From the NCBI GenBank assembly GCA_019637335.1, contig JAHBVV010000016.1, positions 1 through 64,000 on the forward strand: DNA of 64,000 nucleotides, in the 5' to 3' direction. The DNA is from Candidatus Hydrogenedentota bacterium (GTDB lineage Bacteria > Hydrogenedentota > Hydrogenedentia > Hydrogenedentales > JAEUWI01). Under the pieces are notes generated by a model, which saw only the letters and a list, made by a program, of their open reading frames with translations, was not told the DNA's origin and did no database searches. Positions 1 through 64,000 of this stretch are shown one piece after another (the first letter of the stretch is position 1; each line of letters starts with the position of its first letter). The position numbers and the translations under genes are program-made.

Positions 1-2197
<2,197 letters not shown>

Positions 2198-2344
2198 GGG
2201 CAACCCCTCGGTTAAACGCAGTAAAGGGGGCCATGCCTGGGGGGAGGAGGGGTGAATACGGCAACTCGCCGGGGCGCTTGAAACGCCCGCCATGCGCCGG
2301 CCCATCCCTCGGGGCCCCCGGGTGTATGGCGCACCCGTGGATTA

Positions 2345-2576
2345 CTCGGCTGGCAGGTCTTCGGACTTTCAGGCGACCCCGATCCGTCGGGATTTCCTAC
2401 CGGGCGCTGCTTCCCAACCCTGTATCGCCAGGATCAGTGCATTTCTTCCGGGCTCTTACGAACCCTTTGCGCCTTTCGTTCCTGATTACCGCTGCGGGGC
2501 AGTTCCGGACTTACACCGGATTCCCTCTTAGCGCACGAACGCGCGACCGCGTCCGTGAGAACCAGCACGCTCAGAA
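2345..2576 (-). ncRNA. Cobalamin (B12) riboswitch
   Basis: Read on the minus strand, the leader of the EG/PKD gene holds the conserved cobalamin aptamer pieces in order: GAGGGAATCCGGTGTAAGTC near 2528-2508, GAACTGCCCCGCAGCGGTAA at about 2505-2485, and the 3' B12 box GAAAGTCCGAAGACCTGCC at about 2370-2352. Its 3' end is ~150 bases from the start codon at 2197. The start region also has AACC/GGTT arms around the GAGG ribosome-binding site, which could allow translational control. The outer boundaries are approximate because P1 was judged by eye. Confidence 0.93.
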
Positions 2577-2625
2577 TACTGCAAGCGGGCGCCGGGTGTC
2601 AATGACGGGTGAAGGGTGAAGGTGC

Positions 2626-3111
2626 GGCACGTCCGCCGCAGGCGGAAAGGGTGATGGGCGAAGATTAGGGTGAACTTCTGATACTACCGATTGGTGAACA
2701 CGTGCAGTTGCCGATTCCCATTAACGCGTTGTAACCCGCAACAAATTCTATGGTACGGGCTTTCAGCCCTGGCCATTCTTGTTCGCCATTTGCCTGGGCC
2801 GTTGGCCCAGGCTGGTATGGGTGGCGCCTTTGGCGCCAAAGATGGTCCTGGTTTCTTTCAGGGCCGAAGGTCCGATCCATACCAGCATGGGGCAACGCCC
2901 CATGAATCGAGGCGCCAAACTTATCAAGGGCTGAAAGCCCGCATCATCGATCGGCCAATCGATTCATCGGTAATATCAGAGCTTCACCCGAAGATTAGAT
3001 CGCGTTTTCTCGTGGCGCTGTTCCGCGGAGCGGAACGGAATGCATTCCCACGGGGGACCGTGGGAACGAGTTCCGGGGGTGAGGCACGTCCGCCGCAGGC
3101 GGAAAGGGTGA
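2626..3111. repeat. 29-bp direct repeat bracketing an intergenic stretch
   Basis: An identical 29-bp sequence beginning GGCACGTCCGCCGCAGGCGG occurs at 2626-2654 and 3083-3111. It contains the small palindrome TCCGCCGCAGGCGGA. The copies bracket about 430 bp with no credible gene. Similar direct repeats can be left by insertion or by dispersed repeat units; no transposase remains. Confidence 0.7.
2740..2960. repeat. Cluster of short palindromes between riboswitch and lactate permease gene
   Basis: A non-coding block of small hairpin-forming palindromes: GGGCTTTCAGCCC (about 2757), CCTGGGCCGTTGGCCCAGG (about 2794), GGCGCCTTTGGCGCC (about 2824) and GGGGCAACGCCCC (about 2889). GGGCTGAAAGCCC at about 2928 is the inverse of the first. 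Short frames through it have unnatural composition and are not genes. Otherwise nothing recognisable is seen between 2655 and 3080. Confidence 0.6.
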
Positions 3112-3127
3112 AGTGGCGGGGTGTCGC

Positions 3128-3136
3128 TGGTATTAT
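3128..3136 (+). promoter_or_regulatory. Extended -10 promoter for lactate permease
   Basis: TGG followed by TATTAT, 35 bases upstream of the lctP ATG, matches an extended -10 (TGnTATAAT). No convincing -35 is visible, which is compatible with an extended -10 type. It resembles promoters ahead of several other genes here. Confidence 0.5.
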
Positions 3137-3170
3137 CGGGGTTCGCGGATGGGCCGTGGGAGAGCGGACG

Positions 3171-4841
3171 ATGATGGCATTTCTGGCGTTGACGCCGGTG
3201 TTGGCCGTGGCGATATTGCTGGTGGGGCTTCGGTGGCCGGCGAGCCGCGCGATGCCGGTGTGCTATATCGTGGCGGCGGGGCTCGCCGTGTGGGCGTGGG
3301 GCGTGCCGGGCGCACAGGTGGCCGCGGCGACCATCAACGGGGTGATTATCGCGCTGAGCCTGGTGTTCATCATCTTTGGCGCGATCCTGTTGCTCAACAC
3401 GCTGCACGAAAGCGGCGGATTGCAGGTCATCCGATCCGGCTTCACGGGGGTGACGCCGGATGCGCGGATCCAGGTGATCATCGTGGCGTGGCTCTTCGGA
3501 TCCTTCATCGAAGGCGCGGCGGGCTTTGGCACGCCGGCGGCGGTCGCGGTGCCGCTGATGGTCGGGCTGGGATTTCCGGCCATGGCGGCGGTGGTCGCCG
3601 GGATGATCATCCAGAGCACGCCGGTGTCATTCGGGGCGGCGGGCACCCCGATTCTGGTGGGGATCCGCAAGGGCCTCGAGAACAACGAGGCGGTGAACGG
3701 GTATATCGCGCAGCAGCAACTTGGCGACATTGACCTGCTGCTCTCGCACATTGGCGTTCGCGTGGCCCTGCTGCATGGCGCCGCGGGCGCGCTCGTTCCG
3801 CTGATTGTGGTGGTCTTCATGACGCGTTTTTTCGGGCCAAACCGCAGCGTCCGCGAGGGGCTCGCGGTGTGGCGATTCGCCGTCTTCGCGGCCTTCGCCA
3901 TGACGGTTCCGTACATGCTGGTGGCCGTGTTCTTCGGCCCTGAGTTCCCCACCATTACGGGCGGCCTGGTCGGGCTCGCGGTGGTGGTGACGGCGGCGCG
4001 GAAGGGCTTTCTCATGCCGGATCGAAGCCAGCCCTGGACCTTCGGCCCCGCATCAAACTGGGATCTCGCATGGACGGGCGCGCTGCATGTGGAGGCCCGG
4101 CCCGATGCCGGCGCGGGGATGACCGCGTTGCGCGCCTGGTCGCCCTACATCCTCGTGGGTGCGCTGTTGTTTGCCACGCGGCTGAAGTTTCTGCCATTAG
4201 GCGCGTGGTTGCGGGCGTGGACCATCGAGTATCCCGAAATCCTCGGCACAAACATCACCGCGTCCGTGCAGCCGCTGTACCTGCCCGGCACGGTGTTCGT
4301 CGCCGTGTCGCTGATTACCTTCGCGCTGCATCGCATGGACCGCGAATCCTACCGGCGCGCGTGGGCCGCGTCGCTGCGCACCACGCGCGCGGCGTCCGTG
4401 GCGCTGATTTTCACCGTGCCGATGGTGCAGGTGTTCATTCACTCCGGCGGCGGGAGCGGCGGTCTCGATGCGATGCCGATGGTGCTCGCGTCGGCGGTCG
4501 CGGGCGTCGCGGGGCAGGCGTGGCCGCTCTGCGCGCCGCTCATTGGGGGGATGGGGGCCTTTATCGCGGGGAGCAACACCGTGTCGAACATGATGTTCAG
4601 CCTGTTTCAATTCGACGTGGGGCAGCGCATCGGGGCGGACCCCGCGTGGGTGGTGGCGCTGCAGGCGGTCGGCGGCGCGGCGGGGAATATGGTCTGCGTG
4701 CACAATGTCGTGGCCGCCTCGGCCGTAGCCGGGCTATTCGGGAAGGAGGGGGTCATCCTGCGTAAGACGGCGCTCCCCTTCGCGTATTACGCGCTGGTCA
4801 CCGGGCTGATCGGCCTCGTGGTGTATGCCCTGGCTTCTTGA
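3171..4841 (+). CDS. lctP: L-lactate permease family transporter
   Basis: Proton-coupled lactate (or related 2-hydroxy acid) uptake carrier of the LctP family in the inner membrane. The 556-residue product is almost entirely hydrophobic helices, the usual family length. The family hallmark [14 protein letters not shown] is present, as is [17 protein letters not shown] and the C-terminal [22 protein letters not shown] 3171 was chosen (GGAGAG upstream, start of hydrophobic sequence); the frame is open much further upstream but that extension crosses the repeat cluster. It ends 15 bases from the end of convergent lysA. No lactate dehydrogenase gene is nearby, so the true substrate could also be glycolate. 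Confidence 0.92.
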
Positions 4842-4856
4842 GTCGCGAGGCCGCGG

Positions 4857-6110
4857 TCAGAGCACTTCGTTCTGCCAGATTTGCTCCAGCGGCTGGCGCT
4901 TGCGGATGAGACGGAACGCGCCCGGGCCCTCGCGCAGCAATTCCGCGCATTCGGGGAACGAATTGTAGTTTCGAGACGCCATGCTGGCGCAGTAGGCGCC
5001 CGCGCCCTCGATCACCAGGAAGTCGCCGGGGCGCGCTTCGGTCAGTTCGCGCTCCAGCAGCCCCTCGGGATTGCCCGGCTCGGGCGTGAGGATGTCGCCG
5101 CTCTCGCAGCAGTGCCCCGCGACCAGGTACGTGCCGTGTCCCCGGGATTCGTTCGCTGCGGGAACCACCACGATGGGGTGCTGCGCGCCGTACATCGCGG
5201 GCCGGACGATCTCCGTCATCCCCGCGTCGATCTTCAAGAACGTGTGGCCGTCCTCGCCCGTGTCGACGACATCCGCCACCGAACACACCAGCGCGCCGGC
5301 GTTGGCGACCAGGAAGGTTCCCGGCTCCACCTCCAGGTGCAGCTTGCGCCCGTGCTGGCTCGCGAAGGCCACGAAGTCCTGCATGACCCGGTTGCCGATC
5401 AGGGCCATGTCGGCGGAGATCTCGCCCGCCATTCGACCGACCTTGAAGCCGCCCCCGAGGCTCAGGCGGGTGACCTCCGGGAGGCGCTCCACAATGCCCA
5501 GCGAGAGGCCGGCGCAATGCGCCCAGGTGTCGGGATCGGATCCCGATCCGATGTGGGTATGCATCCCGGTGAGCCGGAGCCGATGCCGCGCACAGATTTC
5601 CTTAATCTCGTCCAGGTGCTCGTGCCAGATCCCGAAGCTGGAGGAGGGGCCGCCGACGTTCGTCCGGTTGCTGTGGCCCGATCCGAGGCCGGGGTTGATG
5701 CGCGCGGAGATTTCCGTGCCGGGAGAGAGCCGGCCATAGGCTTCGAGCTGGTTCAGCGAGCAGGCGTTGAACAGCACGCCGCGGTCCACGAGTTCCTTCA
5801 GATTTCTCGGAAGCTCCTGCGCCGTGATCTGAATCTGCTCCGGCGCGACACCCGCGCGCAGGGCGCGCTCGGCCTCGTAGCCGCTGCTGGCGTCGATATG
5901 AAGACCCGCTTCGTTCAGGAGCCGGATGATCGCCGCCGTCGGTAGCGCCTTCATCGCATAGCGCGCGGTTATCCCGAACGCATTGGGAAACGCCAGCAAC
6001 GCCGCCGCCTGCACCCGCAGGGTGGCGGCGTCGTAAACGTACACGGGCGTGCCATGCTCGGCGGCAACCTGGCGGACTTCTTCGGGATTCAAGAAACGGA
6101 GCGTTTCCAT
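4857..6110 (-). CDS. lysA: Diaminopimelate decarboxylase
   Basis: PLP-dependent decarboxylation of meso-diaminopimelate to L-lysine, last step of lysine synthesis. The 417-residue product has the alanine-racemase-like barrel: PLP lysine in ARYAMKALPT (Lys54), THIGSG near 185, SLGGGFKVGR near 215. The C-terminal domain has HCCESGD and GAGAYCASMASRNYN, where the family's active-site Cys and Tyr lie. ATG 6110 is preceded by AAGGAAG at good spacing; the frame extends 30 codons further but without family similarity. It is monocistronic and divergent from the DUF2233 gene. Other group IV decarboxylases are less likely given the HCCESGD motif. Confidence 0.9.
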   Translation of the reverse strand: METLRFLNPEEVRQVAAEHGTPVYVYDAATLRVQAAALLAFPNAFGITARYAMKALPTAAIIRLLNEAGLHIDASSGYEAERALRAGVAPEQIQITAQELPRNLKELVDRGVLFNACSLNQLEAYGRLSPGTEISARINPGLGSGHSNRTNVGGPSSSFGIWHEHLDEIKEICARHRLRLTGMHTHIGSGSDPDTWAHCAGLSLGIVERLPEVTRLSLGGGFKVGRMAGEISADMALIGNRVMQDFVAFASQHGRKLHLEVEPGTFLVANAGALVCSVADVVDTGEDGHTFLKIDAGMTEIVRPAMYGAQHPIVVVPAANESRGHGTYLVAGHCCESGDILTPEPGNPEGLLERELTEARPGDFLVIEGAGAYCASMASRNYNSFPECAELLREGPGAFRLIRKRQPLEQIWQNEVL

Positions 6111-6190
6111 GTGCGCTTCTTCCTTTTTTCGGAGGGGACGGTGCGTGGTGGCCCGGAAAACCGCGTATTGCGGCGGCGAATTGGTGGCGG

Positions 6191-6199
6191 ATTCTAACA
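6191..6199 (-). promoter_or_regulatory. Extended -10 promoter for lysA
   Basis: On the minus strand TGT-TAGAAT lies about 80 bases upstream of the lysA ATG. No good -35 at 17 bp; assigned as an extended -10 by analogy with other promoters here. Confidence 0.4.
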
Positions 6200-6376
6200 A
6201 GTTAACCTGTCCTGATGCACCCCGGGCATGCGCATGCGGGCGACGACCGGCGCCGGATTTATCGATGTTGGGCGACTATTATGTGTCATATTGGAGCATC
6301 GGCGGCGGAGATTGCCCGGAACCCTCCTCGTATGTTACTCTTATCTTACAGAAATTAAAGGACTTATAGGGTATCC

Positions 6377-7210
6377 ATGCTCCAGATTCGACCCGCCGCT
6401 ACCGATCCTCGTGTTCGCGCGATGACCCGTCTCGCGCGGCGGGCGTGTTTGGTGCTGGTCGTACTGTCGCTGGTCGCCTCGGGCGAAGAGGTCACACGCG
6501 ATGGCGGGGTCGTGTTCCAAAACAGTACGTTTCGCGAGGTGCCTTTTACCGTCGCCTGGATCGATTTGGAGCAGGAGGATTTAGAGCTTTTCTGGAAACG
6601 CCCCGACGGCGAGGCCCTGCACCATTTCCACGGATTGCGGGATTGGCTCCTTAGCCAGGGCCGCGAACTCGTGCTCGCCACGAATGCGGGGATCTATGCG
6701 GAGGATCGTACGCCGCTCGGGCTCCATGTGGAGCGCGGCCAGGAACTGCGGCCCCTGAACCCGCACAAGGGCGGCCGCGGCAACTTCGCGCTGAAACCGA
6801 ACGGGGTCTTCTACATCGATGACGCGGGCGCGCACATCCGCACGACCGAGGACTACGCGGCATCGGGCGTGAAGCCGTCGCTGGCGGTTCAATCGGGTCC
6901 GATGCTGGTAATCGAGAACGCACTTCACCCGAAATTTGAGGCGGACTCCACCAGCGTATACGTTCGCAATGGCATTGGTGTGCAGACCGGGAAGCGCATC
7001 GCAATTGTGATTTCAGACTGGCCCGTCAACCTTCATACCTTCGCTTCGTTTTTCAAGGACGAGCTGGGGTGTCCCGATGCGCTCTACCTGGACGGGTCAC
7101 TTTCCGGATTGTACGCCGCCGCGCTCGATCGGACCCCCGCCGGCGCGGAATACGTCGGGATGCTTGCGGTGACGCGGGCGCGGAAGGCGGGGGAGGAGGG
7201 GCATGAGTAA
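6377..7210 (+). CDS. Secreted phosphodiester glycosidase family (DUF2233) protein
   Basis: 277-residue exported protein of the NAGPA/DUF2233 family, whose characterised members act on phosphodiester glycosidic bonds. Family features visible: ATNAGIYAEDRTPLGLHVE in the first half, GNFALKPNGVFY, and the C-terminal CPDALYLDGSLSGLY that carries the conserved Asp-Gly. A signal peptide follows an N-terminal basic stretch (RLARRACLVLVVLSLVASG). ATG 6377 has TATAGGG upstream; an in-frame ATG at 6422 would give a more conventional signal peptide but lacks a ribosome-binding site. It overlaps radA by 8 bp, so the two are probably cotranscribed. The substrate is unknown. Confidence 0.82.
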   Translation: MLQIRPAATDPRVRAMTRLARRACLVLVVLSLVASGEEVTRDGGVVFQNSTFREVPFTVAWIDLEQEDLELFWKRPDGEALHHFHGLRDWLLSQGRELVLATNAGIYAEDRTPLGLHVERGQELRPLNPHKGGRGNFALKPNGVFYIDDAGAHIRTTEDYAASGVKPSLAVQSGPMLVIENALHPKFEADSTSVYVRNGIGVQTGKRIAIVISDWPVNLHTFASFFKDELGCPDALYLDGSLSGLYAAALDRTPAGAEYVGMLAVTRARKAGEEGHE

Positions 7211-8564
7211 GGTCAAGTCGCACTTCGTCTGCCAGTCCTGCGGCGCGGTGACCGCCCGCTGGATGGGCAAGTGTCCGGAGTGCGCCGAATGGAATACACT
7301 GGCGGAGGAGGCGATGCTGGAGGAGGGGACCCACACGCGCCCGAGCATTGTCGCCGCGAGCCGCCCGATCCCGGTGTCCGACGGGAGCCAGGCGCCGCCG
7401 GCGCGCATTCCGACGGGCATGTCGGAATGCGATCGCGTCCTGGGCGGGGGCATTGTCCCGGGCTCCCTGACGCTGGTCGGCGGCGACCCGGGCATCGGCA
7501 AGTCCACGATGATGCTCCAGCTGTCGCGCTACCTGGCGGCGGAACACGGGCCGGTGCTGTACGTGTCGGGGGAGGAATCCTTCAGCCAGGCGCGGCTCCG
7601 GGCGGACCGGCTGAACGCGGTGCACGAGCGCCTTTTTATCTACACGGAGACCTCGGTCGCCAGCATTGCGAAGGAGATTCAGAAGGGCGGCTACGCGTTT
7701 GTGGTGGTGGACTCGATCCAGTCGGTCTACAGCAGCCAGCTTTCGGGGGTGCCGGGTAGCCTGAGCCAGGTGCGTGAATGCGCCAACGAGTTTTTGCGTC
7801 TGGCCAAGGGACGCCAGGTTCCGGTTTTCCTGGTGGGCCACGTGACGAAGGACGGATCGATCGCGGGACCGCGCCTGCTGGAGCACCTGGTGGACACCGT
7901 CCTGTATTTTGAAGGCGAAGGGCGGCAGTCGCTCCGGATCCTGCGCGGCGTGAAAAACCGCTTCGGCTCGACGAACGAAATCGGCGTGTTCGAAATGCGG
8001 GACACCGGGCTGCACCCGGTGCCCAACCCGAGCGCGCTGTTTTTGAGCGAGCGCCCGGTCGGCGTGAGCGGCACCGTGGTGATCCCGAGTATCGAGGGCA
8101 CCCGCCCGCTCCTGGTGGAGGTGCAGGCGCTCGTGGGCGACAGCCACGCGGGTTCGCCGCGCCGCACGGTCACCGGGGTGAACCCCAACCGGGTGAACCT
8201 GCTGCTGGCGGTGCTGGAGAAGCGCGCGGGCCTGCATTTTTCGGATCGCGATGTGTTTGTAAACGTGGCGGGCGGCGTTCGGCTGGACGAGCCCGCGGCG
8301 GATCTCGCGGTGGCGCTGGCGCTGGTGTCCAGCTTCCGCGACGCGCCGGCCCCGGCGCACCTGGCCGCCTTCGGCGAGGTGGGCCTGGCGGGGGAGGTGC
8401 GCGCGGTGGACATGGCGCAGCAGCGCGTGGCGGAGGCGGCGAAGTTCGGATTCAGCCGGTGTATACTCCCCCGGGGATGTGCGAAGAATATTGCGGTGGA
8501 CGGCGTGGCCCTCCACCCGGCAGGCGAGCTGGAGGCAGCCCTCGAACTGGCCATGGAGGCGTAA
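7203..8564 (+). CDS. radA: DNA repair protein RadA
   Basis: RecA-like ATPase/helicase assisting recombination and branch migration. The 453-residue protein has the N-terminal zinc finger (Cys10, 13, 24, 27 in CQSCGAVTARWMGKCPEC), Walker A GGDPGIGKST at ~93-102, the RadA-specific KNRFG at ~250, and a C-terminal Lon-like domain. Length and domain order are standard. It is followed after 3 bases by disA, the same radA-disA pair known from Bacillus-type bacteria, where DisA monitors DNA lesions and RadA modulates it. Confidence 0.96.
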   Translation: MSKVKSHFVCQSCGAVTARWMGKCPECAEWNTLAEEAMLEEGTHTRPSIVAASRPIPVSDGSQAPPARIPTGMSECDRVLGGGIVPGSLTLVGGDPGIGKSTMMLQLSRYLAAEHGPVLYVSGEESFSQARLRADRLNAVHERLFIYTETSVASIAKEIQKGGYAFVVVDSIQSVYSSQLSGVPGSLSQVRECANEFLRLAKGRQVPVFLVGHVTKDGSIAGPRLLEHLVDTVLYFEGEGRQSLRILRGVKNRFGSTNEIGVFEMRDTGLHPVPNPSALFLSERPVGVSGTVVIPSIEGTRPLLVEVQALVGDSHAGSPRRTVTGVNPNRVNLLLAVLEKRAGLHFSDRDVFVNVAGGVRLDEPAADLAVALALVSSFRDAPAPAHLAAFGEVGLAGEVRAVDMAQQRVAEAAKFGFSRCILPRGCAKNIAVDGVALHPAGELEAALELAMEA

Positions 8565-8567
8565 AGG

Positions 8568-9650
8568 TTGGCACGGAAGAAGAAACTGACAAGCGAAGAG
8601 GCGTTCCGCCAGGCGCTCCTGGTGATGGCGCCGGGCACCTCGATACGGGAGGCGATCTCCACGATCCTCCAGGCCGGCACGGGCGCGCTGCTATGCTTCG
8701 GCAATCCACGCCGCCTGCTCGACCTCTCCGAGGGCGGCGTGATGCTGGACGAGGAGGTGACGCCGCAGATGCTCTACGAGCTCTCGAAGATGGACGGCGC
8801 GATCATCCTCAACGAGAGCGGCACGCGCATCCACGCGGCGAATCGCTTTCTGAAGCCCAAAGCCAATATTCACAGCGATGAAACGGGCACCCGGCACCGG
8901 ACGGCCCAGCGCCTGGCGAACCAGGCTGGCTGCGTGGTCATCGCGGTGTCGCAGCGGCGCTCCAGCGTGACCCTCTACGTGCACGACAAGCGGCATATCC
9001 TCGACAGCATCCAGACGCTGGTCAACAAGGCGGTCCAGGCCGTGCAGACGCTGGAAAAGTACATGAACGTGCTGAACCAGGCGATGCTGGATCTGACGGT
9101 GCGCGAGTTTCAGGACGTGGTCACGATTTTCGACGTCTGCAAGGCCGTCCAGCGGATGGAAATGGTCATGCGCATCGCCGAGGAGATCGAGCCCTATATC
9201 ATTGAACTCGGTACGGAAGGCCGCCTCATCGAAATGCAGATGGAGGAGTTGATGCTTCCGGTAAAGGAAGCCGAACTGGTGATCAAGGACTACTTCCGGG
9301 AACGCCAGAACGTTACGTACGAAACCGTCCGCGAGCGGATAAGCGAAATATCGCAGCAGGACCTGCTCAATCTGGGCAGCATCAGCCATGCCCTGGGCTA
9401 CGGGCCGGCCCTCCGCAGTGTCGACACCTACCTCAGCCCCCGCGGGTACCGCGTGCTCACCAGCACCCACCGGCTGTCCAACCAGATTATCGACAACCTG
9501 GTCCAACGATTCGGGACGCTCCAGCAGGTGCTTCGCGCGCCCAAGGACGACCTGGTCGAAGTGGACGGCGTCGGCGAAGTACTCGCCGAACGGATCCGCG
9601 TGAGCCTGAGCCTGCTTCGCAACCAACTCATCATCGATGAACGGAGATAA
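8568..9650 (+). CDS. disA: DNA integrity scanning diadenylate cyclase DisA
   Basis: Synthesises cyclic di-AMP from two ATP and scans DNA for branched intermediates. The 360-residue product has the DAC domain with the DGA motif (~75, DGAIILNESGTRIHAANRFL) and RHR motif (~108, ETGTRHRTAQR), both required for catalysis. A helical middle domain and a C-terminal helix-hairpin-helix (DDLVEVDGVGEVLAERIR) complete the octamer-forming architecture. The start is TTG 8568 with GGAGG nine bases upstream; no better start exists. It sits between radA and pyrK. No c-di-AMP phosphodiesterase or c-di-AMP riboswitch was seen in the window. Confidence 0.95.
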   Translation: MARKKKLTSEEAFRQALLVMAPGTSIREAISTILQAGTGALLCFGNPRRLLDLSEGGVMLDEEVTPQMLYELSKMDGAIILNESGTRIHAANRFLKPKANIHSDETGTRHRTAQRLANQAGCVVIAVSQRRSSVTLYVHDKRHILDSIQTLVNKAVQAVQTLEKYMNVLNQAMLDLTVREFQDVVTIFDVCKAVQRMEMVMRIAEEIEPYIIELGTEGRLIEMQMEELMLPVKEAELVIKDYFRERQNVTYETVRERISEISQQDLLNLGSISHALGYGPALRSVDTYLSPRGYRVLTSTHRLSNQIIDNLVQRFGTLQQVLRAPKDDLVEVDGVGEVLAERIRVSLSLLRNQLIIDERR

Positions 9651-9657
9651 TCACCGT

Positions 9658-10449
9658 ATGCCCTTCGTAGCCGACTGCGAAATCACGGCCCACATGGAAG
9701 TGGCTCCCGGCCACTACCGGCTCGTGCTGCATGCGCCCGACATCGCCGCAAACGCGACGGCGGGCCAGTTCTGCATGCTGGAGGTCCAGGAAGGCTTCTA
9801 CCCCTTCCTGCGGCGCCCCATGTGCTTTGAAAAAATTTTTCGCGACAGCATCTCCATCCTCTACAAAGTGGAAGGTGAGGGGACGCGGATGATGTCGAAA
9901 TTGACGCCGGGCCAGTCAATGAGCGTGCAGGGGCCGCTCGGCCAACCCTTTCCGCTGGACAGCGCCTACAACCGGCACATCCTGGTGGCCGGGGGCATCG
10001 GGGTGGCCCCGTTTCCCGCGCTGGCGGAGGCGCTTATCCGCGAGCTGGGCGCAAAGCCGGAGGTCATTATCGCGGCGCGCACGGAATCGATGCTGCTCTG
10101 TGAGGCGGATTTCCACGAAATGGGCTGCAAGGTGCACCTCGCGACGGACGACGGTTCCGCCGGGACGCACGGATTCGCCTCCGAAGTGCTTCGGCAACTG
10201 GCGCCGGGACCGGGCGCGCGGGTGTACTGCTGCGGGCCGATGCCCATGATGCGCGCGACGCACGATGTATGCCAGGAGTTTGGTATCTCGTGTCTCGCCT
10301 CGCTGGAAGCCGAAATGGCCTGCGGCGATGGCGTCTGTCTCGGCTGCGTGGTCGAGGCGAACGTGGAAATTGAGGCCGAGCGCATGGTGCGGGTCTGCTA
10401 CGATGGCCCAGTGTTTGAAAGTTCGTTGATCAATTGGAATGCCTACTGA
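9658..10449 (+). CDS. pyrK: Dihydroorotate dehydrogenase B, electron transfer subunit
   Basis: FAD and 2Fe-2S subunit that passes electrons from dihydroorotate dehydrogenase PyrD(B) to NAD. 263 residues: flavin-binding start ending in FLRRPMCFEKI, nucleotide-binding LVAGGIGVAPFPAL, CCGPMPMM, and the C-terminal iron-sulphur cysteines in CGDGVCLGC plus a later VCYDGPVF. ATG 9658 was chosen because GGAGA at 9642 serves it; an in-frame ATG at 9637 lies inside disA with no ribosome-binding site. It is followed 108 bp later by pyrD, its partner subunit. Confidence 0.93.
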   Translation: MPFVADCEITAHMEVAPGHYRLVLHAPDIAANATAGQFCMLEVQEGFYPFLRRPMCFEKIFRDSISILYKVEGEGTRMMSKLTPGQSMSVQGPLGQPFPLDSAYNRHILVAGGIGVAPFPALAEALIRELGAKPEVIIAARTESMLLCEADFHEMGCKVHLATDDGSAGTHGFASEVLRQLAPGPGARVYCCGPMPMMRATHDVCQEFGISCLASLEAEMACGDGVCLGCVVEANVEIEAERMVRVCYDGPVFESSLINWNAY

Positions 10450-10454
10450 GTCTG

Positions 10455-10487
10455 GTGGACTGAGTGGACTGAGTGGACGAAGTGGAC
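10455..10487. repeat. Short 9-bp tandem repeat between pyrK and pyrD
   Basis: TGGACTGAG is repeated (TGGAC-TGAG-TGGAC-TGAG-TGGAC-GAAG-TGGAC) in the 108-bp gap. The last unit is followed by GTGTCC, giving a weak inverted partner. No function can be assigned. Confidence 0.7.
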
Positions 10488-10557
10488 GTGTCCAACTGGT
10501 CTAACCTGTACACTTGGTCCAGAGTTCCCGAAGAAGGCGCGTAGAAAGCCCTGAGCC

Positions 10558-11484
10558 ATGGCCAATCTTGAAGTAAACGTCGGCGGTCTGAAAATGAAGA
10601 ACCCGGTCACTGTAGGATCCGGGACCTTCGCCTACGGGCAGGAGTACGACCGCTATTTCGATGTGTCGCGCCTCGGCGCGGTGACCACCAAGAGCCTCTC
10701 CCTGGAGCCGCGCGCGGGCAACAAGCCGCCGCGCCTGGTGGAGACGCCCGCGGGCATGCTCAACGCAATTGGCCTGCAGAACGTGGGCATCGAGGCCTAC
10801 CTGCGCGACAAGGCGCCCTTCCTGCGCGAAAAGGGCTGCACGATTATCGGCAACATCTACGGTAAGACGCCGGAGGACTACGCGACGCTCGCAGCGCGCC
10901 TGGACGAAGCGGGCGCGGCGGACGCCATCGAGGCGAATTTGTCTTGCCCGAATGTGCACGACGCGCGGACGGCGCGCGGCTGCACGCTGGTGGCGCAAAT
11001 CCCGGAGCAGGTGCAGGAATACACCCGCGCGATCAAGGCGGCGACGAAACTGCCCGTGTTCATTAAGCTGAGTCCGAATATCATCGACATCGCCGAGCCC
11101 GCGCTGGCGGCGGAAGAGGCCGGCGCGGACGGCATCGCGATCATCAATACCCTGCTCGGCATCGGCATCAATCCCGAGACCCGCAAACCCATCCTCAGCA
11201 ACATTGTCGGCGGACTGAGCGGGCCCGCGATCCGGCCGGTGGCGGTGAAGATGGTCTGGGACTGCGCGAAGGTGCTGAAGATTCCGATTATCGGCATGGG
11301 CGGCATCTGCAACGCGAGCGACGCGATGCAATTCATCCTTGCGGGCGCCACGGCGGTCGCGGTGGGAAGTTACTCCTTCCGCCAGCCCGACGCGGCGATC
11401 AAGGTGGTGGAGGGGCTGGACGCGTATTGCGAGAAGCACGGCGTGGGCAGTATTACCGAACTGATCGGCGGGATGATCGTGTAG
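10558..11484 (+). CDS. pyrD: Dihydroorotate dehydrogenase B, catalytic subunit
   Basis: Oxidises dihydroorotate to orotate in pyrimidine synthesis using FMN; class 1B works with PyrK. The 308-residue TIM barrel shows TVGSGTFAYGQEY, KSLSLEPRAGN, the catalytic cysteine in ANLSCPNV, KLSPNIIDI and the FMN-phosphate region GMGGICNASDAMQFILAGATAVAVGS. Family length is typical. Its product feeds pyrE, which lies with pyrF about 6 kb downstream rather than in the same operon. Confidence 0.95.
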   Translation: MANLEVNVGGLKMKNPVTVGSGTFAYGQEYDRYFDVSRLGAVTTKSLSLEPRAGNKPPRLVETPAGMLNAIGLQNVGIEAYLRDKAPFLREKGCTIIGNIYGKTPEDYATLAARLDEAGAADAIEANLSCPNVHDARTARGCTLVAQIPEQVQEYTRAIKAATKLPVFIKLSPNIIDIAEPALAAEEAGADGIAIINTLLGIGINPETRKPILSNIVGGLSGPAIRPVAVKMVWDCAKVLKIPIIGMGGICNASDAMQFILAGATAVAVGSYSFRQPDAAIKVVEGLDAYCEKHGVGSITELIGGMIV

Positions 11485-11966
11485 GATCCGCCTTCGGAGG
11501 CCCCGCGGTTCGTTTCGGTAGCCCTTCGGGACTGGCTCCCGCTCCACATGATAGCTCTGTCGCAAATGCGATGTCGTGTGCGCGTGGCGAGGGCGCCTGC
11601 ACTGAAATTTCAAAGGTAGCCGCGGGTGCCACGTTCAAGCTCCGCGGCTCCGCCGCGAAGGCTTGAGCGTGCGAGACTTCAGTGAAGCGCCAGCAGTCAG
11701 GGGCAGTCTTTCGTCTTTAACGGGTGACGCAACGCGTCATGAACGGCTGCTCTGAAAAACGCCTCCGCATCACCACAACTACCTCACACAAACCAGATTA
11801 CAGCATCTCTCTCAAGGAAGCGTCAAAGGCTGGGAGCGCAGGCGTCCCCGCCTGCCAGGCGGCGAAGCCGCCGTCCATTTTCAACCTTAACGAGTGACGC
11901 AACGTGTCATAATAGGCTGTACCTTGGAGCCCTCGCGAACATGCAACCCCAAAGGAGCCTGACTCA
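11485..11966. repeat. Intergenic region with two copies of a ~48-bp dispersed repeat
   Basis: No gene seen. Two similar ~48-bp units (11704-11753 and 11878-11926) share TTAACGnGTGACGCAACG followed by GTCAT and GGCTG; TGACGC-AAC-GCGTCA at 11725-11739 is a perfect hairpin. A third copy occurs inverted at 18490-18536. Between them, 11829-11860 holds a GGAGCGCAGGCGTCC-type hairpin, another dispersed family. The second unit ends only ~40 bp before the next gene and its TGTCATAAT could serve as an extended -10. Confidence 0.7.
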
Positions 11967-13250
11967 ATGACCCGACATGTCGTCCTGGCCCTGCTGCTGG
12001 CCCTCTGCACCCTTCCCGCCGCCGCCGAATTCCGCGCGGCCTGCGTCCAGGTGGACATCACGCCGGACACGCCGCAATGGCTCCACGGCTACGCGCCGCG
12101 CCAGTCCACGGGCGTTCACGACCGTATCTACCACCGCATCGCCGCGCTCGACGACGGAGAGACTACCTTCTATCTGGTGGCGACCGACTGCTGCACGATA
12201 TCGCCCTCGTACTACGACGCGATGACGCGGCAACTCGAAGCGGAGACCGGGATCACGCCGGCGCAGATCTGGTGGTCCACCACGCACACCCATTCCGCGC
12301 CGCATGTCGGGCCGCAGGACCTCGGCCAGCTCTTCGGCGGCACGCTCGGCGATCGCTTCTCTATCACGCACGACACCGCCTACTGGGACCGGGTCACCCG
12401 CGCCCTGATTGAGGGCGTGAAGGAGGCGCGCGCGAAGCTGGAGCCCGCGCGGCTCGGCGTCGGCATTGGTGAGGCCCGCGCGAACATCAACCGCCGCGAA
12501 TTGCGGGACGGCCAAATCGTGCTCGGCGAGAACCCGGAGGGCCCGGTGGACCGGCAGCTCGGACTTATCCGGCTGGAGCGCTCCGACGGCTCGCCCATCG
12601 GCCTCATCGCCAATTACGCCATCCACGGCACCTGCCTCCACGGCGGCAATACCCAGATCAGCGGCGACGCCCCCGGCTGGGTCTCGCAGTACGTGGAGGC
12701 GAAGCTCGGCGTTCCCCTCCTTTTCGTGAACGGCGCCGAGGGCAACGTCGCGCCCTTCCCCACGGTGGGCAACGACATCACGGACCCGCGCATCAAGAGC
12801 TTCGAGAGCACCCTGGGCGACCCCATCCTCGCACTGAACGCGTCGATCCAGGAATGCGCCAGCGATGTCTCCCTGCGTCTCTCGCAAACGAATATCGTGA
12901 CCCCGCGCAAGGAGGGGCTGGGCTGGATCGACGAACTCGCGGACTACGCCCGGGTTGTCGACGGCGTCGACCATGTGCGAATCCCGATTCGAGGGCTCGT
13001 CATCAACGGCGACACGGCAATCTGGGCCGCGCCGCTGGAGCTGTTCAGCGAAATCGCGATGAACATCCGCGAGGCGTCGCCCTTCGCGCGCACGATGTAC
13101 TTCGGGCTCACCAACGGCTCCCTGCTTTACCTGCCCACGAAAGCCGCCTTCGCCGAAGGCGGCTACGAGCCCAACGTGTCCCCCTTCCGGGAACAGGCCG
13201 AAGAAGATTTCACGTCGGGCGTGTCGGCGTGGCTGACGGGGCTGAAATAG
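11967..13250 (+). CDS. Secreted neutral/alkaline ceramidase-like protein
   Basis: 427-residue exported protein resembling the N-terminal catalytic domain of neutral ceramidases, zinc amidases that split ceramide into sphingosine and fatty acid. Signal peptide TRHVVLALLLALCTLPAAA is followed directly by VDITPDTPQWLHGY, the usual family opening. Probable zinc ligands lie in STTHTHSAP (~105-113) and NYAIHGTCLHGGN (~215). ATG 11967 has AAAGGAG upstream. Many environmental homologues lack the C-terminal domain, as here, and their substrate is not established, so amidase activity is likely but ceramide is uncertain. Confidence 0.82.
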   Translation: MTRHVVLALLLALCTLPAAAEFRAACVQVDITPDTPQWLHGYAPRQSTGVHDRIYHRIAALDDGETTFYLVATDCCTISPSYYDAMTRQLEAETGITPAQIWWSTTHTHSAPHVGPQDLGQLFGGTLGDRFSITHDTAYWDRVTRALIEGVKEARAKLEPARLGVGIGEARANINRRELRDGQIVLGENPEGPVDRQLGLIRLERSDGSPIGLIANYAIHGTCLHGGNTQISGDAPGWVSQYVEAKLGVPLLFVNGAEGNVAPFPTVGNDITDPRIKSFESTLGDPILALNASIQECASDVSLRLSQTNIVTPRKEGLGWIDELADYARVVDGVDHVRIPIRGLVINGDTAIWAAPLELFSEIAMNIREASPFARTMYFGLTNGSLLYLPTKAAFAEGGYEPNVSPFREQAEEDFTSGVSAWLTGLK

Positions 13251-13298
13251 CGTTGGCTTCACGCGGGATCGCGCATGGGCGGCACGCATACCTGGTCA

Positions 13299-13604
13299 TC
13301 ATGCCGCCGCATACAACGTCTTTGCTTCCTTCAGTACCTCGTCGCGGAAATACTTGCTCAGAGAATCCGGGGTGTTGAGCTCAGCCTTTCGCCCGAAAAA
13401 CTCGGAGAGGGCGCACTCGATCTCGTTGAAACGAAAGAGTTTCATTTTCGTCTCCGGCTCGAACTCCACCAGGAGGACGATGTCGCTCTCCGACGTGAAA
13501 TCATCTCGCAAGGCGGAGCCGAAGAGCTTCAGCGAACGGATACGATGCTCCGCGCAAAAGGCCCGGAGGGCTTCGTCGGATACAGTAATGGCGCCTGCTT
13601 GCAT
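13299..13604 (-). CDS. MNT-type nucleotidyltransferase domain protein, one catalytic Asp replaced
   Basis: 101-residue protein of the minimal nucleotidyltransferase fold, usually the antitoxin half of HEPN/MNT pairs. The family signature GSALRDDFTSESDIVLLVEF is present but the expected SDID reads SDIV: the second metal-binding Asp is Val (GTC, one base from GAC). Start ATG 13604 gives MQAGAITVSDEAL; the longer frame to 13739 has no family similarity. No HEPN partner gene is found on either side, where only repeats and the convergent ceramidase-like gene occur. It may be a decayed orphan or a non-catalytic member. Confidence 0.75.
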   Translation of the reverse strand: MQAGAITVSDEALRAFCAEHRIRSLKLFGSALRDDFTSESDIVLLVEFEPETKMKLFRFNEIECALSEFFGRKAELNTPDSLSKYFRDEVLKEAKTLYAAA

Positions 13605-14398
13605 GGCTTGATTCCTCTGTCCATAGTGTACCCCCGCCGCGCCCGCAGGGCAAGCGGGCCGTGCGGGATGGGTAATTGTATTGAAACCCGATCTCGGTAT
13701 ATGGACATAACTTTGAGTCGATTTAGAACCTTGAATCAACGAATGTGCGCGTTTTGGAGCGCCGGCATCTGTGCCGGCAGAGATGCCAGCGCTCCAACAC
13801 GCGCCCTTTGGAACATTCGTAACACTTTAGCGGTCTGAAGTGCGGAACAGTATGAGTTCGTACTATTGGAGACGGTGTGTATGGAGCGCCGGCGGCCCGC
13901 CGGCATTACACCGAAGGTGCAAGAATACGTTGCCGGAGTCCTCCGACGACACGCGGATTCTGATGCGACGGTAGCATTTCCAGAACGCTGCCTTGCGCCG
14001 GTGGCGCAATCTGCCGGCGGGCCGCCGGCGCTCCATAGTTGCACGTAGCCTTTATTCGGCAAGTCGCTCTCGATTGGCCACGGTGCTTCGTTCGGCTAAA
14101 GTGATACGAACATTCAAAGTGGTTCATCGGGCGCCCGGCTCGAGTTGGAAGTTTAATTGCGATTGCCCTCGCCGTGCGGGATGGGTATGCCAAATCCCGG
14201 GCCGATGCCCCGGCCTCCGGTCGTCTCCCGCGCCCTCCGATCCACCCCCCTTTTGAATTGAGGTCGCTGAATCGATACGATGGGCCATGGCGGCGCCGCT
14301 GCTCGGGCAAGGCCGGGCGCCGGCGCGATGGCGCTATGGGGGGCTGGCGATTTCGTTTCATTCACGCGCCCGGTCGGACCGGGGAAGGAGAGGCAGGC
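13605..14398. repeat. Gene-free repeat block with nested inverted repeats (MITE-like)
   Basis: No credible gene. 13754-13797 is a 17-bp-arm hairpin beginning TTGGAGCGCCGGCATCT. A perfect 23-bp inverted pair (starting ATGGAGCGCCGGCGGCC) lies at 13881-13903 and 14014-14036. Outside it, an imperfect inverted pair carrying TTCGTAACACTTTAGC lies at 13816-13840 and 14086-14115. The ~300-bp unit 13811-14120 therefore looks like a small non-autonomous element with terminal and subterminal inverted repeats. 14121-14398 shows nothing recognisable. Confidence 0.65.
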
Positions 14399-15001
14399 AT
14401 GATATCCATGTTAATCCCGATGATTGTTTTTGCGGCGCTGGTTGTGTTCGCCGTGTTGTTTGTGATTGTGGTTTACAACAAACTGGTTACGCTCCGCAAT
14501 CGCTTCAAGAACGCCTACGCGCAGATTGACGTGCAGCTCAAACGCCGCTATGACCTGATTCCAAATCTGGTCGAGACGGCGAAGGGCTACATCAAGCACG
14601 AGCGCGAGACGCTCGAAGCGGTGATCGCCGCGCGCAATGCGGCCTCCAGTGCGAATGCGGGCGCGGCCGCGAATCCCGGCGATCCCGGCGCGATGCAGCA
14701 GCTTGCCAGCGCGGAGGGCCTGCTGGGCGGGGCGCTGGGCCGCCTGTTTGCGCTTTCGGAGGCCTACCCCGATCTCAAAGCGAATACGACAATGAACGGT
14801 CTGATGGAGGAGCTGACGAGCACGGAGAACAAGGTCTCCTTCGCGCGACAGGCCTACAACGACGCCGTGATGGCCTACAATACGCAGCGCGAAGTCTTCC
14901 CGAGCAACATCGTCGCGGGCATGTTGAATTTCAGCGCGGCCGAGTTCTTCGCCGTCGAAGAGCCCGAACAGCGCGAGGCGCCCAAGGTCTCGTTCTCCTG
15001 A
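14399..15001 (+). CDS. lemA: LemA family membrane protein
   Basis: 200-residue protein with one N-terminal membrane helix (MISMLIPMIVFAALVVFAVL) followed by the long-helix LemA domain: YNKLVTLRNRFKNAYAQIDV, QLKRRYDLIPNLVETAKGY, then AYNDAVMAYNTQREVFPSN. All are standard family motifs. Start ATG 14399 is preceded by AAGGAGAG; the open frame extends upstream into non-coding sequence. The M48 peptidase gene begins 80 bp downstream, a pairing frequently seen with LemA proteins. The molecular role of LemA is not settled. Confidence 0.92.
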   Translation: MISMLIPMIVFAALVVFAVLFVIVVYNKLVTLRNRFKNAYAQIDVQLKRRYDLIPNLVETAKGYIKHERETLEAVIAARNAASSANAGAAANPGDPGAMQQLASAEGLLGGALGRLFALSEAYPDLKANTTMNGLMEELTSTENKVSFARQAYNDAVMAYNTQREVFPSNIVAGMLNFSAAEFFAVEEPEQREAPKVSFS

Positions 15002-15081
15002 ATGGCTGCGTGACGCTCCGGGCCGCCGCGCGCGCCTAAGCGGTTCGGGCTTGGGTTTCGGACGGTTCAAGGACGGCATCG

Positions 15082-17061
15082 ATGGACTTTTTTGCGCATC
15101 AAGACAGGGCACGGCGGAATACAAAGGTCCTGGTTTTCTATTTTGCGATGGCCGTGGCGTGTATCACCGTCTCGGTGTATTTCGCGTGTCTCCTGCTTTT
15201 CTACGGCTGGCTTGCCCAGCAGGGGAGCACGGTCGGCCAGGGTGGGATCTCCTGGTGGCAGCCCTGGCTTCTGTTGTACGTCGCGGCGGGCACGCTCGGC
15301 GTGGTGTTCCTGGGAAGCCTCTACAAGACGGTGACCCTGCTCCGGGGCGGCGGGGCCATCGCCCGGGCGCTTGGCGGGCGGCTCCTGGTCCCCGGCACGC
15401 TCGATCCGGACGAGCGCAAATTGCAGAACGTGGTTGAGGAGATGGTGATCGCGTCCGGCACGCCGGTTCCCGAGGTGTATGTGCTCGACCACGAGAAGGG
15501 CATCAACGCATTTGCGGCGGGCCGCTCGCTCGACGACGCGGCCATCGGCGTTACGCGCGGCTGCATGACCCAGCTCAGCCGGGACGAATTGCAGGGCGTG
15601 ATCGCGCACGAGTTCAGCCATATCCTCAACGGCGACATGCGGCTGAATCTGCGTGTGATGGGCGTTGTCTTCGGCATTCTCTGCCTCACGGTAATCGGGC
15701 GCGTGCTCCTGCACACGCGGGGCGGGCGCGACCGGAATCCGCTGATATTCCTGGGGCTTGCCCTGGTGGTCATTGGCTGGGTGGGCGTGTTTTTCGGGCG
15801 GCTCATCCAGGCGGCGCTCAGCCGCCAGCGGGAATTCCTGGCGGACGCCGCCGCCATACAGTTCACCCGCAACCCGACCGGCCTTTCAGGCGCCCTCAAA
15901 AAGATTGGTGGCGCGGGATCCCGGATCCACTCCGCCCACGCTGAAGAGGCCAGCCACATGTTCTTCGGAAACGGCATGGGCACGCCGTTCATGAACTCCT
16001 TTGCGACCCACCCGCCGCTGGAAGAACGTATACGCCGCATCGATCCGGGCTGGGATGGGAAGTTCAAGTTTCCCGATTCCCCGGCGCCGCGCGTGGCAAA
16101 GGTGCGGGATGCGAGAAAAGCTTCGGCCCCGCGTGAAGCCCCGGCCCGGCGTGGGCCGGTTCCGGCGATCCCCGCGATTCCGGGCTTTCCGGGCGCGGCG
16201 GATGGGGCCGCGGGCGTCGCCGGTGCGGCGGTAGCGATGGGCGCGCTCCTCCCCGGCGTTGGCAAGCCGACGGGGGCGCACTTGCGCCTGGCGGAGGAAA
16301 TGCTGGGTTCGTTTTCCGAGCGCCTGAAGGACGCCGCGCACGCGCCGCAGGGAGCCGCCGCCATTGTGTTCGCGATGCTGCTCAGCGGGGAAGACGCTTT
16401 GCGGGAGCGGCAGCGCGCGGAACTGGCGCTGAAAGCCGCGCCGCGCGTGGCCGAGGAGCTCGACGCATTGTGGCGCGAGGTGGCGGGCGTGCCCCGGCCC
16501 GCGCGGCTTTCGCTGCTCAACCTCGCCCTGCCGGCCCTGCGCCAGCTCCCGGCGGACGAATTCCAGCGCTTCAGCGAGACGCTGCACTGGTTGATCGAGA
16601 GCGATAATCGGGTAGATCTCTTTGAGTTCGTGCTGCAGAAGATTGTACGCCGCCATCTGGCCGCCCGCGCGGGGAAGAAACAGGCGAGAGGCGGCCAGTT
16701 CTACGCGCTGAAACCGCTCCTGCCGGATTGCGGCGTGCTCCTGTCCGCGCTGGCCCACGCCGGAAGCCGCGAAAGCGGGGAGGTTGAAGCGGCGTTTGCC
16801 GCAGGCGCATTCCGCCTGGGGGCGGGGAAAGGGCCGCAATTGCTGCCGCGGGGCGAGATCGGACTGCAATCCATCGACGCCGCGCTGGATCGGCTTGCGC
16901 TCGCCTCGCCGGCCATCAAGAAGAAGTTCATCGAAGCCTGCGTGCAGGCCGCCGGTGCGGATGGCGTAATCCAGGTGCGCGAAGCGGAGTTGCTCCGCGC
17001 CATTGGTGAAACCCTGGAGTGCCCCATGCCGCCAATTCTTGCGCCTGGCGGCGGCGCGTAG
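15082..17061 (+). CDS. M48-family membrane metallopeptidase with C-terminal extension
   Basis: HtpX-like zinc peptidase of the inner membrane. Two helices occupy ~15-85, the zinc motif HEFSH is at ~176-180, two further helices follow, and the third-ligand region is REFLADAAA. A proline-rich linker (~345-385, PVPAIPAIPGFPG) leads to a ~270-residue helical C-terminal region ending AACVQAAGADGVIQVREAELLRAI-like, a pattern seen in TerB-type domains. At 659 residues it is about twice HtpX length. It follows lemA by 80 bp. Peptidase assignment is firm; the TerB comparison is by eye. Confidence 0.88.
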   Translation: MDFFAHQDRARRNTKVLVFYFAMAVACITVSVYFACLLLFYGWLAQQGSTVGQGGISWWQPWLLLYVAAGTLGVVFLGSLYKTVTLLRGGGAIARALGGRLLVPGTLDPDERKLQNVVEEMVIASGTPVPEVYVLDHEKGINAFAAGRSLDDAAIGVTRGCMTQLSRDELQGVIAHEFSHILNGDMRLNLRVMGVVFGILCLTVIGRVLLHTRGGRDRNPLIFLGLALVVIGWVGVFFGRLIQAALSRQREFLADAAAIQFTRNPTGLSGALKKIGGAGSRIHSAHAEEASHMFFGNGMGTPFMNSFATHPPLEERIRRIDPGWDGKFKFPDSPAPRVAKVRDARKASAPREAPARRGPVPAIPAIPGFPGAADGAAGVAGAAVAMGALLPGVGKPTGAHLRLAEEMLGSFSERLKDAAHAPQGAAAIVFAMLLSGEDALRERQRAELALKAAPRVAEELDALWREVAGVPRPARLSLLNLALPALRQLPADEFQRFSETLHWLIESDNRVDLFEFVLQKIVRRHLAARAGKKQARGGQFYALKPLLPDCGVLLSALAHAGSRESGEVEAAFAAGAFRLGAGKGPQLLPRGEIGLQSIDAALDRLALASPAIKKKFIEACVQAAGADGVIQVREAELLRAIGETLECPMPPILAPGGGA

Positions 17062-17110
17062 GGAATGGACGGGCCGCCCGACCCGCGTTGGGTGTGGCGG
17101 GGTCTCTGGG

Positions 17111-17119
17111 TGCTATAAT
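17111..17119 (+). promoter_or_regulatory. Extended -10 promoter for pyrF-pyrE
   Basis: TGC followed by a perfect TATAAT, about 35 bases upstream of the TTG start of pyrF. The best -35 candidate, TTGGGT at 17088, is 20 bp away, so recognition probably relies on the extended -10. Confidence 0.7.
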
Positions 17120-17153
17120 GTCCGCTCCAACCAACCCGAGGAAGGATTGCGCC

Positions 17154-17846
17154 TTGTCCCACCGTACTGAATTGATTACCGTGCTTGATGTGGATACGCT
17201 GGCGGAGGCCCGCCGCATTATTGACGCGAGCGCGGGCTGTGACTGGTATAAGATTGGCTCCCAGCTGTTCACCCGAACGGGACCGGATTTCGTTCGCGAG
17301 GTCCAGGGGCTGGGCCGCCGGGTGATGCTGGATTTGAAGTTTCACGATATCCCGAACACGGTGGCGCACGCGGCGGCGGCGGCGGCTGCGCTGGAGGTGG
17401 GGTTGTTCACGCTGCACGCGTCGGGCGGGCGGAACATGATCGCGGCGGCGCGGAAGGCGGTTGAGGACTCAGATACCCGGATCCTCGCGGTGACGATCCT
17501 GACGAGTTTTTCGGATGCCGATCTGCGCGGCGATATCGGGCTGCATGAAACGGCGGCGGAAGCGGTCCCCAGGTTGGCGAAGCTGGCGGTGGAGGCGGGC
17601 GCCCACGGGATTGTCTGCTCGCCCCAGGAGATCGGACTCGTCCGCGCGGCGGTGGGTCCAGATCCCATCGTGGTGACGCCGGGGATTCGCCCGGCGTGGT
17701 CGGCGAAGGACGACCAGGAGCGCATCATGACGCCGCGGGACGCCGCGCGCGCGGGCGCCTCGATGATTGTGGTGGGGCGGCCCATCCTGAAGCATGAAAA
17801 CCCGGCGGAAGCGGTCCGTCTGATACAAGAGGAACTCGCGCAATGA
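17154..17846 (+). CDS. pyrF: Orotidine-5'-phosphate decarboxylase
   Basis: Decarboxylates OMP to UMP, last step of UMP synthesis. 230 residues: LITVLDVDTLAEA at the start, catalytic Lys/Asp region MLDLKFHDIPNTVAHA, and phosphate-binding TPGIRPAW and IVVGRPI near the end. The start is TTG 17154 with AGGAAGGA seven bases upstream. The ATG at 17118 overlaps the -10 element and therefore cannot lie in the transcript. It overlaps pyrE by 4 bp (ATGA), indicating translational coupling. Confidence 0.95.
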   Translation: MSHRTELITVLDVDTLAEARRIIDASAGCDWYKIGSQLFTRTGPDFVREVQGLGRRVMLDLKFHDIPNTVAHAAAAAAALEVGLFTLHASGGRNMIAAARKAVEDSDTRILAVTILTSFSDADLRGDIGLHETAAEAVPRLAKLAVEAGAHGIVCSPQEIGLVRAAVGPDPIVVTPGIRPAWSAKDDQERIMTPRDAARAGASMIVVGRPILKHENPAEAVRLIQEELAQ

Positions 17847-18418
17847 CCGAAGCGGAAGTGATTGAGACCTTTAAGAAAGCCGGCGCGTTGCTGGAGGGCC
17901 ATTTTATCTACGCGAGCGGGCGGCATGGGCGCCAGTTCCTGCAGGCGGCGCGGGTATTGCAATTCCCGGAGTACACCGGGCCGTTGTGCGCGGCGATGGC
18001 GGATCAGTTCCGCGCGGATGGTGTCCAGCTGGTGGCGGGACCCGCGACCGGCGGCATCATTCTCGCCTACGAGACCGCGCGCAGCCTGGGTTGCCGCGGG
18101 GTCTTTGCGGAGAAGGAGCCGGACGGGAGCATGGCCGTGAAGCGCGGTTTCTCCATTCCGAAAGGTATCCGCACCCTGGTCGTGGAGGATATCACGACGA
18201 CGGGTGGATCGGTATTGAAAACGATCGAGCACCTGGAGGCGCGCGGGGCGGAGATTGTCGGTGTGTCGGCCCTGATCGACCGGAGCGGGGGCAAAGTTTC
18301 CTTCGCGTATCCCTTCCGCCCGGTGGCGCGGCTGAATATGGAGAGCTGGGCGCCGGATGAAGTGCCCGAGGAGTTGGCCGCCGTTCCGGTGATGGAGCCG
18401 GACGATCTGGTGATCTGA
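17843..18418 (+). CDS. pyrE: Orotate phosphoribosyltransferase
   Basis: Joins orotate to PRPP to form OMP, the step before PyrF. 191 residues with GRHGRQFLQAARVL, GPATGGIILAYETAR, FAEKEPDGSM and the PRPP-binding loop VVEDITTTGGSVL. The C-terminus LNMESWAPDEVPEE is of the type in which orotate phosphoribosyltransferases resemble the fused eukaryotic class. The ATGA overlap with pyrF and the terminator 20 bp downstream define a two-gene operon. Confidence 0.95.
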   Translation: MTEAEVIETFKKAGALLEGHFIYASGRHGRQFLQAARVLQFPEYTGPLCAAMADQFRADGVQLVAGPATGGIILAYETARSLGCRGVFAEKEPDGSMAVKRGFSIPKGIRTLVVEDITTTGGSVLKTIEHLEARGAEIVGVSALIDRSGGKVSFAYPFRPVARLNMESWAPDEVPEELAAVPVMEPDDLVI

Positions 18419-18439
18419 ATCGAAAAACTGCTGAACTTG

Positions 18440-18481
18440 GCCGGGCAGGGCGTGGATAGCGCGCCCTGCCCGGCTTTTTTT
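18440..18481 (+). terminator. Rho-independent terminator after pyrE
   Basis: Perfect 13-bp stem GCCGGGCAGGGCG / CGCCCTGCCCGGC with a 9-base loop, followed by seven T. Confidence 0.95.
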
Positions 18482-18489
18482 GTGCGTTC

Positions 18490-18536
18490 GCAGGTACAGC
18501 CTTTCAGGACGCTTCGCGTCACCCACTAAGGTTGAG
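18490..18536 (-). repeat. Third (inverted) copy of the ~48-bp TGACGC repeat
   Basis: Read on the minus strand this gives CTCAACCTTAGTGGGTGACG, then CGAAGCGTCC and GGCTGTACC. It aligns along its length with the copy at 11878-11926, including the flanking AACCTTA and GGCTGTACC. The central hairpin GACGC-GAA-GCGTC is retained with compensating changes. Confidence 0.75.
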
Positions 18537-18556
18537 ACGCCGGCTGCTTCGCAACC

Positions 18557-18662
18557 GGTACACAGCCGGGACGGCTGTGCCACGTTCTTTGCACGCTTCA
18601 CCTTGGTTCGTAAGAGTACCTTTGAAGGAATGTGGCACAGGCGTCCCGCCTGTGTATTTTCC
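18557..18662. repeat. Inverted repeat pair of the ACAGCCGGGACGGCTGTGCCAC type
   Basis: An imperfect inverted pair: GTACACAGCCGGGACGGCTG at about 18558 and, inverted, the GTGGCACAGGCGTCCCGCCT element at about 18632. Each arm is itself a palindrome. The frames that read through it (GTAVPRSL, GTGVPPVYF) are typical of translated intergenic repeats. From 18663 to about 18860 nothing else is recognised. Confidence 0.7.
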
Positions 18663-18861
18663 GAGCAGCAGCACCGGGAAAAACTTCTTCGCCAGTCGGG
18701 CGGGGCGTCGGCTTCGCACGGCGGCGGGCCTACGTATTCGTGTCTCGGGGGGTGCTGAGTTACGTGGTGGTAGGTTTACAGCGTCGCGTCACGTTCATTC
18801 TTCCGCGTTGTTTTCGCGAAAAGTACTGCAAATAGAGGCTTTTCCATGTCTGAATCGAAAT

Positions 18862-18876
18862 TGGCACGGGGTTTGC
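18862..18876 (+). promoter_or_regulatory. Sigma-54 (-24/-12) type promoter
   Basis: TGGCACG-GGGT-TTGC matches the sigma-54 consensus TGGCACGN4TTGC, with GG and GC separated by exactly 10 bases. Predicted transcription start is about 18887. Downstream are a possible 68-codon ORF and then the HAD phosphatase gene at 19222. No enhancer-binding regulator gene lies in the window. Confidence 0.6.
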
Positions 18877-18904
18877 GCTATAGCTGGCAGGTCTGGAATG
18901 GCCG

Positions 18905-19111
18905 GTGAAGACGCGGCAGGTGAATCCGGGTTTTCAGCGATTCCTTCAAAAGACCTATGCCTCCCAACGCTTTGGCCGGGCCGGGCAGCCCCCGACCTGT
19001 CCGGCTCGGCCGAAGCTGAAAAAGGAGGCGCTCCAGTTGGATCCCACGGCGCCGCGGGCGGACCAGGATGCTCCGTTGTCCCGCATCCTGGCCGCCCGCA
19101 GGGCCGGCTAA
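18905..19111 (+). CDS. Possible small protein (68 aa) downstream of the sigma-54-type promoter
   Basis: GTG-started frame of 68 residues, basic N-terminal half (VKTRQVNPGFQRFLQKTYAS) and KLKKEALQLDPTAPRADQDA later. Composition is more protein-like than the overlapping frame at 18898, and the start lies ~18 bases after the predicted sigma-54 start site. The ribosome-binding site is weak (GGAA). I do not recognise it. It could be chance in GC-rich DNA; palindromes around 19060-19110 would also fit a structured leader instead. Confidence 0.25.
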   Translation: MKTRQVNPGFQRFLQKTYASQRFGRAGQPPTCPARPKLKKEALQLDPTAPRADQDAPLSRILAARRAG

Positions 19112-19221
19112 GCCGCCCGCCGTTGCAATAGCTTTTCAGGCCCCCCGCCACCGGGGCGGCTTCCGGGTAGACACGGTTCGCGGCGAAACGGCCCCCGCGA
19201 GGGCAAGAACAGAAGGATACG

Positions 19222-20037
19222 ATGAAGTACGGTTACCTGATAGACATGGATGGCGTAATCTACCGCAGCAATGATGTGATACCCGGTGCGGACGCTTTCA
19301 TCAACCAACTCGTGGCGGAAGGAACCCCGTTCCGGTTCCTCACGAACAACAGCCAGCGGACGCGGCGCGACATGGTCGCGAAACTGAACCGCATGGGTTT
19401 CAAGGTGGGCGAGGAGCACATCTATACCTGCGCCATGGCGACCGCGCGTTACCTGGCGGGCCAGAAACCCGACGGCACGGCCTACGTGATCGGCGAGGGC
19501 GGCCTGCTCAACGCGCTGCACAACAACGGCTACGCGATCGTGGATCACGCGCCGGACTACGTGGTGGTGGGGGAGGGGCGCACGGTGAATTTCGAGGTCA
19601 TCGAGACCGCCGTGAATATGATTCTCAAGGGCGCCAAGCTGGTGGCGACGAACATGGACCCGAACTGCCCGACCTCCACCGGGACCCGCCCCGGGTGCGG
19701 GGCGATCGTGGCCATGCTCGAATCCGCAACCGGCGTGAAGGCCTTCAGTGTGGGAAAACCCAGTCCGATCATGATGCGCGCTGCTCGGATTGAGATGGGA
19801 TTACGTGCCGCGCAAACCATCATGATTGGAGACACCATGGAAACCGACATTATCGGCGGCGTGCAGCTCGGCTACAAGACGGTACTCGTGCTCTCGGGCG
19901 GAACCGGGGAATCAGACCTGAGCCGGTACGCCTACCAACCCGATCTTGTCGTGGAATCCATCGCGAATTTGAACCCGGCCGAACTTTTCCTGGAGCACGC
20001 CCCCGCCCTGGCGCGGGTGAGCCGGGCCGCGGTCTGA
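19222..20037 (+). CDS. HAD-IIA family sugar/nucleotide phosphatase (NagD-like)
   Basis: 271-residue haloacid dehalogenase-type hydrolase. Motif I DMDGVIYRS (catalytic Asp8 and Asp10), motif II FLTNNSQ, a class IIA cap, motif III Lys in FSVGKPSP and motif IV IGDTMETDIIGG are all present and in the expected order. Start ATG 19222 has AGAAGGA upstream. Relatives dephosphorylate sugar phosphates, UMP or p-nitrophenyl phosphate, so the substrate is open. It stands alone between repeat regions. Confidence 0.9.
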   Translation: MKYGYLIDMDGVIYRSNDVIPGADAFINQLVAEGTPFRFLTNNSQRTRRDMVAKLNRMGFKVGEEHIYTCAMATARYLAGQKPDGTAYVIGEGGLLNALHNNGYAIVDHAPDYVVVGEGRTVNFEVIETAVNMILKGAKLVATNMDPNCPTSTGTRPGCGAIVAMLESATGVKAFSVGKPSPIMMRAARIEMGLRAAQTIMIGDTMETDIIGGVQLGYKTVLVLSGGTGESDLSRYAYQPDLVVESIANLNPAELFLEHAPALARVSRAAV

Positions 20038-20401
20038 TACACCACAGTTGAAACGCTTTTAAACGGCGCCCGGGGTTTTCACCAGGGCCAGTAACACTGC
20101 CTTGCCGGCGGGGTCGCTCTCTCCACCCGCCGGTCCACTCAAGGCCCTGGCTGAATCCTCATGCGCGCATTGCAACGATGCGACTTGTTTGCCCAATACA
20201 CAGCTCATCCTTCCTTGCAGTACCCCGGGCGCCGTTTCCCTCCCTTCCCGACACCGCCGCGGCCCACTGGCCCGCCTTTTCGGCAAACGCCCATTTCTTG
20301 ACATTGCCACAGGCCGCCCGTTAGCCTCTTGGGTACAGGAGAATCGGGAACAAGCGCACCCGGGCAAACGCGGGCTGGCGGCACGAGGAGGATTTCCCTG
20401 C
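20038..20401. other. Intergenic region upstream of the GH4-like gene
   Basis: 364 bp without a credible gene. Apart from the promoter candidate at 20298-20327 and a ribosome-binding site GGAGGA just before 20402, nothing recognisable is seen. Open frames here are composition-driven. Confidence 0.5.
20298..20327 (+). promoter_or_regulatory. Candidate sigma-70 promoter for GH4-like gene
   Basis: A perfect -35 TTGACA (20298-20303) with a poor -10 TAGCCT at 18-bp spacing, about 75 bases upstream of ATG 20402. Confidence 0.35.
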
Positions 20402-21649
20402 ATGATAGAAAGGATTACGATCCTTGGCGGGAGCAGTGTTTACATCCCCGAACTAATCCTTTCCATCATTGCCCGAAACGTCAATGTCAAAGAGATCGTG
20501 CTGCTGGGTCAGGAAGGGCGCAAGCTCCAGTTGGTGGCGGGCTTCTGCCAGCGCCTCCTCAACAAAAGCGGATTCCCCGCGCAGATCATCGCTTCCACGG
20601 ACGTGCGGCAGTCTGTGGCCGGCGCCAAATACGTCCTCAATCACATTCGCGTCGGCGGCATGCAGGCGCGTATGCGCGACGAGATGTTGCCGCCCAAATT
20701 CAACATGATTGGCGACGAAAATCTCGGGGCGGGCGGCTTTTCCAACGGGCTTCGTACGCTCCCGGTCATTTTCGACATCGCGAAGCAAATCGAGGAGGTA
20801 AATCCCGACGCCACCTTCATCAACCTCACCAACCCGATGAGCATTGTGGTGGAGGGGCTGATGAAATACACGCGCCTGAAGGTGGTGGGCGTGAGCGATT
20901 TGCCCGGCGTCTACATGCGCAAGATCGCGAGCGTCCTGCAGGAAAACGTCGAAAACCTCCATTTCGACTACGTCGGCCTGAACCACTTGGGCTGGATACA
21001 GGACGTCAAGCTGGATCGCCGAAGCTGCATGAGCCGGCTGCTCGAAATCCTGGAGGCGCACACCGAGGATGGCTTCGATTATGAGCTTATCGACCTGTTT
21101 CGCATGATTCCCACACGGCAGACCGGCATGTATTTCCACCGCGCCGAAGTGCTCAAGAAACAGAAGGCCTGCTCGCGCTTTCGCGCGGAGATCCTGCACG
21201 AAGCCGAACAGCGCATCCTGAAGCTCTACGAAGATCAGCATCTGTACGAAGTGCCCGACTTGACCCGGCAGCGTAACGCGGTCTGGTATGAAGAGACGAT
21301 TCTGCCGCTCATCGAGGCGTTGGAAGATTCCCGCCCGCGAAGTGTAGTATTGTGTGTGCGAAATGAAGGCTGTATCCGTGATTTGCCTGAAGACAGCAGT
21401 GTAGAGGTCCCGGCCCTGGTAAGCCAGAGCGGAATCGAGCCGCAGAAAGTAGGCAGCCTGCCGCGTTTTCTGCGTGGCGTATTCCTCGGCACCAAGGAAA
21501 GTGACCGGTTGACCGTGGAGGCCGTCCGGCACCGCAGTTGGGAGTATGCGCTCCAGGCGCTTACGATCAACCCGTTTGTGCCCTCACTGGAGACGGCCAG
21601 AAAATACTTGGAGCGAGTGGTTAAAGATGAACACATTGAATTGCATTAA
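20402..21649 (+). CDS. GH4-like glycosidase family protein lacking the metal-binding Cys
   Basis: 415-residue protein with the NAD-binding start of family 4 glycoside hydrolases (ITILGGSSVYIPELI), FINLTNPMSIV and GLNHLGW (conserved His). These enzymes use NAD and Mn to cleave glucosides or 6-phosphoglucosides. The usual VGLCN/VGLCH motif, whose Cys binds Mn, reads VGVSDLPG here. The His is kept. It may use another ligand, act on another substrate, or not be catalytic. ATG 20402 (GGAGGA upstream) matches the family N-terminus. The next gene starts 23 bp inside its 3' end. Confidence 0.8.
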   Translation: MIERITILGGSSVYIPELILSIIARNVNVKEIVLLGQEGRKLQLVAGFCQRLLNKSGFPAQIIASTDVRQSVAGAKYVLNHIRVGGMQARMRDEMLPPKFNMIGDENLGAGGFSNGLRTLPVIFDIAKQIEEVNPDATFINLTNPMSIVVEGLMKYTRLKVVGVSDLPGVYMRKIASVLQENVENLHFDYVGLNHLGWIQDVKLDRRSCMSRLLEILEAHTEDGFDYELIDLFRMIPTRQTGMYFHRAEVLKKQKACSRFRAEILHEAEQRILKLYEDQHLYEVPDLTRQRNAVWYEETILPLIEALEDSRPRSVVLCVRNEGCIRDLPEDSSVEVPALVSQSGIEPQKVGSLPRFLRGVFLGTKESDRLTVEAVRHRSWEYALQALTINPFVPSLETARKYLERVVKDEHIELH

Positions 21650-22994
21650 GCACTTTCTGAACAAGCGCGTTCCGGCCGCCCTGCTCGCGGCCTCCCTCCT
21701 TTTCTCGCAGGGCGCCCCGGCCCAGGAGGTTCGCGGCGGCGGCGGCGCCTCGCTGGGAAGCATCGCGGGTTCCGAAACCCTGGTCACCGTGGTGCTCAAG
21801 GCCGGCGCGGAGGACCCCAACCTCCAGGTGTCCGAGGTGCGGGGCGAGACCATCAGCTTCACGAATCCAAAGGGGAATGAGACGGTATATCGCAAAGGCG
21901 ATATCGACCACATCCGCGTTCAGGGCGATGTGGTCCAGCGCCGCCTGCCCATCGTTCGCGGCTCGGTGGCCCTGCGCCCCGAGGACCAGATGATCGTGGA
22001 TCAGGCGCGCAGCCGCGCCGGCGAGATCTTCCGGACCAGCCAGGACAACCAGGAACTGCGGATCCAGGCCGCCGCCCTGACCGCCTATGCCGGAGACGAG
22101 GAAGCCGCCGGCTACCTGACCTCCCTGGCCGAATCGAACAATATTCGCACCCAGATCGATGCCGCGCGCGGGCTCTACCTCGCCGGAAAACCCGCTCCGG
22201 GCGCGGTCATCACCGGCGCGCTGGACAGCAACAACCGCAACGTTCGCGCCGCGGGCGCCGAGCTGGCCGGCCTCTTCAAGATCGAGGCAAGCACCCCCGT
22301 CTTGATGAATATGTTCAGTGACCGGTCCGCCCAGTATGCGGCCCCCGCCGCGGTGGCGCTCGCTCGCCTGGGAAACCGCGAGATCATTCCCGGCCTCTTC
22401 GATATGATCGGCAGCATCAGCGACGAGAAAAACAAGGCCGGTGTGCGCGCCTTGATTATTCTGGGCGGCGAGGATGTGATTGAATCGACAAGGCGCCGCA
22501 TCCGGGAGACCCAGGGCCTCGAGCGTTTCCGGCTTATTCGCGTCCTGTTCGCGCTGGGCGACGAGGACGGGCGCAAGGAACTGATCCGGGTGTTTAACGA
22601 GGAGCTTACGATTACCCCGGAAGCCGCCCTGCTGCTCGCCTCCGACCAGTATTGGGACGCCGCCAAGTACCTCCAGGACCGGCTGCGCCGCCGCGAGGAC
22701 GATACCTACGAGAACATGTCCTTCCGCGCGCGCAATGCGAACGCGCTGATGACAGGCGGCGATCCGTCCGCGGTCCACGTGTTTCAAGATCTGCTGCGCC
22801 GCGATGACAACAAGATCAAGGCCGAAGTGCTGGACCTGATCGCCGAGTCGGGCGCGCGCGACATGCTCAAGCTCATCCAGACATCCATCACAAACGTAGA
22901 TCCGGCGCTATCAATTATGGCGAGCAATGCCGCGATGGCCATCGCCAATCCGAGTTTTCGCGAGCGCTTGCTGGACCTGCGGGTAAGCCCCTGA
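21627..22994 (+). CDS. Exported HEAT-repeat-like protein
   Basis: 455 residues with a signal peptide (NKRVPAALLAASLLFSQGAPAQ). A small beta region follows (~45-105, VSEVRGETISFTNPKGNETV). From ~125 to the end there are repeated helical pairs with alanine-rich HEAT/PBS-like character (RTQIDAARGLYLAG, NVRAAGAELAGLFK, QYAAPAAVALARLGNREI). Such scaffolds bind proteins or surfaces. ATG 21627 overlaps the GH4-like gene, and acyP begins 1 base after its stop, so all three may be one transcript. No enzymatic motif is visible. Confidence 0.75.
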   Translation: MNTLNCIKHFLNKRVPAALLAASLLFSQGAPAQEVRGGGGASLGSIAGSETLVTVVLKAGAEDPNLQVSEVRGETISFTNPKGNETVYRKGDIDHIRVQGDVVQRRLPIVRGSVALRPEDQMIVDQARSRAGEIFRTSQDNQELRIQAAALTAYAGDEEAAGYLTSLAESNNIRTQIDAARGLYLAGKPAPGAVITGALDSNNRNVRAAGAELAGLFKIEASTPVLMNMFSDRSAQYAAPAAVALARLGNREIIPGLFDMIGSISDEKNKAGVRALIILGGEDVIESTRRRIRETQGLERFRLIRVLFALGDEDGRKELIRVFNEELTITPEAALLLASDQYWDAAKYLQDRLRRREDDTYENMSFRARNANALMTGGDPSAVHVFQDLLRRDDNKIKAEVLDLIAESGARDMLKLIQTSITNVDPALSIMASNAAMAIANPSFRERLLDLRVSP

Positions 22995-22995
22995 T

Positions 22996-23274
22996 ATGCA
23001 GCGGGTCCGTGTCCTGATCCGGGGGCGAGTTCAGGGCGTGGGTTTCCGTTTCTATACCTGCGCGCAGGCGCGTGAACTGGGCCTGTGCGGATGGGTTCGG
23101 AATCTGGCCGGCGGAGAGGTGGAGGCCGAGTTTGAAGGGCCGGAGAGCGCGATAGAGACGGTTCTGGTCCGGTGCGGGCGGGGCCCGGCGCTGGCCCGGG
23201 TTCTGGAACTTCTGGAGCTGGAGCGAGAGACCGTTGACGTGGCGCGAAATCCCGGTTTTTCCATGCGATCCTGA
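22996..23274 (+). CDS. acyP: Acylphosphatase
   Basis: 92-residue enzyme hydrolysing acyl-phosphates. The acyl-phosphate-binding loop GRVQGVGFRFYT with its catalytic Arg and the catalytic Asn in GWVRNLAGGEVE are present; many homologues have DG where this has GG. Size is typical. It begins immediately after the HEAT-repeat gene. Confidence 0.93.
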   Translation: MQRVRVLIRGRVQGVGFRFYTCAQARELGLCGWVRNLAGGEVEAEFEGPESAIETVLVRCGRGPALARVLELLELERETVDVARNPGFSMRS

Positions 23275-23371
23275 GCCGCCGCCTCGCGCTGGCGAGTTCG
23301 CGACGCCATCGCGCTATGGCGGGTGGGCGCCACGATACTTGCGGGGTGCGTGGAAGGCGGAGCGAGCTTGA

Positions 23372-24076
23372 ATGCAGTCTAAACTCTCCAGACTCCGGGA
23401 GAAACTGGCCCTGGCCCGCGCCAAGTCAGTCGAAGACTCCGCGGCGCTCGAACGCATAAAGCTACTCCTGGCCAAAGCCGACGCGCGCCGGCTGGCCGTT
23501 CCCGAGGAGGCCCGCCGCTGGAACAAAGCCCTCGAAAACATGGAGCGATCCCTCGACGTGGTCCGCGCGCGGTGCGCCCATTCGCTGGCGCTGGTCGCGC
23601 GCCTTGAATCCGATCTGGCTCGCCTCGAAGCCGGCGGGGAGGAGGCCGCCGACGCCGGAAAAGACGCGCTGGCTGATGCGTCAATCGACGAGGAGTGGCG
23701 TGATCCGCTCGAGCGGTTGGATGGCTTCAACCTGGAGCAGGCGAGCCAGTTGCAAGCGCGGCTGGATGCCGGCGAAATCGAGGATCCCCAACTTGAGGTG
23801 GGCTTGGAACTCGCCAACCAGCTCCGATCCGATTCGCCCCCGCGGCCCGGAGAGCGGGAGCCCCGCCGTCAACTGGTGCTCCGCGCCGCGGTCGAGAAGA
23901 TTAAGCGGCGGGATTTCGACGCCATGACCTTCGATGAGATCAAGCTGGTCATTTCCTGCCACGCGCTACTGACCCGCCGCCTGGAGCCGACCCCCCGCGA
24001 CGAGCGCCTTCGCCGGATACTGGATGGCGCGATCCGCGTCCTGCGAAAGAAGAAGGACGAAATGGAAGGGCGTTAG
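23372..24076 (+). CDS. Coiled-coil protein of unknown function
   Basis: 234 residues, no signal peptide. Residues 1-95 are strongly helical and charged (KLSRLREKLALARAKS, SLALVARLESDLARLEAG), fitting a coiled coil. A linker with acidic EEWRDPLERLDGFNLEQA follows, and the C-terminal part (QLVLRAAVEKIKRRDFDAMT) is basic and helical. I recognise no family. Codon use matches neighbours, which supports a real gene. A weak GC hairpin with TTTTTT (24090-24126) may end the transcript. Confidence 0.6.
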   Translation: MQSKLSRLREKLALARAKSVEDSAALERIKLLLAKADARRLAVPEEARRWNKALENMERSLDVVRARCAHSLALVARLESDLARLEAGGEEAADAGKDALADASIDEEWRDPLERLDGFNLEQASQLQARLDAGEIEDPQLEVGLELANQLRSDSPPRPGEREPRRQLVLRAAVEKIKRRDFDAMTFDEIKLVISCHALLTRRLEPTPRDERLRRILDGAIRVLRKKKDEMEGR

Positions 24077-24089
24077 TTCCGTCTTCTTA

Positions 24090-24126
24090 CGTGCGCGCCA
24101 CGTTCGCCGCGCGCGGGTGCTTTTTT
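24090..24126 (+). terminator. Possible terminator after coiled-coil gene
   Basis: GC-rich imperfect hairpin (GTGCGCG pairing with CGCGCGC) followed by TTTTTT at 24121-24126. Confidence 0.35.
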
Positions 24127-24279
24127 GCAATAGGCACGCCCACCGTTTATCATACGGCAACCCCCGGAACGGCCCCAAATCCCTCACGCCCCACGGCTGT
24201 GGTCGCGCGTTCGACCGCCCGTCCCAGGCGCGTTCCGGCGCACGTATGAGTTTTGCCCCTTTTTTACCAGGAGACGAGC

Positions 24280-24804
24280 GTGACCTCGCCATTTGATCTA
24301 TCTTCCTTCTCCCGAGAACATCTGCTTGACGCCGGGCGCGGTAACCTGTTTGGCGCGGACGCGCCGCGCCTGCCCCTGCCGAACATGCTTATGATGGACC
24401 GGGTTACCCATATCGACCGCGACGGCGGCGCCCACGGCAAAGGACAGATTATCGCCGAGCTGGACGTGCGACCGGATTTGTGGTTCTTTGGGTGCCACTT
24501 CGACAGCGACCCGGTGATGCCCGGATGTCTCGGGCTCGACGCGATGTGGCAGCTCGCCGGGTTTTACATGGCCTGGGCCGGGCACAAGGGCAAGGGGCGC
24601 GCGCTGGGCGTGAAAGAGGTCAAATTCACCGGCCAGATACTACCGACCGCCCGAAAAGTGGTGTACCGCATCGATATCCGGCGCCTGCTCGCCCTGAAGC
24701 TCGTCATGATCTTGGCCGACGGCTCGGTTGAGGTGGACGGCCGCGAAATCTACAAGGCCAAGGAACTCAAGGTCGGGCTGTTCGAGGACACCTCGGGCTT
24801 TTAG
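24280..24804 (+). CDS. fabA: 3-hydroxydecanoyl-ACP dehydratase (FabA type)
   Basis: Dehydrates 3-hydroxyacyl-ACP in fatty acid synthesis; FabA also isomerises trans-2 to cis-3-decenoyl-ACP for unsaturated fatty acids. 174 residues with the hot-dog helix and signature [20 protein letters not shown], including the catalytic His and Asp. [16 protein letters not shown] is the FabA rather than FabZ form. GTG 24280 has AGGAGA six bases upstream. No fabB is adjacent. Its stop overlaps the stop of the convergent secreted-protein gene. Confidence 0.9.
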
Positions 24805-27263
24805 TTCGGCCAGGGGACGTCCAGCCCGAGCGCCTCGGGTCTTTCGTCGATGTAGTACAGGTCGAATTCCATCCATCCATTGCCGCCGGGCTGATCGTCC
24901 AGGTAGATCCTTGCGGTGTACCCGTTCTTCGCGCTCGGCTGTTCCAACACAAACGGGTGCAATGGGCGCGACTCGATATCGATCGGGATCACCGTGACTT
25001 CCCGTTCGGGCAGGGGGCCGTGGAATGTGAAATCCTGTACATGCGCCCCGTCCCACTGGATGTGGTCGATGCTGTATGTGTCCCCCGCCACGTTCACGAT
25101 GTCGCGTCCGTCCACCAGGATACGCGCGTGGGCGAACTTCACCGCGTCGCCCTTGCGCTCGGCCAGCACCTCGCGATACCGCGCCTGCTGGCGGGCGATG
25201 GTTTCCTCGAGCCGGGCGCGGTCCGGCGCGGCGGCGAGGGTCTCCCGGGCGGCCTCGACGTCCTCCAGGGCCGCGTCCATCGCGGTCAACAGTTCCTCAA
25301 TGCCCCAGAGGATGTAACCATATCCCGGGACGCTCCGGAAGGCTTCAAAGGTGCGGTGCGTATTCTGGACCGCCTCGGCGAGCCGTTCCCGGCGCGCCGG
25401 TGATGGGGCGTCGAAATAATCGAAGTAGGCGAAGATGCCCTCCGCATAGCGCAGGTTGGTTTCGACCAGGCGGCGGGTCATCTCCAGGCGATTATTCACC
25501 TCCTTCACGAGCGCGGGGTCCTTCAGCAGCGGCGCCACGCGATCGAACTGCGCTATCATCGCCTCGGCGACCGTAAGGCCCCGCTGGATGTCCGCCAGGG
25601 TGTCTACTTCCCACGGTTTGCAGCGGAGGTAGATGCGCCGGAGCCATTCCAGGTGCTCCCGGCCATGGTCGATGTTCGGGTAGCCCTGGACCGGGAACTC
25701 GCCCACGCGCATGTGGTAGTGGGAATTGAACTGGCCGTAGGATATCGGCTCCAGGTGCAGCCCGTACTTATAGGCGCGCGGCGACATCAGGTAGATCTCC
25801 GCCATGCCCTCCGCCGCATCCGGCCCGAAGTGAATCGCACAGAAATCCCGGGCAATCTGCGCCATGTCCGCGTCGGGCTCCCAGATCAGGCGGTGGAGCA
25901 CGTACCCGTAGGCTTCCGATGTACCCCAGCCGTCGCCCCGGATGTTCGCCAACATCGCCATGCCGCGGACATTGTTGTCCCCCGGAACCATAAAGGTCTG
26001 GAGCCCGCGCTGGAAGTACTCGCCGGAAAACGTCGGGAAGATGTTGGCGCGCCCGCTCTCGTAGTAGTTCATCGTCTCGAAAAGGACGATCGCGTCGTGG
26101 GGAGACTGGTTGAAGGTCGGGTTGTAGGGCTGGTGCCACCACCGGTCCGCGCGCGTGACCTTCGGCATCACGTAGAAATTGTTCGTGGGGATTTCTTCCG
26201 TAAAAATCTCGCGGAACACTGCGGGCTGCGTATGTACTTCGTGGTCAACGAGGCTCCACGTGAAATGGAAGTACTGCTTGTCGAACTCATCCGACACCAC
26301 CTCGTGCACCTTCTTGACGAAGGTCCGGAATCGCTTCGGGTACGACCAGTCCGCCTCCGGCGCCTCGTGCATGATGTCGAAGGGCAGGTAGTTGTCCCAG
26401 AATCCGGAAATATCGTCGTTGCACAGCTCGATACCGTCGAGTTCCGGGAGGGCGGTGAACAACATCCGGAATTTGTCCTGGATCGCGTCCCAGAATTTCG
26501 GGTCGCCCGGGGAAAGGGTGGCGCCGTGCTTCTCGAGGAGGGAGGGGTGATACGTGAAGGCGTTCGCGAAACTGAAATAATTCATGTGCAGGGAATGCGC
26601 ATAGGCGATCAGCGCGCGGGTCTTTTCCCGGTTCTCCGCGTTGATAGTGGCTTCCGGTTCCGAGTCCCACGGGACGAGGTCCAGGATGGCGGTTCCCGGC
26701 ACCCAGTTGATGCTGTTGCGCAGCGCGATCCGCATGGCGGCCTCGCTTTGCCCGCCGAAACCGTAGCGGTGCCACGCGCCGCCCAGCCTCACCGGGAAGG
26801 CCGGCTCGCGCGCGCAGTCGATGTCGCGGGGGATTGCCCGGTTCACCAGCATTCGGTCGCGGATCCAGAACAAGCCGTAGGCGTGGCCTAGCGGACCTCG
26901 CGAGGTGAGCAGCAGGCGCGTCTGCCCGCCATCCTCCAGCGGCAATATCCGGAAACCCTCCGGGTTCTCCGGTGGCGCCGGGAGGTCCGGTACGCCGCCG
27001 GCGATCCGCGCAGACTGCCGGTTTTCGCCCGGCCCACCGAGCAGGATGGCATGACCCGCCGGCGCGGCGCTGTCATCCGCAGCTACGAGCACGACGCCGA
27101 TTCGGGCCGCTGTTTCGACCAGGTCGTCCATCGCCACCGAAACGGCGGTGTCGGCGCGCAGCGCCTCGGGAACGACCACCGTCCATTGGGCGGATGCCGG
27201 GGCGGAGAGAAGGCCGGCGATGCAGAGCGGCAGCGCGCAGCGGAAGAAGTTGGGGGCACACAT
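24801..27263 (-). CDS. Large secreted glycosidase-like protein
   Basis: 820 residues with signal peptide [21 protein letters not shown]. The N-terminal ~150 residues, with [20 protein letters not shown] and [19 protein letters not shown], look like the accessory domain that precedes GH20 and GH67 barrels. The middle has barrel-like segments ([50 protein letters not shown]), the C-terminal third is helical, and a beta domain ends the protein. Acidic residues in ELCNDDIS are plausible catalytic candidates. ATG 27263 is preceded by GGAAGGAAG. It follows the ABC permease-protease gene by 26 bp. I cannot name the substrate. Confidence 0.75.
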
Positions 27264-27289
27264 CAAGGTACTTCCTTCCTGGACGTCGT

Positions 27290-29338
27290 TTAAGCGTCCA
27301 AAGGTTTGGCGGGCGAACGCCGGGCGCTGAACTCCACGCCCGCGACGCCCGCCGCGAAACCCGCGACGGCCACCAGCAGGACAAGCGTCGGCAGTCCCTG
27401 GTTTTCGAATTGTTCGAGCTGCAACACCCGCGAGACGAACTCCGGCGCGTAGCCGGTGGCCAGCAGGATGGCGAACGTGTTGTTCAGCAGGTGGACGAGG
27501 ATGCCGGCATGGATCGAGCCCGTGCGGACCGTCAGATAGCTCAGGACAACTCCGAGCACCGCGATGGGCGGGATGCGGTAAACGCTGATGTGAAAGATGC
27601 CGAAAAGGACACCGGAAAGGAGGATGGCGGGCCAGTTGCCCATGCGCGATCGAAACCCGGAAAGCAGTACGCCGCGGAACATGACCTCCTCGCAAATGGC
27701 CGGCGAGACCGCGGCGACGAAGAGCAGGGCGGCGAGCTGGGGCAGTCCCCTCGTGTCCCCGAACAACTTCGCCATCTCCTCCTGAAACTCCTGGGGCACC
27801 GGCAGCACGCGGTTGAACCAGTAGCCGAGCTGAATGACCAGGATGACCGCAAAGAAGCCGGTAACGAGGGACGCGGCCGCGCCACCCGGCGAAATGGGGT
27901 AGAGGTTCAGCGCCGGGCGGAAGTTGACGCGCGTATACCAGAGCAAGAGCAGAATCGGCGCCAGGATCATGATCCATTCGGTAATCAGGAGGCCCGGGAG
28001 CAGGCTCCAGGTCTGAACCGTGCTGCCCACGTAGAAGAGCATGATCAGCATGACGACAAACAGGGCGACCGACATCCCAGCGGTGATCGTGTCGCGCGGC
28101 CGGAACTCGCTCCGTCGCCAGGTGAGCGGGAAGCCCTTTTCCTCCGAGAGGATGACCTCCTCGCGCTGGAACAGCCACGCCGCGAAGAGCAGCGCGAGCG
28201 CCGCAAACGCCACCGTGCTCAGGAAGACGGCGAACATCATCTCGAATTCGGCCTTCCCGGTCAGCATGTCCCGGAACAGCAGGATGACGTTCGCCACGGG
28301 TAGAAACTGTGTGGCCGCGTTCAGCTTGACGCCCGGCATACTGGAGAAAAACACGGGAACCATGAGCACCAGGAAGAAGGGCGTGACGTAGTTCTGCGCC
28401 TCCTTGAAGCTCCGCGCGAAAACGGCCACCGCCATCATGACGGCGGAAACGAAAAAGGCGAGCGGCACCATGATAATGAGGAAAACGGCTGCGGCGCTCG
28501 GTGGAAATTGGAGATCAAACCGGATGGCTTCCCCGAGCACGGGCCGCAACTGGCCCGCCACGAAGGCGAAGGTGGCCGCCATGCTCCCCAGGTTGAGCAG
28601 GCCCGTGGCCATCGCCAGCAGGAACACCGTGCCGAACTTGCCCGCCACGATTTCCAGCTTCGTGGTGGGGGTGGAGAGCAGCGTCTCGAAGGTCCCGCGC
28701 TCCTTTTCCCCCGCGGTCACGTCCACCGCCGGGTAGAAGGCCCCCAGCGCGAGCATGACCACCATCAGCACCGGCAGCACGATGCCCAGCGCGTTGCCCG
28801 TGGCCTTGGCCGGCGGCGCGGTGTCCTTTCGTTCGAGCCGCAGTGGATGAATGTAGTCCATCTCGATTTGCAGGTCGGCCAGCCGGGATTCCAGCAGCGC
28901 GTCCCGGTCCTTTTCGAGGCCCTCGCGCAGGCGCGTGGCGGCCCCGGAAGATTCAAACTCCGTGGAGTCATACAGGATTTCCACCTGGACCGTTTTTCCC
29001 TCGGCGAGCGCCGCCACGACGGGGCCATCAACCCGAACAACGGCCTGCAGGCCGCCGTCCCGCAACGCGCCAGCCGGATTGTCCGAGTCGACAATCTCGA
29101 TCTTCTCGATGTCTTCCAGCCACGCGCGCACGGCCTCCGGCTCGGGGGACTGTATCGCGACCTTGGACACGGAGCGGTCCAGCGAGGCGATCTGGACAAG
29201 CGCGCCCTGCATGCCCACGATGACCAGCGTGGGGTAGAGGAGCACGGGGACGCCAATCATCATGATCAGGGTGCGCTTGTCCCGCACCGTGTCGAGCATT
29301 TCTTTCTTGAATATCGTCCTGACCGTGCGCAGGTTCAT
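27290..29338 (-). CDS. ABC-2 type permease fused to CPBP intramembrane metalloprotease
   Basis: 682-residue membrane protein with two modules. Residues ~1-400 are an ABC-2/NatB-like permease: N-terminal helix, large extracytoplasmic domain, then VTAGEKERGTFETLLSTPTT and several helices. Residues ~430-660 are a CPBP (Abi/CAAX-type) protease with its motifs EEVMFRG (~548), FGIFH (~577) and HLLNN (~617). The start overlaps the ATPase gene by 4 bp. The ATPase supplies energy for export; the protease may process or protect against the cargo. That last link is inference. Confidence 0.88.
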   Translation of the reverse strand: MNLRTVRTIFKKEMLDTVRDKRTLIMMIGVPVLLYPTLVIVGMQGALVQIASLDRSVSKVAIQSPEPEAVRAWLEDIEKIEIVDSDNPAGALRDGGLQAVVRVDGPVVAALAEGKTVQVEILYDSTEFESSGAATRLREGLEKDRDALLESRLADLQIEMDYIHPLRLERKDTAPPAKATGNALGIVLPVLMVVMLALGAFYPAVDVTAGEKERGTFETLLSTPTTKLEIVAGKFGTVFLLAMATGLLNLGSMAATFAFVAGQLRPVLGEAIRFDLQFPPSAAAVFLIIMVPLAFFVSAVMMAVAVFARSFKEAQNYVTPFFLVLMVPVFFSSMPGVKLNAATQFLPVANVILLFRDMLTGKAEFEMMFAVFLSTVAFAALALLFAAWLFQREEVILSEEKGFPLTWRRSEFRPRDTITAGMSVALFVVMLIMLFYVGSTVQTWSLLPGLLITEWIMILAPILLLLWYTRVNFRPALNLYPISPGGAAASLVTGFFAVILVIQLGYWFNRVLPVPQEFQEEMAKLFGDTRGLPQLAALLFVAAVSPAICEEVMFRGVLLSGFRSRMGNWPAILLSGVLFGIFHISVYRIPPIAVLGVVLSYLTVRTGSIHAGILVHLLNNTFAILLATGYAPEFVSRVLQLEQFENQGLPTLVLLVAVAGFAAGVAGVEFSARRSPAKPLDA

Positions 29339-30084
29339 GCGGGCTGCTCCGCGACGTTGTCCACAAGTTTCAGGAAGGCTTCCTGGAGGGTTCGCGCCCC
29401 CGCCCGCGCGCAGATCGCGTCCATCGTGTCCACGGCGAACAGATCGCCGGCGAAAATCAGGCCAACACGGTCGCAGAGCACTTCGGCCTCCGTCATGTAG
29501 TGGGTCGAGAAAATTATGCTGTGCCCGCGCTCCCGCGCGTGGAGAATGAAGTCGAGGATAGTCCGGCTCGTCATGATATCGAGCCCCAGGGTGGGTTCAT
29601 CCAGAATGAGCACCTTCGGGTCGTGCAGGATCACCCGCGCGATCGATACCTTCTGCGTCTGCCCCGTGGAAAGCGCTTCGCAGCGGCGGTGCAGGAAGGA
29701 TTCCATGTCCAGCATCCGCGCCAGTTCCTCGATCCGCGACGCGATCCGGTCATCGGGCATGCCGTAGAGGCGCCCGAAGTAATACAGCACTTCCGACGCC
29801 GTAAGGCGACCGTAGAGTTTGGTATTCCCAGACAGGAAGCCAATGTCCCGGCGGATGTCGTCACGCGCCTCGTCCGTGCGGACGCCGCCGATCCAGCAGT
29901 GCCCGGAGGTGGGGGAGATGATCGTCCCCAACATCCGCAGGAGGGTTGTTTTGCCCGCGCCATTGGGGCCAAGCAGGCCAAACACTTCGCCCGGATCCAC
30001 CGAAAATGTGGCGCCCTTCACCGCTTCCACCGCCGCGCCGCGGGGCGGATAAAAGACTTTTCGGAGGGATTCGGCGCGCAGCAT
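29335..30084 (-). CDS. ABC transporter ATP-binding protein (NatA-like)
   Basis: 249 residues. Walker A LLGPNGAGKTTLL (~36-48), signature LSTGQTQKVSIARVIL, Walker B VLILDEPTLGLD and the H-loop FSTHYMTEAEVL are complete. The N-terminus MLRAESLRKVFYPPRGAAVEAV is of the NatA/CcmA export group. ATG 30084 has AAGGAG five bases upstream. It overlaps the permease-protease gene by 4 bp and together they form an exporter. Confidence 0.93.
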   Translation of the reverse strand: MLRAESLRKVFYPPRGAAVEAVKGATFSVDPGEVFGLLGPNGAGKTTLLRMLGTIISPTSGHCWIGGVRTDEARDDIRRDIGFLSGNTKLYGRLTASEVLYYFGRLYGMPDDRIASRIEELARMLDMESFLHRRCEALSTGQTQKVSIARVILHDPKVLILDEPTLGLDIMTSRTILDFILHARERGHSIIFSTHYMTEAEVLCDRVGLIFAGDLFAVDTMDAICARAGARTLQEAFLKLVDNVAEQPA

Positions 30085-30176
30085 GGGTACTCCTTCTACT
30101 AAGCGGCCCGGAAAGCGTTGCAATTCCGCGCCGGGCATGTCAAGAGCGGTCCCGCGCAACCGGCGCCGCAATCCGC

Positions 30177-30944
30177 TCACTTCTTTCCGCGAAACACGGA
30201 ATCCACCACGTTGCGCAGGTATTGTTCGTCCGTGAGGCCAAGCGTCGCCTCCTCGGGAAACGCCGCTTTCTCGCGGAAATGCGCCGCAAGCCGGGCGTAC
30301 AGCGCGATCCGGTCCGCGGCCTCGAGCGTTTCCCGCCGGATCAGGGACTGCACAAGCAAATCCGCCTCTTCCGGGGCCACCTGCTGGCGCAGCCGCGCCT
30401 CGAGGTGGGGATACTCCCGGAAGGAATTGTACTTGCCCGGGAGCACCTGGTTGAAATCGGGCGCGGCATCCCGCGGGAGGCATGTAACAATGCAATTCGC
30501 CGCAATATCCCCGAGCCGCTGGTGGTGGCGGTTCAACAGCATGGTCAGCCCGCCCAACAGGTAGGCGACGGGCAGGCCGTCCACGAGGCGAAGCAGGTTG
30601 CGCAGCACAATCTGGCTCGGGTGCAGGCGCAGCCCGGAAATGTCCATCACGCGGAGCCGGAGGAGGCGCTTGCCGATGGTCTGGCCACGAAAGCGCCATT
30701 CCATCACGATGCGGTACGCGAAACTCGAGGCGAATATGAATAAAATCGCGACCGCCATCGCGATTCCGCCCACCAGCGTAAAAAGGTACGTGGTCCCGCT
30801 GATGACGGACGTCTGAAAGGCCGCCAGAATCGCGACATCCACCAGCCACGCCAGAAAACGGGTGAAGGGCCCCGCAAGATAAAGCGAAAACGCCACGCCC
30901 TCCGGCGTCCGTATCTCGATCTTACGGCGCAGGTCATTGATCAC
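30177..30944 (-). CDS. RDD family membrane protein
   Basis: 255 residues; an RDD domain of three helices (~20-150) contains PFTRFLAWLVDVAILAAF, MEWRFRGQTIGKRLLRLRVMD and RNLLRLVDGLPVAYLLG. A cytoplasmic helical tail follows. GTG 30944 has GGAGGA upstream and overlaps the SpoIIM gene by 11 bp. RDD and SpoIIM proteins recur next to MoxR-DUF58 operons; their role there is not established, though RDD proteins have been linked to ion homeostasis. Confidence 0.87.
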   Translation of the reverse strand: MINDLRRKIEIRTPEGVAFSLYLAGPFTRFLAWLVDVAILAAFQTSVISGTTYLFTLVGGIAMAVAILFIFASSFAYRIVMEWRFRGQTIGKRLLRLRVMDISGLRLHPSQIVLRNLLRLVDGLPVAYLLGGLTMLLNRHHQRLGDIAANCIVTCLPRDAAPDFNQVLPGKYNSFREYPHLEARLRQQVAPEEADLLVQSLIRRETLEAADRIALYARLAAHFREKAAFPEEATLGLTDEQYLRNVVDSVFRGKK

Positions 30945-31974
30945 GCGCGATCTCCTCCCGCGCGCCGACCGGCCCGGCCTCGCTTTCCGCGCCGCGGCCC
31001 GACCAGCCCAGGTAGGCCCAGAGCAACGCGAGTTCCGCGGTCCCGAAGGCGATCTTGATTTCATACGGGAGGAAGGGCTCGTGATATTGGGAAAAGAAGG
31101 CCTCCACGATGCCCGCCCAGACCAGCATCAGCGCAACGCCGGCAATCAGGGTGACGAGGTCCGGCCCCACGTCGCGCAGCCGGTCGCGCAGGGCGCGATC
31201 CGACCCGAATCCGATGAGGGTGTGCCCGAGCACGAGGCCCGCCTGGCCCGCCAGAAAGATGGCGGGCAGCTCGATGCTGCCGTGGGGAAGCAACCACCCC
31301 AGCAGGAACACCGTCTGCCCATCGGCCACATAGTCGAACGCCACCGCCCCCAGTATGATTCCGTTGTAAAACAGCAGCAGAAACGTGCCGAGGCCAAAGG
31401 TCATCCCGAGCGCCAGCGCGAATATACTCACGCGGATGTTGTTCTGCATCAGTTGTGCGGAAAAAAGGCTCCGGTGGCCTTGCATCCGATCGTCCGTGGC
31501 CGATTCTTCATTCGCTACGCGTTCCGACGGGGACCCCAGCAGGTGCTCGAAGGGCATCAGGGCGCCTTTCGCGTCGGGGTCGACGCCCACGACCAGGGCC
31601 CCGAAGAGCGCGCCCGCCAGGGTAACCGCCAGGGTAAGCTGGAACGCGCGAATATGGCGGCGAAACGTCGTGGGGAACGTAACGCGGATCCAGTGTGCGG
31701 CGTCGAACCGCGCGCGCCGTTGGCGAACTTCGTGGACCTCCGCATACGCGCGCGCGACCAGGTTTTCCAGGTACGCGCGGGTGGCCGGCTCCGCGGAAAA
31801 CGTCCGGATGCGGGCCAGATCCGAGGCGGTGCGCTGGTAGAGGTAGTTGAATCGCTTAACCTGGTCCAGCGTGAGCGCGTGGCCGGTGCGGCTCTCCAGC
31901 AGGTCCAGCGTGGCGTTCAATTCGCTCCAGTAGGGCGCTTCCGCCGCAATAAATCGTTCCAGGTCAATAATCAT
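30934..31974 (-). CDS. SpoIIM/DUF95 family membrane protein
   Basis: 346 residues. A helical N-terminal domain (RFNYLYQRTASDLARIRTFS) precedes about six membrane helices with the SpoIIM pattern: NNIRVSIFALALGMTFGLGT, LLFYNGIILGAV, LLPHGSIELPAIFLAGQAGL. The start ATG 31974 overlaps the DUF58 stop by 4 bp. In Bacillus SpoIIM supports peptidoglycan remodelling during engulfment; in this MoxR-type operon the function is unknown. Confidence 0.88.
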   Translation of the reverse strand: MIIDLERFIAAEAPYWSELNATLDLLESRTGHALTLDQVKRFNYLYQRTASDLARIRTFSAEPATRAYLENLVARAYAEVHEVRQRRARFDAAHWIRVTFPTTFRRHIRAFQLTLAVTLAGALFGALVVGVDPDAKGALMPFEHLLGSPSERVANEESATDDRMQGHRSLFSAQLMQNNIRVSIFALALGMTFGLGTFLLLFYNGIILGAVAFDYVADGQTVFLLGWLLPHGSIELPAIFLAGQAGLVLGHTLIGFGSDRALRDRLRDVGPDLVTLIAGVALMLVWAGIVEAFFSQYHEPFLPYEIKIAFGTAELALLWAYLGWSGRGAESEAGPVGAREEIARDQ

Positions 31975-33301
31975 AGTAATTGCCGCTGTTTTACGTTGAC
32001 GTACTGCGCCACCAGATCCCCGCAGAGCCGCTCGTGCGCCGTCAGGTGCATGTCCACGCCGTGCCGGTGCAGCGCGCGCTGGGTCTCCCGGAGGCTCTGC
32101 CACTGGAGATGTCCGCCGAGGTGGGCGTAGACGTCGTCATCGCCATGCGCTTCGGCGCTGAAGACGGGCCGGACATACGGCGGCGTGATCATGTTGACGA
32201 GGACCAGGTGCCGGTTCGAAAGCAGCTCCAGATTCCGCGTCAGGGTCTCGGCGAGCACGGGGTCGTCCAGGTTTGTTAGCAATACGACCAGCGCCCGGCG
32301 CCGCAGCCGCATCCGCAGGAATGCGCAGACCTCCTCGAAGTCGGGGTTTAGCAGCCGCGGCTGTAGCGCGCAGAGCGCCTCGCGGCACTGGGCGAAATGG
32401 GCGTGCCCCTTGCCCGCCCGGATAAAGGTGTGTACGCGGTCGCTGAATGTCGCGAGGCCAAAGAAATCGCCCTGTTTCTCCGCGGCCAGGCCCAGCAGAA
32501 GCGCCGCGCGCAGGAGGTGCTCCAGTTGGGGCTCCGCCGCCGCCCCGGGCAACGCGCGCGCGCTCAGGCGCGAGGCGTCCACCACAACATAGATCTCCTG
32601 GGTGCGCTCGATCTGAAACATCTTCGTCACCGGGTAGCCGCGCCGCGCCGTGGCCTTCCAGTGGATGTCTTCAAAACTGTCGCCCGGGAGGTAATCGCGC
32701 AGTTGTTCGAAATCCCGGCCCTTGCCCACCTGGCGCTGGGCGTGGATTCCGGCGCCCTGCCGGTTCAAGAATACCGAAGCGAGGCGGTTGCGCTCTTCGA
32801 TCAGGTTCGGATAGACCCGGATCTCCCCCCGGGCGGGTAGGGAGCAGCGAATGGTCCAGAGGCCAAGTGGCGAGGGGCGTTCCAGGCGCGCCCCGGACAC
32901 CGTGAAGCGCCCGCGTTCCCGGGGCGTACAGCGCCACGTCAGGGAATAGCGCCCCGGCTCGCCGGGCAGGCGAATCGACTGAACGGCGTCATCCGGCGCG
33001 ATTTCGGGCGGAAGGAGCAGGCCAACCCGCAAGGTGAGCCCGGGGCGCACGGGTTCTTCCACGGCAAGCGTGGCGGTATAGGCGCCCTCGCGCATCCGGG
33101 AGAATCGCGCAACTTCCGGGAGCTGTATCGTGAGCGCCGGCGCATAACGAAGGCCCGCGATCAGGTCCAGGACGGCCACCAGCGCGGCGGTCAGGGCCAG
33201 TGCGACGCATGGCAATGCGAGCGTTGGCGCGGCCGCGGCGATGATCGCCAGCGGAATTGCCGTCCAGGCGGTCCAGAACAAGAGTCTGTTCGCGGGGGCC
33301 G

Positions 33302-33305
<4 letters not shown>
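31971..33305 (-). CDS. DUF58 domain protein (first MoxR module)
   Basis: 444 residues. Two N-terminal membrane helices (~10-55), a beta region, then the DUF58/vWA-like core: FEQLRDYLPGDSFEDIHWKATARRG, IYVVVDASRLSA and VVLLTNLDDPVLAETL. The metal site is degenerate compared with true vWA domains. ATGA overlap with the MoxR gene upstream and the SpoIIM gene downstream. DUF58 proteins are presumed clients of MoxR ATPases. Confidence 0.9.
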
Positions 33306-34267
<962 letters not shown>

Positions 34268-34322
34268 GCGTTCGGTCCTTTCCGCGGCGCGTTGAGTCCC
34301 GCGCCATTTCCGCTGAATTCCA

Positions 34323-35708
34323 TTACTGCCGCCGCCTCATTTCGCGCACGAGACGATTGTACCGTTCCGAGATGGTTTCCCGCGCGCCGCCCGGCTCGCG
34401 GAGGCCGGCGTGAAGCGCCTCGACCGCATCGGCCCGGGGATGGCCGTGAAAATGCCCCCGCCATTCCTTCATGCACGTTTCGAGCAGTTGTCCCCGAGGG
34501 ATGAAACGCACCAGCAAGTTGTCCAGCCCTTCCTGGTGGCTTCGCGCGCTGCCCGCCGCCTCGCGCGGCGCGCGCTCCACACGGGGCAACAACGCCGTCG
34601 CGTTCTTCCACACAAACAGGCCGCCGATCAGGATAGCCGCCAGCAGGACCCCATGCAGGCGGTAACGCCGCACCAGGGTCATAATCCGGTCTCGTTGTTG
34701 CGTGCCCAGGTGCGCCTCGCTGAACAGGATCCGGCTCCGGTCGCCCGCGAGCCACGCGAGAAATCCGCTCGCCCGGTGCTTGCGCAGCGCCTCATTGCTC
34801 AAGAAGTAGGAGTCGCTGCACAATACAATGGAGCCCGATCCCAGAACCATCTCCATGGCCACGATCCACGGGCGCTCCGTACTGCCGCCCGGACGCAGGT
34901 AAACCGGATCCCAGCGCGGGGCCGCCCCGCGGAAATACAGGCCCGAGACGGAGGCGAGCACCGCTTCGATATTCTCCCGATCACCCGCGCGCACCGCGCC
35001 AAAGCCACCTTCGGCCTGCTGGAAATCGTAGGAAAAGCCCCAGCGCTCGGAAATATCGACCACTTTCGCATCCTCGTCCTTCTTGGCTCCCGCGCGCCCG
35101 TCTTCTGGGGCCTCGTCCGCGTCCGGCGGCGCGGCGGAGTCACCGGCGTGATTGGTTTCTGGGGCCTCCTCGGGATGCGTATCGTCTTGATCGTCCGCGG
35201 AACGGTCCGGCGGCTCGCTATCGCCTTCGTCGCCGGGCTCTTCGTCCATTTGATCGGAACTGGGTTTCTCGTCTGGCTCGTCGCGCGATTTCGAGGCGCG
35301 CTCCCGGACCTTCAAATCATCCAGCAAGAAGTTCAGCGCGAATCGGTCGGTCAACGGGCGGAAGGCAATCACAACCCGGCCGCCCTGCATCGCGAAGGCC
35401 TCCACATTCTCCAGCACTTCCACGGGATCCGGGCCCAGGCTGGCCCCCGCGATAAACAGCGCCGCGTCCTGCCCGTCCGGGATGCGATCGAAGGGCCGGA
35501 TGTACCGCTCCAGCGTGGTGTCTGGCAGCGCATCCAGGGCCTCGTAGAGCGCCATTGCGCCCTGGGGATCCGCGCGGTAGGTGGAGTACGGCGCGTACAC
35601 TTCGCCGGAGGCGGCGTGCAGCCGGAATACGGCGGCCACCGCGATCACGAAGCCCAGCAGCGCCGCCAGGCCCGCCGATATGACCCATTTCGCATTACTG
35701 AACCGCAT
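34323..35708 (-). CDS. DUF4350 domain protein
   Basis: 461 residues with an N-terminal helix (WVISAGLAALLGFVIAVAAVF), then a DUF4350 fold resembling a GATase/SLATT-like periplasmic domain: YRADPQGAMALYEALDALPD, ALFIAGASLGPDPVEV, GGRVVIAFRPL. An unusually long acidic Asp/Glu/Pro insert lies at ~140-215, followed by WGFSYDFQQAEGGFGAV and a second helix near 360. The acidic insert looks like a flexible linker. Its start overlaps the DUF4129 stop by 14 bp. Confidence 0.85.
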   Translation of the reverse strand: MRFSNAKWVISAGLAALLGFVIAVAAVFRLHAASGEVYAPYSTYRADPQGAMALYEALDALPDTTLERYIRPFDRIPDGQDAALFIAGASLGPDPVEVLENVEAFAMQGGRVVIAFRPLTDRFALNFLLDDLKVRERASKSRDEPDEKPSSDQMDEEPGDEGDSEPPDRSADDQDDTHPEEAPETNHAGDSAAPPDADEAPEDGRAGAKKDEDAKVVDISERWGFSYDFQQAEGGFGAVRAGDRENIEAVLASVSGLYFRGAAPRWDPVYLRPGGSTERPWIVAMEMVLGSGSIVLCSDSYFLSNEALRKHRASGFLAWLAGDRSRILFSEAHLGTQQRDRIMTLVRRYRLHGVLLAAILIGGLFVWKNATALLPRVERAPREAAGSARSHQEGLDNLLVRFIPRGQLLETCMKEWRGHFHGHPRADAVEALHAGLREPGGARETISERYNRLVREMRRRQ

Positions 35709-37500
35709 CGCGCAGGCGCTCCCGGCAGGTGTGCAATTCGTCCAGCGTTTCCGGCCCGGCCGTATGCTCCCCGTACCACACGCACTCGTAGATCAGGGCG
35801 CCCCGCGAAAAGGCCGCCGGCGCGCCGCCCAGAATGGCCGCGCGCCGGTTGATTTCGCGATCATAGTCGTAATTCGACTTGTGCCGGGCGATCCGGATGA
35901 TTTCCCGTCCCGCGAGGGTCGCGAGAATCGCAAAAAATGCTGCGCGGGATGCGAGACGGTATTCGCCCCGGGCCGCCAGTTCGCGCGCCAGTTGCAGCCA
36001 CTCGTCTTCCGGCAGGGCCGCCGCGCTGGTTTCTTCTTTTTCGATGTCGGGGCGCTCCGCGGGCGACGCCAGGGCGGGCTCCGCCGCGGGCTGGCGCGTG
36101 CGCCAGGTGCGCCATAGCAGGAAGACCGTGGCGAAGGTCAGCACAACGGCCAATAGTGCAATGAGCAGCCGTATCGACGGATTGAAGGCCCCCGTCCGCC
36201 ACCCGGATCCCCCGTCGGCGTTACCGCCACGGAGCCAGGTCATGAAACGGTCCCACATATCCTTGACGAAATCAATGGCGCGCTTGACTCCATCGCGAAT
36301 GGTCTCGCCCAGGTCGGCCAGGGCCCGGATTAGCCAGGGCGTATCCACGTTGGGGCTGGCCTCGCGCGGCATACGCCACGTGTACTTGATCTCGGCGAGT
36401 TCGCGCTCGATCGCCTCGTCGAGCGCGGCCTGGTCCACCTTGGGCGAGGCGGTTTGTGCGCCGGCGGGGGTTGATCCAAGCGCAAGCAGTAGCAACACAG
36501 CCGCGGCCCCGGCTGCCGCGGCCCGGTTCGCCTGGCGCCGCAGTGTCTCCAGCCGCACCCGCAAGTCCGCGCCCGTGCGCGTGGACGTCCCCTGGTGGCA
36601 GCGAAGTACGCAAGCGGCCTTTAAAATGGGGTCCAGACAGATATACGTGAGACAGGCCGCCAGCGCGGCCAGGGTGGGATTGCCCATGACCGCGCCCGGA
36701 TTCAGGGCGTACAGGGTTTGCGCGCCGGTGAGAATGTGAAAGAATTCGATGGCGAACGCGAGCCCGGTGAATACGTTCACGAATACGATACAGGGGAAGG
36801 GGGAGAGCGGCAGGACCGCCAGCAGGATGGCGCCGCCGTAGGCGTAGCCAATAAGCAGCACAAGCGGATCGTCCGAACCCGACGGCGCCAGCGCGTCCAG
36901 TAGCGGAAAACTCACAAGATATGTGAGCGCGCCGGTGCACACGAGCAGGGGGCTGCACGCCCAGAGCAGCATATGCGCCTGGCGCGGCCATCGCATGGCT
37001 TCCGTGCCGGCATTCAACACGATCTCGCGGCATCCAGACGGGCGCCCGTGTTCCAGCGCCGAGGCGTTCTGGTAGAAGGTCGCCGCGATCCCCATCGGGA
37101 TGATCGTCAGGAAGGCCGCCGGATACACGATCACCGCGGTCGCGTGCAGGGCCCCCTGGCGGCACAGGGCGTACAGCAATTCCGGCGCGCGCCAGCGTTC
37201 GGGGGCCGTATCATGAAGCCGCGCCGCCAGATGCATCGCAAAGCGCGCGTGCATGGCCTTCATCCACAAAAAGAGCAGCGCGAGTCCGAGCGCGCCGGCG
37301 CTCGCGTAGTGGTGCGCGAAGGCGCTGCTGGTCATCGCGGCCCAGTAGGCGAGGAGTCCCGCAATAAAGGGGAGGGTTCCGACCAGGTACAGCGATGCCG
37401 GCAGGGGGCCGGCGCGAACGATGAGCTCAAGCGCCGCCTCCGCCAGGACGAACGGAGACGCCGGCGGGGCGGCCTGCTCGGTTGCGCGCCGGAATTTCAT
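35695..37500 (-). CDS. Membrane protein with C-terminal DUF4129 domain
   Basis: 601 residues. The N-terminal half has five or six membrane helices of a Yip1-like arrangement. A second export-like segment (~345-370, AAGAAAVLLLLALGSTPAGAQ) leads to a stretch with KYTWRMPREASPNVDTPW and a helix at ~455. The last ~130 residues hold the DUF4129 pattern WLQLARELAARGEYRLASRA and INRRAAILGGAPAAF. It looks like a fusion of a membrane domain with a DUF4129 protein. ATG 37500 overlaps the upstream stop by 4 bp. Confidence 0.82.
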   Translation of the reverse strand: MKFRRATEQAAPPASPFVLAEAALELIVRAGPLPASLYLVGTLPFIAGLLAYWAAMTSSAFAHHYASAGALGLALLFLWMKAMHARFAMHLAARLHDTAPERWRAPELLYALCRQGALHATAVIVYPAAFLTIIPMGIAATFYQNASALEHGRPSGCREIVLNAGTEAMRWPRQAHMLLWACSPLLVCTGALTYLVSFPLLDALAPSGSDDPLVLLIGYAYGGAILLAVLPLSPFPCIVFVNVFTGLAFAIEFFHILTGAQTLYALNPGAVMGNPTLAALAACLTYICLDPILKAACVLRCHQGTSTRTGADLRVRLETLRRQANRAAAAGAAAVLLLLALGSTPAGAQTASPKVDQAALDEAIERELAEIKYTWRMPREASPNVDTPWLIRALADLGETIRDGVKRAIDFVKDMWDRFMTWLRGGNADGGSGWRTGAFNPSIRLLIALLAVVLTFATVFLLWRTWRTRQPAAEPALASPAERPDIEKEETSAAALPEDEWLQLARELAARGEYRLASRAAFFAILATLAGREIIRIARHKSNYDYDREINRRAAILGGAPAAFSRGALIYECVWYGEHTAGPETLDELHTCRERLRDAVQ

Positions 37501-37880
37501 GGCGCGTCCTCCACGCCGTCCCGGGCCGCGGGCGCCGCGTTGCCCAGCGCGCCGTTGAACGCGTCGTGAAAACTGGAAGGGAGCAAGAGGAGGGTTTGAC
37601 CGGCGGCGAAAAAAACCAGCCAAAGCACGGTCAGGGCCGCGACAAACTGAAAAAACGCGCGAAAGGGCACGATTCGGGCGGGCCGCTCTGCGGGCTCGGC
37701 CAGGGCTGCTTTCAGGCACCCGGCGCACAGCAGCCGGTGCTCGTGTTCCGTCACGCACTCCCGGCAAAAATGCCGGCGGCACGACGGGCAACGGGCGACC
37801 GCTTCGCGCTGGTCGTGATTAAAGCATTTCGTGTGCGTGAGGGAAGCCAAATACAGTCCTTCTGGAAGCTGTAGCCGCAT
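37497..37880 (-). CDS. Small B-box-like zinc finger membrane protein
   Basis: 127 residues. Cys/His-rich segment at ~18-55 (CFNHDQREAVARCPSCRRHF, then CRECVTEHEHRLLCAGC) resembles a B-box/zinc-ribbon finger, followed by one membrane helix (FFQFVAALTVLWLVFFAAGQTLLLL). ATG 37880 was chosen as the start of protein-like sequence; ATG 37922 is also possible and neither has a good ribosome-binding site. It overlaps the DUF4129 gene by 4 bp. Similar small finger-plus-helix proteins accompany rhomboid-like or regulatory membrane systems; the role here is unknown. Confidence 0.7.
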   Translation of the reverse strand: MRLQLPEGLYLASLTHTKCFNHDQREAVARCPSCRRHFCRECVTEHEHRLLCAGCLKAALAEPAERPARIVPFRAFFQFVAALTVLWLVFFAAGQTLLLLPSSFHDAFNGALGNAAPAARDGVEDAP

Positions 37881-37990
37881 GCCCGGCTTACCGGCCCCCG
37901 CGGGGCCCGGCCGGAGGCCCATCTGCCGCGTACTACAGTACCGATAGGCGCGCGCTACATCAAGTGGCCGCGCGCGGCCCCGGGCCGCCC

Positions 37991-38419
37991 TTAATTGCAC
38001 CCGTCTTCCCGGGAACAGCGCGTTCCCGGCGATTTCCGAAAAAGGAGCGCGGAGATGGCAAGGCGGTTGCGCGCGATGCGCCGGTACGCCCACCCCGCGC
38101 CCGGCAGTGCAAAGCACCAGGCGAAAAAGCGCCCGCCGGGCATCATGGCCAGCAACGGGGGAAAGGCTTTCTCGGCGGCAAAACAGCGCCCGTCGGGAAG
38201 CACCAGTTGCATCGCCTCCAGGCAATCCTCAAGCGATACCATCGGCGCGCGCCGCGATCGCTCCAAATCCTGGCAGGGCAGTGACTCCAGGCGATCGGGC
38301 GGTATGCGCTGCTCCAGCCAGCGCCGCGCGCGCTGGCAGAGCGGGCAATTCCCGTCATAAATCAGCAAGGCGGGCTCCGCCACGACGCCCGGCGGGCGCT
38401 CTGGCGCGGCCTTGGTCAT
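37991..38419 (-). CDS. DCC-family thiol-disulfide oxidoreductase-like protein (DUF393)
   Basis: 142 residues with the DUF393 hallmark YDGNCPLCQRARRWLE at ~20, giving a CxxC motif, and WAYRRIARNRLAISALL near the C-terminus. A thioredoxin-like redox role is inferred for the family. It overlaps the preceding zinc-ribbon gene by 4 bp, which places it in the operon driven from 38979. Confidence 0.85.
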   Translation of the reverse strand: MTKAAPERPPGVVAEPALLIYDGNCPLCQRARRWLEQRIPPDRLESLPCQDLERSRRAPMVSLEDCLEAMQLVLPDGRCFAAEKAFPPLLAMMPGGRFFAWCFALPGAGWAYRRIARNRLAISALLFRKSPGTRCSREDGCN

Positions 38420-38952
38420 TTCTCGCGTTTCTTGCGGAGTTGATCCGGAATCACCATCCGGTTGCCGAGCCGACCGCCCTGGGGGGGCGCGGGCAACTCG
38501 GGCACGATCACTTTCCGCCGCTGTTTCGCGGATTTTCGCCGTTCTTCCACCGCGTCGATCACATCGTTCATTTCCGTGCTGTCACGGGCCATGATGCGCG
38601 CGCGCATTTCGTGCATCGCGGTGGCGCATTCCCGGTCCAGCGCCATCAGACACTTGCGACAGAGGCGCTTGGTTTCGCTGATGGCCGGCGCCCCGCAGCG
38701 GCCGCATTTCGCGTCGGAGTCGTGGGCGATGTTCTCGATTCGCCCCTCGCGCAGCATGCGGAGCACACAGTCGAAAGAGACGTCGGCCTCCAGCGCCACC
38801 TGTTCCGCGGTCATATCCGGCGCCCGCAGCAGCGCATCGCGAATCCGGGCGTAGTCCGCGTCCTCCGCGGGCTGGCAGGCATTGCACACCTCGGACAGAA
38901 TCCGGTTGTACAATTTGTTGCAGCGCGCGCATTTGGCAAGTCGGACGTTCAA
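38416..38952 (-). CDS. Two-zinc-ribbon / helix-turn-helix protein (YvyF-like layout)
   Basis: 178 residues. First CxxC pair KCARCNKLYNRILSEVCNAC (~8-27), a helix-turn-helix-like segment (TAEQVALEADVSFDCVLRML), then a second zinc ribbon CGRCGAPAISETKRLCRKC (~83-101) and a basic tail. The layout resembles YvyF/TIGR03826 proteins of flagellar operons, though no flagellar genes are here. Start TTG 38952 has GGGAGA upstream and lies 3' of the promoter; the GTG at 38976 overlaps the predicted transcript start. It opens the minus-strand run. Could be a DNA- or RNA-binding regulator of it. Confidence 0.7.
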   Translation of the reverse strand: MNVRLAKCARCNKLYNRILSEVCNACQPAEDADYARIRDALLRAPDMTAEQVALEADVSFDCVLRMLREGRIENIAHDSDAKCGRCGAPAISETKRLCRKCLMALDRECATAMHEMRARIMARDSTEMNDVIDAVEERRKSAKQRRKVIVPELPAPPQGGRLGNRMVIPDQLRKKREK

Positions 38953-38978
38953 TCGAATTCTCCCGCGTTTCACCACCT

Positions 38979-38987
38979 AGTATACCA
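38979..38987 (-). promoter_or_regulatory. Extended -10 promoter opening the DUF58/MoxR run
   Basis: On the minus strand TGG-TATACT, with a predicted start near 38972 and the TTG start at 38952. Being first in a run of ATGA-overlapping genes, it could drive the whole set. Confidence 0.6.
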
Positions 38988-39006
38988 CCCATGGTAGCCT
39001 GAACGG

Positions 39007-41175
39007 CTATCTTCGGGCAAAACGTATGATTTTTTTGAGCGCGGAGACCACTTCGTGGACGTTTCGGTCCGTCAGCTGGGGATGCAGGGGCAGCGAAAGG
39101 ACTTCCCGGGAGGCGCGGGTCGCCACGGGGAACATTTCCGGTCGCAATCCGAGCGCTTCCCGGTAGTAGGCGTGGAGGTGAAGGCCATAAAAATGCACGC
39201 CCGTGCCGATATTTTCCTGGCGCAGCGCATGTGCAATCTCGTCGCGGGACAGACGCAACCGTTCCAGATTCAGGCGGATGGCGTACAGGTGCCAGGCGTG
39301 GTCCACTTCGGGACGGACGGCGGGAAGCTGGATCTCCTCGACATCGCGCAGCACTTCGGTATACATCCGCGCCAGCCGCCTGCGCGCGGAACGGAACGAC
39401 GCAAACTTCTTCAATTGCGCTACGCCCATCGCCGCGCTCACATTTCCCATCAGGTACTTGAAGCCCGGCTCCCGCACTTCCAGGGGCCGCGCCAGCGCGC
39501 TGCGCCCGTAACGGTCCCACGCCGTGTTGTCGAGCCCGTTGGTCGCCAGCATCCGGATATGGGCCGCGCGATCCGGATCCGATAGCGCGATCATGCCGCC
39601 TTCCATGGTGGTGATGTTCTTGATGGAGTAGAAGCTGAAGCAGGCCGCCGGGCTTTCCGAGCCGATCGGCGCGCCCCGCCAGGCGGCCCCCAGGGCGTGG
39701 GCGGCATCTTCCACCACGGGTAGGCCGTACTTCTTGGCCACGGCCCGGATCGCGTCCAGATCGCAGGGATGCCCGCCCAGGTGTACGGGGATAATGGCCC
39801 GGGTGCGTTCCGTGATGGCCGCTTCGAGCGCGGCCGGGTCCAGGTTGAGCGTATCGGGGTCCACATCCGCGAAGACAATACGCGCGCCCATATTCAAGAT
39901 CGTGTTGCCGGTCGAGGCCCATGTGATCGGTGGCGAGATGACCTCGTCGCCCGGCCCCACGCCCAGATCCACGAGGCAAAGGTGAATCGCCGCTGTGCAG
40001 GACGTGACCGCGACGGTATGCCGCGCCTGGACGCTATCCGAAAACGCCGCCTCAAACGCGGGTATCTGGTGACCCGAGGTCAGCCAGCCGCTGCGCAGCG
40101 TCTCCAGCACGGCCTGTTCCTCCTCCTCGCCGAGCGAAGGGCGGCTCAAGGGCACAAAGCGTGACGCCGCCGGGTCCCCGCCCTCGGGGACGGGTGTATT
40201 GCGCAGGCGCTGGATACGGCGAACGTTGAAATAGGGTTCATCGAAGGGATCGCCCTGCATGGAACGGACGCAATCCGATATCTCCGCGACCCCGCTTTCC
40301 AGCGTGTGTTCACACTGAAAGCCCAGGCGGGCGGCAAGTTTTTCGACATTTATGCGGAAGCTGCGCCGATCGTCGTCGTCGATGGCCCGGTCGACGCTCG
40401 TCCCCGGAATAAGCCCCGCTACCGCGTCCGCCAGCGCACGGATCGGCAGGTTCAGCGCCGCGTTGCCGAGGTTGAAGATCTCCCCGCCGGGCGCCGGGGC
40501 GGAAAGCATCGCCCCATAGGCCCGCGCCGCGTCGTCCACATGGATAAACGACCGCCACTGGTTTCCACCGCCACGGACCTCGATGCGCCCGTCTCGCAAT
40601 GCGGTGGCGACCATCTGGTTGATGGCGAGATCGAAGCGCATGCGCGGGGACACGCCAAAAAGCGTGCCCGAGCGCACGATGACAGGTTCGAAGTGGGCGC
40701 CGGCAAGCGACAGCAGCCCCCGCTCCGCGGCCAGCTTCGATTGCGCGAACGCGGTCACCGGATTGGGGGGACTGGCCTCGTCGAGCCACTCGAAGGCAGC
40801 CCGGCCATACACCGCGCAGGTGGAGGCAAACACCAGGCGGCGGATCCCGGCCTGGATCGCGCGGCGCGCCAACTCCAGCGTGCTTTCCACGTTGATATCC
40901 GCCGCCATTTCGGGATCAAGGTCGCAAGAGGGGTCGTTGACGAGGGCGGCGAGATGTATGATGGCGTCCACACCCTCCAGCAGTTGCTCGTGTTCTTGCA
41001 GGCGCCTTATATCGCCCTCCACCAGCTCGAGGTCTGGGTTCTGAAGGCAGGCGCGAAGACCGTCAAAGCCGAAACAGCCCCGGTCAAATACCCGGACCGC
41101 CCAGCCCGCCTCCAGAAGCCGCGGAACCAGGCGGCAGCCCAGGTAGCCCGCGCCACCCGTAATCAGGACGCGCAT
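39007..41175 (-). CDS. Fused NAD-dependent epimerase/dehydratase and DegT-family aminotransferase
   Basis: 722-residue bifunctional protein for nucleotide-sugar modification. Residues 1-~315 are an extended SDR: NAD-binding LITGGAGYLGCRL, LVEGDIRR, HLAALVNDPSC, FASTCAVYG. The catalytic YxxxK position reads FAQSK (Tyr to Phe, codon TTC). Residues ~340-722 are a DegT/DnrJ/EryC1 sugar aminotransferase: RPSLGEEEEQAVLETLRSGW, EDAAHALGA, PLP lysine in FYSIKNITTMEGG (~519) and LPLHPQLTD. The two are usually separate genes. I found no stop or frame change at the junction (~315-340). ATG 41175 has GGGAGAG upstream. No other sugar genes lie nearby. Confidence 0.9.
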   Translation of the reverse strand: MRVLITGGAGYLGCRLVPRLLEAGWAVRVFDRGCFGFDGLRACLQNPDLELVEGDIRRLQEHEQLLEGVDAIIHLAALVNDPSCDLDPEMAADINVESTLELARRAIQAGIRRLVFASTCAVYGRAAFEWLDEASPPNPVTAFAQSKLAAERGLLSLAGAHFEPVIVRSGTLFGVSPRMRFDLAINQMVATALRDGRIEVRGGGNQWRSFIHVDDAARAYGAMLSAPAPGGEIFNLGNAALNLPIRALADAVAGLIPGTSVDRAIDDDDRRSFRINVEKLAARLGFQCEHTLESGVAEISDCVRSMQGDPFDEPYFNVRRIQRLRNTPVPEGGDPAASRFVPLSRPSLGEEEEQAVLETLRSGWLTSGHQIPAFEAAFSDSVQARHTVAVTSCTAAIHLCLVDLGVGPGDEVISPPITWASTGNTILNMGARIVFADVDPDTLNLDPAALEAAITERTRAIIPVHLGGHPCDLDAIRAVAKKYGLPVVEDAAHALGAAWRGAPIGSESPAACFSFYSIKNITTMEGGMIALSDPDRAAHIRMLATNGLDNTAWDRYGRSALARPLEVREPGFKYLMGNVSAAMGVAQLKKFASFRSARRRLARMYTEVLRDVEEIQLPAVRPEVDHAWHLYAIRLNLERLRLSRDEIAHALRQENIGTGVHFYGLHLHAYYREALGLRPEMFPVATRASREVLSLPLHPQLTDRNVHEVVSALKKIIRFARR

Positions 41176-41213
41176 GCCGTAGCTCTCCCTCGTGCCGGTG
41201 AAATCATGGCCGG

Positions 41214-41222
41214 AGTATACCA
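41214..41222 (-). promoter_or_regulatory. Extended -10 promoter for epimerase-aminotransferase fusion
   Basis: On the minus strand TGG-TATACT, about 40 bases upstream of ATG 41175, in the 162-bp divergent gap with the SprT-like gene. Confidence 0.6.
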
Positions 41223-41337
41223 TGGCGCGGCGCCGGCGGCGACTTCCAGAAGGGCCGGCGGTTTTGCTATTGTTTGGGCGGCGGCGGCCCGAAAAAGCAT
41301 CCCGGCTGGGGCCGCAATAACCTGCGGAGCGGCGCCC

Positions 41338-42231
41338 ATGGGCCGAGGACGAGCCGAAACAGAGGACAGCGGGCAACTGGAGTTCGGATTCGAAACCCTT
41401 GCCCCGCACGTTCCACGGCAACTCGTGCTTCACCGGGAACCCGCCGCGGAGCCCGCCGGACTGCGCGCCGCGGTTCCGAATGCGGTTCCGCCCGCGACGG
41501 CGCCCGCGCAAGATGCCCGCGCTTCCACCCAGGCGCGCGCGGACGCCCTGTGGCGGCATCTCACTCAGGCGACCGGAGTGCCCATCCGGCTGCGCATTAC
41601 GAACAACAGCTCGACAATGATGAGCTTGCGCTATCACCGGGACGGGAAGACGGCCCTGATCGGTCTGCACCACATGTTCCTCGACGCGCCCTTCGATATC
41701 TGGAAGGCCCTTTCGGCCTGGGTGCTCAAGCCCAGGGCGCGCGCGGCGGGCCAGAAACTCGAAGCCTTTATCGCCGGCAACCGGCACTTGATCCGGAACG
41801 CGCCCCGGCGCGGCGCCGCGCTGCGCGCGCGCGGACATGTCTTCGATTTGGACGAGCTGTACCGTGAAGTCAACGCGGATGAATTCGGCGGCGCGGTGGC
41901 CGCGCCCATCACCTGGGGCAAGATGCCCAACCTGCGGCGGCGGCGCTCCATCCGCTTCGGCAGTTATTCCCCGGGCGAAAACCTCATTCGCATTCATCCC
42001 TTGCTCGATCAGGATTTCGTTCCGCGCTTTTTCGTCCGCTATATCGTTTTCCACGAAATGCTGCACGCCCATATGGGCATTGAAGAGGCTCCGGGCGGAA
42101 GGCGCCTGATCCATCCCCCCGCCTTTCGTGCCCGGGAAGCGGAATACCCGGATTTTGAGCGCGCCGTCGCCTGGATGGATGAGCCGCGGAATCTCCGGCG
42201 CCTGCTGGGCGCCCGGCGCGACACGCCGTGA
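41338..42231 (+). CDS. SprT-like zinc protein
   Basis: 297 residues; the C-terminal two thirds resemble SprT-like metalloprotease domains: LIRIHPLLDQDFVPRFFVRY followed by HEMLHAHMG (~240, HExxH with a third ligand probably His in RLIHPPAFRAREAEYPDF). Upstream are WGKMPNLRRRRSIRFGSYSP, typical of this group. The first ~80 residues are low-complexity and Ala/Pro-rich. ATG 41338 has GGAG eight bases upstream. It overlaps the next gene by 4 bp. The physiological substrate is unknown. Confidence 0.82.
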   Translation: MGRGRAETEDSGQLEFGFETLAPHVPRQLVLHREPAAEPAGLRAAVPNAVPPATAPAQDARASTQARADALWRHLTQATGVPIRLRITNNSSTMMSLRYHRDGKTALIGLHHMFLDAPFDIWKALSAWVLKPRARAAGQKLEAFIAGNRHLIRNAPRRGAALRARGHVFDLDELYREVNADEFGGAVAAPITWGKMPNLRRRRSIRFGSYSPGENLIRIHPLLDQDFVPRFFVRYIVFHEMLHAHMGIEEAPGGRRLIHPPAFRAREAEYPDFERAVAWMDEPRNLRRLLGARRDTP

Positions 42232-42803
42232 CCCCCTCCCGGAGCGCGTCCGGGGCGGGCGCCCGCCGGGCGCTCGCCGGGGTCCTGTTCGCGGCGCTGT
42301 CGGTGGGTCTGGCCTGCGCCGCGATGGTCGTCTCCTTCCTGGTGGTGCGCCACCTGGCGGGCCCGGCCCGCGGCCGGGAGGAACTGGACCCGGCGGTGCT
42401 CCAACGCGCGAGAATTCTACGTGGCTTCAGCAACGAACTCGTGACGCTGTGCAACGACTACCACCGCCGCTTTCCCGCCGGGATGGCCGGCGCCGGCGCC
42501 TCGAACCGCCAATGGGCGGATCGGGTCTTTCGGCGTGACCTTCAATTCCTTCAGGACCGAATCGATGCTATACTACCCGATACCCTGCCGGAATACGTGA
42601 ATCTGCGGGCGGCGGTGCACCGTTGCGCGGCGATGGCGCGCCACCCGGGGGATCAATTGCTCCGCGAGCAAACGCTGCGCGAAGTCGCCCGGGCGACAGA
42701 GGCGATCGAGGCGCACCTGAGGGCGCTGGGGGCGGAGGTCAAGGCCGGCCCGCCCCGGGTGCGGCCGCGATTCGGCGGTGACGCCGCGCCCGTAACGCCG
42801 TAA
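42228..42803 (+). CDS. Single-helix membrane protein, unknown function
   Basis: 191 residues starting with GTG 42228 (GTGA overlap with the SprT-like gene). One membrane helix (ALAGVLFAALSVGLACAAMVVSFLVV, ~14-40), then a helical extracytoplasmic part with RGFSNELVTLCNDYHRRFP and VFRRDLQFLQDRIDAILPD. I recognise no family. Coupling to the SprT-like gene suggests a shared process. Confidence 0.6.
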   Translation: MTPSRSASGAGARRALAGVLFAALSVGLACAAMVVSFLVVRHLAGPARGREELDPAVLQRARILRGFSNELVTLCNDYHRRFPAGMAGAGASNRQWADRVFRRDLQFLQDRIDAILPDTLPEYVNLRAAVHRCAAMARHPGDQLLREQTLREVARATEAIEAHLRALGAEVKAGPPRVRPRFGGDAAPVTP

Positions 42804-42926
42804 ACTGCTCCCGGCGCTGTGGTTGAATTGCTACCGGCAGGTTTCGTTGGCTCCGAAAGGGTTTCATGTGATGTTTCTCCGGCTCGCTTGTAGGATGCGT
42901 GTAAGGCAAACTGGAAGGGAAACGGC

Positions 42927-43544
42927 ATGGCGAGCGAGCTGCGGTCCGTCGCGGAGTCACGTATGAGCGGCGCGCACGACCAGACCGACGAGCAGTTGAT
43001 GGCGGCGCTGGACGCTGGCGACGATCAGGCGCTGGCCGCCCTCGTCGAGCGCTACCAGAACGACATATTCCGGTTCTGCCTGCATTACCTGAAGAATGTC
43101 GAATCCGCCCGCGAAATGGCGCAAGAGACCTTCCTGCGGATCTACACCGCGCGCGCGCGCTTCGAAGTGGACCGCAAGTTCAAGCCCTGGATGCTCTGTA
43201 TCGCCCGGAACCTCTGTCTGAACGAGTTGAAGCGGCGAAAAACGGTGCAGATCGAGGCGCTGGAAGACTTTGCGGGCGCCATGCGCGAAAGCCGTACCGG
43301 TCCGCCGGAGGAGAATCCGTACGAAATCCTCCTGGCGCAGGAGCGGCACCGCTTTCTATTGGGCATTCTGGACGCCCTGCCCGACGATGCCCGCGAAATC
43401 GTCGTGCTTCGTTATTTTCAAAAGCTGTCCGCGCGCGAAATTGCGGATATCGTAAACAGCACCGAAGGCGCCGTGCGGACGCGCCTCCACCGGATCCTAA
43501 AGCAGATGCGAGACGATTACGCGCTCGCCCGAGACGACATGTGA
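42927..43544 (+). CDS. ECF-type RNA polymerase sigma factor
   Basis: 205 residues. Region 2 with ALAALVERYQNDIFRFCLHY and SAREMAQETFLRIYTARARF (the -10-binding part), then region 4 with LDALPDDAREIVVLRYFQKL and SAREIADIVNSTEGAVRTRL (the -35 helix-turn-helix). No region 1.1 or 3. ATG 42927 has GGAAGGG upstream; an in-frame ATG at 42963 is possible. The next gene overlaps its stop and encodes a membrane protein positioned like an anti-sigma factor. Confidence 0.93.
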   Translation: MASELRSVAESRMSGAHDQTDEQLMAALDAGDDQALAALVERYQNDIFRFCLHYLKNVESAREMAQETFLRIYTARARFEVDRKFKPWMLCIARNLCLNELKRRKTVQIEALEDFAGAMRESRTGPPEENPYEILLAQERHRFLLGILDALPDDAREIVVLRYFQKLSAREIADIVNSTEGAVRTRLHRILKQMRDDYALARDDM

Positions 43545-45355
43545 TCGCTGACGACAAAAACTACAACGAGCAGATGGCCCTGCTGCTGGATCGGCCCGGC
43601 GCCGGCGCGGACCTGGCCGCCGCGCGCGACCGCCTACAGCGGGACAGCGCGTTTCGCGCGGATTTCGAGTCCCTCAATCGGGTGGCGGGCGATCTGGAAG
43701 CCCTGGGTGGCGCGTTGCATGATGGCGCGGGCCGCGTTGATTTGCGGGAGGACATTCGCGACGCCATTATCCACCATGCCATCGAAGACCTTGCCGTCGC
43801 GCAAGCCAGCCCCTTCGCCGATCTTGAGGACGCGCTGGGAGCCCTTCGTTCCAGCTTCAATGCCGCGTCGGGCGAGGTCTCGCTGGTGCGCGACGTGATG
43901 GACGCGGTGGCCGCCGCCCGGAAAAGCGATTTCGAACTGGAGCTTCCCTTCTCTGAGGAGACCCGCCGGTTGCGCGCCCTGGGCGAGGAGATTCGCGCGC
44001 ATGCGCCGCGGGCGGATCTGCTCGATCCCGTGTTGTCCGAGGTGGCCACGCGCCGAGGCGCACGCGTACTGGCGCCCATGCGGGCCCGGCCTGCCGCGGC
44101 CGGCACGGTCCGTGTCGCCCCCGCAAACCGGCGCGCAAGCCGGTTCCTCATGGGGCTGGCCGCTGCGGCCTGCGCGATTCTGGCCGCAATCGGCCTCTAC
44201 GCGCGTTTTGCGCAAGAGCGCCCGGATGCGCCGCAAGTCACGGAGCGAGCCGGCGGGCCGGAAGGCGACGCCGCGCGCGAGAACGAAGAAATGGCGGCCT
44301 TGCGGGAAATCGAATTCCCCGTGGCGGATCCCGGCTCGGTCGTGATAGAGCCCCCGGCTTCGGACGTGGAGCCCGAGGAATCCCGGCCCCGGATGAACGA
44401 GCGGGAGCCGCTCACGCTTCAAGAAGTCATCAACGCGCGGCGCCGGGACCTGGTGAATGATACGCGGGCCGTGGCGGCGCTGGCGTCGCTCACGGAAGAC
44501 GAGGCGAGCGAACTCCTGAAGTCGATGGATCTCTCGGTGGAAGCCCTGATTGGCGCCACCCAGTTTCTGTCCATCGAAGAGGCCATCGCGGTGCTCCGGG
44601 CCGCCATTGCGGAGAATCCGGACGATCCCCACCTGCGGTATGCGCTGGCGCAAAACCTTGCCGGCGATCCCGGCGCGGCCCTGGAGCGCCAGGAACACCT
44701 CGCCCGGCTGGCGGCGGCCGACGGGGAGAACGGCCTGCCGCATTACCTGATGGCGTCGGACTACCTGGCCCGCGGGGAGACCGCCCTGGGCCTCGACGCC
44801 CTGTCGCGCGGCTCCGCATACAATGAGTCTTCGGCCTACGCCCTGGAGGCGGCGCGCCAGCGGGAAGCCGCGTTCATCGCAAGCGGTCTCGACCGCGACG
44901 TCGCGCGCTTCCTGGCGCTCGCCGGAGCGGGGGACGCAGAGTATGGGGATATCGCCACACTCCGGAATGAACTGCTGGACTACGGTGCGCATTACGAGGA
45001 GATGGGCGAGTTCGAGACCGCGCGGCAGATCTACAACGCCGTAAACCAGTTGGGCCAGCAGATCGCCGTCGGCGCCGACCTGGCCGTGGAGCGGCATTCC
45101 GGACTCGAAACCCAGCAGGAAGCCATCCTTGCCATTCAAGGCATCGCCGAGGCCTTCCAGGATCCGGAAATTGTGGCCTTCCTTGGCAACCAGTTGGCCA
45201 ATCTCGCTTCCGGAATCGCCAACGTGACCCACTATATCAGCGCCCGGCAGGACATGGTAATGAACCCGGCGACCGCGTCCCGGCTGAACTGGCCCGCCCT
45301 GCTGGATCGCATGATCACGAGCGGCGACCTGGATATTGGCGATTTCTTGAATTGA
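43541..45355 (+). CDS. Probable anti-sigma-type membrane protein with large extracytoplasmic domain
   Basis: 604 residues, starting with GTG 43541 inside the sigma gene's stop. The ~200-residue cytoplasmic part is helical with repeated segments (VDLREDIRDAIIHHAIEDLA, VSLVRDVMDAVAAARKS). It is followed by one membrane helix (FLMGLAAAACAILAAIGLYA, ~202-222). An acidic linker precedes a long helical domain with TPR-like stretches (AIAVLRAAIAENPDDPHLRYALAQNLAGDP). No zinc-binding anti-sigma motif (HxxxCxxC) is visible. Position and topology, not sequence, suggest it controls the adjacent sigma factor. Confidence 0.7.
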   Translation: MIADDKNYNEQMALLLDRPGAGADLAAARDRLQRDSAFRADFESLNRVAGDLEALGGALHDGAGRVDLREDIRDAIIHHAIEDLAVAQASPFADLEDALGALRSSFNAASGEVSLVRDVMDAVAAARKSDFELELPFSEETRRLRALGEEIRAHAPRADLLDPVLSEVATRRGARVLAPMRARPAAAGTVRVAPANRRASRFLMGLAAAACAILAAIGLYARFAQERPDAPQVTERAGGPEGDAARENEEMAALREIEFPVADPGSVVIEPPASDVEPEESRPRMNEREPLTLQEVINARRRDLVNDTRAVAALASLTEDEASELLKSMDLSVEALIGATQFLSIEEAIAVLRAAIAENPDDPHLRYALAQNLAGDPGAALERQEHLARLAAADGENGLPHYLMASDYLARGETALGLDALSRGSAYNESSAYALEAARQREAAFIASGLDRDVARFLALAGAGDAEYGDIATLRNELLDYGAHYEEMGEFETARQIYNAVNQLGQQIAVGADLAVERHSGLETQQEAILAIQGIAEAFQDPEIVAFLGNQLANLASGIANVTHYISARQDMVMNPATASRLNWPALLDRMITSGDLDIGDFLN

Positions 45356-45372
45356 CCCGGATAGCGGCGCTT

Positions 45373-46002
45373 TCAGCGTGGCGCGATTGGCGCCTCGCGT
45401 AGACCTTCGCAGGCGTCCGCCACGATGGTCGCGACCGCCTCGGACATGGCTTGCGCGAGCCGCGCCAGGGCCGTATCCGAGATGGGGGACGCGGGGTTGG
45501 CGCCGTCCAGGGAAACCGAGGCGAGCAGCTGGCCTTCCCAGGTGTTCGCCACGCCGCCGCCTTCCCGCACGACGAGGTGTACTTCCACGACCGCCTCGGG
45601 CGCTTCTCCCGTGAAATCGGCCTCGAAGCGAACCAGTTCGCCCGTCAACATGTAATCCGGTCGCGCCATGTCGGCCGCGTTCCCTGCGTCGCGAAAGAGC
45701 CCCAACTGCTGTATGCCCTGAAGCAGCGCGCGATCCAGGACAGCCGCGGGCGTTTCGGCCCACTCCGCCCGAGGAAAATAGGCCAGGCGGTTCGGCTCGT
45801 CGGTATACGCGATCTCGGCCCTGTAGGGTCTCGCCGACGCAAGCGGACGAATTCCGAGCGTCGTTCCGCTGCTTTCCGCGGGCGCCACCGAAATCTCGGG
45901 GCGCACCGTGTAATAGCGGATCGGCGCCACCACGGGCGTTGAAAGGCAGCCCGCCAGGGCGAGCGCGAAGCATCCAAGGATTGTTTGGCGCGGTAAACGC
46001 AT
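45373..46002 (-). CDS. ABC-transport auxiliary lipoprotein (PqiC/DUF330-like)
   Basis: 209 residues with a lipoprotein signal (TILGCFALALAGC, lipobox LAGC, lipidated Cys19). The mature part starts PIRYYTVRPEI, like PqiC/YmbA-type lipoproteins, and contains YTDEPNRLAYFPRAEWAETPA. Such lipoproteins sit at the outer membrane and work with MCE transporters. Last gene of ligA-mlaE-mlaF-mlaD, 6 bp after mlaD. Confidence 0.85.
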   Translation of the reverse strand: MRLPRQTILGCFALALAGCLSTPVVAPIRYYTVRPEISVAPAESSGTTLGIRPLASARPYRAEIAYTDEPNRLAYFPRAEWAETPAAVLDRALLQGIQQLGLFRDAGNAADMARPDYMLTGELVRFEADFTGEAPEAVVEVHLVVREGGGVANTWEGQLLASVSLDGANPASPISDTALARLAQAMSEAVATIVADACEGLREAPIAPR

Positions 46003-46008
46003 GGGATC

Positions 46009-46992
46009 CTATTCCTTAATCCGTCCCTTGCCACGAACCAGGGACGAGGGGTCTTGTCTCAGTTGGTTCAGCAGTGAGTCCAGCGTCAGCAGCGTTTCGC
46101 TCGTACTCTGGAGCGTCGTGCGCAGACTGTGCTCTATATTGTCCGCCTCGTGCAGCATGGTCGCCGAAGAATTATCCAGGTTCTCCACGGACGCGCGCAG
46201 TTGCACCGTCAGCGAGGCGATGTCTTCCAGAGCACGCTCCACTCCGGAGCCCAGGGCCTTCACGTCGATCTCCTCGGCCTTGGCCGTCGCCACCCGAAGA
46301 AACTCGCTTGCGTCCGCCGAGGTGGCCCGCAGATCGCGGCCCAGCGCCAGCGCCTCGTCCGCGAGCGGCTCTATCCTGCCATCCAGCTTCTCGATGGAAC
46401 CCTGCGCGGTGCGGATCGTCGCGCTCAGATCGTCGCCCACAGTCTGCATTTTCTCGATCGTGGCCCGCGCATGCTCAATCAAATTCGTGAGCTGCCCCGG
46501 CTCCAGGCCCCGGAATCCCTCCTCGAATTTGCCGACAATCACCGTGACATCGTCCATCAGCGCCTCCACCTTCGTGCTGATCGCGGCAAAGGCGGAGGGG
46601 CGGGACGGGATCTGGCTCCCCGGGGGGAGCGGGCCCGCGTCCGTGTCGCCACCGGACAATTCAATGGCCATGGTGCCCGCCGCCAGGCTGTAGAGCACCA
46701 GCTTCGCCTCCACGCCCCGCTGCAGTTCAATCTTATCGGGATTGATCAGAATTTCGATATTGGCCCGGTTCGTGGGCGTCACGGAGATGTTCGAAACCTT
46801 GCCAATCGGCACGCCGAGATACTGGACGATTCCGCCCTCGTACACGCCGAGCACCGATTCCTGGAATTCCAGCCAGTACGGGACGCCTTGAGACGTATAG
46901 GTCCCGGAAATGTACGCGAGTGAGCCGGCGATGAGCGTCCCGCACACGGTCAGGAACACGCCAACCTTTATCTTTACTTTTTTCGTCGCCAC
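46009..46992 (-). CDS. mlaD: MlaD-like MCE domain protein
   Basis: Periplasmic substrate-binding subunit of an Mla-type phospholipid transporter. 327 residues: a single N-terminal membrane helix (VGVFLTVCGTLIAGSLAYISG), an MCE domain (~35-115, VYEGGIVQYLGVPIGKVSNI), then a long helical C-terminal region (~130-320) as in multi-helix MCE proteins. Much longer than E. coli MlaD (~183), more like the PqiB/YebT or mycobacterial pattern of extended helices that could form a bridge. Lies between mlaF and the lipoprotein gene. Confidence 0.9.
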   Translation of the reverse strand: MATKKVKIKVGVFLTVCGTLIAGSLAYISGTYTSQGVPYWLEFQESVLGVYEGGIVQYLGVPIGKVSNISVTPTNRANIEILINPDKIELQRGVEAKLVLYSLAAGTMAIELSGGDTDAGPLPPGSQIPSRPSAFAAISTKVEALMDDVTVIVGKFEEGFRGLEPGQLTNLIEHARATIEKMQTVGDDLSATIRTAQGSIEKLDGRIEPLADEALALGRDLRATSADASEFLRVATAKAEEIDVKALGSGVERALEDIASLTVQLRASVENLDNSSATMLHEADNIEHSLRTTLQSTSETLLTLDSLLNQLRQDPSSLVRGKGRIKE

Positions 46993-47046
46993 GGCGAACT
47001 CCTGCGTGCGCGTTGCGATAGCGGCCCCCGCGGGCCGCGCCGCCGC

Positions 47047-47814
47047 TCACGAAATATTGCGCTGCGCGATAAACTCATCCGGACGGCGGTCGAACATCTG
47101 CCGGACGCGTTCCACGTCCGTGTTTTCCGCCTCTTCCAGCGTGCCCGTGAAGATCACCTTGCCGCGGTCCAGCATCATAACGCGGTCGGCCACTTCGCGG
47201 ATCGAATCGAGCTCGTGCGTTACGATAACAAATGTGAGCCCCAGAAGCTTGCGCATGTCCAGAATCAACTGGTCCAGCCCGGCCGCCATAATCGGGTCCA
47301 GGCCGGCCGAAGGCTCGTCAAAAAACACCAGCGGCGGGTCCAGCGCAATGGCCCGGGCCAGGCCCGCGCGCTTGCGCATGCCGCCGGAAAGCTCGCTCGG
47401 CATCAGGTGCGCCGCATGTCCGAGGCCGACCAGGCTCAACTTCATTCGGACAATGGCCTCCACCAGCGTTTCGTCGATATTCCCGTACTCCCGAAGCGGC
47501 AGCGCCACGTTGTCGCCGACCGTCATCGAATTGAACAGGCCGCTGGACTGAAACGCGATACCGATCGTGCGCTGGAGCGTCGCCAGCTCGTCCTCGTCGA
47601 GCGCGCAGAGGTCTTGGTCGCGGTAGACAATACTGCCGCTCGTTGCGCGGTGCAACCCGCACATGTGCCGCAACAGGGTCGTCTTGCCGCACCCGCTGCC
47701 GCCCATAATCACGAAGATCTCGCCCGGACTTACGGCGCACGATATCCCGTCCAGGATAAGCGTGCTCCCGTAATGCGTCACGAGGTCTTTCACTTCAATG
47801 ATGGGGGAATTCAT
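47047..47814 (-). CDS. mlaF: Mla-type ABC transporter ATPase
   Basis: 255 residues. Walker A MGGSGCGKTTLLRHM, Q-loop GIAFQSSGLFNSMTV, signature ELSGGMRKRAGLARA, Walker B PLVFFDEPSAGLDP and H-loop VIVTHELDS are complete. The first half matches MlaF closely (IEVKDLVTHYG). Energises lipid transport with MlaE. Confidence 0.94.
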   Translation of the reverse strand: MNSPIIEVKDLVTHYGSTLILDGISCAVSPGEIFVIMGGSGCGKTTLLRHMCGLHRATSGSIVYRDQDLCALDEDELATLQRTIGIAFQSSGLFNSMTVGDNVALPLREYGNIDETLVEAIVRMKLSLVGLGHAAHLMPSELSGGMRKRAGLARAIALDPPLVFFDEPSAGLDPIMAAGLDQLILDMRKLLGLTFVIVTHELDSIREVADRVMMLDRGKVIFTGTLEEAENTDVERVRQMFDRRPDEFIAQRNIS

Positions 47815-47868
47815 GCCGGGGAACGCCTGGATTCGTCTGCCGTATGCCGCGAGACGCGCCGGGCGGCG

Positions 47869-53157
<5,289 letters not shown>

Positions 53158-53161
<4 letters not shown>

Positions 53162-54234
53162 TGTTTGGAAAGCAGGTTAACAAGAAGCGATATATACGGG
53201 TATGCGCCCCGGGCTGGTGGTTTGTATTTATCCTGCTGCCCGTCCTCCTGGCCGCATGGAATACCGCATTCAACCTGCTCTATCTCGTCCTCGGCGGCCT
53301 CGTAAGCTTCCTCGCCCTCTCCTTCCTGCTCGCGTCGGTGGCGCTCAAGAACGTAGAGCTCTACCGGAACGCGCCGCGAGCGGCCTACCGCAATCAACCG
53401 TTCCAGGTTCACGTGCGGCTCGAAAACAAGCGCCGGTGGTGGCCGCTGGTATCGGTGCGTGTGGAGCGCCTCGGATCCGAGCCAGCGCCCGTCGCCTACA
53501 TCCTTCGCGTGCCGCCCGGCGAAGCCGCCCGGGTCGCGGTGGAGGAGGTGTTTACCCGCCGCGGCGTGCACAAATTGCCCGCGTACCGGCTCGTATGCGG
53601 TTTTCCCTTCGGGCTGGTGGAGGGCTGCTACATACACCGCGACGGAGCGGAAGTCCTCGTATACCCGCGCGTGCACAACGTGCGCGCCAATGCGCTCGAT
53701 CGCGTTCCCAGCAGCTCCCATACGGCCACGCAAGGCGCGGACGACGGCGACGAGTTCTACGCCTTGCGCGAATACGTCGTCGGAGACGACATTCGCCGGA
53801 TCGTCTGGCGCGTGAGCGCCCGCATGGGCAAATGGATTGTTCGGGAGCTTGCGCGATACAACTCCCGCCTCGTAATCCTGGCGCTGGACACCACCTACAA
53901 CCCATCGCTCGACAACTTCGACGAGCGCTTCGAGGAAACCGTGGAGACGGTGGCGTCGGTGGCCATCATGCTGCTTCGCCGCCGGCACGAGGTCTCCATC
54001 ATTACACCAGACGATTTTCTTCCCGGCGGCGATGGAAAAGCCCATGAACGCAAGGTGCTTCGCATGCTCGCGCGGGTCGGCCCAACCGACGGGGCGAAGC
54101 CTTTCCAGGAAAAGATTGACGCCCTGGAGACGCTCGACTCCATGGTGGTGTACGCCTCGCCCGACCCCGAACTGTGGGGTACGCAGACGGGGCATGGGAA
54201 AGTGCTCGATCCCAGGGAACTGGTCCATGGTTAG
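53158..54234 (+). CDS. DUF58 domain protein (second MoxR module)
   Basis: 358 residues. Two N-terminal helices (FVFILLPVLLAAWNTAFNLL, LVSFLALSFLLA), then the DUF58 core: FYALREYVVGDDIRRIVWRV, ILALDTTYNPSLDNF and a C-terminal SIITPDDF. Starts with ATGATG inside the moxR stop (ATGA overlap), and the TgpA gene overlaps its end by 8 bp. Paralogue of the protein at 31971. Confidence 0.9.
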
Positions 54235-56422
54235 CGAACACCGAACCTACTTGAAATGGGCGACCGCAAGCCTCGTCACCGCCGGTTACCTCGCCCTCGC
54301 TTCCGTGAGCGCCATCGGCCCGGCCATCCTTCTCATTCCGCTCCTGTTTCTGTCCCTCGCCACCTACGGGGAACGGCTCGACCAGCGCTACCCTTCCTAT
54401 AGCGTCCTTACGCGCGCGATCACCATCGCATACTTCTGCTTTCTGCCGCTGACCCTCATCAACATGCATCTCCTGCCCGCGGTCGTTACGCTGGCCATTT
54501 ACATTCAGTGCTACACGCTGGTTCACAAGAAAAACGTCCGGAATTATTACCACCTCTACCTCATGTCGCTATTCCTGCTGCTGGCGGCATGCGTGCAGTC
54601 CCCCGAACCTTTCATCGGCTTCGTCATGCTGCTCTTCCTCATCAGCGCGGTATGGGCCAACGTGATGCTCCGCATCGTCGTCGAGGAAGAGGGGCTCGAA
54701 AAGCACGTTATGGTGGAGTACGTTTCGCTGGACTACCTGGCGAGGCAAGGCCGCGCCGGAACCGCCGCGGGGCACAGGCGCGCCGTGCCCGCCATGGCCG
54801 GACTCCTCACCCTCGCCGTCATGCTCATTACGGCCGCTACCTTCGTCCTTACGCCCCGCATGGAGGCCGGGATCCTCGGGCGTGGAGAGACCGTGATCGA
54901 GACCACCGGCCTCAGCGACTCCATAGATCTTGATGCCAGCGGGATGATCACGCAGGACGACACGCCGGTCATGATGGTTCGATTTCCGCAGGAACCCGGC
55001 GGCCAGCTGGCGAATGAGGACTGGCTTTACTGGCGCGTCACGACGCTGAACGTGTACGAAGGGAGCCGATGGAGCAGCGACGATGTAATGCTACTCGATC
55101 CGGGGATTCGCGCGCTCTCCAACAACCGGAGACCCGACCAGGGCGCCCATGGCGTCGAGAGAAACATGCGGACCGGCGCGAAGCTCGTCTACCAGTCCAT
55201 CTACATGGACGAAGTGCCCCATATGGGCGTGCCCGCACTCGATCTCGTGCAACGTGTCGAAGTCGACCAGGACATTCGCGGCGTGGAGCTCATGTGGAGC
55301 AACAATCGCGACTATACGGTTCGCCTGAACAAGGTGGGCTCGCGGCGCTTGAACTACGAGGTCTGGTCCGAACCCGGCGAGCCGGATCCCCAGGACCTGC
55401 GCTCAGCCCCCATGGTCTTTGACGGCGTGGGCGCCGGGGACTACCAATTGTTGACGGATCAGAATCTGACCGATCCCTCCCGCCAGCTTGCCGCGCAGCT
55501 TACCGATCCCCACGACACGCTCTACGACAAAGTCCGCGCTATTGAAGAATTCCTCAGCGGGCCGCAGTTCCTCTACACGCTGAATGTGCCGGAGGTCGAA
55601 TCAGGCCCCGTGATAGACGCCTTTCTCCATCAGTCGCGCATGGGCCATTGCGAACTCTTCGCGACCGCGATGGCACTCATGGTGCGGAGTATTGGCGTGC
55701 CAGCGCGCGTCGTGAGCGGTTTTCGCGGCGGCGAATGGAACGACTCCGACCAAACCTACACCATCCGCGCCAACATGGCGCACCTCTGGGTGGAAGTCTG
55801 GTTTCCGGGCTACGGCTGGATCAAATTCGACCCCTCGCCCCAGGGCGACGACGTCGAGCTCAGCGGAATGGACCGCATGAAATTGCTGGTGTCCCGCGCA
55901 ATCTTGAAATCCAAAATGTTCTGGTTCCAGGAAGTCGTCGGATTTGATCGGGGCGCGCAGATCGAACGACTCCGCAATTTCACGCTCGGGATCGCAGGCG
56001 TATTTCGGGGCGGCGCGGAATCGTCCGCCTCGCGCTCCGCTGGCTCGGCATCGTGGGCCGGCGTACTTGTGTCGCTTACCGCCGTTGCGCTGCTGATTGC
56101 CGGCGGGTTCGTCACCCTGCTTCGCGTGCCGTGGGTCCGAGTTCCGCGCGGTTTGCAGTTGACCGCCGACCAGATCCGCCTGGTGCGTCTGTATCTGCTG
56201 CTGCGCCGGCGGCTCCAGCATTTCGGCGTGTCCTGCGCGGGGAGAACCGCTGAGGATATCGGCCGCGAACTGCGCACGGATCGCTGGGGCGCGCCCGCCG
56301 AGGCGCTTCAAGTGCTGGAACTATACAATGCCGTCCGATTTGGCGGCGAGCCGCTGAACGGCGCGAATCTGGCCGGGCTGCGTAAGGCCATTATGCAACT
56401 GCGGCCGTCCGAGGCGCCCTGA
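54227..56422 (+). CDS. TgpA-like transglutaminase membrane protein with C-terminal DUF4129-like tail
   Basis: 731 residues. Seven or so N-terminal helices, a periplasmic core-type transglutaminase domain with the Cys-His-Asp triad: GHCELFATAMALMVRSIGVP, MAHLWVEVWFPGYGWIKFDPSP. A final helix (VLVSLTAVALLIAGGFVTLL) and cytoplasmic tail (LRRRLQHFGVSCAGRTAEDI) follow. ATG 54227 has AGGGAA upstream. Completes the classical MoxR-DUF58-TgpA triad; family proteins are proposed to act on envelope proteins or peptidoglycan. Confidence 0.92.
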   Translation: MVSEHRTYLKWATASLVTAGYLALASVSAIGPAILLIPLLFLSLATYGERLDQRYPSYSVLTRAITIAYFCFLPLTLINMHLLPAVVTLAIYIQCYTLVHKKNVRNYYHLYLMSLFLLLAACVQSPEPFIGFVMLLFLISAVWANVMLRIVVEEEGLEKHVMVEYVSLDYLARQGRAGTAAGHRRAVPAMAGLLTLAVMLITAATFVLTPRMEAGILGRGETVIETTGLSDSIDLDASGMITQDDTPVMMVRFPQEPGGQLANEDWLYWRVTTLNVYEGSRWSSDDVMLLDPGIRALSNNRRPDQGAHGVERNMRTGAKLVYQSIYMDEVPHMGVPALDLVQRVEVDQDIRGVELMWSNNRDYTVRLNKVGSRRLNYEVWSEPGEPDPQDLRSAPMVFDGVGAGDYQLLTDQNLTDPSRQLAAQLTDPHDTLYDKVRAIEEFLSGPQFLYTLNVPEVESGPVIDAFLHQSRMGHCELFATAMALMVRSIGVPARVVSGFRGGEWNDSDQTYTIRANMAHLWVEVWFPGYGWIKFDPSPQGDDVELSGMDRMKLLVSRAILKSKMFWFQEVVGFDRGAQIERLRNFTLGIAGVFRGGAESSASRSAGSASWAGVLVSLTAVALLIAGGFVTLLRVPWVRVPRGLQLTADQIRLVRLYLLLRRRLQHFGVSCAGRTAEDIGRELRTDRWGAPAEALQVLELYNAVRFGGEPLNGANLAGLRKAIMQLRPSEAP

Positions 56423-56431
56423 TTCGCACCG

Positions 56432-57673
56432 CTACTCGCTCAGCAGGAGCCCCACGGAGTTGAGGCCCCACAGCGCGACGGCCAGGTCCGTCTTGCCATT
56501 CAGATTGAGGTCGGCGGCGCAAAGGGCCCGGGGCTGGCCGTCCTTAAAGGTGTAGGACTTCCGGTTGAACTCCAGGAACGCCTTGTTCTTGCTATTGTCC
56601 GCCGTAAGCACCATCACTTCGCCGGAAGCAAAGCAGGCCGCCGCAATGTCCGGAAAACCGTCGCCATTGAAATCCCCCACGGCAATATCCTGGATGTTCT
56701 TTTCCATCACGTTCCGGTCCGTGCCCAGCATGATCTCCTGGGAGACCCGGAAGGAGAGGCGTCCGCTGCCATAGAATATGACGATGGTATCGTCCACATG
56801 CTTGTGCGAGACCACCAGATCCTTCTGGCCGTCCTGGTTGATGTCGGCCACCTCAAGCCGGTGGGGAAGGAGCCCCCGGCTCGAAAAACGGTCCGCCTCC
56901 TTGAATCCGCCCGTCCCGTCCCCTTGCCAGACCGAAACCTCGTTGGTCGCCATCAGCGTAACCGCGAAGTCCAGGTGGCCGTCGTGGTTCAGGTCCGCCA
57001 GCGCAATAGAGAAGGGACCGCCGGGAACCGGTATCAGCACGGGCTCCGCAAAGTACTTCTCCGCATGGCCGGGGAAATAGACCACCACGTCGCTGCTCCA
57101 GCCCGCCGCGACGGCGTCGCGGAGGCCATCGCGGTTTACATCGCCCACGGCCACCGACGTGAGTCCCGGGCGGTGGAATACGGGCAGTCCGTCCCCATCG
57201 ACCTGGCGCTCGTATCCGATCCCTTCCTGCGGCACTTCGAAATATTCCGGCTTGAAAATCCCCTCGTCATGCAAGTTCAGGAACAGGCTGAGATCGCGCC
57301 TGCGCGTCGCGTGGAAACTTGCCACCAGGATGTCGGGCCACTTGTGCGCGTCAATATTCGCCACCGCGATCGCATAAGGGCCGAAATCCGTCTTCAGCGA
57401 AGGGTGGTGCTTCTCGTAGCGCAGGTCGCCGCGCGCGAGCAGCAGGGAAAGTTCATCATTGGCGGGCCGCTCCTCGCGAAGATCGCCCAACTGCCCCCGA
57501 TCCGCCGTTATGATTTCGGGCCAGCCGTCGCCATTGATGTCTACCGCCACGATAGCCGATGGGTTCGGGCCCACCTGGCCGGGTAAAAGGCGAGCCCGCA
57601 TCTGGCCGCTGGCAAGCGTCGCCGGCAGCAGCGAAAGCATCAGGAGGGCGCGTTTCCATCGGTGCGCCATCAT
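56432..57673 (-). CDS. Secreted FG-GAP/VCBS-repeat protein
   Basis: 413 residues with a signal peptide (RALLMLSLLPATLASG). Six or seven beta-propeller blades carry calcium-binding signatures: VDINGDGWPEIIT, VGDVNRDGLRDAV, LADLNHDGHLDFAV, VADINQDGQKDLVV, VGDFNGDGFPDIAA, AADLNLNGKTDLAV. The blade count suggests a complete single propeller. Start ATG 57673 overlaps the pdxA stop by 4 bp. Function is probably binding to polymers or surfaces. Confidence 0.88.
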   Translation of the reverse strand: MMAHRWKRALLMLSLLPATLASGQMRARLLPGQVGPNPSAIVAVDINGDGWPEIITADRGQLGDLREERPANDELSLLLARGDLRYEKHHPSLKTDFGPYAIAVANIDAHKWPDILVASFHATRRRDLSLFLNLHDEGIFKPEYFEVPQEGIGYERQVDGDGLPVFHRPGLTSVAVGDVNRDGLRDAVAAGWSSDVVVYFPGHAEKYFAEPVLIPVPGGPFSIALADLNHDGHLDFAVTLMATNEVSVWQGDGTGGFKEADRFSSRGLLPHRLEVADINQDGQKDLVVSHKHVDDTIVIFYGSGRLSFRVSQEIMLGTDRNVMEKNIQDIAVGDFNGDGFPDIAAACFASGEVMVLTADNSKNKAFLEFNRKSYTFKDGQPRALCAADLNLNGKTDLAVALWGLNSVGLLLSE

Positions 57674-58656
57674 CGCCGCCCTCCGAGGCGCGCGGCGAGC
57701 TGGATCGCCGACAAGAGGCTGTCCTCCCGGGCGAGGCCGCGCCCGGCAATGTCGAATGCGGTCCCGTGATCCACCGAGGTGCGCACGATAGGGATGCCCA
57801 GCGTAATGTTTACGCCCTCGTCCATGGCAATGAGTTTCAGCGGAATATGACCCTGATCGTGGTACATGGCCACGACAAGATCCAGCGCGCCCTCGCGCAT
57901 GGCGCGGAATACCGTGTCGGGCGGGTACGGCCCGCTGCAATCGATGCCGGCCGCGCGGCACGTCGCGACGGCCGGCGCGATCTCTTCGATCTCCTCGCGC
58001 CCAAAGGCGCCCGCCTCTCCGGCATGCGGGTTCAAGCCGGCCACCCCGATCCGCGGTGACGCAACGCCCAGGCGCACCAGCGCATCACGACCGATCTCGA
58101 CCGATCGCACGATCCGGTCGTGGCGCACGTGCTCGATCGCGTCCCGAAGCGAAAGATGGCCCGTGATATGTACGATGCGCATGTCTCCGGCGAACAGGCA
58201 CATACGGTAATCCGGAGCGCCGGAGCGATCGGCCACCAGTTCCGTGTGTCCGGTATAGGGGCAGCCCGCAAGATAGATGCACTCCTTGCTGATGGGGCAG
58301 GTGACCATTGCGTCCAGACCTCCCGAGACGCATGCGTCCACCGCCGCTTCGATCCACGCCACCGCGCTCGCCCCCGCCGCCGGATTGAGCTGACCAAACT
58401 CAACTTCGGGGCCCGGCGCGCCGGCGTCCCACACCGGAATACAACCGGAAGGCGCCGGAGCGTCCAGCGAGGGAAGCAAATGTACGGGAGGCATGCCCGG
58501 GGCAAGTTCCGCCACGCTGCGCAGGGCGCGCCCGGAGCCAATGACAACAGGCGCGCAAAGGGAAACCGGATCGCGCCGGGCGAAGAGCTTCGCCACAAGC
58601 TCCGGGCCGATGCCGTTGACATCGCCCATCGTGATGCCGATACGGGGTAGGGTCAT
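57670..58656 (-). CDS. pdxA: 4-hydroxythreonine-4-phosphate dehydrogenase (PdxA family)
   Basis: 328 residues. GITMGDVNGIGPELVAKLF, CPISKECIYLAGCPYTGHTE, AGLNPHAGEAGAFGREEIEE and AMYHDQGHIPLKLI carry the metal-binding His residues and active-site Asp of PdxA. Makes a precursor of pyridoxal phosphate, though PdxA2-type relatives act in 4-hydroxybutyrate or threonate-like sugar-acid catabolism. No pdxJ is adjacent. Ribosome-binding site AAAGG precedes ATG 58656. Cotranscribed with the FG-GAP gene. Confidence 0.92.
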   Translation of the reverse strand: MTLPRIGITMGDVNGIGPELVAKLFARRDPVSLCAPVVIGSGRALRSVAELAPGMPPVHLLPSLDAPAPSGCIPVWDAGAPGPEVEFGQLNPAAGASAVAWIEAAVDACVSGGLDAMVTCPISKECIYLAGCPYTGHTELVADRSGAPDYRMCLFAGDMRIVHITGHLSLRDAIEHVRHDRIVRSVEIGRDALVRLGVASPRIGVAGLNPHAGEAGAFGREEIEEIAPAVATCRAAGIDCSGPYPPDTVFRAMREGALDLVVAMYHDQGHIPLKLIAMDEGVNITLGIPIVRTSVDHGTAFDIAGRGLAREDSLLSAIQLAARLGGRR

Positions 58657-59026
58657 AATACGCCTTTATTCTGGTCGAGACGGGAGAGCCGCCACGCTGG
58701 TGAATTGACCCGCGGCAGCCCCGGGCAAAGCGGAATCGTAACACAGTCCCCGCGTGCATTCCCATTGGCGGGCCAACCCGCCATTTGCGGTCGTGCGCCC
58801 CAAAGGCCGCGAAAAGCCCCGTTTTTGCTGGCGTTTTCATTTTGCGCTTGCGTTGCTCGGGAACGGATGCTATACTGACCCTCCGTACCGGGAATCGCGG
58901 CCAGGTGCCGTTGGGAGGGCTGGTCCCGCAGCCCGGTTTCGGGTTGGAGTGCGTGTATCAACGCAAGAACTACAGTATACGTCCCGGGAGAAGTGTGCCT
59001 GCTCGGCGGCCGGAGTCTGCAAGATT
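58657..59026. other. Divergent gap between pdxA and mazG
   Basis: 370 bp without a credible gene; the promoter at 58848-58876 is the only recognisable element. The predicted mRNA leader to ATG 59027 would be about 145 bases. No known riboswitch fold was recognised in it. Confidence 0.5.
58848..58876 (+). promoter_or_regulatory. Sigma-70 promoter for mazG/dnaA region
   Basis: -35 TTGCGT, 17-bp spacer, extended -10 TGC-TATACT. The best-spaced full promoter in the window. Predicted start near 58883. Confidence 0.65.
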
Positions 59027-59470
59027 ATGAACCGTTTTCCTGACGTCACGGATGCCCTGATGGAGTCCATGCGCGTTCAGGCGGCGGCCTCCGCGCAAGG
59101 CTTCGATTGGGACGCGGCAGCGGGCGTCCTGGATAAGGTGGAGGAGGAGGCGCGTGAGATCCGGGAGGCCCTCGAAGCGGGCGACCTCGAACACGCGAGA
59201 CGGGAATTGGGCGATCTGCTGCTTGTTGCCGTCAATTTAGCCCGCTTTCTGGATGCAAGCCCCCGAGACGTCCTGCTCGGCGCCACCGCGCGCTTCGAAA
59301 ACCGCTTCGAGGCGCTTCGCAAAGCACTGGACGCGGAAGGCAAGGCCATCCGCGAATGCAGTTCCGAGGAGCTGGAGGCGTATTGGCAGCGCGTGAAACC
59401 CGCTGCCGATGAACTACTTAGGAAGAGGCTTGACACGGGCGCGCCCCGTGGTGCAAACTCAAGGCCCTGA
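59027..59470 (+). CDS. mazG: MazG-like nucleotide pyrophosphohydrolase (single domain)
   Basis: 147 residues. The all-alpha NTP-PPase signature is present: KVEEEAREIREAL followed by ARRELGDLLLVAVNLARFL (ExxE then ExxD, Mg ligands), then VLLGATARFENRFEAL. It matches the second domain of E. coli MazG; the first is absent. Hydrolyses NTPs to NMPs to clean pools. ATG 59027 has only GGAG at long spacing. Lies just before the candidate origin and dnaA. Confidence 0.85.
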   Translation: MNRFPDVTDALMESMRVQAAASAQGFDWDAAAGVLDKVEEEAREIREALEAGDLEHARRELGDLLLVAVNLARFLDASPRDVLLGATARFENRFEALRKALDAEGKAIRECSSEELEAYWQRVKPAADELLRKRLDTGAPRGANSRP

Positions 59471-59472
59471 TC

Positions 59473-59620
59473 GCTTAAAAGCCTTGATTTTAAAGGCTGA
59501 AATGAGGGTGTGGATAACCTGTTGGGAACCGGTGGAAAACCGGTGGAAAACACGGTTTCGGGATGGTCGGGGTACTGCCCGTGGTGTGAAATTGTTAATG
59601 ATAACGGCATAACTATTGTT
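59473..59620. other. Candidate replication origin (oriC) upstream of dnaA
   Basis: Between mazG and dnaA. A perfect DnaA box TGTGGATAA at 59509-59517 opens four tandem 11-bp units: TGTGGATAACC, TGTTGGGAACC, GGTGGAAAACC, GGTGGAAAACA (59509-59552). Eleven-base spacing puts the boxes on the same helical face. They are flanked by AT-rich, hairpin-prone AGCCTT-GATTTTA-AAGGCT (59480-59498) and by GAAATTGTTAATGATAACGG (59588 onward). The array points to ordered DnaA binding. Only the first unit is a perfect box. Confidence 0.7.
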
Positions 59621-59686
59621 GTGCCAATGCCTGGGCGCGGAAGCGAGAATTGACCTGGTAGTTGTGACGGTTGGACGGGAGTGAGA

Positions 59687-61078
59687 ATGGCCGCAAAGAG
59701 TGATGTGAATCCATGGCAGCTGGCGCAGAAGCACCTGCAAGACGCGCTGGATGAATACAGTTACAAGAACTGGTTCGCTCAGACCCGATTCGAGTCCTGT
59801 GCGAACGGGCAGTTGCTCGTCGGTGTTCCCAGCCAGTTCTTCGCCGACTGGCTTCGCGACCACTACATGGACGCCGTGTGCGACTCGCTCCGCAAGGTGA
59901 TGCCCGACTTTCAGTCCGTCGATTTCATACCGCGGCCGGAACCGGCGCCGGAATCGCCGGAAGTCCGGTTGCCCAGGCCGATGCAGGCCGCGCCCGCCGT
60001 GGCGGCCTCTCGCGCGGCGGCGTCTCGCCGTCCCGTGCGCAACGGCCGCAGCTACAATGGCTTTAACCCGCGCTATACGTTTGATCGCTTCGTGATCGGT
60101 TCAGGAAACCGCTTCGCCCACGCCGCCGCGCGCGCGGTGGCGGAGTCGCCCGGCCGCGCCTACAACCCGCTCTTTCTCTATGGCGGAACCGGGCTCGGCA
60201 AGACCCACCTCATGCAGGGCATCGGGCAGTTCCTCCTGTCAAAGCAGCCCGATCTGCGCTGTGTGTTCATCTCGTCCGAGCACTTCACAAACCAGCTCAT
60301 TCAGAGCATCGCCGAAAAATCGACCCAGCAATTCCGCGCGAAGTATCGGAAAGTGGACGTGCTGCTGATCGACGATATCCAGTTTATTGCGGGCAAAGAA
60401 GCCACGCAGGAGGAGTTTTTCCATACCTTCAATGTGCTCTTCGATATGCACAAGCAGATCGTGCTCTCCAGCGACCGCAGCCCGAAGGAAATGCGCGGGA
60501 TCGAAGAGCGCCTGATCTCCCGTTTTGAGTGGGGCCTGGTGACCGATATCCAGCCGCCGGATCTCGAAACCCGGGTGGCTATCCTGCAGCGCAAGGCGCA
60601 GGAAGAGAACCTCAGCATTCCCGACGACGTGATGCGCTACATTGCGACCTACATCACCACGAATATCAGGGAACTGGAGGGCGCGCTCATCACCGTGCTC
60701 GCCTACAGCCGCCTGACCGAGGAAAAAATATCGATCGCCATGGTCGAGGAAGTACTCCGCGATCTCATCGGCTCCGAGAAGATCAAGCCGGTGACCATTG
60801 AGCAGGTCCAGCGCGCCGTCGCCGATCACTTCGACGTGCGCATTGCCGACCTCCACGGTCGCAGCCGCCAACGTCAGATCGTCAAGCCGCGCCAGCTCGC
60901 GATGTACCTCTGCAAGGAGCTCATCCCGAGCCTGTCCCTGAGCGATGTGGGCGACGCCTTCGGCGGCAAGGATCACACGACCGTGCTCTACGCCTGCGAG
61001 AAAGTGTCCGAGGAAGTGCGGGAGTCGCCCGCCGCGCGGCAGATGGTGGAGCAGCTCACCAAGACCATCCGTTCGTAG
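59687..61078 (+). CDS. dnaA: Chromosomal replication initiator protein DnaA
   Basis: 463 residues. Domain I (WQLAQKHLQDALDEYSYKNW), linker ~90-125, AAA domain III with Walker A LYGGTGLGKTHLM (~165) and Walker B LLIDDIQFIAGKEATQEEFF, and domain IV with DLHGRSRQRQIVKPRQLAMY and FGGKDHTTVLYACEKV, the DNA-binding signature. ATG 59687 has GGGAG five bases upstream; GTG 59681 is less likely. Unlike many bacteria, dnaN does not follow; a repeat region does. Confidence 0.98.
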   Translation: MAAKSDVNPWQLAQKHLQDALDEYSYKNWFAQTRFESCANGQLLVGVPSQFFADWLRDHYMDAVCDSLRKVMPDFQSVDFIPRPEPAPESPEVRLPRPMQAAPAVAASRAAASRRPVRNGRSYNGFNPRYTFDRFVIGSGNRFAHAAARAVAESPGRAYNPLFLYGGTGLGKTHLMQGIGQFLLSKQPDLRCVFISSEHFTNQLIQSIAEKSTQQFRAKYRKVDVLLIDDIQFIAGKEATQEEFFHTFNVLFDMHKQIVLSSDRSPKEMRGIEERLISRFEWGLVTDIQPPDLETRVAILQRKAQEENLSIPDDVMRYIATYITTNIRELEGALITVLAYSRLTEEKISIAMVEEVLRDLIGSEKIKPVTIEQVQRAVADHFDVRIADLHGRSRQRQIVKPRQLAMYLCKELIPSLSLSDVGDAFGGKDHTTVLYACEKVSEEVRESPAARQMVEQLTKTIRS

Positions 61079-62059
61079 CCGCTGCCTCGCAAGTTTCCCC
61101 GCGTCGCGCCCTTCGTCGTGAACCCCTCCGTGATCGCCGGCAGAGGTGGTTCTGTATCACCATCCGTCAACTTCTTGCTTTTTCGTAATACTTTAGCCGT
61201 ATGAAGTAGCGCCAGCCCATTCTTGTCATGCCGCGATACTACGACGAGAGCGCGCAAGGCTGGGAGCGAAGGTCGAAGACGCGCCGCAGGAGGGCGTCCC
61301 CGCCTGCAATGCACCGGAGGTGCATGGCGTACTTGCAATATCGGCACACTTGATCGGCGAGACAATTGGAGCCGGACTACCGCTGATTAGCAGACTCGCG
61401 CCTCCGGCGCGTTGCGGGCGGCCCGGCGCCCGGTGGATCCCGCTACAAATCCGATGCTGAACAATCCGAACAGGCCACGTCGAAAATTGCCCGCCGCCAC
61501 CGCCAGGCCTCAATCTCCGGAACGGTTTTCTATCCGTGACATCCGTGGTCAAGAATCCTGATCGCGGCCAGCCCCTGCTCCCGGTGAATTCGTGTGCATT
61601 CGTGGTTCAATCGCTGTAACAGTTTGGCCGTCTGAAGCAAAGAAGATTTTCAACCACGAATTAACACGAATTCACACGAATAAGAGAGACTATTGACCCG
61701 GTTCAAAGATGGAATGGTAATAGGTCCGCCTTTTATCCCCTTTGAACCTATGAAGAGAAGAATTATTTTCGGCGAAAGAGTTGATCATGTTCGCCGCGGC
61801 CAATCAGGTTTCTCGTTGCTTGGATGCCTGGCTGAGGGCCTGGGTAAGGGCCGGCTTCATGAATCGAATCTCGGTTTCTTATTCGTGTCTATTCGTGTCC
61901 ATTCGTGGTTAAACTGCTATTCAACTTCAGGCCGCTAAAGTGTTACCAGTCGCTTAAGGAACGCGTGAAGCCCAGGCCAGCTCCTTTGCGTCTCTGCGCC
62001 TTCGCGTGAATTGGCGGCCACCGCCGCCATGTGCTATTCTAGACCGAGGAGAATAAAGC
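61079..62059. repeat. Gene-free repeat region between dnaA and def
   Basis: About 980 bp with no credible gene. Three copies of the CACTTTAGC motif (61181-61206 plus, 61614-61637 plus, 61925-61947 minus). An inverted pair of the CACGAATTxACACGAATTCAC type lies at about 61652-61690 and, inverted, 61878-61915; a third partial copy is at about 61585-61605. 61256-61330 holds a GGAGCG/GTCCCCGCCTGC type repeat. A short ATG frame at 61693 is not convincing. Confidence 0.65.
62011..62040 (+). promoter_or_regulatory. Promoter for def-recR
   Basis: -35 TTGGCG, 18-bp spacer, extended -10 TGC-TATTCT, about 20 bases before ATG 62060. AGGAGA lies between. Confidence 0.6.
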
Positions 62060-62584
62060 ATGGCTGTGCTGAATGTTGTTCTTTACCCGGATGATCCGCT
62101 CACCCGTAAATCCACCCCGATCGAGACCTTCGGTCCGGAGTTGCTTGGCCTCGCCAGCGATATGCTCGAGACGATGCATGCCTACGATGGCGTGGGCCTG
62201 GCCGGTCCCCAAATCGGGCTTGCGAAGCGAATTTTCGTCTATCAGGAGCCCGGCGGCGAGCCTGGGTGCCTGATCAATCCCGAATTCGTCGCGATGGAAG
62301 GCCGCGAAGAGGGAGAAGAAGGTTGTCTGAGCCTGCCCCGCGTATATTCAAGCCGCGTGCCCCGCGCCACCTATGTGCAGGTGCGCGGTTTTGATGAGAC
62401 CGGTTCCCCGATTCAGTTTGAGGCCCGCGATTTCCTCGCCCGCATTTTGCAGCACGAGTACGATCACCTCGAAGGCGTCTTGTTCCCCGACCGGCTGGAT
62501 ATCCTCTCCCGCGAGGCCGTGCTCCAGGAATGGCAGGCGGTTCGCGAAGAGATCCGCGCCGGCGTCGCCAACCGTCTGGAATAG
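62060..62584 (+). CDS. def: Peptide deformylase
   Basis: Removes the formyl group from nascent proteins. 174 residues with all three motifs: GVGLAGPQIG, EGCLSLP (metal Cys), and QHEYDHLEGVLF (metal His pair and catalytic Glu). ATG 62060 has AGGAGA at good spacing. It is followed by recR, whose start lies 7 bp after its stop. Confidence 0.96.
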   Translation: MAVLNVVLYPDDPLTRKSTPIETFGPELLGLASDMLETMHAYDGVGLAGPQIGLAKRIFVYQEPGGEPGCLINPEFVAMEGREEGEEGCLSLPRVYSSRVPRATYVQVRGFDETGSPIQFEARDFLARILQHEYDHLEGVLFPDRLDILSREAVLQEWQAVREEIRAGVANRLE

Positions 62585-62591
62585 CCCTTCC

Positions 62592-63194
62592 ATGCTGCTG
62601 AATTCACCCGCGGTCGAGCGGTTGGTGGAGGCCTTTCGGCGTCTGCCCGGTGTCGGCAAGCGATCCGCCGAGCGCATGGCGCTCCACCTTCTGAGCGCGC
62701 CCCACGAAGACGCCATGCGCCTCAGCGAGGCCATTCGTGAGGCTCGCGAGCGCATTACCACCTGCTCCGTCTGCCGGAACCTCACGGAAAGCGACCCCTG
62801 TTCCATCTGCGCCGATGATCGCCGCGACGCGGGCCTGGTTTGCGTTGTGGAGCAGCCCGCGGGCGCCATGGCCATCGAAAAAGGCGGCGGCTATCGGGGG
62901 CGGTACCACGTGCTGCACGGCGTGCTGAATCCCCTCGAAGGCATCGGCCCGGCGGAATTGTGTCTCGACCGCTTGTTCGCCCGGCTCAAATCCGGCGAGG
63001 TGCGCGAAGTCATCGTCGCGACCAACGCCACGGCCGAAGGCGAGGCCACCGCGCTTTACCTGTCCCGCCAACTGCGGCAACTCGGGATCGCCGCCAGCCG
63101 CATCGCCCACGGGGTGCCCATGGGGGGCGGGCTGGAATTCGCCGACGACGCCACGCTTTCGCATGCCATGCAGGGGAGAACACCGCTGGCGTAG
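62592..63194 (+). CDS. recR: Recombination protein RecR
   Basis: 200 residues. Helix-hairpin-helix AFRRLPGVGKRSAERMALHL, zinc finger CSVCRNLTESDPCSIC, Toprim domain LVCVVEQPAGAMAIEKGGGY and the C-terminal GVPMGGGLEFADDATLSHAM. Acts with RecO/RecF to load RecA at gaps. Start ATG 62592 has no obvious ribosome-binding site, so translation may depend on def, which is immediately upstream. dnaX, the common partner, is absent. Confidence 0.96.
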   Translation: MLLNSPAVERLVEAFRRLPGVGKRSAERMALHLLSAPHEDAMRLSEAIREARERITTCSVCRNLTESDPCSICADDRRDAGLVCVVEQPAGAMAIEKGGGYRGRYHVLHGVLNPLEGIGPAELCLDRLFARLKSGEVREVIVATNATAEGEATALYLSRQLRQLGIAASRIAHGVPMGGGLEFADDATLSHAMQGRTPLA

Positions 63195-63206
63195 GCGCAG
63201 CCGCGA

Positions 63207-64000
63207 TTACTCGGCGGCTTGGGGCGCGGCGGCGGGCGTTGCGGGGAACATGCGCTGGAAGTAATCTTTCAGCTTGGCTTCGACCCCGGCCACAGTCGCG
63301 TCGACGACGTACGTTTCCTCTTCAGGCCGCCAGGCTTTCTCCGTCGTTAACACCAGGCCGTAACGAACCTGGAGATCCCGCGTCAACATCGTCAGGCCCA
63401 TGCCCGCAATGAATTCCAGTTGCCTGCCCTCATCGGGGTCGGCGTGAATTCGCACCTGGATCACCAGGGTGTCCTGATCCTTAAAGTCCACGGCGAAGCG
63501 TACATCACGAACGCCTGGCAGCAGCGGGAACAGCAGCTGGCCCTGTTGGGTCTGTCGCATCAGGTCGAGGTTGGTGTTCCATATCGGGGCCAGCGCGCCC
63601 AGGATCGCCAGGATGTCCCCGTTCCGGTTATCGATGACTCCTTCCGCCATATGTCCCCCGGAGAGCGCCAGGAGTTCCGCGGGCGGGTCCGCTTGCCACG
63701 TCGCGCGGACTTCTTCCTCGAGCGCCGGCGGTAGTTCCAGGTGGCCCCGGGCCGTTAAGACGCCCCGCTGGCTGAGGCTGAAGCCCGGATCGTCCCACGC
63801 GATCGCCTCGATCGCTTGCCGGAACCGCGTCCGCGTGTTCAGGTAATACGGAAGCGCCGGCCCCCCGCGTTGTTCATTGACAAACAGCGTCAAATTGAAT
63901 CGGCCCTCCCGGAAATCGGAGCCGCCCAGCACGGCGACCTCACGCGGCGCCACACGCGGAAGCAGGGCGGGGAGATCCCAGGGAAGCCACGCCGGCTTCG
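63207..64000 (-). CDS. Unknown protein, N-terminus beyond right edge
   Basis: At least 264 residues; the frame stays open to position 64000, so the start is outside. Visible: PAWLPWDLPALLPRVAPREV, then beta-rich sequence (RFNLTLFVNEQRGGPALPYY) and MAEGVIDNRNGDILAILGAL, ending PATPAAAPQAAE. No membrane helix or catalytic motif is seen in this part. I do not recognise the family. Convergent with recR, 12 bp apart. Confidence 0.7.
   Translation of the reverse strand, partial: KPAWLPWDLPALLPRVAPREVAVLGGSDFREGRFNLTLFVNEQRGGPALPYYLNTRTRFRQAIEAIAWDDPGFSLSQRGVLTARGHLELPPALEEEVRATWQADPPAELLALSGGHMAEGVIDNRNGDILAILGALAPIWNTNLDLMRQTQQGQLLFPLLPGVRDVRFAVDFKDQDTLVIQVRIHADPDEGRQLEFIAGMGLTMLTRDLQVRYGLVLTTEKAWRPEEETYVVDATVAGVEAKLKDYFQRMFPATPAAAPQAAE

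Follow-up and report, generated by a model that had tools for sequence, protein, structure and literature searches.

A phased DnaA-box array in the dnaA leader of a Hydrogenedentota bacterium as a probable DnaA operator, with a candidate chromosome origin beside dnaN

The window, the 64,000-nucleotide stretch of DNA analysed here, is part of a 141,763-base contig (C16) of its own genome (G000; 7.16 Mb in 55 contigs). The closest relatives of its DnaA in the species collection belong to Candidatus Hydrogenedentota metagenome bins, at 86% identity or less. The dnaA gene and its surroundings contain the following features.

59027..59470, forward strand: mazG-like nucleotide pyrophosphohydrolase gene (open reading frame; Pfam MazG, E 4.7e-8)
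59430..59435, forward strand: conserved dnaA promoter, -35 element TTGACA (promoter pattern in relatives)
59454..59459, forward strand: -10 element CAAACT, unusual (CANACT in relatives), 18 nt after the -35 (pattern in relatives)
59480..59498, forward strand: AT-core element AGCCTT-GATTTTA-AAGGCT, conserved; a palindrome in many relatives, with differing registers
59509..59519, forward strand: array unit 1, TGTGGATAACC, the perfect DnaA box TGTGGATAA plus CC (9/9 matches to TGTGGATAA)
59520..59530, forward strand: array unit 2, TGTTGGGAACC, the weak box TGTTGGGAA plus CC (6/9 matches)
59531..59541, forward strand: array unit 3, GGTGGAAAACC, the weak box GGTGGAAAA plus CC (7/9 matches)
59542..59552, forward strand: array unit 4, GGTGGAAAACA, the weak box GGTGGAAAA plus CA (7/9 matches)
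59580..59629, no strand: AT-rich stretch between array and dnaA (62% AT)
59687..61078, forward strand: dnaA (open reading frame, 463 aa from ATG 59687; an alternative GTG start at 59681 upstream is possible)

A previous examination of the window, made without database searches (the sequence-only reading), had called the last of these genes dnaA, and it is: the product is a true, full DnaA, with N-terminal (Pfam DnaA_N), AAA+ ATPase (Bac_DnaA) and DNA-binding (Bac_DnaA_C) domains. Among solved structures it is best matched by the DnaA chain of 8btg (450 bits), in which GGRDHTT aligns with the HTH motif GGKDHTT of the window's protein, which we take to be the part that reads the DnaA box. The other strong PF00308 match of this genome, on C3 at ~222 kb (L002:4-2208), was considered as a second dnaA and rejected; it joins an MshEN domain to a DnaA-type AAA+ domain, and the DnaA DNA-binding domain is absent. 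PF00308 is found in similarly long frames in many genomes of the phylum among the matches listed, the domain check covering only the C3 frame of G000.

The same reading had described four tandem DnaA-box-like 11-mers headed by a perfect box, and these are read directly at 59509-59552: head-to-tail units with a period of 11 bp, of which the first is a perfect DnaA box and the other three are weak. The interval assigned to them, 59473-59620, contains the array, which is narrower; the proposed consensus TGTGGxxAACC is loose, unit 1 alone fitting it at all its positions. The units share the properties of a head-to-tail, 2-bp-spaced array, namely one orientation, an 11-bp register, and a strong anchor with weak sites. 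The 11-mers directly before and after match TGTGGATAA at 3/9 and 1/9 positions. Summed over four units, the matches reach 29/36, the best score in the 210-bp dnaA leader; among 5000 dinucleotide shuffles of this leader, scanned on both strands, the maximum was 26 and none reached 29. Over seven contigs from four genomes taken end to end (1.32 Mb), a four-unit sum of at least 26 occurs three times, always in front of dnaA. The perfect 11-mer TGTGGATAACC alone is little proof: it is not rare, with four occurrences in the 7.16-Mb genome, and no box cluster was found in the 20 kb around each of its other sites, on C25 and C30. Owing to the degeneracy of the units, a direct-repeat search grouped only units 1 and 3 into a family. 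A different repeat, TGTGYATAAAGTGTGYATAA-like, was seen on several contigs of one relative, G048 (C10, C15, C101, C115 and C234). The AT-rich flanks described earlier hold up, with 56% AT at 59460-59509 and 62% in the stretch between array and dnaA, while the contigs have 64% GC.

Upstream regions of dnaA were obtained from 58 of 68 genomes of the phylum, the other ten having no usable dnaA among the matches listed or reaching a contig end; for dnaN, 46 regions were obtained, the other 22 genomes having no match, a partial match or, in one case, no start. A promoter pattern, first spotted by eye in the leaders of relatives and then counted, is present in 45 of the 58 dnaA regions, compared with 1/58 on the reverse strand and a shuffle mean of 0.57. 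Its hexamers are near-invariant and its spacer, of 18 nt in 39 cases and 17 nt in six, is mostly variable in sequence. In the window this promoter overlaps the 3′ end of the mazG-like gene, and many relatives use the TGA within TTGACA as the mazG stop codon; coding therefore does not explain the conservation of the promoter, which is conserved as DNA. CAAACT matches TATAAT at only three of six positions, which is why a generic promoter scan did not list it, and this poor -10 element counts against the operator reading proposed below.

The array lies just downstream of the promoter, and between the two is the AT-core element, which may be an operator, part of a leader structure or an element of the unwinding type. 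An RNA hairpin between promoter and array was considered and rejected: many single leaders fold (mean z -1.5, n=33), with pairing registers that vary by genome, and RNAalifold, on an alignment that took 28 of the 33 leaders, gave no consensus structure, the pair counts in two registers being mixed. Rfam returned nothing at the leader, its single match, below the gathering score, lying elsewhere (58908-59009).

Among the 45 leaders with the promoter, 26 contain a perfect box, 33 a box on the same strand with at most one mismatch, and 30 a neighbour at 11 bp, where the means of 200 shuffles were 0.015, 0.8 and 0.005, respectively. The 11-bp phasing, and the conservation in front of dnaA on which the earlier claim had been staked, are thus borne out. 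Distances between pairs of forward boxes (at most two mismatches) are most often 11 bp (52 times), followed by 22 bp (21 times) and then 42 bp (six times), and no reverse-strand box was found in the array stretch of any of the 45. Relative to the best box, weak units average 4.9/9 matches at +11 and 4.2/9 at -11, against 2.3 off register. The same-genus genomes G035, G036 and G037 have arrays of four or five units. Of the 33 array genomes, 21 have the start of the first box (at most one mismatch) 76-82 nt after TTGACA and the others have it at 66-69 or 90-101 nt. A fixed helical phase between promoter and array was also tried and discarded, the Rayleigh statistic being 0.742 at a period of 11, 0.766 at 11.5 and as high at 12, so that we claim only a conserved distance. 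The strand, register and place of the boxes are kept in relatives while their sequence drifts. The boxes are linked to the dnaA promoter, as in a DnaA-autoregulated dnaA promoter.

The array is not universal. It is present in 29 and absent in 14 of the 43 genomes in which both loci were read, although part of the absences could reflect diverged boxes in the AT-rich family f6. Placed on a DnaN tree, made by a quick method and with some weak branches and one long branch, presence and absence require at least seven changes, or four counting well-supported branches only. Eight of the 14 array-less genomes retain at least three dnaN boxes, and in family f3 the promoter persists in several genomes that lack the array. 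An oriC is expected throughout a lineage, and an essential origin should not behave as this array does. In all 43 genomes dnaA and dnaN are on separate contigs; in G057 the two contigs run on beyond these genes by at least 105 kb and 31 kb.

We also examined the region of dnaN. Throughout G000, two boxes 2 bp apart with at most two mismatches occur in two places, both on C21 and flanking dnaN, and over the 68 genomes such pairs gave 176 matches, forward and reverse, versus five for a reversed-pattern control. Boxes with at most one mismatch number seven upstream of the genome's own dnaN (and four boxes lie downstream), compared with one at its own dnaA. At least three boxes lie upstream of dnaN in 40 of 46 genomes and fewer in the other six, with forward boxes at -620 to -586 in 30 and at -345 to -325 in 29, and a reverse box at -255 to -238 in 19; at least one box lies within 600 bp downstream in 22 of the 46, two of which have almost no downstream sequence. 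An alignment of 37 of the 46 regions (families f5, f6 and short ones excluded) shows CCTATTACTACTACTACTTGTTTTATATA ~60-90 bp before dnaN, a DnaA-trio-like, AT-rich unwinding motif. The motif scores a mean of 20.6/29 (n=46) versus 15.0 in shuffles, beats every one of 50 shuffles in 32 of the 46 regions, and has its position between -94 and -82 in 33 of the 46; its consensus was derived from the same genomes that were scored, and the better controls are this fixed position and the comparison with dnaA, where the mean of 14.8/29 (best of both strands, n=43) is at background (13.7 in one-strand shuffles). The copy in G000 is degenerate (22/29; best shuffle 20). The most AT-rich 30-mer has 83% AT on the upstream side of dnaN; that of dnaA has 73%, and AT-rich stretches are present there, but no trio-like unwinding motif above background.

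The earlier proposal was that the array marks the origin, with a minimum of cumulative GC skew as its check. Skew was read on fragmented bins and is support, not proof; on none of three contigs is there a switch at dnaA, the values left and right of it being +0.002 and -0.036 on the window's own contig, -0.037 and -0.074 on G035 C4, and -0.072 and -0.053 on G057 C109. Near dnaN the clearest case is G057 C25 (395 kb), where the skew turns once, and clearly, from negative to positive, at 266 kb and thus 23 kb from dnaN (over 100 kb to either side, -0.036 and +0.072; 0/1000 block permutations). On G035 C32 the skew minimum is at 4 kb and dnaN at 5.6 kb, at the contig edge, with the strongest change at 38 kb. 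The dnaN contig of G000 (C21) has -0.008 to the left and +0.065 to the right over only 16 kb, its best upward change being at 16 kb and its cumulative minimum at 76 kb, and is taken as neutral. No switch was found on the dnaN contig of G046 (C23; -0.034, -0.023), which counts against a dnaN origin. The dnaN-linked arrangement is not uniform across genomes of the phylum.

The box cluster, the unwinding motif and the GC skew point to an origin at dnaN rather than dnaA. The candidate oriC of this genome, with a box layout common to many genomes of the phylum, is upstream of dnaN on C21 at ~106.70-107.31 kb (L118:16696-17311), and the origin is most likely here, on another contig than dnaA. In the basal unwinding system of Bacillus subtilis (incC) a box, a C-rich link, TAC/TAT trinucleotides and an AT-rich stretch follow each other in the same order as upstream of dnaN here; in B. 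subtilis dnaA and dnaN share an operon, whereas here they are on different contigs and the motif is degenerate in some genomes (PMC6669920). In Synechococcus elongatus oriC is near dnaN, with a GC-skew shift there, and dnaA is encoded elsewhere (PMC7198777); this dnaN-linked oriC resembles our candidate, in another phylum. A search for literature on Hydrogenedentes or Hydrogenedentota with DnaA or replication origin returned, among the matches listed, none on the origin of the phylum.

The phased boxes had also been presented as a distinct origin layout, but boxes spaced by 2 bp have precedents in E. coli and Thermotoga maritima (PMC6727663; PMC10316083; PMC11317965). In E. coli oriC low-affinity DnaA sites 2 bp apart form two arrays of four, each array with a strong box (R1 or R4) as anchor followed by weak sites in the same direction at an 11-bp period, as in our array (PMC6727663); those arrays are beside the unwinding element, while the present one is in a gene leader with no trio-like motif found adjacent. 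T. maritima DnaA prefers boxes that point the same way with 2 bp between them, and oriC boxes 3-5 of that species, so arranged, give the best two-DnaA complex (PMC10316083); unlike the present array, they are within an origin with trio repeats. E. coli DnaA generally prefers pairs of boxes 2-3 bp apart (PMC11317965). DnaA is also known to act on its own gene. In E. coli it represses both dnaA promoters, a box there being essential for repression, and some of the boxes at these promoters need DnaA-ATP (PMC5835720); B. subtilis DnaA auto-represses dnaA-dnaN (PMC6669920). The E. coli boxes are at or upstream of promoter p2, whereas our array is downstream of its promoter.

We consider it probable that DnaA autoregulates its gene through the array, an operator in the dnaA leader, and that the chromosome origin is elsewhere, beside dnaN. 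Assembly would begin at the perfect box (59509-59517), from which DnaA, preferably in its ATP form, would spread head to tail across the three weak units, one helical turn each, and bind all four cooperatively. Positioned ~45-85 bp past the expected transcription start of the conserved promoter, the oligomer would lower dnaA transcription as DnaA-ATP rises, a negative feedback. With the array downstream of the promoter, unlike the E. coli sites, repression would have to act as a roadblock or through contact with the polymerase.

We regard as unlikely that the array is a functional origin or part of one, or half of a split origin that still works after the separation of dnaA and dnaN. The conserved position and phasing of the array would suit such a role, as would an AT-rich element with a TTATT-like core, located on the flank of the boxes expected for an unwinding element, and bipartite origins exist in Helicobacter pylori (PMC8235120). 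Against this stand the lack of a skew switch at dnaA on all three contigs, a trio-like score at dnaA not above background, and the 14 of 43 genomes without the array; for a split origin, the separate contigs in 43/43 genomes, with G057 as the example, would make cooperation by looping long-range. An array that came by chance to lie in front of dnaA and serves as a DnaA titration or reactivation site (datA- or DARS-like) is likewise improbable: a strong box with neighbours 2 bp away would be a good DnaA sink (PMC11317965), but it offers only about four sites, and titration does not need the fixed tie to the dnaA promoter seen across families.

A more speculative reading, to which we give little weight, treats the leader as an origin-like module, in which the AT-core element (59480-59498) and the same-direction array would enable a DnaA filament to melt the DNA where the dnaA transcript starts, or to distort it, and so to act as a transcription switch, with mechanics as in origin opening. 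Such a module would have survived from an ancestral origin half on the dnaA side and taken on a regulatory role once the origin had settled at dnaN. Slippage that left a non-functional tandem repeat, or mere chance, might account for the weakness of units 2-4 and the near identity of units 3 and 4, but is very improbable given the 0/5000 shuffles and is contradicted by conservation, since box register and strand persist among relatives whose sequences differ.

The operator reading, with the origin at dnaN, corrects a common shortcut: DnaA boxes before dnaA need not mark the origin. In the uncultured Hydrogenedentota the dnaA array and the origin are separable, and the natural losses of the array are a built-in comparison. 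If the reading is true, it would make a case for asking what role a dnaA-leader array has once uncoupled from the origin, and it would give the Hydrogenedentota a candidate oriC with which growth rates could be estimated from read coverage.
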